Virus record (IMG/VR): IMGVR_UViG_3300002519_000025 | Span: 1 to 30,523 of that record | Strand: one strand, 5' to 3' | Length of the DNA: 30,523 bases | Source of the DNA: a virus | Shown: one piece after another, positions 1-30,523 of the stretch | How positions within the stretch are numbered: position 1 is the first letter of the stretch | Layout of the letters: every line of letters starts with the position of its first letter | The notes under the pieces: model-generated | Told to the model about the DNA's origin: nothing | The model's input: the letters and a program-made list of their open reading frames with translations, nothing else | The model's database searches: none | Made by a program: the position numbers and the translations under genes

Positions 1-738
1 TATCTGTGAGTCCTCCAGCAGGTCGGCGGCGGCGCGGGAGATCTTCCAGTGAGACCTCAGCTCCCTCATGCCGTAGGAGTTCTGGACGAGCCACTTCGCG
101 GCCGCCCACTGGGAGGGCATCCTCCTCTCATCCAGCCACTGCTTCTCGTCGTCCCGAAGGACCTTGACGACGGCGGGGTCTCCCCCACGGTTGTCCAGGT
201 GGGGGCGGACGTGCTCCGGTATCCCCTTCCAGCTGTCGTCGACGGCCGTCTCCACCTCGGTGCGGGGCTCGCTGGGGGAGGTGGCGTTCTGCGCTGGTGG
301 CGGTGGCGGTGTCGGGTTCCTGACAGGTCTGCGCACTGGCTCGGATACCTCACCCTGCTGAAACTCATCAGCCTCGACGTCAGAATACAAATATGCGTGG
401 GCGTTCAGCAGTTTCAGTATGCATCGGTCAACTGCTCTTTTCTCAGCCATGGCATAGGGATATGCCTGCTTGGTGTTCTTCGGTGACGCCTCCCCCAGGG
501 ACTCCACCTGTCTGTCTCCATGCTTGGCGGTGCATTTGACAACGATGTCGGGGCTGAAGTTCAGCACCTCTATTGTCCAGCTCATATTTTCATGTGCTGC
601 CGCCTTCTCCAGTGCGTTATGCTTGATGATCCAGGTGTCCTTGCCACCCCTTGCCAGGTTCCAGAAGTCATCCTTGACCAGTCCGTACTTGAGCTTGAAC
701 TGCTCTATTAGTGTTTTCGTGTAGTTGTCTTTAGACAT
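1..738 (-). CDS. Rad52/annealing-like phage recombination protein (partial, runs off left edge)
   Basis: Leftward gene with ATG at 738, open through all 246 codons to base 1, so the C-terminus is missing. The conserved-looking core is residues about 26-126: a W-I-I-K-H segment near 35-39, then GEASPKN (82-88), YPYAMAEKRAVDR (93-105), and an acidic YSDVEADEF end (118-126). From memory this pattern occurs in phage proteins linked to single-strand annealing (Rad52/DdrA-like) functions; that assignment is inference. A Pro-rich linker (about 133-160) separates it from a second region that continues off the window. The start overlaps the end of the upstream 58-residue gene by 8 nt, so it is probably translationally coupled. 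It could also be a conserved phage protein with no annealing activity. Confidence 0.5.
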   Translation of the reverse strand, partial: MSKDNYTKTLIEQFKLKYGLVKDDFWNLARGGKDTWIIKHNALEKAAAHENMSWTIEVLNFSPDIVVKCTAKHGDRQVESLGEASPKNTKQAYPYAMAEKRAVDRCILKLLNAHAYLYSDVEADEFQQGEVSEPVRRPVRNPTPPPPPAQNATSPSEPRTEVETAVDDSWKGIPEHVRPHLDNRGGDPAVVKVLRDDEKQWLDERRMPSQWAAAKWLVQNSYGMRELRSHWKISRAAADLLEDSQI

Positions 739-907
739 CGTATCTCTCCTTGAGTTTGTTGTTGAGTATTTTGTGGGCTATTTTTACCAGCCCGTCCTTA
801 CGCAGCAGGGCCATGCGCCCCGATGCCAGTCTTATTACCTTGTAACGTCCTGCGATGAGCCTGTCGGTCACCAGCTCTGCCCCTTCAGGCATCGGGTAGT
901 CAGTCAT
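731..907 (-). CDS. Small basic protein, 58 aa, unknown function
   Basis: Short gene between queC and the annealing-like gene. It begins MTDYPMPEG and ends KERYDV. A second ATG three bases upstream (910) is possible, but 907 sits at the better distance (5 nt) from the GGGAGG Shine-Dalgarno at about 912-917. It overlaps queC by 8 nt (ATGACTGA junction) and the next gene by 8 nt. The sequence is mixed charged/hydrophobic (GRYKVIRLASGRMALLRKDG), suggestive of a small beta-rich fold followed by a basic helix, with no recognised motif. Its position in the modification cassette may mean a role with QueC/DpdA, but nothing in the sequence proves it. Confidence 0.7.
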   Translation of the reverse strand: MTDYPMPEGAELVTDRLIAGRYKVIRLASGRMALLRKDGLVKIAHKILNNKLKERYDV

Positions 908-1490
908 CATCGCCTCCCTGCATGCATGAGTTGCACCTGCCGCACGGGTCGCCGTTGACAGGCTGGTAGCATGACCATGCCAGCCGAAGCAGGGGCTCGG
1001 GGATGAGCGCCATGACCTCCGCCCTGCTCCTGTTGATAAGCGGCGCATCTATCCCGACACCACCTCCAAGAACCAGTTTCACCTTGAAAAGAAAATCTGG
1101 GGTGCAGTCGGCGTAGTCCGCCTGGTCCTCCCTGGTGCAGCCTATCCATATGTCCCTGCGCTGCCCGGGGTCTCCCACGCCGTCGAACAGGGCGGACAGG
1201 TTGTGTGCGATAGCCAGCAGCAGCAGGTTCCTGCCCCTGACGATCCTGGCTCCGCCTGCCCCGGCACCTATGTCCATCGCCGTGCAGTGGATTGCAGCCT
1301 TGTGCAAGTACAGTTTGCATGATCCTGCAAACGCGCTGTGGATCTGCCGCGACGCCCTGAGTTCCTCAGCGGCGGCTGGGTGGTCATACTGCACATGCAG
1401 CAGGATGGGGTGCAGGTCACCGGCCACGGCCATGACGACCATGGCCAGGCTGTCGACGCCGCCTGAGCAGAGGATTATCGGGCTATTCAT
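900..1490 (-). CDS. queC: QueC-like 7-cyano-7-deazaguanine (preQ0) synthase
   Basis: 196 residues. The N-terminal PP-loop SGGVDS (9-14) binds ATP. A GRNLLLLAIA segment and a G-x-x-x-E-D-Q-A-D-Y-A-D-C segment match the QueC core. The C-terminus carries the QueC zinc site: SCY (173-175) and C-G-R-C-N-S-C, with Cys at about 174, 183, 186 and 189. QueC converts 7-carboxy-7-deazaguanine to preQ0 using ATP and ammonia. Start 1490 overlaps the stop of dpdA by 8 nt; a GGAGG lies about 10 nt upstream. Lying next to dpdA, it most likely supplies a base for DNA rather than tRNA. QueD, QueE and FolE are not in the window, so the precursor must come from the host or from genes outside. The ends match the family; no truncation is seen. 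Confidence 0.88.
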   Translation of the reverse strand: MNSPIILCSGGVDSLAMVVMAVAGDLHPILLHVQYDHPAAAEELRASRQIHSAFAGSCKLYLHKAAIHCTAMDIGAGAGGARIVRGRNLLLLAIAHNLSALFDGVGDPGQRRDIWIGCTREDQADYADCTPDFLFKVKLVLGGGVGIDAPLINRSRAEVMALIPEPLLRLAWSCYQPVNGDPCGRCNSCMQGGDDD

Positions 1491-2160
1491 GATAGATGTA
1501 CCTCCTCTTGATGCTGTCCATGGGGCGGGGGAACAGGTCCCTCTCCAGGAGCAGCATGTGGTCCGTGAGCAGGCGGGCGGTCTCCTCGTAGCGGGACGGC
1601 CCCGACCCGTCGAAGCTGTGCGCTCCGTCCCTGATGCAGAGGTCCACCCTCCGCCTGGTGTTGACCCGTCCGACATGGCAGATGACGCCATGCCGTGCGC
1701 ACATGTCGGACATCGGCTTTATCGAGCGCAGCTTCCACGGAGTGGACCCGCCGATGAAGACGCCGATCCCGTCCTGGGCGTACTGCTCCAGGTCATCAGC
1801 CACCATGCCGTCCTGCGCGACGAAGACGAGCCTGTATCCCTCAAGTCTTTTAATCCATGTGCTCGCCATCCTGTGTGTTTCGATAGCATCTTCGACCTTA
1901 TCTGGTATCACCAGAAAGTCGGCATCATCACCATAACGCTCCACGTCGTCAAGGAATGGCGCGGGCTGGAACGGAGACCCGCGCTTGTGGCATACCCACG
2001 CACCGTTGTCTATCGCATACCCTGCGCACTCCCTCATGCGGCGGTAGGGCCTGCTCGGCGACATCATGTGCCGCCACGGGAACCTGTCCAGGTGCTGCAG
2101 CTGACGCGGGCTTGACGGCTGCGCACAGTACGGGATGATGTGGGTGTACCTGTCAGTCAT
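1483..2160 (-). CDS. dpdA: DpdA-like 7-deazaguanine DNA transglycosylase
   Basis: 225 residues, of the short phage type. DpdA is a tRNA-guanine-transglycosylase relative that swaps guanine in DNA for a 7-deazaguanine base. Visible hallmarks in order: an Asp-Asn-Gly at 51-53 (AIDNGAW), DFLVIPDKV (81-89), LVFVAQDG (111-118), VFIGGSTPWKL (134-144), HVGRVNTRRR (162-171) and HSFDGSG (181-187). Asp51 and Asp184 are the likely catalytic pair by analogy with TGT enzymes. No zinc-binding Cys cluster of bacterial TGT is visible, as expected for DpdA. The start at 2160 (2163 possible) follows GGGAGG and overlaps the upstream gene by 8 nt. Being sandwiched between two PP-loop enzyme genes makes a DNA modification cassette very likely. 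Confidence 0.85.
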   Translation of the reverse strand: MTDRYTHIIPYCAQPSSPRQLQHLDRFPWRHMMSPSRPYRRMRECAGYAIDNGAWVCHKRGSPFQPAPFLDDVERYGDDADFLVIPDKVEDAIETHRMASTWIKRLEGYRLVFVAQDGMVADDLEQYAQDGIGVFIGGSTPWKLRSIKPMSDMCARHGVICHVGRVNTRRRVDLCIRDGAHSFDGSGPSRYEETARLLTDHMLLLERDLFPRPMDSIKRRYIYHE

Positions 2161-3052
2161 CATCGCCTCCCTTGTGCTCGCACATGCCCCACTTGACGCA
2201 GGTCGGTTCTTCAGATGAAAACATCTCGAACTGCTTCCCCCCCCTTGCGGTGGTGCTCCATTCCCTGACATCGTCAATCGTCATGATGGGTACGCCCTTG
2301 ATCGGTGAGTGGAAGAAGGTGCTGTGCAGTTGGGCGTCGCCCTTCCGCTCCCTTTTGAGTTTGGTGCATGTGTTCTCCATGTCCCTGATCAAAGACACCC
2401 GATCCTCTTCCAGTCTTGCTATCTCCTTCTTTCGGCTGTTGATGCACGGCCAGCATCCCACCCTCGTTGAACCGTTCAGGTACAACTGGTTGGGTACAAG
2501 GTTCCATCGGTGGTGAATGTCGATGACCTGCTTCTCAGTCCAGGCTATCAACGGTCGCCACACCCAGCAGTCGAAGGCGTCGCTCCACTCCCACTCCGTC
2601 ATCCGTGAACGCCTGGGGCTTTCCTCCCTCCGTATCCCGACCAGCATCAGGTAGTCATGATCCAGCTCTTCCACATGTTTTGTGACTGGACGTATCTTCA
2701 ACTCCTGCGTGCACCACTTGCCATTGCGTGTCGGGAAGGACTGGTGCAGCAGGATGCGCCTGATCATCGGCGACCGCCAGCCGATGCGCTCCTCATAGTG
2801 CTCGACGTATTTCCTGTGCTCGTCCCTCACCCTGATGTCGGCACTCAGCCTGGTGATCGGCCCCACTGTCTCCTCCAGTTTGTCGAGGTAGGCGTAGGTG
2901 GAGGCGTGCTCCCACCCAGTATCCATGAAGACCCTGTCGTAGTCGTCCCTTGTGTAGCCCATCTCCATAAGGTGCAGGCACATCGCCGTGCTGTCCTTCC
3001 CCCCGCTCACCGATACTATCGGGCGCGCATTGGTCAGTCTCTCGTCAGTCAT
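2153..3052 (-). CDS. PAPS-reductase/DndC-like PP-loop protein
   Basis: 299 residues. The PP-loop SGGKDST is at about 16-22, followed by FMDTGWEH, VGIRREESPRRS, a WRPLIAWTEKQV segment and a CxxC-type site in GCWPCINSRKKEI. These are typical of the PAPS reductase/adenylyl-transferring family that includes phage PAPS-reductase-like proteins and, more distantly, DndC. Biochemical roles in the family range from sulfate activation to sulfur insertion into DNA; this member's substrate is unknown. It precedes dpdA with an 8-nt overlap (GGGAGG Shine-Dalgarno and ATGACTGA), so it should be co-produced with DpdA and QueC. It might alter the 7-deazaguanine base, or be an independent phage metabolic gene as seen in many siphophages. 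Confidence 0.8.
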   Translation of the reverse strand: MTDERLTNARPIVSVSGGKDSTAMCLHLMEMGYTRDDYDRVFMDTGWEHASTYAYLDKLEETVGPITRLSADIRVRDEHRKYVEHYEERIGWRSPMIRRILLHQSFPTRNGKWCTQELKIRPVTKHVEELDHDYLMLVGIRREESPRRSRMTEWEWSDAFDCWVWRPLIAWTEKQVIDIHHRWNLVPNQLYLNGSTRVGCWPCINSRKKEIARLEEDRVSLIRDMENTCTKLKRERKGDAQLHSTFFHSPIKGVPIMTIDDVREWSTTARGGKQFEMFSSEEPTCVKWGMCEHKGGDDD

Positions 3053-3767
3053 TGTTCGGGTCCTCCCTCTTGCCTGTCAGGTGCTCGCCCATCGCTGCGC
3101 CTCCCTCCACCATCAGGCGGAGATGCCTGTGGAATCCACGGTCGGCAGCCCGGCCCGCCCTGACCCGCGCCTCCAGTTCCTCCCAGTCCCACGGGAGCAT
3201 CATCTCCCTGTGCGACAGCTGGGGTGTGTCGGTGCAGGTGTAGTGGTATTCGTGCAGGTCGAGGCGCAGGTCCTCCACCAGCTTCTTCCTCCGCTCCTGC
3301 CAGGTGCGCACCGTGTTGCCGACCCTCTTAATGCTCCCCTTGCACCCGCACATGCACCTCTTGACCGAGACATAGGTGCGGTTCTGCTCGCGGTGGGGCT
3401 CGCTGCCTATCCCCCTGCCCCCATCCTGCGACGGGGCAATCCAGGTGTACAGCGCGGAGGTGAGGACGAGACCCCCCTCCTCCCTGCAGTGGTCGGAGCA
3501 GTACGGGTAGTCTATCACCTGGTGCGTCGAGCTGTATCCCAGGTCCACGGCCGTCTTCCTGACCGCCGCCACCACCGAACCGAGGCTCGGGGGGAAGTCG
3601 TACTCCTCCACGCACACCGCCTGCACCCCCTGGGTGAGGGCCTGGTCGGGGGTGTGTTCAAAGGCTGCCTTCCACATGGGACGAGACCCCTCCCGCCACG
3701 AGGCGGAGCGCATGAAGCTGGCGGCGAACATGCCGAGGGCGCTGTCTATCGTGCTGTCATACGCCAT
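3045..3767 (-). CDS. Putative zinc-binding replication accessory protein
   Basis: 240 residues starting at ATG 3767 (a GTG at 3770 is also in frame). The N-terminal part, with a MWKAAFEHTPDQAL segment and a YDFPPSLGSVVAAVRK segment, resembles the helical layout of phage helicase-loader or replisome proteins, where an F-P-P segment is common; this is a weak resemblance only. The middle has clustered Cys/His (YPYCSDHCREE, then CMCGCKG), consistent with a zinc knuckle. The C-terminal part is Arg/Glu-rich and probably helical. It lies directly downstream of the putative initiator and a small coiled-coil gene, the usual place of a loader. It overlaps the previous stop by one base and the next start by 8 nt. 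Confidence 0.6.
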   Translation of the reverse strand: MAYDSTIDSALGMFAASFMRSASWREGSRPMWKAAFEHTPDQALTQGVQAVCVEEYDFPPSLGSVVAAVRKTAVDLGYSSTHQVIDYPYCSDHCREEGGLVLTSALYTWIAPSQDGGRGIGSEPHREQNRTYVSVKRCMCGCKGSIKRVGNTVRTWQERRKKLVEDLRLDLHEYHYTCTDTPQLSHREMMLPWDWEELEARVRAGRAADRGFHRHLRLMVEGGAAMGEHLTGKREDPNND

Positions 3768-4000
3768 CACTCACCCCCTTCGAGGTGTCGGCGGGCGTCC
3801 TCCAGGTTGCGCTCAATCTCCTGCTGCTCATGGTGGTGGTGCAGGTACATCCGCTCGGCGTCATCCACCACCGCCTGCAGCTGTGCCAGGGTCGCGCCCT
3901 TCTCCAGTGCCAGCAGCATCTCGGGCACACGGCCGAAGAAGACCGCGCTCCGTATCTTCAATGCGACAGCCGCATCTATCTTGTATATCTTGTTGTCCAT
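3767..4000 (-). CDS. Small coiled-coil protein, 77 aa
   Basis: Begins MDNKIYKIDAAVALKIRSAV and continues into a long charged helix with a run of four His followed by EQQEIERNLEDARRHLEGGE, likely a coiled coil. Shine-Dalgarno AAGGAG lies 5-6 nt before the ATG in an ACAACAAGGAG leader. It starts 2 bases after the stop of the putative initiator gene and its own stop shares a base with the next ATG, so the three genes form one translational unit. No function is recognised; partners in replication are plausible from position only. Confidence 0.65.
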   Translation of the reverse strand: MDNKIYKIDAAVALKIRSAVFFGRVPEMLLALEKGATLAQLQAVVDDAERMYLHHHHEQQEIERNLEDARRHLEGGE

Positions 4001-4002
4001 GA

Positions 4003-4836
4003 CTACTCCTTGTTGTCTGGGATGAGGAAGCCGCGCTTGTCGTAGCGGGGTTCACTCTTTGGTTGCTGTTGTTGTTTGTTGCTGGTGGATTGCTCCACGG
4101 TTTTTATTGTATCAGATTTCCATGCCCTTGCCAAGGAAAAATTCTCGGCGTAGACTTTTTTGTTGCAGACGTTGTGCAGGTGCAGGTGTCCCTCGTCCCT
4201 CAGATACCTCGGCTTCGAGCGCGGGCAGTGGTACAGCCAGTCAAGGACGAGCAGCGCGCCGTCAAGGTTGCCTTTCCGCACCACGCTGCTACACACACCC
4301 AGGTCTTTTGCCAGGATGCAGTCAACGGTGTGTCCTGCTCCAGTGTAGTGCTCTATCCACTTGGCTAGCAGACGATAGCAGTCAGCGGAGCGGGTGACGC
4401 TGCTGAACAGCTCAGGACTCACCTCCTCGCATGCGTATTTTATTCCTTCACCACCAATAGTAATAGTAATATATTGGTTAAGGGGCGTCGATGCGTCCCT
4501 GTCCTCGGGAGGTGTGGAGGGGGACTGATTGAAAGGTGATTGAAAATTGTTCGAAGCGTCCTCTACACCCCCCGCAGACCCGGTCCCAGGTGATTGAAAA
4601 TTGTTCGAAGACTGATTGAAATCCTCCAGGTATGCGATGAACTGGCGGGTCTTGTACAATGTCCACCCCCATTTTCGTGACAGTTCCCTCTGGCTTGGGA
4701 GCTGGTTGAGAGCCCTCAGCTGTAGCCAGTCGTATGCCGCCTCCGCCTTGCTGTTCTTCCCCTGTGAGATGGCCAAGCCCTGGGGGACCTTGATATATCC
4801 CTTGCGCCTTTCCTTCTCCTGTGGTATATTAGTCAT
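4003..4836 (-). CDS. Winged-helix replication initiator-like protein with iterons in its gene
   Basis: 277 residues. Residues about 30-70 form a winged-helix DNA-binding region: AYDWLQLRAL, then LPSQRELSRKWGW, then LYKTRQFIAYLE. This arrangement is frequent in phage replication proteins of the lambda O / DnaD-like sort. Residues about 73-120 are a low-complexity linker in which FNQS, NNFQSP and similar units repeat; at DNA level this linker is a set of direct repeats (4526-4621) followed by an AT-rich stretch. The C-terminal half contains Cys/His residues and a Gln-rich tail (KQQQQ). A CAA-repeat leader with AAGGAGG precedes the ATG. As in lambda O, the gene may contain its own origin. It could instead be a transcription regulator. 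Confidence 0.6.
   Translation of the reverse strand: MTNIPQEKERRKGYIKVPQGLAISQGKNSKAEAAYDWLQLRALNQLPSQRELSRKWGWTLYKTRQFIAYLEDFNQSSNNFQSPGTGSAGGVEDASNNFQSPFNQSPSTPPEDRDASTPLNQYITITIGGEGIKYACEEVSPELFSSVTRSADCYRLLAKWIEHYTGAGHTVDCILAKDLGVCSSVVRKGNLDGALLVLDWLYHCPRSKPRYLRDEGHLHLHNVCNKKVYAENFSLARAWKSDTIKTVEQSTSNKQQQQPKSEPRYDKRGFLIPDNKE
4436..4481. other. AT-rich stretch beside the iterons, possible unwinding element
   Basis: A clearly AT-rich block inside otherwise GC-rich coding sequence, with three TAGTAAT/TAATA-type units. It is bounded by the inverted repeat ACCAAT (4453-4458) and ATTGGT (4473-4478). It lies about 45 bp from the repeat cluster on its downstream side in the gene's reading direction, the arrangement seen in lambda ori. 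Confidence 0.4.
4526..4621. repeat. Iteron-like direct repeats inside the initiator gene
   Basis: Four copies of TGATTGAAA at 4526, 4537, 4591 and 4613, all in the same orientation. Two of them lie in a longer perfect 23-bp repeat (4534-4556 and 4588-4610) that ends in ATTGTTCGAAG. The other two share ACTGATTGAAA. Spacings of 11, 54 and 22 bp are close to whole helical turns. The repeats encode the low-complexity linker of the protein, so they may be kept for DNA rather than protein reasons. Confidence 0.65.
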
Positions 4837-4866
4837 GACTGCCCCTCCTTGGGGTTGTTGTTGTTG
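4837..4866 (-). promoter_or_regulatory. CAA-repeat translation leader of the initiator gene
   Basis: Reading leftward, four CAA units are followed by CCCCAAGGAGGGGCAGTC and the ATG at 4836. It belongs to the recurring leader type found before most genes between 4.0 and 8.2 kb. The GGAGG is 7 nt from the start codon. Confidence 0.5.
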
Positions 4867-4939
4867 AGACAGCCGGGCGCATGGGGATGGGTGATGAACC
4901 CGAACCTCCGTTTATCCGGCTGTCGCTGTTTAAGGTCTG

Positions 4940-4963
4940 GGTACTGAACAGCTGTTCAGTACC
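4940..4963. promoter_or_regulatory. Perfect 24-bp palindrome, GAAC-N4-GTTC operator-like
   Basis: Half-site GGTACTGAACAG followed by its exact reverse complement. The core GAACAGCTGTTC fits the LexA/DinR box form used in many Gram-positive and some other bacteria (GAAC-N4-GTTC). It lies about 105 bp upstream of the initiator start codon, between that gene and the SWIM gene, in the only sizeable gap of this part of the leftward cluster. Confidence 0.55.
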
Positions 4964-4975
4964 GAAAATGCGTAC

Positions 4976-4989
4976 TGAACGGCTGTTCA
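4976..4989. promoter_or_regulatory. Second GAAC-N4-GTTC site
   Basis: TGAACGGCTGTTCA, starting 31 bp (about three helical turns) from the equivalent point of the perfect palindrome. The left flank GTAC is conserved, the right flank is not. It overlaps the stop codon of the SWIM gene. Two phased copies suggest a cooperative operator for an SOS-type or phage repressor. Confidence 0.5.
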
Positions 4990-5316
4990 CTGGACGAACC
5001 TGAATCCGCCGTCCCACAGCACCATGAGCAGCGCCTGGATGTGCTTGCATGTCCTCGCCCCCTCCTCGCTGTAGGCAAACGCCTTGCATGAGCAGGTCGC
5101 CCTCCTCGGTGTTATCATCACGTCGTAGGGACCCGATGCGGATATGCACCGGGGGCTCGCCCCCTTCGTCCAGCCCTCCATTCCCTCCGCGTGGAGCTTG
5201 AACACGGGCGCGCTCCTGCCCTCCGCATGCCTCGCCATGAAGTAGGCGCTGTGCTCGTTGAGCACCGACATCATGTCCGTGTGCAGGACCACCGTGCTGT
5301 CATTCCTCCTCTTCAT
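4987..5316 (-). CDS. SWIM zinc-finger protein
   Basis: 109 residues from ATG 5316, which has GGAGG 6 nt upstream; the longer in-frame extension upstream lacks such support. Residues 75-92 read C-S-C, 12 residues, C-K-H: the CxCx(n)CxH signature of a SWIM zinc finger, a domain that binds nucleic acid or protein partners and is found in SWI2/SNF2 ATPases, Rad51-linked proteins and transposase accessory proteins. The N-terminal part is short and unassigned. The start overlaps the upstream RHH gene by 17 nt. A DNA-repair or replication accessory role is plausible. The gene ends on one of the GAAC-N4-GTTC sites. Confidence 0.75.
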   Translation of the reverse strand: MKRRNDSTVVLHTDMMSVLNEHSAYFMARHAEGRSAPVFKLHAEGMEGWTKGASPRCISASGPYDVMITPRRATCSCKAFAYSEEGARTCKHIQALLMVLWDGGFRFVQ

Positions 5317-5584
5317 GGTTGTCCTCCGCGCTGTCCTCGGTGTCGGCGTCCCCGCCGTCCTCGGTGTCATCCGCCACGCCGCAGTCCGCCGGGCCTATCC
5401 CGTGCTGCGCCTCGAGCCTCGAGACCCCAAGCAAAGTGGCGTCTGCTATGACCTGGCTGACGGTGACGCCCAGCCCCAGCGCGACCGCCTGGACTCTGCC
5501 GTCCAGCTCAAGCGAGAGCCTGGTGCCCCTCACCCTGGTGACCTGGCCGTGCGCCCTGTACCCCGTCCTCCGCCTAATCATCAT
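5300..5584 (-). CDS. Ribbon-helix-helix (Arc/CopG-type) DNA-binding protein with acidic tail
   Basis: 94 residues (93 if the second ATG at 5581 is used). Residues about 21-56 show the ribbon-helix-helix pattern: a beta strand TRLSLELDG, a helix VQAVALGLG, then VTVSQVIADATLLGVSRLE. The remaining C-terminus is strongly acidic and ends in a run of Glu. RHH dimers bind operator DNA in the major groove, so this is a candidate repressor for the palindromes in this arm or in the 8.2-8.9 kb hub. It overlaps the preceding stop by 11 nt; GGGGGTGG is the Shine-Dalgarno. The acidic tail may mimic DNA or contact a partner; this is inference. Confidence 0.6.
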   Translation of the reverse strand: MMIRRRTGYRAHGQVTRVRGTRLSLELDGRVQAVALGLGVTVSQVIADATLLGVSRLEAQHGIGPADCGVADDTEDGGDADTEDSAEDNHEEEE

Positions 5585-5822
5585 CCACCCCCAGCTCCCG
5601 GCGCAGCACCGAGCGGGCGCAGAACAACTCCGCCTTGATGCGCCCCAGCGCTCGCGCCCGGGCCATGCTCTCGTCCTCCACCAGTTCGACCAGTTCGACG
5701 TCGCCCGCCGCCATAGCCCTGTCCAGGTACTTGAGCACCCGGGCCAGGGTCTCCGCCCTGAGTCTCTCCTCGCCCTCCCTCATGCGCTCCTCGCGCTGCT
5801 GCTGCTGTTGTTCCTCGTTCAT
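5574..5822 (-). CDS. Small coiled-coil protein, 82 aa
   Basis: Starts MNEEQQQQQREERMREGEERL, highly charged and helical, then RVLKYLDRAMAAGDVELVELVEDES and a basic helix to VLRRELGVDDD. Very probably a coiled coil throughout. The poly-Gln comes from CAG/CAA triplets. Shine-Dalgarno AAGGAGGATGAC precedes the ATG and is itself the 3' end of the upstream gene. The function is not recognised. Confidence 0.65.
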   Translation of the reverse strand: MNEEQQQQQREERMREGEERLRAETLARVLKYLDRAMAAGDVELVELVEDESMARARALGRIKAELFCARSVLRRELGVDDD

Positions 5823-5823
5823 G

Positions 5824-6132
5824 TCATCCTCCTTGGATGGTTGTGGTTATCATTGATTGTGATGTGAGAAAGTCGGCCAGCCTGTCTATGTCGTAGAACC
5901 ACCGCCATTCAGTCCGAGCACCTGCGCGGGGCGACACCGTGGCTAGCCTGTAGTTGCCGAAGGAGTCCCTTGTCAGTTGATAGCTCCACGCCTTCCGGAA
6001 GGGGCAATCGCGCCGCAGTATCAGAGGCTCCTCGCCGTCGTCTCTGTTCGGTATCCCGTGCAGTTGCCCTGTCATATCCGCTATTCGGTGGCGACCTTTC
6101 ACCGCCCAGTGTTGTTGTTGTTGCTTTGTCAT
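5824..6132 (-). CDS. Hypothetical phage protein, 102 aa
   Basis: Starts MTKQQQQHWAVKGRHRI after a CAA leader and AAGGAGGATAACA. The middle has RDCPFRKAWSYQL and ATVSPRAGARTEWRW, and it ends FLTSQSMITTTIQGG, where the last residues are encoded by the next gene's Shine-Dalgarno. Aromatic and Arg-rich, with no Cys pairs and no membrane segment. No family is recognised. The 69 bases upstream hold a hairpin (6182-6196) and the leader. Confidence 0.6.
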   Translation of the reverse strand: MTKQQQQHWAVKGRHRIADMTGQLHGIPNRDDGEEPLILRRDCPFRKAWSYQLTRDSFGNYRLATVSPRAGARTEWRWFYDIDRLADFLTSQSMITTTIQGG

Positions 6133-6165
6133 TGTTATCCTCCTTGGTTGGTTTGTTGTTGTAGT
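6133..6165 (-). promoter_or_regulatory. CAA-repeat translation leader, type copy 1
   Basis: Reading leftward: ACTACAACAACAAACC, AACC, then AAGGAGGATAACAATGAC into the gene ending at 5824. The last 24-26 bases are identical to the copy at 6529-6559, which precedes an unrelated protein. Confidence 0.6.
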
Positions 6166-6181
6166 TGAAATAGAATCAAAG

Positions 6182-6196
6182 GGGGACGGTGTCCCC
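6182..6196 (-). terminator. Possible leftward terminator or attenuator hairpin
   Basis: GGGGAC / GTCCCC stem of 6 bp with a 3-nt loop, just after the stop of the gene ending at 6202. Reading leftward it is followed by CTTTGATTCTATTTC, a weak and interrupted T-tract. It may attenuate rather than fully stop transcription. Confidence 0.35.
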
Positions 6197-6201
6197 GTGG
6201 G

Positions 6202-6528
6202 TTATCCGTAGATGATCTTGCCGAAGCAACACCACTGTATGATGCAGTCGGCAACGTCGCTGCCGATGCTGCCAGGGCAGCCCGTCCGAACGAATTGGTC
6301 TATGCCCTCGAACATTAGACTGTTCCCAGGCTGACCCGCCGTGAACATCTCTCCGATTGCCTTCTCCATCTTGGCATGGGTGATCTCAAACTCCTTGCCC
6401 GTGTCATCATCGACTAGGTCGCAGACGCTGTCGTCAAGGTACGATGCCCAGTAATAAATGTCGGCGCATCTAAATATAGATATGAAATCCTTTTCGCTCA
6501 GTTCAAATGTCATTGTTATGGTTGTCAT
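6202..6528 (-). CDS. Conserved phage small protein with Q..xFGxxxYG ending, 108 aa
   Basis: Starts at ATG 6528 directly behind the CAA leader and AAGGAGG; the in-frame upstream extension only translates the leader and is rejected. Begins MTTITMTFELSEKDF and ends DVADCIIQWCCFGKIIYG. That ending resembles a D-x-x-x-Q-x-x-x-FG-x-x-x-YG pattern I associate with small hypothetical proteins of many dsDNA phages; function unknown. Acidic overall with several Cys near the end, no classic metal motif. The hairpin at 6182-6196 follows its stop. Confidence 0.65.
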   Translation of the reverse strand: MTTITMTFELSEKDFISIFRCADIYYWASYLDDSVCDLVDDDTGKEFEITHAKMEKAIGEMFTAGQPGNSLMFEGIDQFVRTGCPGSIGSDVADCIIQWCCFGKIIYG

Positions 6529-6559
6529 TGTTATCCTCCTTGGTTGGTTGTTGTTGTTG
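6529..6559 (-). promoter_or_regulatory. CAA-repeat translation leader, type copy 2
   Basis: About five CAA units, then CCAACC and AAGGAGGATAACAATGAC. Near-identical to the leader at 6133-6165 although the downstream proteins are unrelated. The leader begins at the stop codon of the gene ending at 6560. Confidence 0.6.
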
Positions 6560-6805
6560 TTAAGGTAGGCATATTGTGGTGGTCGGGTCGGTGACGTGAA
6601 CCTGTCCAGGAAAAAGGCTGTCGTTGTCCCATACTTCAACCGTTACTGCAGGGTGTCCGCATGTCCCGGGTAGGGACTCATATGAGTACCCCATCCACTT
6701 CCCAGGGAATTCATGATAGCTGGTGTAGAGCGGTTCAAAGGTGTAGCCGGCCTTCTCTACTTTCATCCTGATTATCCTTTGCACTTCTTCTTTTGTGATA
6801 GTCAT
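6560..6805 (-). CDS. Hypothetical phage protein, 81 aa
   Basis: Begins MTITKEEVQRIIRMKVEKAGY, an amphipathic helix, followed by a Tyr/Pro-rich part (SYHEFPGKWMGYSYE) and a beta-like end (TVEVWDNDSLFPGQVHV). It starts 2 bases after the upstream stop. No homolog is recognised; soluble, no signal peptide. Confidence 0.55.
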   Translation of the reverse strand: MTITKEEVQRIIRMKVEKAGYTFEPLYTSYHEFPGKWMGYSYESLPGTCGHPAVTVEVWDNDSLFPGQVHVTDPTTTICLP

Positions 6806-6807
6806 GG

Positions 6808-7137
6808 CTACACCTCTCCAGTTACAGGGGCGGCATGTCTCATCGCATGGATTATCTCCTCGCCTATGATGTATGCGTACATGTTTACCAGCTTCTCAGG
6901 GCATGATATGTCTGTGTAGTGCTCGCCGAAGTGGTCATTCTCGTATGTCCTCACCGTGTCCATGCACTCGAAGACCCTGTCGCCCAGCCATTGCTTTGCC
7001 TTCCACGTGCCTATGATGTAGTAGTCCATGTTGAATAGCTCGTGGTGCAGGTCCTCGTCGTGCAGGTCGTATCCGTCCTCGAGCATGTCCTCGATGTGTG
7101 ATTTGATTTCTTCGTAGTTGTGTATTCTGTTAGTCAT
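6808..7137 (-). CDS. Conserved acidic phage protein, 109 aa
   Basis: Acidic, helical protein: EEIKSHIEDMLEDGYDLHDED, then a well-ordered centre IGTWKAKQWLGDRVFECMD and SCPEKLVNMYAYIIGEEI. The central pattern looks like a conserved hypothetical found in aquatic phages, but I cannot assign a function. The start overlaps the upstream stop by 4 nt (ATGA) and follows a CAA leader with AAGGAG. It is AT-richer than late genes, like its neighbours. Confidence 0.65.
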   Translation of the reverse strand: MTNRIHNYEEIKSHIEDMLEDGYDLHDEDLHHELFNMDYYIIGTWKAKQWLGDRVFECMDTVRTYENDHFGEHYTDISCPEKLVNMYAYIIGEEIIHAMRHAAPVTGEV

Positions 7138-7487
7138 GATTGACTCCTTGTTAGTTGTTGTTGTTGATGAAGATAAGTTCGTGTCGGTGACTCCTTTGTG
7201 GTGTCGAGTTGTTGATATGCTGTGTAAATCTCTAGTGCGGTGCTGTTCCCTGCATTGTCAATTACTCCCCCGGCCATGGCAGCCTGAGCCATGTCAACCA
7301 CGGCCCTGTTAATGAGACGGTGGAGCACGTAACCATCAACACCATCTAAGTCAGGGGAGAATGCGGGAACACCGCGCCTCCGTGCCCATAGCTGGTCTTC
7401 TATGCGTTGATAGGTTCGTGTCAAGTCGTCCCCTTTGTTGAGGTAGTGACCGGGGTTAAGGCCCGGCAGTTGTTCGGTGAGGTTCAT
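7134..7487 (-). CDS. Hypothetical phage protein, 117 aa, with leader-encoded C-terminus
   Basis: Begins MNLTEQLPGLNPGHYLNKGDD; the middle is helical (HRLINRAVVDMAQAAMAGGV) and the end is YLHQQQQLTRSQS. The terminal Gln run and LTRSQS are simply the translation of the next gene's CAA leader and Shine-Dalgarno, so the functional protein may end near residue 104. The start follows ACAACAACAGGGGAGTC and overlaps the upstream stop by 4 nt. Unknown function. Confidence 0.6.
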   Translation of the reverse strand: MNLTEQLPGLNPGHYLNKGDDLTRTYQRIEDQLWARRRGVPAFSPDLDGVDGYVLHRLINRAVVDMAQAAMAGGVIDNAGNSTALEIYTAYQQLDTTKESPTRTYLHQQQQLTRSQS

Positions 7488-7729
7488 TTTGACTCCCCTG
7501 TTGTTGTGTTTCGTGGAAGAAAGTTAAAGTTATAGGCTACGCCCGTGTCTACTCGCAGGTTGAAGCGCACATGAGTACAGCTTGCATACCTGGTATCAAA
7601 GGCCCCGGCCCTTACTCGGTGACCATAAAGCCGTTTGAATTTGTCGATAGGCATAGTGACATCCAACATGCGCAGGCCCGTCCATCTATGGATATAGGGC
7701 GTGGACCCTTCCTTGATTGCGATAGTCAT
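7484..7729 (-). CDS. Hypothetical phage protein, 81 aa
   Basis: MTIAIKEGSTPYIHRWTGLR, then a mostly beta-like, Arg-rich sequence (FKRLYGHRVRAG, HVRFNLRVDTGVAYNFNF). It could be a small nucleic-acid-binding fold, but there is no signature. The ATG overlaps the stop of a 36-codon gene upstream (ATGA) and is preceded by CAA repeats and GGAGTCACA. Confidence 0.55.
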   Translation of the reverse strand: MTIAIKEGSTPYIHRWTGLRMLDVTMPIDKFKRLYGHRVRAGAFDTRYASCTHVRFNLRVDTGVAYNFNFLPRNTTTGESK

Positions 7730-7836
7730 TGTGACTCCATTGTTGTTGTTGTGATCGCTATTTCCTTCTGAAAGTCACCATTTACAAGTTGATGAATAGA
7801 TAGGTTGCAAGCTGTGAAGGTTTTATCGATGGTCAT
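7726..7836 (-). CDS. Very small ORF, 36 aa, upstream in the same operon
   Basis: ATG at 7836 follows GAGAGGCAAAA (AGAGG Shine-Dalgarno, about 5-6 nt). It reads MTIDKTFTACNLSIHQLVNG and ends in a Thr run and MESQ, again encoded by the next gene's leader. Its stop overlaps the next ATG as ATGA, the same coupling as the recognised genes around it. It fills most of an otherwise empty 150-base gap. Function unknown; it may be a coupling leader peptide rather than an active protein. Confidence 0.45.
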   Translation of the reverse strand: MTIDKTFTACNLSIHQLVNGDFQKEIAITTTTMESQ

Positions 7837-7855
7837 TTTTGCCTCTCTTTGTGAT

Positions 7856-7869
7856 GCCCCTTTCGGGGC
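7856..7869. other. GCCCC/GGGGC hairpin between leftward genes
   Basis: Reading leftward, GCCCC GAAA GGGGC: a 5-bp GC stem with a stable GAAA tetraloop, placed just after the stop of the gene ending at 7882 and 20 bases before the 36-codon ORF. No T-tract follows on either strand, so it looks like an mRNA-stabilising or processing element rather than a terminator. Confidence 0.45.
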
Positions 7870-7881
7870 GGGGTGGTTTAT

Positions 7882-8163
7882 CTAGATTGGTCGACCGCAT
7901 TGAAACAGGCCCATGCTAAGATGATCAAGACGATCAAGTTCATCAAAAAATCCATCCTGCCATGCTTCAAACGATTCGTCACGATCAAGCCCTACGCAGA
8001 AATCAGCTTCCCGAGCCACAATATTCATGTCGAAAATTTTCCGCATTGCCACATAGTCATATTTTCCTGCTGTGATACATAGCCCATCGTGTGCGCATCG
8101 TTGCCCCTCAATGTATGCCAGATTTAGATTCTTGCTCATTTCTGCTCCGTTGTTGATAGTCAT
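7882..8163 (-). CDS. First gene of the leftward arm, hypothetical, 93 aa
   Basis: ATG 8163 follows CCAAGGAACATACAA. An internal ATG at 8139 has an equally good CAACAACGGAG leader and would give 85 residues. The protein reads AYIEGQRCAHDGLCI, then KIFDMNIVAREADFC and FEAWQDGFFDELDRL. The pattern G-x-x-x-A-x-x-G early and W-x-x-G-F late loosely recalls small RMF-like proteins of phages, without proof. As the gene nearest the control hub it is probably the earliest expressed leftward product. Confidence 0.55.
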   Translation of the reverse strand: MTINNGAEMSKNLNLAYIEGQRCAHDGLCITAGKYDYVAMRKIFDMNIVAREADFCVGLDRDESFEAWQDGFFDELDRLDHLSMGLFQCGRPI

Positions 8164-8202
8164 TTGTATGTTCCTTGGTTGAATGTTGGTGTCGCTGATA
8201 AT

Positions 8203-8214
8203 AGTGTAAACACT
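8203..8214. promoter_or_regulatory. Palindrome AGTGTAAACACT by a possible leftward -10 box
   Basis: Arms AGTGT and ACACT with AA between. Reading leftward it is followed directly by TATTAT (8203-8198), a good -10 candidate, 35 bases before the ATG at 8163. No convincing -35 hexamer is visible, so an operator-controlled or activator-dependent promoter is possible. Confidence 0.35.
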
Positions 8215-8311
8215 GTATTGAGGTATTGCTGAATAATCCACCACCACCATCAAAATACCTCTATATCCTCCAAGACACGGACAGGAAAAACCAAAATAAA
8301 TCAAGGCTGCA

Positions 8312-8330
8312 CTGGAAAAAAACTTTCCAG
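8312..8330. other. Hairpin CTGGAAA/TTTCCAG
   Basis: Seven-base perfect arms with a 5-nt loop. Read leftward the interior is a T-run (GTTTTTTT inside the stem-loop), not a trailing tract, so it is unlikely to be a normal terminator. It may be an operator or a single-strand-DNA hairpin. Confidence 0.35.
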
Positions 8331-8360
8331 CTGGGGCAAAACTCCACTATAGATACTCAA

Positions 8361-8455
8361 CTGTAAACGCTGGAACCAGGACGCTGGAACCAACACCGAC
8401 AGCTGTATACAGGGATAGAGGCAATCTGTAGACGGGTGACTACTGAGCTGTAGGA
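8361..8455 (+). repeat. CTGTANAC series and ACGCTGGAACCA direct repeat
   Basis: CTGTAAAC (8361), CTGTATAC (8403), CTGTAGAC (8426) and CTGTAGGA (8448), the last two spacings being 23 and 22 bp. Interleaved is a perfect 12-bp repeat ACGCTGGAACCA at 8367-8378 and 8381-8392. Possible protein-binding sites upstream of the origin. Confidence 0.4.
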
Positions 8456-8485
8456 AGAATGGGAAGGATAGGGGAAAGGGTATAA

Positions 8486-8578
8486 GCGTTTTAACGCATA
8501 TGAGATAATATGAGATAATGTGAGTTATGTTTGACGAAGATGCTATATCAAATCACTTGATATGATTTATTTTTATAG
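8486..8578. other. AT-rich block with 10-bp repeats, candidate unwinding element
   Basis: Starts with GCGTT-TT-AACGC (8486-8497), then ATGAGATAAT twice (8500-8509, 8510-8519) and a degenerate third unit GTGAGTTATG. The inverted repeat ATATCAA/TTGATAT (8545-8563) follows, then a T-rich stretch to the first DnaA-like box. This matches the usual order of an unwinding region next to DnaA boxes. Confidence 0.5.
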
Positions 8579-8666
8579 TTATTCACAGGTTGTTCACAGG
8601 TTATCCACAGCTTGTTCACAGGTTACTGACAGGTTACTGACAGCTTATTCACAGGTTATTCACAGG
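8579..8666 (+). repeat. Eight tandem 11-bp DnaA-box-like repeats (candidate origin)
   Basis: Eight head-to-tail units with no gaps. Units 1, 7 and 8 are TTATTCACAGG, unit 3 is TTATCCACAGC (exact DnaA box TTATCCACA), units 2 and 4 are TTGTTCACAGG, units 5 and 6 are TTACTGACAGG/C. The first nine bases fit TTATNCACA in four units. Same orientation and an 11-bp period would place all boxes nearly on one face of the helix. Either a replication origin that recruits host DnaA, or a DnaA titration/regulatory site. Confidence 0.75.
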
Positions 8667-8669
8667 CCA

Positions 8670-8689
8670 CCCCACCCCCCCCCAAACCC
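8670..8689 (-). other. G-rich tract on the minus strand, G-quadruplex candidate
   Basis: Minus strand reads GGG TTT, nine G, T, GGGG. That provides four or more G-runs of at least three with short loops. It sits 4 bases beyond the last DnaA-like unit, where a folded strand could affect unwinding or fork direction. The run of nine C is also a likely hot spot for length variation. Confidence 0.4.
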
Positions 8690-8751
8690 GCCTTTTATAC
8701 CTACGCAGTAGTGTACCCCTCATATCCCGGGCAGTTTTTCACTCGTTCACC

Positions 8752-8782
8752 CTCCCGGAAAAATATTCGGGGGTGGTTTTTT
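8752..8782 (+). terminator. Weak rightward terminator-like hairpin
   Basis: Stem CCTCCCG... pairs as CTCCCG with CGGGGG (one G-U pair) around a 10-nt A/T loop, followed by TGG and six T. It could stop transcripts entering from the origin region before the HTH gene's own promoter. The stem is short, so the call is tentative. Confidence 0.3.
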
Positions 8783-8792
8783 GGCGGTTCAT

Positions 8793-8810
8793 CATGTTTC
8801 GGGAGACATG
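8793..8810. promoter_or_regulatory. Near-perfect 18-bp palindrome, operator candidate
   Basis: CATGTTTC / GAGACATG arms around GG, one mismatch in eight pairs. It lies about 115 bp before the HTH gene and just upstream of the T-rich promoter-like run (TTGATT near 8838, TTTATG 17 bases later), so it may be the operator of the HTH protein or of the RHH protein. Confidence 0.4.
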
Positions 8811-8923
8811 TCTTTTGCGCCGCGCGTGTTTTTATTGGTTGATTTTTTAATTATGTTTTTGTTTATGTTTTTTATTGTGTTTTGGTGGTGGTGGTGGTAT
8901 TATTTTCTTCAGGGGGTGTTTCA

Positions 8924-9211
8924 ATGGGCTTCGGTGAGTGGATATGCAAGGCGGTGCATCGTCACGGTATGACCCACCGTGCTTTCGAGGACGTCACCGG
9001 CGTCAGCAGGGGCAGCCTGTACCGCTGGCGCATAAACGGTCAGCTTCCCAGGCTCGAGCTGTTCGTCCAGGTGTGCGAGGTGCTTGCGCGTCTCGGAGGG
9101 AGGAGCCTGGAGGACGTCATGCTCGACGGTCTGCGCTCCGTGCCCGACTACGGGTACGCATTGGTGCGGCTTGCACAGGTCCAGCATCTTCTGGAGGTGG
9201 ATGATGCCTGA
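8924..9211 (+). CDS. HTH (XRE/Cro-type) regulator
   Basis: 95 residues from ATG 8924, with AGGGGGTG about 5 nt upstream; the longer in-frame reading starts in T/G-rich non-coding sequence and is rejected. The helix-turn-helix is residues about 16-40: HRAFEDVTGVSRGSLYRWRING, followed by a helix LELFVQVCEVLARLGG. The XRE-like fold fits a Cro/repressor at the start of the rightward arm, next to palindromic sites. It is followed without a gap by the next gene (8-nt overlap). A small-terminase role is a less likely alternative, given that no TerS is otherwise visible. Confidence 0.7.
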   Translation: MGFGEWICKAVHRHGMTHRAFEDVTGVSRGSLYRWRINGQLPRLELFVQVCEVLARLGGRSLEDVMLDGLRSVPDYGYALVRLAQVQHLLEVDDA

Positions 9212-9605
9212 TCTCCTCGGCGTGGGCTACGACGGCGATGTCATGGGCGGCAGGTTCAGCGTCTCCTTCGACGGCAGGGAGCAGGCGTGGGGCGGTTCGC
9301 AGCTGCTGGCGTGGCTGCTCCCCGGTTCCAGCGTCCCTGCTGGCAGGAAGTGGCTGCTCAGGCTGGTCACGCACTGCCTGGACGAGAGCCACGGGAAGGG
9401 GAGGGTGTACGACGCCGGACAGGTTTCCCCGTTTGTCGACCCTCGCGGGACCGTGCTTCCGAGGACGGTGTTCGTGCCGTGGGACCAGCTCCAGTTCTTC
9501 GAGGCGGACAACTGCTGGCACTGCGCCACGGAGGACGATCCGTGCGAGGTGCATGTCCCCGAGGGGGCCGAGGTGTGCGAGCACTTCGTCGGGGAGGGCG
9601 AATGA
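9204..9605 (+). CDS. Hypothetical protein, 133 aa, Cys-containing
   Basis: Start 9204 (9201 also possible) behind GGAGG at 9193-9197. The sequence is beta-rich early (GGRFSVSFDGRE), Trp/Leu-rich in the middle (SQLLAWLLPGS, RKWLLRLVTHCLDE) and has a Cys cluster late (NCWHCATEDDPCEV, then EVCEHF) that might bind zinc. No family is recognised. Overlaps both neighbours (8 nt upstream, 4 nt downstream), so it is expressed with the HTH gene. GC-rich with typical late-arm codons. Confidence 0.6.
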   Translation: MPDLLGVGYDGDVMGGRFSVSFDGREQAWGGSQLLAWLLPGSSVPAGRKWLLRLVTHCLDESHGKGRVYDAGQVSPFVDPRGTVLPRTVFVPWDQLQFFEADNCWHCATEDDPCEVHVPEGAEVCEHFVGEGE

Positions 9606-9892
9606 AAAAGCTAAATGGGAATAATGAAATTCATCCCCATCTTGAACCAGTGGGCATGTATGATGATGAATGGAATTTTGTTGATCATGACTTTTATCTG
9701 TTTGATGATCAGCCTAGCAAGACCAATTCGAGACAGGAAAGAATTGATATATTGGATCGGTATTTTGAGGAATGTATGAACAATGGCATGCCGTTTGATC
9801 TGCTGCCTGAAACATATGATGACCACCTGTCCACCTGGGAATCTATATGGAAGGGAACATGCTTGGATCTGGGCGGGGAGGGTGAGGGATGA
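9602..9892 (+). CDS. AT-rich acidic protein, 96 aa, probably acquired
   Basis: Starts MKKLNGNNEIHPHLEPVGMY, continues with WNFVDHDFYLFDDQ and ERIDILDRYFEECMNNG, and is strongly acidic. The DNA is markedly more AT-rich than both neighbours, with codons such as AAT, GAT, TTT and ATA. Despite that it is joined by ATGA overlaps on both sides, so it was inserted precisely. No function recognised; looks like a moron-type gene. Confidence 0.65.
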   Translation: MKKLNGNNEIHPHLEPVGMYDDEWNFVDHDFYLFDDQPSKTNSRQERIDILDRYFEECMNNGMPFDLLPETYDDHLSTWESIWKGTCLDLGGEGEG

Positions 9893-10296
9893 GGCTGGTC
9901 ATCGTCGGTGACCGGAAGGTGCTCATGAAGAAGAACCTGATGAAGGTCACACGCTTCGGCGGGCTGTACAAGTCGGGGGAGCTGAAGCGCTTCGAGGCGT
10001 ACGTCGGGATGCTGGCGGCCGTAGCCTGCGCCGAGCAGGGATGGCTCTGCACTGACGGGCCGGTGGCCCTTTCGGTGGGGGTGGTTTTCGGTGACAGGAG
10101 GAAGAGGGACCTGCAGAACTGCTTCGGGGCGCTGTGCGACGCGCTGGAGGGGATAGTGTACGACGACGACAGCCAGATACGCCTCATCGCCGCCAGGAAG
10201 GAGTATGTGAAGGGGATGTGGGGCTTCGAGATAAGCGTGGAGCCGTACGGGGGGAGGAAGGATGCTGGACAGGCTTCCCAAGAGACTGCGCATTGA
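9889..10296 (+). CDS. rusA: RusA-like Holliday junction resolvase
   Basis: 135 residues. The RusA core is visible: R-D-L-Q-N at 73-77, then CFGALCDALEGIVYDDDSQI (about 78-97) and a Lys at 104. RusA dimers cut Holliday junctions in phage DNA before packaging. In Escherichia coli RusA the first motif is D-x-D-N with both Asp essential; here the second position is Gln (Gln76), while Asp74 and the YDDD cluster are kept. Activity may be retained by variant chemistry or altered. The ATG overlaps the upstream stop (ATGA) and the 3' end overlaps the terminase start by 35 nt. Confidence 0.82.
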   Translation: MRLVIVGDRKVLMKKNLMKVTRFGGLYKSGELKRFEAYVGMLAAVACAEQGWLCTDGPVALSVGVVFGDRRKRDLQNCFGALCDALEGIVYDDDSQIRLIAARKEYVKGMWGFEISVEPYGGRKDAGQASQETAH

Positions 10297-11788
10297 GCTG
10301 GAGCCCGTCCTCAGGGACCCCCTCAAGTTCGTTCAGCTGCTGAAGATACAGGACAAGAGGTCTGGGAAGCTGGTGCGGTTCTCGCCCAACACGGAGCAGG
10401 TCGCGCTTCTCAGGAAGCTGGGCAGGCACGACAAGGTCATCATACTGAAGCCCAGGCAGATCGGGATAAGCACGGTGCTCAGGGCGTACGCGCTGTGGAG
10501 GACGTACAGGACGAAAGATCCCCTCAAGTTCGGTGTCATCTCCTTCCATGAACGGAGCGCGAAGCACCTGCGCAAGATGGATTCCAGGATGCACAACTCC
10601 CTGCCCGACGCGCTCAGGAGGAACCTGGAGATAGACAACTCCACCACCATGGAGTTCGCGGGGACGGGGGCGCAGCTCTCCTCCTTCACTGCGGGGTCCA
10701 AGGGCGGGACGAGGTCGTTCTCGCTGTCCAGCGTCCACCTCTCGGAGTTCGCCTTCTACGACGACGGCGCGGAGATGCTCGCCCAGGTGGTCGCCACCAT
10801 CGGAGAGGGGCAGATCATCATCGAGAGCACCCCGAACAAGCCCGGCGACACATTCCACAGGCTCATAATGGGGGCTCCCGAGAACGGATGGCACCTCGTC
10901 ACCTACTGGTGGCACGACCACCAGATGTACAGGCTGCCCGCACCGGAGGACTTCGAGCCGACCGCCGAGGAGGGGAGGCTGGAGAGGATGTACGGGTGCG
11001 ACTGGGACCAGCTCAACTGGCGCAGGAGGCAGATAGCCACCATCGGGCTCGAGAAGTTCCGCAGGGAGTACCCGGGATGCCTCGACGACGCGTTCCACTT
11101 CGCCGCCTCCACCTACTTCACGCAGGAGGAGATCAGGGAGATAGAGCCCGTCCACTTCGACGGTGAGGAGAGGCTCTACCACGACCCCGAGACGCAGGAC
11201 GTGTACGCGATGGGCGTCGACGTCGCGGCGGGGGTCGGGGGCGACTACTCCGCCATATCCGTCATATCCATGGCGACGTTCCAGCCCGTCTTCCACTACC
11301 GCAGCAACTCCGTCAGCCCGTCCGCCTTCACCGACACGGTGCTCAGGGTGGCGCAGTGGTTCAACGGGGCCAGGGTGCTGTGCGAGAGCAACAACCACGG
11401 GCACGTCGTCCTCTACAGGCTCAGGCACATGGGCTACAAAAATCTGTGGCTGTCGCACGACCTGAAGGACTGGACGACCACCACCAAGAGCAAGCTCGAC
11501 GCCTACGAGACGCTGCGGGAGTACGTCACGCAGGGGATGATCATGAAGATGGACGCGCAGGTGCTTGCGGAGCTGGGGTCGCTCGTCGTCACCAGGGTCA
11601 CGCCCGAGGCGCCAAAGGGCATGCACGACGACCTCGCCATGTCGATGGCGCTGGCGTACCGCTGCCTGCGGGACATCCCGAGGAGGAAGCTGACACTCGC
11701 TAGACGCAACCTCATGGATGTGCTAATATCCGAGACAAGAACAAGGAAGAACAGAGACCAACCCATTCCATGGAAGAAGAGCAGATGA
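10262..11788 (+). CDS. terL: Terminase large subunit (TerL)
   Basis: 508 residues. The ATPase domain has KPRQIGIST (63-71, Walker A), VHLSEFAF (158-165, Walker B region with Glu162) and IIIESTP (185-191, coupling motif). The RNase H-like nuclease shows GVDVAAGVGGDYS (318-330, Asp320 and Asp328), CESNNHGH (374-381, Glu375) and MHDDLAMS (454-461). TerL pumps and cuts concatemeric DNA at the portal. All catalytic positions are intact and the length is typical. GGGGGGAGGAAGG precedes the ATG. The small subunit was not recognised in the window. Confidence 0.96.
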   Translation: MLDRLPKRLRIELEPVLRDPLKFVQLLKIQDKRSGKLVRFSPNTEQVALLRKLGRHDKVIILKPRQIGISTVLRAYALWRTYRTKDPLKFGVISFHERSAKHLRKMDSRMHNSLPDALRRNLEIDNSTTMEFAGTGAQLSSFTAGSKGGTRSFSLSSVHLSEFAFYDDGAEMLAQVVATIGEGQIIIESTPNKPGDTFHRLIMGAPENGWHLVTYWWHDHQMYRLPAPEDFEPTAEEGRLERMYGCDWDQLNWRRRQIATIGLEKFRREYPGCLDDAFHFAASTYFTQEEIREIEPVHFDGEERLYHDPETQDVYAMGVDVAAGVGGDYSAISVISMATFQPVFHYRSNSVSPSAFTDTVLRVAQWFNGARVLCESNNHGHVVLYRLRHMGYKNLWLSHDLKDWTTTTKSKLDAYETLREYVTQGMIMKMDAQVLAELGSLVVTRVTPEAPKGMHDDLAMSMALAYRCLRDIPRRKLTLARRNLMDVLISETRTRKNRDQPIPWKKSR

Positions 11789-13455
11789 AGCCGAAGACCG
11801 TTCGTGCGCACTACGCGCAGCATGAGAAGTACTGGGACGAGAAGAGGGTGGAGATGAGGGAGCTCAGGGCCGCCTACATGACGAGGTACTGGGACAAGAA
11901 CGCCCACGCCCCGCAGCAGGTGGTCATCGAGACCTCCCGCGCCTACGAGTTCGTGGAGGGTTACATAGCCTCGCTGTTCGCCCGCTCGCCGTCCGTCGTC
12001 GTCAAGGGCGACGTCAGGGGGAGGGGGGACCCGACCGTGGTCCAGGCGCTCTGCAACAACTTCCTCGACGGCATTCGCTCGCAGCTGGAGGACGCCTCGA
12101 GGCTCGGGCTGATATACCCGTGCTCGTTCATAAAGCTGCTGCCCAACGACCACCCCGACCCGTTCAAGCGGGTGAGCCTGTGCTCCGTCGCGCCGTGGGA
12201 CGCAATCGTCGACACCGACGCCTCGGCATGGTCCGACCAGAAGTTCGTCGGGCACCGGTACCACCTCACCGTGAGGGAGGCGAGGGACAGGTTCGGCCCG
12301 AAGAAGTTCAGCGGGCATCCGCTGATCAGGTTCCTGGACAGGCCCTCGGGCGACCAGGGATACCACGACAGGAACGCCGGGGACGAGGAGCCCGAGTTCC
12401 AGTACGTCGAGCTGGTGGAGTTCTACGACATAGCCGGTGACAGGATGTACGTCTGGTCGCCCGACTACGCCGAGGGGAAGCGCTTCCTCTACGACGGCGT
12501 GGAGATCCCCGAGGGCGGGGAGGGCGAGGCGGAGGACGTCAGGTACACGGAGATCCCGTTCAAGGACGCCGCCGGAAGCCCCATGTCGCCCATCATACCC
12601 CTGTACTACTCCAGGCAGCCCGACCTCCCGATGAGGGGGTACTCGGCGCTGAGGAGGGTCTACGACCAGGTGCAGGAGGTCAACATTCTCAGGACGTACC
12701 AGGCGAGCATGGTACGCAGGGCGGCCCGCCAGTGGGTCGTCGAGAGCGGGGTGTTCGACGCCGAGGCGATGAGCAAGCTGTCGCAGGGCGTGGACGGCGA
12801 GTTCATAGAGGTCGAACTGAGCCAGGGGCAGCAGCTCTCGGGCTCCATAGTGTCCGTCCCGCACACACCCGTCCCGCCGGAACTGGAGAGGTACGTCCAG
12901 CAGGTGCAGGACGACTTCGAGCGGGGCTCCGTCCTCGCGCCGTTCACCAGGGGCGAGAGCACCCGCGCCACCGCCACCGAGATAACCGCCCTGGCAGCCT
13001 ACTCGTCCTCCGAGATAGGGAGGCTGGCAAGGGAGAGGGACTCCGCCATAGAGCACGTAGCGGAGGTCTTCATCTCCGTGATGAAGCTCTACCTGGGAGA
13101 GGACGGCGACGTCATACTCATGGACGGGGAACCCCGCACCGTGGGGCTGGACGACCTCGCTGGCGACTTCACGTACTACGCCAACGACACGGGCGCAACG
13201 CCACTGTCCGAGGCTGTCAAGAAGCAGGAGTTCCTGGCTGTCATGCCGGCTCTCGTGGAGATGGGCGTCCCCCAGCAGGAGCTGCTGTCCCACCTCGTCA
13301 GGATGATGGACCTCCCCCAGTCCTTCATATCCGCGCTGGAGGGGGCTGCGGTCGATCCGCAGATGACCGCCGCCGCACCCCAGCAGGACCTGATGCGCAG
13401 CGAGGGGATGCAGGGCAACCCGTCGCCAGCCGACGTTTCACAGTTCCTGCCGTAG
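11785..13455 (+). CDS. Portal protein
   Basis: 556 residues from ATG 11785, which overlaps the TerL stop (ATGA) behind GGAAGAAGAG; an ATG at 11770 would add five residues. It follows terL directly, the usual portal position. Features: helical N-terminus with ETSRAYEFVEGYIASLF, a SVAPWDAIVDTDA stretch, YSALRRVYDQVQEVNILRTYQASMVRR (long helices) and a C-terminal helical, Gln/Met/Pro-rich tail. The size and order of segments fit podovirus-type head-tail connectors that form the dodecameric DNA channel. Confidence 0.88.
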   Translation: MKPKTVRAHYAQHEKYWDEKRVEMRELRAAYMTRYWDKNAHAPQQVVIETSRAYEFVEGYIASLFARSPSVVVKGDVRGRGDPTVVQALCNNFLDGIRSQLEDASRLGLIYPCSFIKLLPNDHPDPFKRVSLCSVAPWDAIVDTDASAWSDQKFVGHRYHLTVREARDRFGPKKFSGHPLIRFLDRPSGDQGYHDRNAGDEEPEFQYVELVEFYDIAGDRMYVWSPDYAEGKRFLYDGVEIPEGGEGEAEDVRYTEIPFKDAAGSPMSPIIPLYYSRQPDLPMRGYSALRRVYDQVQEVNILRTYQASMVRRAARQWVVESGVFDAEAMSKLSQGVDGEFIEVELSQGQQLSGSIVSVPHTPVPPELERYVQQVQDDFERGSVLAPFTRGESTRATATEITALAAYSSSEIGRLARERDSAIEHVAEVFISVMKLYLGEDGDVILMDGEPRTVGLDDLAGDFTYYANDTGATPLSEAVKKQEFLAVMPALVEMGVPQQELLSHLVRMMDLPQSFISALEGAAVDPQMTAAAPQQDLMRSEGMQGNPSPADVSQFLP

Positions 13456-13461
13456 GAAGCC

Positions 13462-13965
13462 ATGCCGATATACGACTACCGATGCCAGCCATGCAACCTC
13501 GAGGTCCAGGTCTTCTGCGACGTCGGGGAGAGGGAAGGGCAGAGGTGCGGGAAATGCGAGGCTTTCCTCTCGCAGACCGTTTCGCTGTTCGCATCCACCC
13601 CGGCGAGGTGGGGGGACAGCCACGGCTACTTCGACAGGGGCCTCGGATGCCATGTCGCCAACTCCATGGAGCGCGAGCGCATCATGAAGGAGAGGAACCT
13701 CCGACCCGTGTCCCAGCAGGAGCTGGACGACGCGCAGCAGTCGTCGGGAGACGACCACGCCAGGCATGAGAGGGAGGTCGCGACCTTCTCCTCGGCGCTG
13801 AAGGAGACCGGGGACTTCGCGACTGCGGCGGCCCGGACGTTCCCCGGACAGCGCGAGCCCGACCCGGAGACGGAGCACAGGAAATGGAGGTACGGGTTCG
13901 AGAAGCCCTGGGAGCCGTGCCTTGAAGTATTTAAACCAACACCAACAGAGGAAGGTGAGAAATGA
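13462..13965 (+). CDS. FmdB-type zinc-ribbon protein
   Basis: 167 residues. The N-terminus MPIYDYRCQPCNLEVQVF with a later GQRCGKCEAF forms a CxxC-CxxC zinc ribbon of the FmdB family. The rest is charged and largely helical (ELDDAQQSSGDDHARHERE) with a conserved-looking EHRKWRYGFEKPWEP near the end. Such genes often sit between portal and scaffold in phages; a role in assembly or as a minor head component is plausible but unproven. It begins 6 bases after the portal stop. Confidence 0.75.
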   Translation: MPIYDYRCQPCNLEVQVFCDVGEREGQRCGKCEAFLSQTVSLFASTPARWGDSHGYFDRGLGCHVANSMERERIMKERNLRPVSQQELDDAQQSSGDDHARHEREVATFSSALKETGDFATAAARTFPGQREPDPETEHRKWRYGFEKPWEPCLEVFKPTPTEEGEK

Positions 13966-14441
13966 GCATACCAGTACAGGACATAATAGCACAGGCGGGA
14001 CAGATCGGCGCGGAACAGGACATGATGCAGGAACAGGCGATGACGGAGATGGCTCCGCAGGGCAAGTTCACGGTCGACGCACTCAACAGGCTCGTCAAGG
14101 AGCTGAACGTGGTTCTCGGGCTGTTCGGGGAGACCTATCCAGAGTTCGCCGAGGACATCGCGGTGTTCCCGCAGGAGTTCGTCGCCGCCCTCAGCATGGT
14201 CAGGTCAGCTGCCGATGACTCCGGCGTGGGTCTTGAGATGGAGTTCACCGAGATCACTGACGACCGCGACCTCGCCATCCTGGCCGGGAAGATCAGGAAG
14301 CTGGGGAAGGACAAGACGTTCCAGAAGTTCCTGGAGGACAGCACCCTCATGCCCGAGGAGGAAGTGGTGGTGGAGGAGGAGGTCATTGTTCCAGAGGCCC
14401 CTGCAGATGACATCGACGCCATGTTCGCCGGGAGGGTGTGA
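13962..14441 (+). CDS. Head-region helical protein, 159 aa
   Basis: Helical, Gln/Met-rich N-terminus (AEQDMMQEQAMTEMAPQGK), a central segment RLVKELNVVLGLFGETYPEF, then a Glu/Val-rich run (EEEVVVEEEV) and an end DDIDAMFAGRV. It overlaps upstream (ATGA) and downstream (TGATG) genes. Its place between the portal and scaffold genes suggests a head-assembly or minor virion role. No motif is recognised. Confidence 0.6.
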   Translation: MSIPVQDIIAQAGQIGAEQDMMQEQAMTEMAPQGKFTVDALNRLVKELNVVLGLFGETYPEFAEDIAVFPQEFVAALSMVRSAADDSGVGLEMEFTEITDDRDLAILAGKIRKLGKDKTFQKFLEDSTLMPEEEVVVEEEVIVPEAPADDIDAMFAGRV

Positions 14442-15082
14442 TGCCTGTCCCGATGAGCGTGATGCAGGCTGCCGCACAGGGCGACAGGCAGGCGATTAGG
14501 CTGATAGAGAAGGAGTACGGAGTGGGTGACGGTCGGAGGTATGCAGAGAACTGGCTTACCGAAGAGGAACCACCGCCAACAGTGCCTGATAAGGTAATAG
14601 GAATAGAGCACCCAACCAGAGCACCTTCAAAGTATTGGGGGTATCAATACGAGGCAGACAAACGGGTGCGTGAAGGAGAGACAGATATAGTAGTGGATAA
14701 AATGAAGCATCCTGAGCAGTATTCTTTTCGTGAACCAGAGGACATGCTCTTTTCCGAGAAGCAAATTGATCCCGAAACCCATTCTTTCCCTCCGTATGCC
14801 GCTTACGGAAAGATGCAGCCAGGCTATCGTGGTTTGCGAACCCCTGGCAAGCCGACCGAAAGAGAGGCATATTATATAGATTTTCATGAAACATGGATAC
14901 CACCACCTCATATAGAAAAGCAAGTTCTGGAACTAGGATTGAGAGGCACGTCCAGGAACTATCATCAGGCAGTATTTGCGCTGTCCAGATTAAATGAAGA
15001 GGGATTAATAACTGATATGCAGAAAATTGAAATTCGAGAAAAGCTGGACAAGCAATACAGGGAACAACAAAGAGGAGAATAA
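14441..15082 (+). CDS. Hypothetical head-region protein with AT-rich second part, 213 aa
   Basis: ATG 14441 shares a base with the previous stop and follows GGGAGGGTG; a GTG three bases earlier is also in frame. The first 45 residues (SVMQAAAQGDRQAIRLIEKE) are GC-rich like the neighbours. From about 14580 the DNA turns AT-rich and the protein becomes Tyr/Pro-rich (KYWGYQYEADKRVRE, HSFPPYAAYGKMQPGYRG), ending in a helical part (RLNEEGLITDMQKIEIRE). This suggests that the C-terminal domain was acquired separately. The region resembles polymorphic phage proteins, but no function can be given. Confidence 0.6.
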   Translation: MPVPMSVMQAAAQGDRQAIRLIEKEYGVGDGRRYAENWLTEEEPPPTVPDKVIGIEHPTRAPSKYWGYQYEADKRVREGETDIVVDKMKHPEQYSFREPEDMLFSEKQIDPETHSFPPYAAYGKMQPGYRGLRTPGKPTEREAYYIDFHETWIPPPHIEKQVLELGLRGTSRNYHQAVFALSRLNEEGLITDMQKIEIREKLDKQYREQQRGE

Positions 15083-15958
15083 ATGTCAGAGGAAACCAAC
15101 GAAGCAGTTGAAGCAGTTGAAGCCGTCGAGGCGGTTGAGCCCGCACCGGTGCTCGCAGAGAACATAGAGTCAGGCACGGGGGCGAAGCCAGTCCTCGATG
15201 AATACCAGCAACGGGTCGACCAGCTCCTCGACCATCATGAGAAGAAGAATGAACACCAGCAGAAGACCATGCAGGATGCTGCTGAAAGGCAGGACCAGAT
15301 GTACGACAACGCGACCCTCCAGGAAGGGGAGAGCTGGGACAGCATCTACGGATCAATGCCTGAGCCGGTCCAAAGGGCGATGGCATCTCTGAGGGCGGAC
15401 TACACCAGGAAGACCCAGGACCTTGCAAAGCAGAGAAGAAGCGTGGAGGACCTGCAGGCCAGCCTGACGAACAGCGACGCCTTCAGGGCTCTCCAGGAGC
15501 AGGCGCGCACCGCCGCAGTGGACGGGGAGGAGTTCGACCCGTTCGACCCCAAGTCGTTCGAGGCGTACGTCAACAGGACGGTGGCCCAGAGGCTGCAGGC
15601 GGTGCTCCAGCCGATGTACGAGGAGCAGATGAAGACCCAGTCACAGAGGAAGGTCAACGACTTCATGGACGAGCACCCCGAGCTGCGAACCGACGAGGAG
15701 ATGCGGCGCCAGGTCTACGACATGCTGAAGACGGAGGAGCAGATGACCCTCGAGCAGGGCTACTGGATAGTCAAGGGCAAGATGGCGCAGAAGTCCCAGG
15801 AGGACGAGGACAGGAAGTCCCGTCAGAAGCGGGACATGTCCAGGCAGGCAGCCGACCGCGTGGGCAGCGGGAGGAGGAACGGCATGACCGCTCCGCCGTC
15901 CGCATCGAACATGTCCGCAGCGGACATATACAATTATTTGCTTGCGCAGAAGAAATAA
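15083..15958 (+). CDS. Scaffold-like protein
   Basis: 291 residues. The N-terminus is a simple repeat (EAVEAVEAVEAVEPAPV), then long coiled-coil helices rich in Gln, Glu, Lys and Asp, and a Gly/Ser/Pro tail with a conserved-looking end MSAADIYNYLLAQKK. Placement just before the capsid gene, acidic N-terminus, high coiled-coil content and short hydrophobic C-terminus all fit a scaffolding protein that directs procapsid assembly. GAGGAG lies before the ATG. No protease motif is seen. Confidence 0.72.
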   Translation: MSEETNEAVEAVEAVEAVEPAPVLAENIESGTGAKPVLDEYQQRVDQLLDHHEKKNEHQQKTMQDAAERQDQMYDNATLQEGESWDSIYGSMPEPVQRAMASLRADYTRKTQDLAKQRRSVEDLQASLTNSDAFRALQEQARTAAVDGEEFDPFDPKSFEAYVNRTVAQRLQAVLQPMYEEQMKTQSQRKVNDFMDEHPELRTDEEMRRQVYDMLKTEEQMTLEQGYWIVKGKMAQKSQEDEDRKSRQKRDMSRQAADRVGSGRRNGMTAPPSASNMSAADIYNYLLAQKK

Positions 15959-16072
15959 ATCGTGTATTAAGAAATTGTGCGGCGGGAACCCCAGGGACAC
16001 GCCTTCCGCACCGCCCCGAAAACGGATACGCGCAGCCAATACGAAAATAAACTCTATTTATAGGTGAACACT
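15959..16072 (+). promoter_or_regulatory. Capsid gene leader with hairpin
   Basis: 114-base gap, long for this arm. GTGCGG (15977-15982) pairs with CCGCAC (16006-16011) around a 23-nt loop. Downstream is an A/T-rich stretch (AAAATAAACTCTATTTATAGG) and an AGGTG Shine-Dalgarno six bases from the capsid ATG. It may carry a capsid-specific promoter or an mRNA-stabilising structure that raises capsid output. Confidence 0.4.
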
Positions 16073-17128
16073 ATGGGTATCCAATATGATATTCTTGCGT
16101 CGACCCTCCGTATCCTGCGCGATCGCGAAGTCGACAACACCTTCCGCACCATACCCCTCCTGGAAGCAGTCCAGCGGGCGGGCAACGTGGAACAGGTGGA
16201 CGGGGGTCAGAAAGTAGACCATCCCGTCATCCTTGCAGAACATTCGAACATAACACAGCTCGCAACGGGCTATGAATCAGTCAACCTCGCCGTGAAGGAC
16301 GCTCTTCGAACAGCATCCTTTGACTGGTGCGACTTCGTCGCCCCCGTCGTCATCACGGAGAAGGAGCAGCTGTCCAACAAGGGTCCGCGGGCAATCATCC
16401 GCATCGCCGAGGCACGGCTCAAGTCGGTCATGGGCATGCTCAAGCGCGAGTGGTGCAAGCAGACCGTCGCAGGGACGAGCACCATCCTGACGGACCTCAA
16501 CACCCTCAACGGAGAGGGGACGTCCAACGCAGGTTCATGGGGTGGCATCGTAGCCGCTGACACGACGGGCTTCTTCGAGAACGAAACTTTCGGCAACCAG
16601 ACCAACACCATCGGCGGCATCGCCAAGGGTTCCTTCACCAGCTCCTGGCAGAACCAGGTGGCAACGTCAGGCGCATTCGGCACGAGCGGCAACGGACTGA
16701 AGGCTATGAGCAACCTCATCATCAACACGCAGATCTACGCACCCGAGGGCGAGGTCGACATCATACTCGCCTCGCCGACCTCCTACGAACTCTACCGAAA
16801 CGAGCTGACCGACCAGGAACGCTACACCTCGGCCGAGCAGATGAAGGACCTGGTGGGCAGGATGGCCCTGATGTACAACGGAGCGATGATGTACATCGAC
16901 CCCAACCTCGGTTTCACCATCGCCGCCGGTGGTGGTGTCAAGGTCTCCATGTACTTCCTCAACTCTAAACTATTCACCGTATACTTCGACAAGGACGCGT
17001 ACTTCGAGATGGGTGACATGGAGCGCATCTCAGGATACGCTGCCGCGTCGTCCAACATCATGGTTCGCACCCAGCTGGCCACGAGCCACCTGGCCGGTCA
17101 CGGCGTACTACTCAACGCGGAGGCTTAA
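16073..17128 (+). CDS. Major capsid protein
   Basis: 351 residues from ATG 16073 (an in-frame GTG at 16064 is less well placed). It begins MGIQYDILASTLRILRD and contains ALMYNGAMMYIDPNLGF, VYFDKDAYFEMGDMERISG and a C-terminal QLATSHLAGHGVLLNAEA, a beta-rich C-terminal half typical of HK97-fold phage coats. The coding sequence favours GC-ending codons more evenly than other genes, as expected for a highly expressed protein. The position after a scaffold and before a decoration-like gene supports the call. Confidence 0.85.
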   Translation: MGIQYDILASTLRILRDREVDNTFRTIPLLEAVQRAGNVEQVDGGQKVDHPVILAEHSNITQLATGYESVNLAVKDALRTASFDWCDFVAPVVITEKEQLSNKGPRAIIRIAEARLKSVMGMLKREWCKQTVAGTSTILTDLNTLNGEGTSNAGSWGGIVAADTTGFFENETFGNQTNTIGGIAKGSFTSSWQNQVATSGAFGTSGNGLKAMSNLIINTQIYAPEGEVDIILASPTSYELYRNELTDQERYTSAEQMKDLVGRMALMYNGAMMYIDPNLGFTIAAGGGVKVSMYFLNSKLFTVYFDKDAYFEMGDMERISGYAAASSNIMVRTQLATSHLAGHGVLLNAEA

Positions 17129-17130
17129 TC

Positions 17131-17592
17131 ATGGCTACTTCAACTCTACTACAATACCTGCAGGCAACCGACGGGGACGGTGTCGCCCTCGGCGTCACAC
17201 CCTCCAACCGCCGTCAGGTGGAACGCTTCATCGCCTCCGCCGGCATCGTCGCTGGTGACATCGTATGTCTTGACATCACAAAGACCGCCGACGGGGACAA
17301 GTCCCTGTACGTCACGAAGGCTAACACCTCCTCAGGGGACACCACCCTGACCATCGGTGTCGCCCTTGAGACTGCAGCCGCCGCTGGGGACGAACTCAAT
17401 GTCGTCATCAGGGGCCTGTGCAAGGATGCCAACGTCGCCTCTGGTGGTGGTATCGGTGACCGCATCGTCGGTTCCGGTACCGCTGGCAGAGCTACTCAGT
17501 ATTCTGCTGCATCATCTCAGGCCGTCCTCGGCTACCAGTTGGAGACAGCCGCTGCTAATGTTGCGGACGTCTGGATCATCAAGCAGTTCTAA
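17131..17592 (+). CDS. Capsid decoration/stabilisation-like protein
   Basis: 153 residues, Ala/Gly/Thr/Val-rich and almost purely beta: AGDIVCLDITKTADG, TLTIGVALETAAAAGDELNVVIRG, and an end NVADVWIIKQF. This pattern is common in small head-decoration or capsid-cement proteins encoded next to the coat gene. It starts 2 bases after the capsid stop with GGAGGC, and is followed by the terminator at 17608-17640. Other trimeric beta proteins are possible. Confidence 0.6.
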   Translation: MATSTLLQYLQATDGDGVALGVTPSNRRQVERFIASAGIVAGDIVCLDITKTADGDKSLYVTKANTSSGDTTLTIGVALETAAAAGDELNVVIRGLCKDANVASGGGIGDRIVGSGTAGRATQYSAASSQAVLGYQLETAAANVADVWIIKQF

Positions 17593-17606
17593 CTCTTCAT
17601 CTCCGA

Positions 17607-17640
17607 CCCCCCTCCGCCGTCGGCGGGGGGGGTTTTTCTT
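17607..17640 (+). terminator. Strong intrinsic terminator after the capsid genes
   Basis: An 11-bp GC-rich stem, CCCCC-T-CCGCC against GGCGG-GGGGGG with a GTC loop and one T-G pair (17608-17632), followed directly by TTTTTCTT. It lies 15 bases after the decoration gene stop. It would cap the abundant head transcript and reduce tail gene expression. Confidence 0.9.
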
Positions 17641-17660
17641 AAACCCCTGGTGGAGGCGTA

Positions 17661-18959
17661 ATGAAGCTGTCCGAGATAAGAAGCTACATAGGGAACATAC
17701 TGGACTACCAGCCCGACATCACCACCTACAAGAACCAGCTCGACGCCGTCATCAACGAGCAGTACATGCGTCTCTTCACGGAGAAGCCGTTCACCTTCGC
17801 GCAGAAGGAGGCGGTGATCACCGCCAGGAAGGATGACGAACTCACCGCCATAGACGTCGCGAACGGTGCGGCGACGCTCTCCGACACAGCCGCCGCCAAC
17901 CAGTTCGAGTCCTACATGGAGGGGCAGGTCATCGACCTGGACGGGACCGAGTACACCATAGCATGGGTGGCGACCGCCAACCTGGCGTACCTCACCAACA
18001 ACTACGAGGGCTCCTCCGCCACGCTCGCCACCGTAACCGTCAAGCACCGCTACCTCGACCTCCCGCAGGACTGCGTGGAGATAATGCAGGTGCTCAAGAG
18101 GGCGATGACCCTCACACCCCAGGAACCAGGGCGCATGATCCCGCTCACCAGGTACGAGGACGAGTTCTGGAACCTGCCGCTCAACGAGGTCAACCTCCCC
18201 AACTACTGGGTCCCCTACGACGACTACAGCCTCATACCGCCGAAGGCTCCGACAATAACCGCAGCAACAAGCGGGGCTGGAAGAGGAATAAGAACACTTG
18301 AGTTCGCCGTCTCCTACGTCTTCGCAGGAAGGGAGAGTGCATTATCGCCAATAACCAGTATTGCATTAACGGCAACACAAGTAGCAAACATAACCTTGGC
18401 AGCATTACCTAATACTTCTGGTAGGTATAGAAAGGTCTATGTGCGTTGTCCAGAAGCAGGAATAAACAAGTTTTACAATATACCTGAAAGTGGGACAGGA
18501 ACAAGTATATATGAATATGATCCTACTAAAACTGGTGCTTATCAATATGCTACAGATACTGATTTAACTGATTTTAATGATTCATTTGAGCTGACCTACT
18601 CCAGGTACGACGGCGTGGACGGGAACCTTCAGCGCATCAGGATGTACCCGAGGCAGTCCCAGGACTACTCCATCACCGTGCGCTGCATGTACAGGCCCAT
18701 CGAACTGATCGACGACGCGGACACGCCCGAGTTCCCCTCCGCCAGCCACCAGATCCTCGCCTACATGGCGCTGCGCGACATCTTCGTCAAGCACGACAAC
18801 GACGCCCAGGCGTCGATGTACGACAGGAAGGTCGTGCAGGAGATGCTCAAGATAGAGCAGAGATACCTCAACTCAATCGCCAAGCGGTACATCAAGCGGT
18901 TCATGGCCGGAGGCCGCACAGACCCCGTCCCCATGTACACTCCGCTGTCGACGTCATGA
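17661..18959 (+). CDS. Head-tail adaptor / tail tubular A-like protein with inserted Ig-like domain
   Basis: 432 residues. The N-terminus MKLSEIRSYIGNILDYQPD and a DLPQDCVEIMQVLKRAM segment, with C-terminal SASHQILAYMALRDIFVKHDN and ERYLN-type helices, fit the helical adaptor ring joining portal to short-tail nozzle. Residues about 196-310 differ: APTITAATSG, a FAVSYVFAGRESALSP strand pair and YRKVYVRCPEAG look like an Ig/fibronectin-type beta domain. The second part of that insert (about 18340-18590) is AT-rich against GC-rich flanks. GGAGG precedes the ATG; the stop overlaps the next start (ATGA). Confidence 0.72.
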   Translation: MKLSEIRSYIGNILDYQPDITTYKNQLDAVINEQYMRLFTEKPFTFAQKEAVITARKDDELTAIDVANGAATLSDTAAANQFESYMEGQVIDLDGTEYTIAWVATANLAYLTNNYEGSSATLATVTVKHRYLDLPQDCVEIMQVLKRAMTLTPQEPGRMIPLTRYEDEFWNLPLNEVNLPNYWVPYDDYSLIPPKAPTITAATSGAGRGIRTLEFAVSYVFAGRESALSPITSIALTATQVANITLAALPNTSGRYRKVYVRCPEAGINKFYNIPESGTGTSIYEYDPTKTGAYQYATDTDLTDFNDSFELTYSRYDGVDGNLQRIRMYPRQSQDYSITVRCMYRPIELIDDADTPEFPSASHQILAYMALRDIFVKHDNDAQASMYDRKVVQEMLKIEQRYLNSIAKRYIKRFMAGGRTDPVPMYTPLSTS

Positions 18960-21034
18960 AGAACAGGCAGCAGGTCATACCGCTGCTCGGCGGCCTGAAC
19001 GAACTGCAGCCGCAGGACCCCGACCACCTCTCGGAGCTGTCGAACTGGAGGACGGACGACCTTACAGGCGGATGGTCTTCCAAACTGGGCTATGAGAAGT
19101 TCTTCACATACCCGACGACATGGGCTCCGTTCGCCAGCCTCAAGAAGGTGGACAGCCTGTTCTACCTCAACCGACACCAGGGGGCGCAGACCAGCATCAT
19201 CTTCGAGGCCGGCGGCGTCCTCTACCACCTGTTCGAATGGGGAACCGCATCCAAGAAGGAGCTGGTGGCGGGGCGGTCCATACCCAGGATAACGGAGAAC
19301 AGCACCCAGTACCTTCAGTTCGGGAGGTTCCTGTGCATGGTCAACGGATTCGACCGCCCGGTCAAGTACAGGGCGTGGCCTGTCGTGAGCGCCACGAACG
19401 TGTTCACCCCCGCAATATACCCTCTCGGATTCCACAGGACGCCGGGGACGCCCAACGCGCTCAACGTGGCGGTGGATCCAGCTGCGGCATCGAACTCCGT
19501 CACCGACGGGGTGTGCATACAGTTCGGCGCGGTGGATGAGCTGGGGCTCGGCATAGGGGAGGACACCAAGGCGTCGTCCTACAAGTGGCGGGTGTCGTTC
19601 ATAAACAACGCGGGGGCGGAGAGCCCCCTCAGCCCGGCATCGGGCACAACGACCTGGACAGCCGACGCCAACGCATACAGGTACGCCTGCGCGGTGGAGA
19701 TACCGCTCGGCGACACCGACACGATCGCCCGGCGGATATACCGCACGAAGAACTTCTCCTCTGACGGCGGCGCGGACGGAAGCCTCTACTACTTCGTGAT
19801 AGACGTGCCGAACAACTACGAGACCCTGTACATAGACGACCACCCCGACTTCCTCCTCGGTGCGCTGTCACCTTCGGGCACCGACAGCGTCGTGTTCCCG
19901 GCGCTTGACTGCAGGTTCATGGACATCTACAAGGACTGCCTCTTCATAGACGGCGGGCGGTCGAACAACACCGTGATGTACTTCTCCAACCCCTCCGCGC
20001 CCGACCAGTTCGGGGCTCTCAGCTTCATCACCGTGGGCAACAGGAGCGGAGGCGGCATCACCGGTTTCTTCGGATACTTCGGATACCTCCTGGTGTTCAG
20101 GGAGAGCTCGATAGACGTCGTGCAGGGAAACTTCCCCGACTTCGTCGCCACGCCGTTCCAGCAGCACATAGGAACCACCGCCACCGACACCGCGACAATG
20201 GTCCCGGGACTCGGGGTGCTGTTCCTGGCGGCCGACGGGGTGTACGCCGTGGGCGGCAACCTGGAGTACTCCGACACGACGAACGTCAAAAAGATCTCCC
20301 ACCAGATACAGGACACCATGTCCAGGATGAACGTGACGGCGCTTCCGCAGGCTACGGCCATATACAGCGAGAAGAAGAGGGAGTGGCACTGCTACTTCGC
20401 CGTGGACGGTTCCGACGTCAACAACTTCGGCATAGTGTACCACCTGGACAAGCAGGCATGGTCCGTCAGGGAGGGCTTCCCCGTCAGCAACCTCGCCAGG
20501 ACGCCTGACGGGGACATCATATTCGGGACGACGGAGACAGCCGGTTCCGCCGACGACCCGGCGGGGCTGTTCGTCATATCCAGGAGGCGGGCGCTCGGCC
20601 AGAAGATAGACGAGGGCTCCATGGTCGACGCCGACCCCCCGACCAGCGTCATGGCTTCGGCGTGGCTGGACATGGGCGACCCGACGCTGAAGAAGAAGGT
20701 CCACGGCGTGTACCTGTTCATCAGGACGGGCGGGGACACCGCCATCAGCCTGGAGGTCTACAGGGACTATGATTATAACTCATATGAGACAACCCAGGGC
20801 ATTAAACAGCAACGAGCAGACTTCGCCGACCAGAACGTGTACGACGTGGTCGCGCTCGATGACGACAAGTACTGGGAGGAGCCTATGGTCACGCCCATAC
20901 GCTTCGACGTCCACAACGGCAGCTGCTCCTGGTTTCGCTGGCGCTTCTCGACCACCGTCGACGTGGTGGTGGTGGGGTACGCTGTGGACTTCACGGCGTC
21001 TGGAACCAGGATAATAGCGGGGAAGAAGCTGTGA
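18956..21034 (+). CDS. Tail nozzle / tail tubular B-like protein
   Basis: 692 residues, beta-rich throughout, with Asn/Asp/Gly turns. Begins KNRQQVIPLLGGLNELQPQD, a start style seen in podovirus nozzle proteins. Repeated blade-like segments such as YLQFGRFLCMVNGFDRPVKY, DCRFMDIYKDCLFIDGGR, GVLFLAADGVYAVGGN and RTPDGDIIFGTTETAG suggest a beta-propeller core. Its length and its place directly after the adaptor gene match the hexameric nozzle (gp12-like). A small AT-rich patch near 20767-20815 marks a variable loop. Overlaps the neighbours by 4 nt. Confidence 0.75.
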   Translation: MKNRQQVIPLLGGLNELQPQDPDHLSELSNWRTDDLTGGWSSKLGYEKFFTYPTTWAPFASLKKVDSLFYLNRHQGAQTSIIFEAGGVLYHLFEWGTASKKELVAGRSIPRITENSTQYLQFGRFLCMVNGFDRPVKYRAWPVVSATNVFTPAIYPLGFHRTPGTPNALNVAVDPAAASNSVTDGVCIQFGAVDELGLGIGEDTKASSYKWRVSFINNAGAESPLSPASGTTTWTADANAYRYACAVEIPLGDTDTIARRIYRTKNFSSDGGADGSLYYFVIDVPNNYETLYIDDHPDFLLGALSPSGTDSVVFPALDCRFMDIYKDCLFIDGGRSNNTVMYFSNPSAPDQFGALSFITVGNRSGGGITGFFGYFGYLLVFRESSIDVVQGNFPDFVATPFQQHIGTTATDTATMVPGLGVLFLAADGVYAVGGNLEYSDTTNVKKISHQIQDTMSRMNVTALPQATAIYSEKKREWHCYFAVDGSDVNNFGIVYHLDKQAWSVREGFPVSNLARTPDGDIIFGTTETAGSADDPAGLFVISRRRALGQKIDEGSMVDADPPTSVMASAWLDMGDPTLKKKVHGVYLFIRTGGDTAISLEVYRDYDYNSYETTQGIKQQRADFADQNVYDVVALDDDKYWEEPMVTPIRFDVHNGSCSWFRWRFSTTVDVVVVGYAVDFTASGTRIIAGKKL

Positions 21035-21663
21035 GCAAGAAATGGACGGAGGTGCATCCCGGCGACGAGGCGATAGTCGACCTCAAGGAGTTCAACCACG
21101 GCTACAACGCCTACAAGTCGTCCTTCAACGGAGGGCTCGACAGGACGGTGGTCCCCGAGGAGTTCCTTGACGAGGACAACATATCGGCCGGAGCGTTCCA
21201 CAGGGTGCAGATAACCAACAGCGCAGACATGTCGGCGAAGGCGGACACGGCCACGGGTGCGACGCTTGACTGGCGCGGACCCTCCTACACCACCTACGAC
21301 CAGGGATGGTTCGAGATAGACAGCGTGTCCGTCACGGACTTCAAGGACGGCATGTGCCACTGGGAGTACAGCTTCCTCTACAGCAACTACTTGAAGTACA
21401 CCTGGAACTCCACACAGCCCAACGTGGGGCAGAAGGGCCTGCAGGTCAGGATGCTGTGGGACGGGGTGGTGGTCTTCGACAGCTACAAGATGCCCCAGCC
21501 CATGGGGACTGCGAGGCTGCTCGCCGACTTCCCGACCACGGGCGGGACGCACACCGCCAGCGTTCAGATAAGGCAGACCAGCCCCGGCCCGGACGACCCC
21601 GTCGACACGAACATCGTCAACGTGGTCGCTCCGTGCCATCTTTTCATAGGGAGGTGGCGCTGA
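21031..21663 (+). CDS. Virion protein 1 of three (tail-associated), GTG start
   Basis: 210 residues with GTG at 21031 overlapping the upstream stop (GTGA) behind GGGGAAG. N-terminus: VDLKEFNHGYNAYKSSFNGGLDRTVVPEEFLDEDNI, written here in part only as the motif N-x-x-x-N-A-Y with LDR and LDEDN. The remainder is beta-rich with many Trp/Tyr (DQGWFEIDSVSV, CHWEYSFLYSNYLKY). Beta-sandwich, likely a tail-side or head-vertex decoration. The first of three adjacent proteins with a similar opening. Confidence 0.62.
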   Translation: MSKKWTEVHPGDEAIVDLKEFNHGYNAYKSSFNGGLDRTVVPEEFLDEDNISAGAFHRVQITNSADMSAKADTATGATLDWRGPSYTTYDQGWFEIDSVSVTDFKDGMCHWEYSFLYSNYLKYTWNSTQPNVGQKGLQVRMLWDGVVVFDSYKMPQPMGTARLLADFPTTGGTHTASVQIRQTSPGPDDPVDTNIVNVVAPCHLFIGRWR

Positions 21664-22475
21664 TGGCCATCATCAAGAACGATTCGATAACGAGGGGAGA
21701 CCTGCTGAAGAGCGCGGAGCTGAACGCGGAGTTCACCGCCGTCAACACGGCCTTCACCATGGACGACGCCAACTTCAGGAACGAGGCGCTGGACCAGCCG
21801 TCGTTCGACACGCAGCCTCTGACTGGCGCGTCGGGGATAATACTGAAGGCTGCGAACAGCTACAGCGTGCGTTCCTCCACCCTCACGGTGAACGCGAACA
21901 CCAACGTCGTGACGGTGGCTCCGCAGGCCGCAACGGCGATAGGAACTCAGGCATTCGTCCAGCCATGCCTGGAGACGGACATCCTCCGTGTCTACTGGCA
22001 GTACTCCTTCAAGACCTTCGGAAACAGCAGCGACCCGATAGACGTGGACCACCAGGGACTGTGCTGGGCGGTGTGGCTGGAGTGGAAGACGAGCAGCGGG
22101 GGAGCCTACGCACCGGTGCCAGGACAGGGCGCATTGAATGTTTCATTGACGGCAAGCGCGGGAACAAGGTACGGAAACTCCTCCTCCGCGCTGAAGGCTA
22201 CGTCCATCGACTACCACGCCATACAGTTCGAGGACCACTCAACCGACCAGAGGATCTACCCGGAGAAGAGGGGAGGATACGGCCAGTTCTTCTACAAGTT
22301 CACCGGCGACACCACGATACACGGCCTGCGCCTCATGATCAACGGGATATACGAACCCGTGTACAGCACCAGCTCCAGCCTCAACGCCCTGATCAGCACG
22401 GAGGCTGCGGGGCCAGCGCACAACATAGAGGTGTACACGGCTGACCTGTCCTACCTTCTGATGAGGGATGACTGA
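21663..22475 (+). CDS. Virion protein 2 of three (tail-associated)
   Basis: 270 residues. The opening is SITRGDLLKSAELNAEFTAV with later NEALDQPSF, matching the anchor style of phage fibre and appendage proteins. The body is Ser/Thr/Ala/Val-rich beta (SSTLTVNANTNVVTVAPQAA) with aromatic strands (ILRVYWQYSFKTFG). ATG shares one base with the upstream stop; GGGAGGTGG is the Shine-Dalgarno. Presumably trimeric; receptor binding is possible but not shown. Confidence 0.62.
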   Translation: MAIIKNDSITRGDLLKSAELNAEFTAVNTAFTMDDANFRNEALDQPSFDTQPLTGASGIILKAANSYSVRSSTLTVNANTNVVTVAPQAATAIGTQAFVQPCLETDILRVYWQYSFKTFGNSSDPIDVDHQGLCWAVWLEWKTSSGGAYAPVPGQGALNVSLTASAGTRYGNSSSALKATSIDYHAIQFEDHSTDQRIYPEKRGGYGQFFYKFTGDTTIHGLRLMINGIYEPVYSTSSSLNALISTEAAGPAHNIEVYTADLSYLLMRDD

Positions 22476-23155
22476 TGGCGATAACCTTTCCAAAGACATG
22501 GAGCGGCGGCGAGGTCGTCGACGCCATCGACATGAAGAACAACCTGGACGCGATGAGGGACAAGCAGCAGAAGCTGGCGTTAGCCGACATCGACACCGCC
22601 GCAGCCTGGGTGCAGACCCCGCACATCATGCAGGGACGGTACGACAGCGTGACCAACATCACCCACAACGTGTCGGGTGTGTTCGGGGGAAGGAACAACG
22701 GCGGTACGTGGGAGCGGACATCCTACGTCACCAGGTGGATGATGCCTGCGACGCTGAATGACAACGCTCCGCAGTTCGTGCCCCTCTCCTGCATCCAGAT
22801 AGACCTGACGGCGGGGCACACGGTGCTGTTCCAGTGGTGGATGAACCACCAGTCCCCGAGGGACGGGCTGGCCGCTGCTGGCAACACCCAGTTCTATGTA
22901 TACCAGAACAGCGGGGACACGTTCGCGGGGCAGAGGGCGCACCACGTTCCCGAGCAGCCCGTGCATTCGTTTGGGTCAGTACCACTGTCGAACACCCCTG
23001 CACTACTGGACGGGACGTACATGACGAACGGACACAAACTGTTCAGCTCGGGCAGTGAGAAGCTAAACTACGGCATAGGGCTGAACGCCTGGAGCAGCGC
23101 GGGCAAGTGCCAGCAGGTTGCATGGGGCGTCAGCCTGGAAGTATTCTACATGTGA
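22475..23155 (+). CDS. Virion protein 3 of three (tail-associated)
   Basis: 226 residues, starting MAITFPKTWSGGEVVDAIDM, then KNNLDAMRDKQQKLALADID, again the anchor style of its two neighbours. The rest is beta-rich with aromatics (HTVLFQWWMNHQSP, NTQFYVYQNSGD) and ends GVSLEVFYM. The C-terminal third may be the exposed part. Overlaps the previous stop by one base. Confidence 0.62.
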   Translation: MAITFPKTWSGGEVVDAIDMKNNLDAMRDKQQKLALADIDTAAAWVQTPHIMQGRYDSVTNITHNVSGVFGGRNNGGTWERTSYVTRWMMPATLNDNAPQFVPLSCIQIDLTAGHTVLFQWWMNHQSPRDGLAAAGNTQFYVYQNSGDTFAGQRAHHVPEQPVHSFGSVPLSNTPALLDGTYMTNGHKLFSSGSEKLNYGIGLNAWSSAGKCQQVAWGVSLEVFYM

Positions 23156-23165
23156 GGAAGAAGAT

Positions 23166-24068
23166 ATGGACCCATTGACAATTGCAATGATGCTCGCCGC
23201 AGCCGGAAAGGGTGCGCAGGGGATCGCGTCGGGGGCTGGACAGATAGACTGGATGTCACCCGAACAGAGGAACAAGATGAAGGAGCTGGAGAGGAACCAG
23301 GCGCTGGGGCTACTCGGCATCGACGAGGCGTCGCAGCAGCGCATACTCAACCAGCAGCTCCACCCCGTGCAGGCAGCGGAGCGCGAGGCGTTCAGCCGAC
23401 AGGCGCAGCAGGCGCAGATTGCCGACGTCGGGCAGGGCGCGACCTTCAGGGGGCAGCAGGCCCTCCTCGAGGGTGCGGCAGCAGCACGGTCGGAGGCTAC
23501 CCAGCGGGCGCAGCAGATGATAGCGGAGCAGGATGCTCTTGACAGGGCGGCGCAGATTGCCGAGTTGAGGCAGCTGAAGGCGCAGCGGGCGGCGAACATC
23601 GAGGGCGTCGGGACGATAGCGGGCGCAGGTCTCGAGGCGGCAGCAGGTGTCGCAGGCGCACAGGGCATGGCGGATCTCGCCAAGGCAAGGGAGGCTGGGC
23701 TTCTGTCCGCAGCCGCCAAGGCTTCAGCCACGCCTGCTTCGACAGGCATGACGGAGGACTTCTCGTCCATAATCGGCGGGTACAGTGATCAGCCTGCCGC
23801 AGCCGGTCAGACGCCGTACTCCCTGGGAGCCACCACCCCCTCGCTGGTTCCGCAGGCAGAGCGGGCTTATCTTCAGCAGCAGCAGGCCGCTATGGGTCAA
23901 CTTGGGTCCCTGTACAAGGTCACCAAGGACGTGGACTGGGGGACAATGACACCGATTTATGACGAGCTTGGCAACATAGTACGGTTCTCATATGTGACCA
24001 AAGATGGCGCGTCGGGCGAAATGGAAGCAAGCGCCAAGGCGCTTGCCGAGTACCAGGGAGGTATGTGA
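23166..24068 (+). CDS. Internal virion (ejection) protein, gp14-like position
   Basis: 300 residues from ATG 23166 (GAGGAAGAAGAT leader); a longer in-frame reading starts inside the previous gene. Very Ala/Gln-rich: AMMLAAAGKGAQGIASGAG at the start, then long coiled-coil helices (RQAQQAQIADVGQG, AQIAELRQLKAQRAANIEG) and a Gly/Ala hydrophobic stretch (GAGLEAAAGVAGAQGMA) that could insert in a membrane. Composition and place match the small T7-type core protein ejected into the cell envelope. C-terminus is polar. Confidence 0.62.
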   Translation: MDPLTIAMMLAAAGKGAQGIASGAGQIDWMSPEQRNKMKELERNQALGLLGIDEASQQRILNQQLHPVQAAEREAFSRQAQQAQIADVGQGATFRGQQALLEGAAAARSEATQRAQQMIAEQDALDRAAQIAELRQLKAQRAANIEGVGTIAGAGLEAAAGVAGAQGMADLAKAREAGLLSAAAKASATPASTGMTEDFSSIIGGYSDQPAAAGQTPYSLGATTPSLVPQAERAYLQQQQAAMGQLGSLYKVTKDVDWGTMTPIYDELGNIVRFSYVTKDGASGEMEASAKALAEYQGGM

Positions 24069-25261
24069 TGCCCAACTACGAGTTCTACGCACAGATATAC
24101 ATGCAGTCCAGGGAGCAGCAGTACACCGCCTCCTACAACGCCGCGTACCGAGACCTGATGGCCGAGTACAAGGAGGAGGTCAGGGTGCAGAACCTGATGG
24201 CGAAGATGGCCGTGAGCGACAAGAAGGCCAACGCTGCCTTGCGAAAGGCTTTGATGAATGATCCTGCCAGCTTCAGCGAGGTGACGTCCTTCATGAACAT
24301 GAACCAGAAGAGGCGCAACGATGAAGCAGTAGCCCAGGCGAAGGCTGAAAAGGCCGTGGACAGTGGATATGACTACCCGCCCTCCCTGAATGAACTTATT
24401 TGGTCCTTGGCTACCGATAATGGAAACAATGCAGCAGGTTTTGAAACACAATGGAACGAACAGATGGCTGTCAATGTGTCGGGACTTACAAAGAAGCAAC
24501 GAAAGCAACTTGCTGTCGACATGGAGCCTTTGATAAACAGGAAGGTCTATGGTGGGTCGGGACAAGCCGTGATCATGACGGAGTACTTCTATCAGGAACC
24601 TACATTCTCTTCAGCCCAGCTGGATAAGGAAAAAGAATATGACCGACAGGTAGCCAGAAACGAGGCGGCGATGCCACCCTCCGCATTGGAGCAGAAGCAG
24701 TATGCACAGGCGATGGCGTCCTTCCCTGAACTGGAGCAGTATGACCTTACGGGAGATGCGGATACGGGGGTGCAAAAGAAAAGCATGTTTGAGGGCGCCA
24801 AGGTGAAGCCACCAACAGAGCCGGACATACTAGCCCTTGCCGCCGAATACTACGCACCGTCCGCTGGCAAGGAGTTCCAGGCCTCGATGGAGGAGGTCGC
24901 CACGGAGCGCGAGTCCTCGGCGCAGGCTCGCAAGGCGGAGAAGGCGCAGCTGGCGAAGGACCTGGCGTCGCAGCCTGAATGGGCTGGCAGGGTGTACAAG
25001 GTCCAGGGCGACACCGAGGCGATAATCGACGTCGATGACGCGGAGCTGACCTCCGCGCCCCAGAAGTGGGCCCGCCTGCACATGGACACGGGGAAGTACT
25101 ACGACGACCTGCCGGGATCGATAGCGGCGATAGATAAGCAGTTCCCCGACGATGCGCTGGCGCAGTCCCAGGCACTCGCCATGCTGATGGCGGTGCATGT
25201 GAGGAGGAGGCGCACGCAGGCGGAGGGGGACGTCGACCTGGTCAAGAAGGCGGCGGAGTAA
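24068..25261 (+). CDS. Internal virion (ejection) protein, gp15-like position
   Basis: 397 residues; ATG 24068 shares a base with the previous stop, and a GTG at 24065 is in frame. Helical and charged: a Tyr/Gln N-terminus (YAQIYMQSREQQYTASYNAAY), then AEYKEEVRVQNLMAKMAVSDK, a middle part from about 24240 to 24790 that is less GC-rich, and a C-terminal helical segment (ARKAEKAQLAKDLASQPEW). No membrane span or enzyme motif. It lies between the Ala/Gln-rich protein and the giant protein, the order of the ejection genes. Confidence 0.6.
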   Translation: MPNYEFYAQIYMQSREQQYTASYNAAYRDLMAEYKEEVRVQNLMAKMAVSDKKANAALRKALMNDPASFSEVTSFMNMNQKRRNDEAVAQAKAEKAVDSGYDYPPSLNELIWSLATDNGNNAAGFETQWNEQMAVNVSGLTKKQRKQLAVDMEPLINRKVYGGSGQAVIMTEYFYQEPTFSSAQLDKEKEYDRQVARNEAAMPPSALEQKQYAQAMASFPELEQYDLTGDADTGVQKKSMFEGAKVKPPTEPDILALAAEYYAPSAGKEFQASMEEVATERESSAQARKAEKAQLAKDLASQPEWAGRVYKVQGDTEAIIDVDDAELTSAPQKWARLHMDTGKYYDDLPGSIAAIDKQFPDDALAQSQALAMLMAVHVRRRRTQAEGDVDLVKKAAE

Positions 25262-28200
25262 TGGCTGATCCCAAGACAACGTCAGAACTGAAAAAGGAGA
25301 TACAGGAAGCCCACGCCGAGTATGCGGCGGGGAAAATAACCATTGAGGAAAAAGACCAACGGATAAAGAACCTTGTTAGCCAGATACGAACCATTCTGAT
25401 TGAAGAGCAGACCGCGCAGGTAGAAGCTGGTGGGACACGGCAAGAGATATTCGGTAAGCCCTACGTCACCCCCGTCACTCCGTGGAGGCCAGAGAGCGAT
25501 GTGGCGGGAGCCAGGGCGGAGGCCATACAGAGGGGAAAGGCATACGACATAGGCGACGCCCTGTATGAGACACTGGTTCCTGAAGACAAGAGGGCGATAC
25601 TGGCTGCCTTGAGAGGGGATGAGATACCAGAGGACGTGGCTGAGTACATAAACAAGGCGATAAAGCCGGTGACGGTCGGCTACCACCAGGCTCCAGACAT
25701 AGGCGTGTCACGGATCGTCGATGTGGAGAAGGGTCTGGTTCGCGACGAGCAGACAGGCGACCTGCGCCAGGGCACGGCTGGCGAGCTGTTCACCGAGGCG
25801 ATGAAGAGGCAGGTGATCTCCACCACGCAGGAATATGAGACAATAAAGAAGATAAAAGAGAATGAACTGCGTCGCAAGGACATGCAGGAGCAGCAGCAAA
25901 GAAACATAGAAGCACGGAGGAAAGAGCTGGGCTTTCGTCCAGAGGGAGAGGTTTCATTTGCTGAAGACCCGTTGGGATGGCTCTACAGGCAGGCTGGCTT
26001 CGCAACGGAGCAGGCGTATGAAGAGGCGGCGGAGCCCGTCAAGAAGGCGGCGGAGAAGGCGCTGGTCGAACCGTACACCAGGGCTGGGCTTGTGACGGAA
26101 AGCCTGCTGGGGGCTGGGCTCAGGAGCGGGGTTACAATCCCCACGGCCGCCGTCACCGTGCCTGTTGAAAAAATGATGAGGATGACAGAGGAAGGGAAGC
26201 CCGAGCAGTCCGACATCTACAGGCGCAGCGAGATAGCCAGGGAGTTCCCGTACCAGCGCGACTACGACCAGTTCATCGTGAACCTGGCGAAGGGGCAGGG
26301 GCTGCCGCAGGCCTTCGAGAGCAATGCGAAGCTGGTTGGAGTTCTGGACCACCTTCCCGGTGAGGGTGATTCCTGGGCGTGGTGGATGGGCGCAGCAGGG
26401 GAACTGCCGCTCTGGGCGACACCAGTAGGTGCGGTGAAGCCCATCGCCACAGGTCTCCGTGCCACAGGAAGGGGACTGTCCCGTGCAGGGATGCAGACGG
26501 TGGGAGGAGGGCTTGAAGCCGTCTCCGCGCCACTGGAGCATATGAAGTACTCCGCCGTCCGTGCGAGGGTTGACGAGGCGCTTGAGGCCACTGGAACACA
26601 GAAGAGCACCAAGGACATCATAGACGACTTCTACGCGAAGCCCTGGAGCAGTGACGACTGGTTCGACAAGGCGGCGAAGAGGAACCACCTGAACAAGGTC
26701 GCGCCCGAGGCGGTGGCGACCAGGGTGCAGGACACGGTGAACCTCCGTGCGCTGCTTGACAGCGGAGGGGTTGATGTGGATGAACTGGCTGCATCGCCTA
26801 CAGCCCGAGCAATAATAGACGAGATAGAGATCGACACCGGTGTGCGTCCGACAAGGCTGACCAGGGCCAACGCTGGGAGATACGTCACCAGGGAGCAGGA
26901 CATGCTCAAGGCTGCTGCAGCAGGTGACGAGGACTTCGCGCAGCTGTACAACCTGGCGGAGGAGCAGGCGCGGCAGATCAAGGACGGCAGGGCGTTCGAC
27001 CCGACGCAGGTGAAGTTCAACCAGGTGGACTTCGACGCCCGCCCCCCGCAGAGGCTCAACACTGGAAAGATGAACATCGAGATGCAGAACGAGCTGGCGA
27101 GGGTTGTCTTTGCAAAGCAGATCGCTGCAGGAATGGCGAAGAAGGAAGTCGGAAGGTTCTGGATGTGGGCCAACCTGGACAAGGGCGCAAGGCAGAAGGA
27201 TGAGCTGACCAAGTTGCTTCTGGAAGACCCCAAGAGGGGAGGGAAGCTAGGGCTTACCACCACCACCGCCAGCGTCGATGACATGATGAAGGCTTCAAGG
27301 GGTGTCCTGTCACGCAGGGCCAGGGAGCAGATGAGGAACTTCCTGCCGGAGGACCTGGTGGTTCTTGCCGGTGATGTCGTTGTCAATACGAGGACGCTGA
27401 AGAACAGGAAGGCTGTGAACGCGTTCCGGAACCAGATGAAGGACAACTGGTCGAAGGTGGAGTACGACGAGGCAAGGGGTGTCTGGAAGGTCGACCCGGT
27501 GTACAGGATGGAGCTGGTGTCCGACGTCATCGAGTACGTCGGCATCGAGACTGTACGCCAGAGCGACAGGTACAGGGACCTTCTCCACCAGCTCACCGGG
27601 GAGATGTCGTTCACCCCGGAGCATATGAAGGTGGTGTCTGACAGCATGGTGCATGACGCTGGCAAGGCGCACCTCGGCGCAACCAGGCTGCGCACAGGCG
27701 GGGAGCAGTACAGAAGGGCTACCCAGCCCCTTGAGACCAGGGGTGACATACTCGCACTGAGCGAGGGGAAAAGCCTACCTGAGCAGTTCTCCAAGGGTGC
27801 TCTCGGAGACATCAAGAGGGACTTTATGAAGTCCTTCAAGACCATAGTGAACAGGAACAGGGACAACCCCCCGTTCGCCAAGGACGTGGACGGGCCAGAA
27901 CCTTCCACGGCGTTCGCCGACCTGGTCAGGAACGTGGACAGCGAGATGGACAAGGTGCAGGACAACTTCCAGAGGGAGTGGAAAGACCTTACAACGGAGA
28001 CAGGCGACCCCGTCACCGCCCTTGACGAGATGTCGGCGGGAACATGGGGTGGGCTTCGTGATGATCGGCTAAGGCAGCTCGACCAGACCGTCCAGCGCCC
28101 GCCGTTCAACGGCTCCTACATCGCGTACATGAACCACTTCGTCAAGCCTGACTACAGGGCTCAGATGCTGAGGATGCTCAGGATAGACAGCATGGACGAG

Positions 28201-30523
28201 CTAATAGATGAGGTGGGCGGAGCGGTAACCGAGGAGGCTGTCAGGGACCTGGTATATGACTACGCGCTGTACTTCACGAAGAAGGACGAGTGGACAGCGA
28301 TGCTAAGGAAATACTACGGGCTAAGGTCGGAGGTGGTGATAGAGAGGCTGATCAGGACGCTCATCCATGTAGACCCGAATGCCGCCCGTAGACTTGCGCC
28401 CGACGTCGGAGAGTTCGTGCCAATGCAGCCGAAGGCGTCAACCCTGCTCGACCCCAACTACAGCAACTTCTCGACGGTAGTCAAAAGGGCTGAACAGAAG
28501 TTCAAGACAGCAAGAGGGAAGGGGCTGAAGTCAGCCTTCGGCCAGCAGCAGCCCGTCGCACCTGTGATGGAGTGGATACTGGGCAACAGGCGGGCGGCGG
28601 TGGTCAGCAGGAACCAGATGGACCTGATGGACAAGAACCCCGAGTTCAGGGCGGAGCTGTTCCCCGACCACTACAGCGTGGGCATGGAGATAAACCTTTA
28701 CCCTCTCAGCACCCAGTACGAGAACATGTTCGCCGACGCCATCAACGGACTGCGCGACGGTGGGGCGGCAATAGACGCCGCCGCTGCTGGAAGGGCTATG
28801 CGGGGCCTCGGTGACAGGCTGGCCAACAAGCACTTCGACACCGTGAGCGCGATACCCGCAGGCGACAGGCTTGACGTGTTGACCCAGCTGAACAAGACCA
28901 TCATGGAGCAGGGGACGATCAACCCGTCAGTCAAGTCAATGCAGACCCAGCTGCAGAGGGAGCTAGAGATACCCAAGGCTGTAATGGACAGGGCTGTAAG
29001 GGAGGAGGCGCAGAAGATGTTCGGGGGTGTTCCCGGTTCGGAGCAGGCCATCCAGAACCTGCAGAACAGGACCTGGAAACTCTTCTTTGAGGACCGTCCG
29101 ATAGACAGCAGGTATCATGCGGAGCCTTCGCTGTCGGTGGTGCAGGACATGCTCCACAACTGGAAGCAGTTCTACAAGACCAACGGGCTGTCGCTCGGCG
29201 GCAAGATGGAGGAGTCACTGTCAGCCAACCTTCCGCTGTTCAAGAGGATCAGGGGCACTAACGACGTGCTGATCTACGGCAATGCGCAGATGGAAATAGT
29301 CGAGAAACTGGCGGAACTGGCAGCAAGCACGAAACTGCAGACCACCCTGGCCAGGGCTGGACAAGGGGTCGGTGCGGACGTAGGCAGGGCGGTGGGGGAC
29401 ACCGTTGACTATTTCAGGCGGACGGCGACACAGGGGCTCCTTGCCGGAGCCTTTGCACCCAACCTGAGATACATGGGTCAGAACATTCTGACAGCTCCGT
29501 TCATAATGATGTCCACGGTAGGGATGGCCAGGGCCGCCAAGGCATTATCCTTTGGGGCGCAGTCAGTCTTTCAGTCTATGAGGTCATACATCCCCAAGGC
29601 GTTGATGGCAAAGACCGCAGCGGACGATATGGTGCTGGTGGTGTCCAAGAGTGGTAGGAGGTACACGGCAAAGGAGCTGCGCAACCTTGAGAACAAGCAC
29701 AACCTGGGTATCACCAGGGCGCAGGCTGAACTGTATGCCACGGATGCCAGGTCTGTCTACAGGGCTGTTGGCCTGGCGGGAAGAGGCCAGAGGATGGGCG
29801 ACCTGGAGAGGCTCGCCAACTACGTCGACCCAGGTCAGAGAACCCTGTTCTCCCATATGGCCGACGCGCAGGACATGGCGTTCAGGAGGGCCACCTTCTA
29901 CTCGGCGCTTGCCGACGACCTGCCCCTTGACCAGGCGTTGCGGCTGGCGAAGCGAAGCCTGCTTGACTACGGGGCGATGTCCACATGGGAGAAGAACTTC
30001 GCGGCGAGGTACACCTGGTTCTGGTCGTTCCGCCGCCAGATGACGAGCGAGCTGATCAACGCCCTGCACAAGTCGGTTGTCGGCGGAGCGGGCCACCAGT
30101 ACATGGCAAGGGTGTGGAGGGCGCAGATGAGGCAGCAGCAGGCGTCTGAGTCATGGCTGTACAGCGAGGACAGGGCGAAGGCGAGGCTCTACTCCATATG
30201 GAAGGAGAAGATCGACGGTCTCGACCAGTACACCTACGGCTATTCGAACCCTACGGTGGAGCAGTTCGAATCCCTGCTGTCACTGTTCAGCATGGGGGCA
30301 TCGATAATGTACGGGGAGCAGGGAACTTCCGAGGCTATCAAGAAGGTTCTCGACACCGGCAACTGGAACCCGCTTCTGTCGTACATGATGGACTCCATCA
30401 CGGAGACGCACAGCATGACCGTGCCCCCCGAGTACATAGCCCTGGCGAAGTCGATGGGGCAGTGGGAGTGGATGAGGAGGCATTACAGGATAGCGGCTCG
30501 CCCGATCAAGCAGAGGCGTCAGG
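25261..30523 (+). CDS. Giant internal virion / ejection protein (partial, runs off right edge)
   Basis: ATG 25261 shares a base with the previous stop, and the frame stays open for about 1,754 codons to the window end. Mostly helical and charged. Notable parts: hydrophobic SWAWWMGAAGELPLWATPVG (near residue 376), a later amphipathic run GLLAGAFAPNLRYMGQNILT followed by APFIMMSTVGMARAAKAL (about 1391-1430), and SLLDYGAMSTWEKNFAARYT then WFWSFRRQMTSELINAL (about 1570-1605), a pattern seen in very large phage virion proteins. It fits a gp16-like protein that forms the trans-envelope channel. No lytic transglycosylase motif was recognised in the visible part. Confidence 0.72.
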   Translation, partial: MADPKTTSELKKEIQEAHAEYAAGKITIEEKDQRIKNLVSQIRTILIEEQTAQVEAGGTRQEIFGKPYVTPVTPWRPESDVAGARAEAIQRGKAYDIGDALYETLVPEDKRAILAALRGDEIPEDVAEYINKAIKPVTVGYHQAPDIGVSRIVDVEKGLVRDEQTGDLRQGTAGELFTEAMKRQVISTTQEYETIKKIKENELRRKDMQEQQQRNIEARRKELGFRPEGEVSFAEDPLGWLYRQAGFATEQAYEEAAEPVKKAAEKALVEPYTRAGLVTESLLGAGLRSGVTIPTAAVTVPVEKMMRMTEEGKPEQSDIYRRSEIAREFPYQRDYDQFIVNLAKGQGLPQAFESNAKLVGVLDHLPGEGDSWAWWMGAAGELPLWATPVGAVKPIATGLRATGRGLSRAGMQTVGGGLEAVSAPLEHMKYSAVRARVDEALEATGTQKSTKDIIDDFYAKPWSSDDWFDKAAKRNHLNKVAPEAVATRVQDTVNLRALLDSGGVDVDELAASPTARAIIDEIEIDTGVRPTRLTRANAGRYVTREQDMLKAAAAGDEDFAQLYNLAEEQARQIKDGRAFDPTQVKFNQVDFDARPPQRLNTGKMNIEMQNELARVVFAKQIAAGMAKKEVGRFWMWANLDKGARQKDELTKLLLEDPKRGGKLGLTTTTASVDDMMKASRGVLSRRAREQMRNFLPEDLVVLAGDVVVNTRTLKNRKAVNAFRNQMKDNWSKVEYDEARGVWKVDPVYRMELVSDVIEYVGIETVRQSDRYRDLLHQLTGEMSFTPEHMKVVSDSMVHDAGKAHLGATRLRTGGEQYRRATQPLETRGDILALSEGKSLPEQFSKGALGDIKRDFMKSFKTIVNRNRDNPPFAKDVDGPEPSTAFADLVRNVDSEMDKVQDNFQREWKDLTTETGDPVTALDEMSAGTWGGLRDDRLRQLDQTVQRPPFNGSYIAYMNHFVKPDYRAQMLRMLRIDSMDELIDEVGGAVTEEAVRDLVYDYALYFTKKDEWTAMLRKYYGLRSEVVIERLIRTLIHVDPNAARRLAPDVGEFVPMQPKASTLLDPNYSNFSTVVKRAEQKFKTARGKGLKSAFGQQQPVAPVMEWILGNRRAAVVSRNQMDLMDKNPEFRAELFPDHYSVGMEINLYPLSTQYENMFADAINGLRDGGAAIDAAAAGRAMRGLGDRLANKHFDTVSAIPAGDRLDVLTQLNKTIMEQGTINPSVKSMQTQLQRELEIPKAVMDRAVREEAQKMFGGVPGSEQAIQNLQNRTWKLFFEDRPIDSRYHAEPSLSVVQDMLHNWKQFYKTNGLSLGGKMEESLSANLPLFKRIRGTNDVLIYGNAQMEIVEKLAELAASTKLQTTLARAGQGVGADVGRAVGDTVDYFRRTATQGLLAGAFAPNLRYMGQNILTAPFIMMSTVGMARAAKALSFGAQSVFQSMRSYIPKALMAKTAADDMVLVVSKSGRRYTAKELRNLENKHNLGITRAQAELYATDARSVYRAVGLAGRGQRMGDLERLANYVDPGQRTLFSHMADAQDMAFRRATFYSALADDLPLDQALRLAKRSLLDYGAMSTWEKNFAARYTWFWSFRRQMTSELINALHKSVVGGAGHQYMARVWRAQMRQQQASESWLYSEDRAKARLYSIWKEKIDGLDQYTYGYSNPTVEQFESLLSLFSMGASIMYGEQGTSEAIKKVLDTGNWNPLLSYMMDSITETHSMTVPPEYIALAKSMGQWEWMRRHYRIAARPIKQRRQ

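Follow-up and report, generated by a model that had tools for sequence, protein, structure and literature searches.

A candidate replication origin of 11-bp-pitched iterons nested within a phage initiator gene

The initiator gene and its surroundings

We analyzed a 30,523-nucleotide stretch of viral DNA (IMG/VR record IMGVR_UViG_3300002519_000025, positions 1 to 30,523), referred to here as the window. Its features relevant to replication are compiled in Table 1. They comprise a putative initiator gene with repeats and an AT-rich tract inside it, two genes downstream of the initiator gene, and a separate array of DnaA-like boxes.

Table 1. Features of the initiator region in the window, and DnaA-box arrays in the window and in related contigs.
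Feature	Position	Strand	Remarks
Helicase loader gene (P-like)	3045..3770	minus	downstream of initiator gene, same strand; phrog_109; synteny in 6 relatives
Small ORF, 77 aa	3767..4000	minus	between initiator and helicase loader genes; without family match
Initiator gene (candidate origin-binding protein)	4836..4003	minus	ORF, 277 aa; relatives with 29-42% identity; structure model
AT-rich tract (candidate DNA unwinding element)	4432..4482	minus	29% GC, GC3 2/17
Iteron triplet B	4526..4556	minus	CTTCGAACA (4548-4556), TTTCAATCA (4537-4545), TTTCAATCA (4526-4534); 11-bp pitch
Iteron triplet A	4591..4621	minus	TTTCAATCA (4613-4621), CTTCGAACA (4602-4610), TTTCAATCA (4591-4599); 11-bp pitch
HTH DNA-binding segment NQLPSQRELSRKWGWTLYKTRQFIAYLED (residues 44-72)	4621..4707	minus	profile-profile match to DnaD-like phage initiators
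DnaA-box array	8579..8666	plus	eight 11-bp units, head-to-tail, six with DnaA-box core TTRTYCACA; candidate second origin or DnaA-dependent site
DnaA-box array, relative L013	7495-7572		11-bp pitch
DnaA-box array, relative L011	4968-5046		11-bp pitch
DnaA-box array, relative L007	1805-1853		11-bp pitch

The structure model of the initiator (mean pLDDT 61) consists of a helix-turn-helix (HTH) domain, a disordered linker and a helical C-terminal half. The HTH helices span residues 49-56 and 60-77, while the linker (residues 78-121, pLDDT about 25-50) coincides with the repeats described below. A first-pass annotation of this DNA had called the product a winged-helix protein. The model supports the HTH, but it places no wing immediately after the recognition helix; the sole modeled hairpin (residues 122-135) comes after the linker and is encoded by the AT-rich tract. 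Iterons follow the wing in the DnaD-like proteins, whereas in the window they start where the recognition helix ends; one may speculate that the linker has been inserted into the wing.

Profile-profile comparison with hhalign related the HTH to that of DnaD-like phage initiators (probability 90, E 1.4e-6), a modest match given its short length of 29 columns. Residues 237-269 additionally gave a marginal match to phrog_186, which is also DnaD-like (E 0.0059). No Pfam family matched the window initiator at E 0.1, a PDB sequence search produced no match and a PDB fold search returned only generic, non-significant HTH matches. The best match among viral structures was an HTH protein of an uncultured marine virus (E 8e-4, with a poor TM-score).

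The assignment of the downstream gene as a helicase loader rests on PHROG and Pfam matches. The window copy taken alone is weakly similar to phrog_109 (E 9e-4), the best E value among the relatives is 5.6e-6, and the loader of one relative matches PF06992 (lambda P; E 0.0014). Pairwise comparisons of the loader with lambda P and SPP1 gp39 gave no significant homology, and its structure model is reliable in the N-terminal 79 residues only.

A perfect 24-bp palindrome, GGTACTGAACAGCTGTTCAGTACC, lies at 4940-4963, in the gap before the start of the initiator gene. An imperfect second copy follows 31 bp on (4971-4989), and the pair resembles a tandem operator. Further along the minus strand, a QueC-like gene (900-1691; PF06508, E 5.7e-20) lies near a PAPS-reductase-like gene (2153-3052; PF01507), with a gene for an uncharacterised phage protein (1483-2277; phrog_15826) beside them. 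The three are possibly a 7-deazaguanine DNA modification cluster. On the plus strand, a 432-aa structural-region gene has a stretch at about 18495-18590 in which at least 17 codons pass without one ending in G or C, in a genome with a GC3 of 0.79; this stretch is a possible recent import.

Two iteron triplets in the linker

The segment encoding the linker, about 220 bp into the coding region, contains six 9-bp units arranged as two triplets with an exact pitch of 11 bp. Four units have the sequence TTTCAATCA and two have the sequence CTTCGAACA. The first-pass annotation had listed four direct repeats, two of them within perfect 23-bp repeats. All are at the places given there: within the window, the plus strand has TGATTGAAA only at 4526, 4537, 4591 and 4613, and the 23-bp repeats are at 4534-4556 and 4588-4610. 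The count of four holds for exact copies, but two degenerate units had been missed (TGTTCGAAG on the plus strand, at 4548 and 4602). They complete the triplets 4526/4537/4548 and 4591/4602/4613 and bring the total to six. The start of triplet B is 65 bp past that of triplet A.

Since 11 is not divisible by 3, adjacent units are read in different frames (2,1,0 in triplet A and 1,0,2 in triplet B). The same DNA word therefore yields different peptides, which indicates that it is the DNA and not the peptide that is kept.

The linker was scored for two triplets of 9-mers at a lag of 11 (maximum 54), and the score was compared with 2,000 synonymous resamplings, which kept the peptide and used the gene's codons, and with 2,000 linkers of permuted codon order. 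The window scored 42 of 54, a value reached in 0 of 2,000 of either null (P<0.0005). The form of the score and its threshold were picked after the window had been seen, which makes the relatives a fairer test; their two-triplet scores have P values of 0 to 0.0005 under both nulls. Throughout the window and the fetched sequence of the relatives, lag-11 triplets scoring at least 21/27 occur only in the two linker blocks and, where it is present, in the DnaA-box array. A second iteron array elsewhere in the window, which would correspond to oriR of SPP1, was sought and not found.

Conservation of the repeats in relatives

Whole-protein searches with the initiator found no match in phage records, IMG/VR or 84,980 bacterial and archaeal genomes. 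Relatives were instead reached via the terminase (64-87% identity), which gave 22 related contigs. The initiator is encoded on six of these, with 29-42% identity, and the helicase loader gene adjoins it in each. The protein is thus known from seven records, four of which belong to one close clade. As L029 and L030 are near-identical and L027-L030 form a single clade, the records amount to about three independent lineages. Each of the related contigs G008, G009, G016 and G017 (about 32-33 kb) ends somewhere between the initiator and the terminase, the distance differing among them, which may reflect assembly or circular permutation.

Both triplets are kept at the 11-bp pitch in all six relatives; the linker array is therefore present in 7/7 initiator records. 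In the relatives the starts of the two blocks lie 75 bp apart, about one turn more than the 65 bp of the window. Across the 36 units of six records, T3, C4, C8 and A9 are invariant, with the consensus WWTCRWNCA. The encoded peptides, on the other hand, differ among the records (SNNFQSPFNQ, KSITNQSSFNQ, SSKSHAKVMQ). The first-pass annotation had proposed examining whether in relatives the DNA repeats persist as the linker peptide drifts, and this is what we find for the pitch and the core bases.

These results bear on two alternative explanations of the repeats. One is that the selected feature is the peptide, i.e. a low-complexity linker whose repeated NNFQSP/FNQS motifs bind a partner or tune flexibility, with the DNA repeats as a by-product. 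SNNFQSP does occur twice, 54 bp or 18 codons apart, and linkers rich in N, Q and S are also found among the relatives. However, the pitch sets neighboring units in different frames, peptide-keeping resampling never attains the window score, and relatives with other peptides (SKSHAKVMQ, SITNQSSFNQ) retain both pitch and core bases. The frame and synonymous-resampling tests largely refute a peptide motif, and we consider it extremely unlikely. The other explanation is chance or a recent duplication of a 54-bp segment. The perfect 23-bp repeats, which are 54 bp apart, do resemble a recent local duplication, but such an event cannot yield 11-bp triplets in diverged relatives with other unit sequences and a 75-bp block spacing. 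Conservation in the relatives refutes both chance and duplication, the frame and resampling tests also speak against chance, and the probability left to this explanation is negligible.

An AT-rich tract built by codon choice

The first-pass annotation had described an AT-rich block with an inverted repeat following the iterons, and both are present in the window. The arms of the inverted repeat, CCAATA and TATTGG, are at 4454-4459 and 4472-4477, within the tract; sequence inspection of the relatives L027-L030 indicated that this repeat is not kept there. Only 2 of the 17 codons of the tract end in G or C compared with 11.7 expected, and a count as low was obtained in 0 of 100,000 resamplings with the genome codon usage. 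The same bias occurs in the relatives, in which the GC3 of the tract is 0.07-0.13 as against gene means of 0.36-0.65. The tract is built by synonymous codon choice. The I-x-I-G core that it encodes is conserved, so the protein sets part of the AT content and codon choice adds more. Other windows of the genome equal or exceed it in AT-richness; it is therefore a local feature of the gene and not the genome minimum.

The tract is also relevant to the idea that the repeats are only an operator, at which the initiator or another HTH protein autoregulates or blocks transcription of the replication genes. Initiators that bind iterons are often autoregulators, and the array sits in a run of same-strand genes. 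On the other hand, it lies well inside the coding region, and a synonymously enriched AT tract after the array would be superfluous for an operator. Furthermore, the palindrome upstream of the gene is more operator-like. Taken together, a function restricted to transcriptional control is very improbable.

The DnaA-box array

The first-pass annotation had suggested two candidate origins about 4 kb apart, the second being an array of DnaA boxes. This array is real. Each of its units consists of a 9-bp box and a 2-bp spacer, it lies about 4.0 kb from the linker array, and it is adjoined by a stretch of very low GC content (8537-8587, 11 GC of 51). The box cluster beside an AT-rich stretch is as expected of a DnaA-type oriC, but conservation among relatives is not found: the array is present in three of the seven initiator records (the window, G010 and G012) and absent from the other four. 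It also occurs on the fragment L007, where no initiator gene was detected. Near the array, the iteron was looked for and not found. Given its presence in 3/7 records and the absence of the iteron, it may just as well be a regulatory site dependent on DnaA or an alternative start site. That it is a DnaA-dependent site is plausible; a two-origin arrangement is not conserved across the group.

One could argue that this array is the main origin and that the linker repeats play a secondary or late part or stall replication, as has been proposed for oriR of SPP1. Eight 11-bp units next to the low-GC stretch would fit such a role. But the DnaA boxes are missing from 4/7 initiator records and the linker array from none, and no iteron connects the two places. 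We therefore regard this arrangement as improbable.

Comparison with known origins

The origin of phage lambda lies inside gene O (PMC7466680). As in the window, repeats in the linker region of the initiator gene are followed by an AT-rich tract, and the gene of the helicase loader, P, is next. The comparison with lambda ori made in the first-pass annotation therefore stands with regard to the order of iterons, AT tract and P-like loader gene, but the layout is not specifically lambda-like. The lambda iterons are 18 bp long and spaced 20-24 bp, in contrast to 9-bp units at an 11-bp pitch, and the initiator is not detectably homologous to lambda O (hhalign probability 0.2, E 0.33; no Pfam match).

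Bacillus phage SPP1 shares more specific traits with the window. Its replisome organizer, gp38, is an HTH initiator with a related DNA-binding segment. Gene 38 has direct repeats at an 11-bp pitch in the linker region (nt 373, score 25/27), and the next gene codes for the helicase loader (gp39). Within gene 38, gp38 is reported to bind the oriL direct repeats, beside an AT-rich unwinding element (PMC6316719), and the 11-bp units at nt 373 fall inside the cloned oriL fragment 35801-36151 (PMC5615212). There are also differences. The SPP1 iteron, AAAAGACACGA, is unlike the units of the window, and SPP1 has one run of units after the wing whereas the window has two triplets directly after the recognition helix. 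The second SPP1 origin, oriR, is similar in organisation to the first and is bound by gp38, whereas the second array in the window is DnaA-box-like. Finally, the loader resembles lambda P more than SPP1 gp39.

Direct repeats in the replisome organizer gene (Rep) of the Lactococcus phages Tuc2009 and TP901-1 are reported as the origin (PMC8965321). The rep gene of Tuc2009, annotated as containing the origin, has CAACCAA units at an 11-bp pitch like the window; orf13 of TP901-1, by contrast, is without this pitch, and the initiators of both phages are otherwise unlike that of the window in sequence. The RepA_N plasmid initiators (pSK41, pTZ2162, PLE RepA) combine a DnaD-like N-terminal DNA-binding domain with iterons (PMC7145576). 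Their iterons are described as semi-palindromes centred on a poly-A tract, a design that the units of the window do not share, and the initiator has no match to the RepA_N family; among the initiator members only an irrelevant Pfam match was obtained (E 0.49). The putative origin would work in the manner of both lambda and SPP1. It is best classed, as a divergent form, with SPP1 gp38/oriL, its closest match in DNA-binding domain and pitch, and not as lambda O-type.

A model of the nested origin

The repeats and their pitch, their conservation as DNA, the tract whose AT content is raised by synonymous choice, the order of the genes and the relationship of the HTH point to the initiator gene as the site of an initiator-dependent replication origin. 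We consider this highly probable. Judging from this anatomy and from SPP1 and lambda, the HTH domain would bind the six 9-bp iterons (WWTCRWNCA) in their two triplets. Because the iterons are one helical turn (11 bp) apart, bound initiator monomers would line up along the same face of the helix and assemble into a nucleoprotein complex. This complex would open the adjacent AT-rich tract, to which the P-like loader encoded just downstream may deliver the host DnaB helicase.

The 11-bp pitch in other phages

A phage collection was probed with a generic wHTH peptide and 14 initiators were taken. Strong 11-bp triplets were present in the linkers of ten, including that of SPP1 gene 38, and absent in four; three of the ten positives (SPP1, 049ML001 and 000TH010) are close relatives. 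The search of IMG/VR used an alignment confined to the N-terminal domain, without the linker. As alignment A3 was too diverse for a scan of the collection, the narrower A4 was used. A lag-11 triplet of at least 21 was found in 29 of 34 distinct DnaD-like linkers (85%), compared with 1% of the control windows taken at those loci. About five of these linkers are query seeds, or nearly identical to them, and had been selected with their pitch already known; leaving them out gives about 24/29. Only lags of 11, 22 and 33 stand out among the 34 linkers, and the peptide-preserving null gave P<=0.05 in 25 of them. The pitch recurs in many phages of this broad type that are unrelated to one another, even though the sequences of the units vary widely (GACACGAAAAA, GACCACACGGA, AAGCACCACCA, AACATCAAAAC). 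The literature that we searched makes no mention of a common 11-bp pitch.

This survey raises the possibility that origins nested in phage wHTH initiator genes generally obey one design rule, an exact 11-bp pitch that takes the units through all three codon frames. Iteron and HTH would drift together while the pitch stays fixed. The marine lineage of the window would then be a divergent case, whose two triplets immediately follow the recognition helix; some of its members would have, in the separate 11-bp DnaA-box array, an alternative start that depends on DnaA. We see the arguments for and against this generalization as evenly balanced. If it is true, many phage origins would be predictable from sequence alone, and initiator/iteron pairs could be compared with regard to how origin specificity evolves under joint constraints on DNA and protein. 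If the pitch marks origins in this class of initiators, they could be located in thousands of uncultivated phages. A guess from a single window thus becomes a testable sequence rule, with SPP1 and its reported binding in gene 38 as an anchor.

Most of the DnaD-like initiators surveyed (L057-L070, L071-L150) have the 11-bp pitch in the linker, and a minority have others: 12 bp in BS-TP2, P2.4 and Davies, and 23 bp in Vibrio 1.189.

Follow-up and report, generated by a model that had tools for sequence, protein, structure and literature searches.

A tandem DnaA-box array, possibly a regulatory cassette read by host DnaA, lies between the divergent gene arms of a marine phage

The window analysed here, a 30,523-base virus record with 59% GC taken at its full length, comes from a marine phage and carries eight gapless 11 bp units, all on the + strand (8579–8666), as read directly from the sequence. 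Given the agreement of these units with the DnaA box, host DnaA is very probably the factor that reads them. Because other repeat arrays of about equal length fill the same slot in related phages, we regard the slot as an exchangeable regulatory cassette; in our judgement it is an interchangeable cis-regulatory element to which DnaA may be one input among several. The reading that we favour, with a probability of roughly 0.4, is that the array is a host-DnaA-dependent cis-regulatory cassette with a lambda-like logic rather than a replicator, and a role as the primary origin is unlikely. Similar 11 bp arrays are found in dozens of unrelated phages.

Results

The array and its flanking DNA

The left arm of the window runs leftward (PAPS-reductase-like, P-like loader, initiator-like and small early genes) and the right arm runs rightward (RusA, large terminase, portal region, capsid and virion proteins); the array lies in the gene-poor gap between them, where the sequence-only reading had placed it. 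The early arm also holds a QueC-like gene (900–1691), and its PAPS-reductase-like gene (2153–3052) has no homologue in the compared relatives.

The same reading had described eight gapless same-strand units including one TTATCCACA and three TTATTCACA, and direct inspection reproduced this exactly (Table 1). These four are perfect TTATNCACA boxes and lie in phase; the other four units comprise two TTGTTCACA and two TTACTGACA, the latter being two mismatches away from TTATCCACA. Tandem Repeats Finder independently returned the array with a period of 11, 8.1 copies and a score of 115. All four TTATNCACA sites of the 30.5 kb window fall inside the array, whereas 300 dinucleotide shuffles of the whole window contained 0.31 sites on average, with at most one in phase, and none of 2000 shuffles of the 578 bp gap contained more than one. 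The array is thus a cluster of close DnaA boxes beyond chance, to which DnaA would be expected to bind.

Table 1. Positions of the features of the window considered in the text
Feature	Position	Strand	Sequence or basis
P-like helicase loader	3045–3770	-	PHROG phrog_109, E = 9e-4; adjoins the initiator gene
Initiator-like gene (lambda O/DnaD-like)	4003–4836	-	Weak PHROG hit; conserved in all long close relatives; AlphaFold2; weak fold matches
Iterons inside the initiator gene	4526–4619	-	TCAATCA/TCGAACA cores, two triplets, 11 bp pitch; read directly and from relatives
Least stable 100 bp duplex stretch of the window	8481–8580		Nearest-neighbour stability scan; immediately left of the array
AT-rich ATATGAGATA repeats	8498–8524		Repeat finding; inside the least stable stretch
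Palindrome ATATCAA-atcac-TTGATAT, 7 bp arms	8545–8563		Inside the least stable stretch
Array unit 1	8579	+	TTATTCACAGG
Array unit 2	8590	+	TTGTTCACAGG
Array unit 3	8601	+	TTATCCACAGC
Array unit 4	8612	+	TTGTTCACAGG
Array unit 5	8623	+	TTACTGACAGG
Array unit 6	8634	+	TTACTGACAGC
Array unit 7	8645	+	TTATTCACAGG
Array unit 8	8656	+	TTATTCACAGG
C-rich tract directly after the array	8667–8692		Relatives have a GGGG-CCCC dyad or C-rich tract in the same place
CTACGCAGTAG element	8701–8711		Conserved in relatives regardless of the preceding repeats
First rightward gene	8882–9211	+	ORF list; true start probably about 8924
Terminase large subunit	10262–11788	+	PHROG phrog_2, E = 3e-32; query used to find relatives

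The AT-rich repeat block that had been noted beside the array was found again. Easily melted DNA, as expected at an origin, adjoins the boxes in the window, but not consistently in the relatives. The gap also holds two operator-like palindromes with 7 bp arms, one at 8312–8330 and the other within the least stable stretch. To the right of the array, no TATAAW hexamer occurs within 140 nt of CTACGCAGTAG. The IHF consensus WATCAANNNNTTR is absent from the whole window, so that the combination of boxes and an IHF site that marks a datA-type titration locus was not found, although the host may have a different IHF or none. A comparison of the gap DNA with isolated phages found no similarity. The product of the first rightward gene is a short protein with a helix-turn-helix-like stretch, annotated by eye.

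Cassette exchange among relatives

A terminase search of viral contigs returned relatives at 23 loci (64–87% identity), several of them on contigs of about 30–33 kb; a terminase profile run against 84,980 genomes in a search for the host found no relative. The GC content shifts widely within this phage group, from 59% in the window to 38–41% in relatives with an 82–84% identical terminase (L092–L099). When related genomes were searched for the array, as the sequence-only reading had proposed, DnaA arrays that differ in sequence were found at the homologous site in three of them (L010/G003, L014/G007 and L016/G009), giving four genomes with a DnaA-box cassette, window included. The array of G003 has four phased boxes and one farther upstream, together with TTACTGACAG units and their reverse, which deviate from the DnaA consensus; that of G009 has six boxes. 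L014 and L016 are near-identical, with one extra base within the L014 array.

The gap alignment took in seven close relatives and revealed, between conserved left and right flanks, a 146–160 bp stretch of three unrelated kinds, namely DnaA boxes (G003, G007 and G009), TGTTCAGTG repeats (G005 and G013) and TTAAAACGTGCGCGCGAGG repeats (G002 and G004), its length being kept within this range across all three. The more distant G006 and G012 have other sequences in the slot; a tract that is C-rich or of the GGGG-CCCC form comes next, and after it a CTACGCAGTAG-like element. Between G009 and G013/G005 the cassette is 63% identical, which is about the level of a forced alignment, compared with 87–91% for the left flank and 96–97% for the right flank. 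Among the DnaA-type genomes, the right flank of G003 most resembles that of the third kind (96% identity to G004) and those of G007 and G009 that of the second (96–97% to G005/G013), which indicates that the cassette was exchanged or regained more than once. The TGAACA motif of the 21 bp copies near the window's initiator gene (see below) forms 8 bp-pitch repeats in the gap of L008 and, in reverse, in L012/L027. The motif scans of viral contigs also returned unrelated matches, one for CTACGCAGTAG (L076) and three for GATATGTCTARGGATACGA (L109–L111).

In the relatives, the cassette is closely followed by a conserved promoter-like block that points rightward. In eight of them TATAAW follows CTACGCAGTAG or a close variant at a fixed 48–50 nt, and in G012, a ninth, at 67 nt; the first ATG in the rightward direction lies about 40 nt beyond TATAAW. 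On the strength of these motifs, the block is a plausible promoter for the rightward arm. G003 has in addition a near-consensus leftward promoter candidate (TTGACA-18-TATACT, 11 of 12 matches) 260–300 bp to the left of its array. The window has diverged in the promoter block, with neither the rightward TATAAW nor the leftward promoter being clear, and its promoter scan gave no excess over shuffles (one found, 2.4 expected).

The putative phage replicator

The tentative likeness of the initiator to lambda O lies in its predicted architecture, a helix-turn-helix region (30–77) and a disordered linker (78–120) followed by a helical C-terminal part, and in fold matches that are weak since the AlphaFold2 model is of low confidence (pTM 0.43); no Pfam or PDB sequence hit was found for it. 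The iterons fall in the part of the gene that encodes the predicted disordered linker, with cores at 4526, 4537 and 4548 (triplet 4526–4554) and at 4591, 4602 and 4613 (triplet 4591–4619). Their layout recurs in all five examined relatives that hold the initiator gene, as six perfect TCAATCA cores in G006 and G012 and as diverged versions at the same positions in G005, G009 and G013. Six genomes therefore have the two triplets of direct repeats within the initiator gene that are expected of a lambda-type replicator, and the P-like loader adjoins this gene (phrog_109 is also matched in G013, E = 4.5e-6). In lambda, the origin iterons likewise lie inside the initiator gene O (PMC7466680). By their position and repeat structure, the iterons are probably the phage replicator, about 4 kb from the array. 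Just upstream of the initiator gene (4938–4989) are two copies of the 21 bp TGNGTACTGAACNGCTGTTCA, with the palindromic core TGAACAGCTGTTCA.

In the complete relative G013, no polymerase, primase, integrase or replicative helicase was found among the Pfam matches and the PHROG matches listed (25 of 36 families), the scan covering all but one long ORF that spans two loci. As it has no recognisable polymerase, primase or helicase, this phage, like lambda, should depend on the host replisome.

Candidate readers of the cassette

Between G009 and G013/G005, which differ in cassette type, the initiator is 91%/89% identical, the helicase loader 95%/90%, the small terminase 99% and the large terminase 99–100%. 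The sites of unchanged proteins should not change completely, and these four proteins are therefore not the cassette readers. No phage gene common to the window and G009 yet missing from G013 was found, which makes a host factor the more likely reader; nor was any phage gene specific to the DnaA-type genomes found where they are comparable, the coverage of G003 and of the window being partial. Host DnaA is the best candidate because of the exact DnaA consensus and the exchange of the cassette with unchanged phage genes.

Two other assignments were rejected. The 8.6 kb array is not the iterons of the phage initiator, since the cassette is swapped with the initiator unchanged, and it is not a terminase recognition site, since terminases 99–100% identical occur across cassette types; furthermore, the small terminase gene lies far from the gap in G009 and G013.

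Arrays in other phages

Three perfect tandem TTATYCACAGG units were found in 48 viral-contig stretches, nearly always outside long ORFs. Contamination of these contigs by bacterial oriC is ruled out, dnaA being present in none of the 41 array-bearing records searched. Isolated phages with clusters include T7-like, T5-like, Arthrobacter, Vibrio, Streptomyces and Lactococcus phages as well as microviruses, and several of these clusters lie near genome ends. The T7-like Berlinvirus P483 has eight DnaA-like boxes in non-coding DNA between the terminase and a 0.3-like gene (L104, 3942–4069), and clusters of this type, probably at the genome-end junction, are also present in A7 and nasanit. In a microvirus (bajarodmic virus 162), a tandem of five DnaA boxes directly adjoins the gene for the replication initiator (L108, 1783–1839), and in Streptomyces phage LilMartin DnaA-like repeats occur in a non-coding gap of 1.4 kb that lies about 11 kb away from the end of the genome (L130, 6001–6037). 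When the neighbours of the arrays were surveyed in 38 contigs, the most frequent terminase family matched 7 of 100 nearby ORFs and 2 of 100 distant ones, which is a lead only as families overlap and the contigs are few.

Discussion

We propose that the array would serve as a landing strip for host DnaA between the two divergent gene arms. DnaA would bind cooperatively to the boxes, which run head to tail, and form a nucleoprotein filament that would control transcription of the flanking arms, above all that of the rightward arm, whose promoter-like block comes right after the cassette. It might also control the leftward early operon with its O-like and P-like genes and the phage's own origin. 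We infer both the direction of regulation and a similar working of the other cassettes. An array that keeps its place and its length between two candidate promoters would suit a regulatory region that depends on DnaA. The precedent is lambda, in which host DnaA stimulates pR and thereby activates oriLambda (PMC3985674, PMC7466680). The two systems are alike in having an O-like initiator gene with internal iterons adjoining a P-like loader, in depending on the host replisome and in having DnaA sites outside the replicator. They differ in that lambda has few DnaA-box-like sites near pR/pO, compared with an eight-unit tandem array in the window phage, and four 19 bp iterons instead of triplets with an 11 bp pitch; the window array is, moreover, 4 kb from the iterons and exchangeable. 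Several observations count against a regulatory cassette: the fixed TATAAW spacing is missing from the window, the promoter scan there showed no excess, and the leftward candidate of G003 lies 260–300 bp from its array. The T7-like and T5-like arrays are located at genome ends or close to them and probably have another role there. An origin, too, would be expected to have the least stable DNA beside its boxes, as the window does.

The sequence-only reading had taken the array for a host-DnaA-dependent origin or a DnaA sink. The DnaA boxes stand by sequence, the origin is disfavoured by the iterons 4 kb away and by the box-less relatives, and the sink has become the main rival of a regulatory cassette, though we consider it rather doubtful. 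By titrating host DnaA, the array would lower initiation on the host chromosome and free host DnaB, DnaG and Pol III for the phage, an effect that would grow with phage copy number. This would suit a phage that, like G013, needs host replisome parts, and tandem 11 bp DnaA arrays are indeed found again in phages that are unrelated and replicate in very different ways, none of the 41 array-bearing viral records searched having dnaA. Arrays are also much rarer in plasmids (4 of 72,556 records) than in phages (55 of 50,697), a rough ratio given that phage records are redundant. The plasmid count comes from a mixed query, the perfect-repeat query having returned nothing, probably through low-complexity masking. 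In E. coli, DnaA titration on chromosomal DNA is reported (PMC12371093). Yet eight sites per incoming genome are few, and a sink could sit anywhere, whereas the array keeps one slot and one length, a slot in which sister phages hold non-DnaA repeats. An origin, main or accessory, is less probable still; DnaA would there open the AT-rich DNA on the left side of the array, and the helicase would be placed by loaders of the phage or the host. The boxes have an oriC-like pitch and adjoin the least stable 100 bp stretch in the window, and the compositional skew changes sign around 7–9 kb, although it is confounded by gene direction. Bacterial oriC and datA-type clusters similarly combine tandem same-strand boxes with AT-rich DNA, but the window array has no nearby dnaA, lacks an IHF consensus and stands apart from the putative phage replicator, the conserved lambda-type iterons. 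Sharing a replication system does not entail sharing the boxes: G005 and G013 have none, although their initiators are 89–91% identical to that of G009. Nor do the relatives regularly have their least stable DNA in the gap. The occurrence of arrays across replication modes weakens the origin further and leaves titration and a signal in DNA entry as general explanations.

Such a signal, by which DnaA on boxes near a genome end would pause or position the phage DNA, has been suggested for the T5 injection stop signal, whose features include DnaA boxes (PMC13250531); here we hold it to be quite improbable. Box clusters do occur in the T5-like terminal repeat, between the terminase and the early region in T7-like records and, in records of Arthrobacter phages, about 50–100 bp from the end. 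The T5 region resembles the window array in placing DnaA boxes in a large non-coding gap, but it belongs to a long terminal repeat and not to a gap between divergent arms. The Berlinvirus clusters, at the early end of T7-like genomes (P483, A7 and nasanit), share the 11–12 bp pitch, the non-coding location and the single strand, but their phages have their own RNA polymerase and their arrays lie near a probable genome-end junction. The contigs of our relatives, by contrast, run across the gap, and their terminases are 99–100% identical between cassette types. A search of the contigs compared returned no terminal repeat of 16–300 bp. Equally improbable is an operator that is recognised by some DNA-binding protein of the phage and is similar to a DnaA box only by chance: unrelated repeats in sister cassettes are typical of phage operators and the TTACTGACAG units of G003 are off the consensus, but no phage gene was found to go with the DnaA-type cassette, and most units in the four genomes fit the DnaA consensus.

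The array had also been called unusual beside the phage's own initiator, which is only partly so. Lambda too pairs host DnaA with its own O and P (PMC3985674), and DnaA-box clusters are also seen in records of T7-like phages, T5-like phages and microviruses that encode replication proteins of their own.

The most interesting point is the exchange of arrays among near-identical phages. We tentatively suggest, as a possibility weaker than the regulatory cassette itself, that a fixed slot between divergent arms takes whole-cassette swaps of site arrays for different DNA-binding proteins, host DnaA being one of them, so that phage control or decoys could be re-wired to a new host factor in a single recombination step. 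If this is true, DnaA-array cassettes would be a widespread and overlooked phage device. Near-identical phage genomes with and without boxes offer a natural comparison in which DnaA binding is separable from the replication origin and which could reveal the contribution of host DnaA to a phage. Should the cassette be a sink, it would be a DNA-only means to curb host replication; should it be a swappable input, it would show how phages re-wire themselves to host factors.
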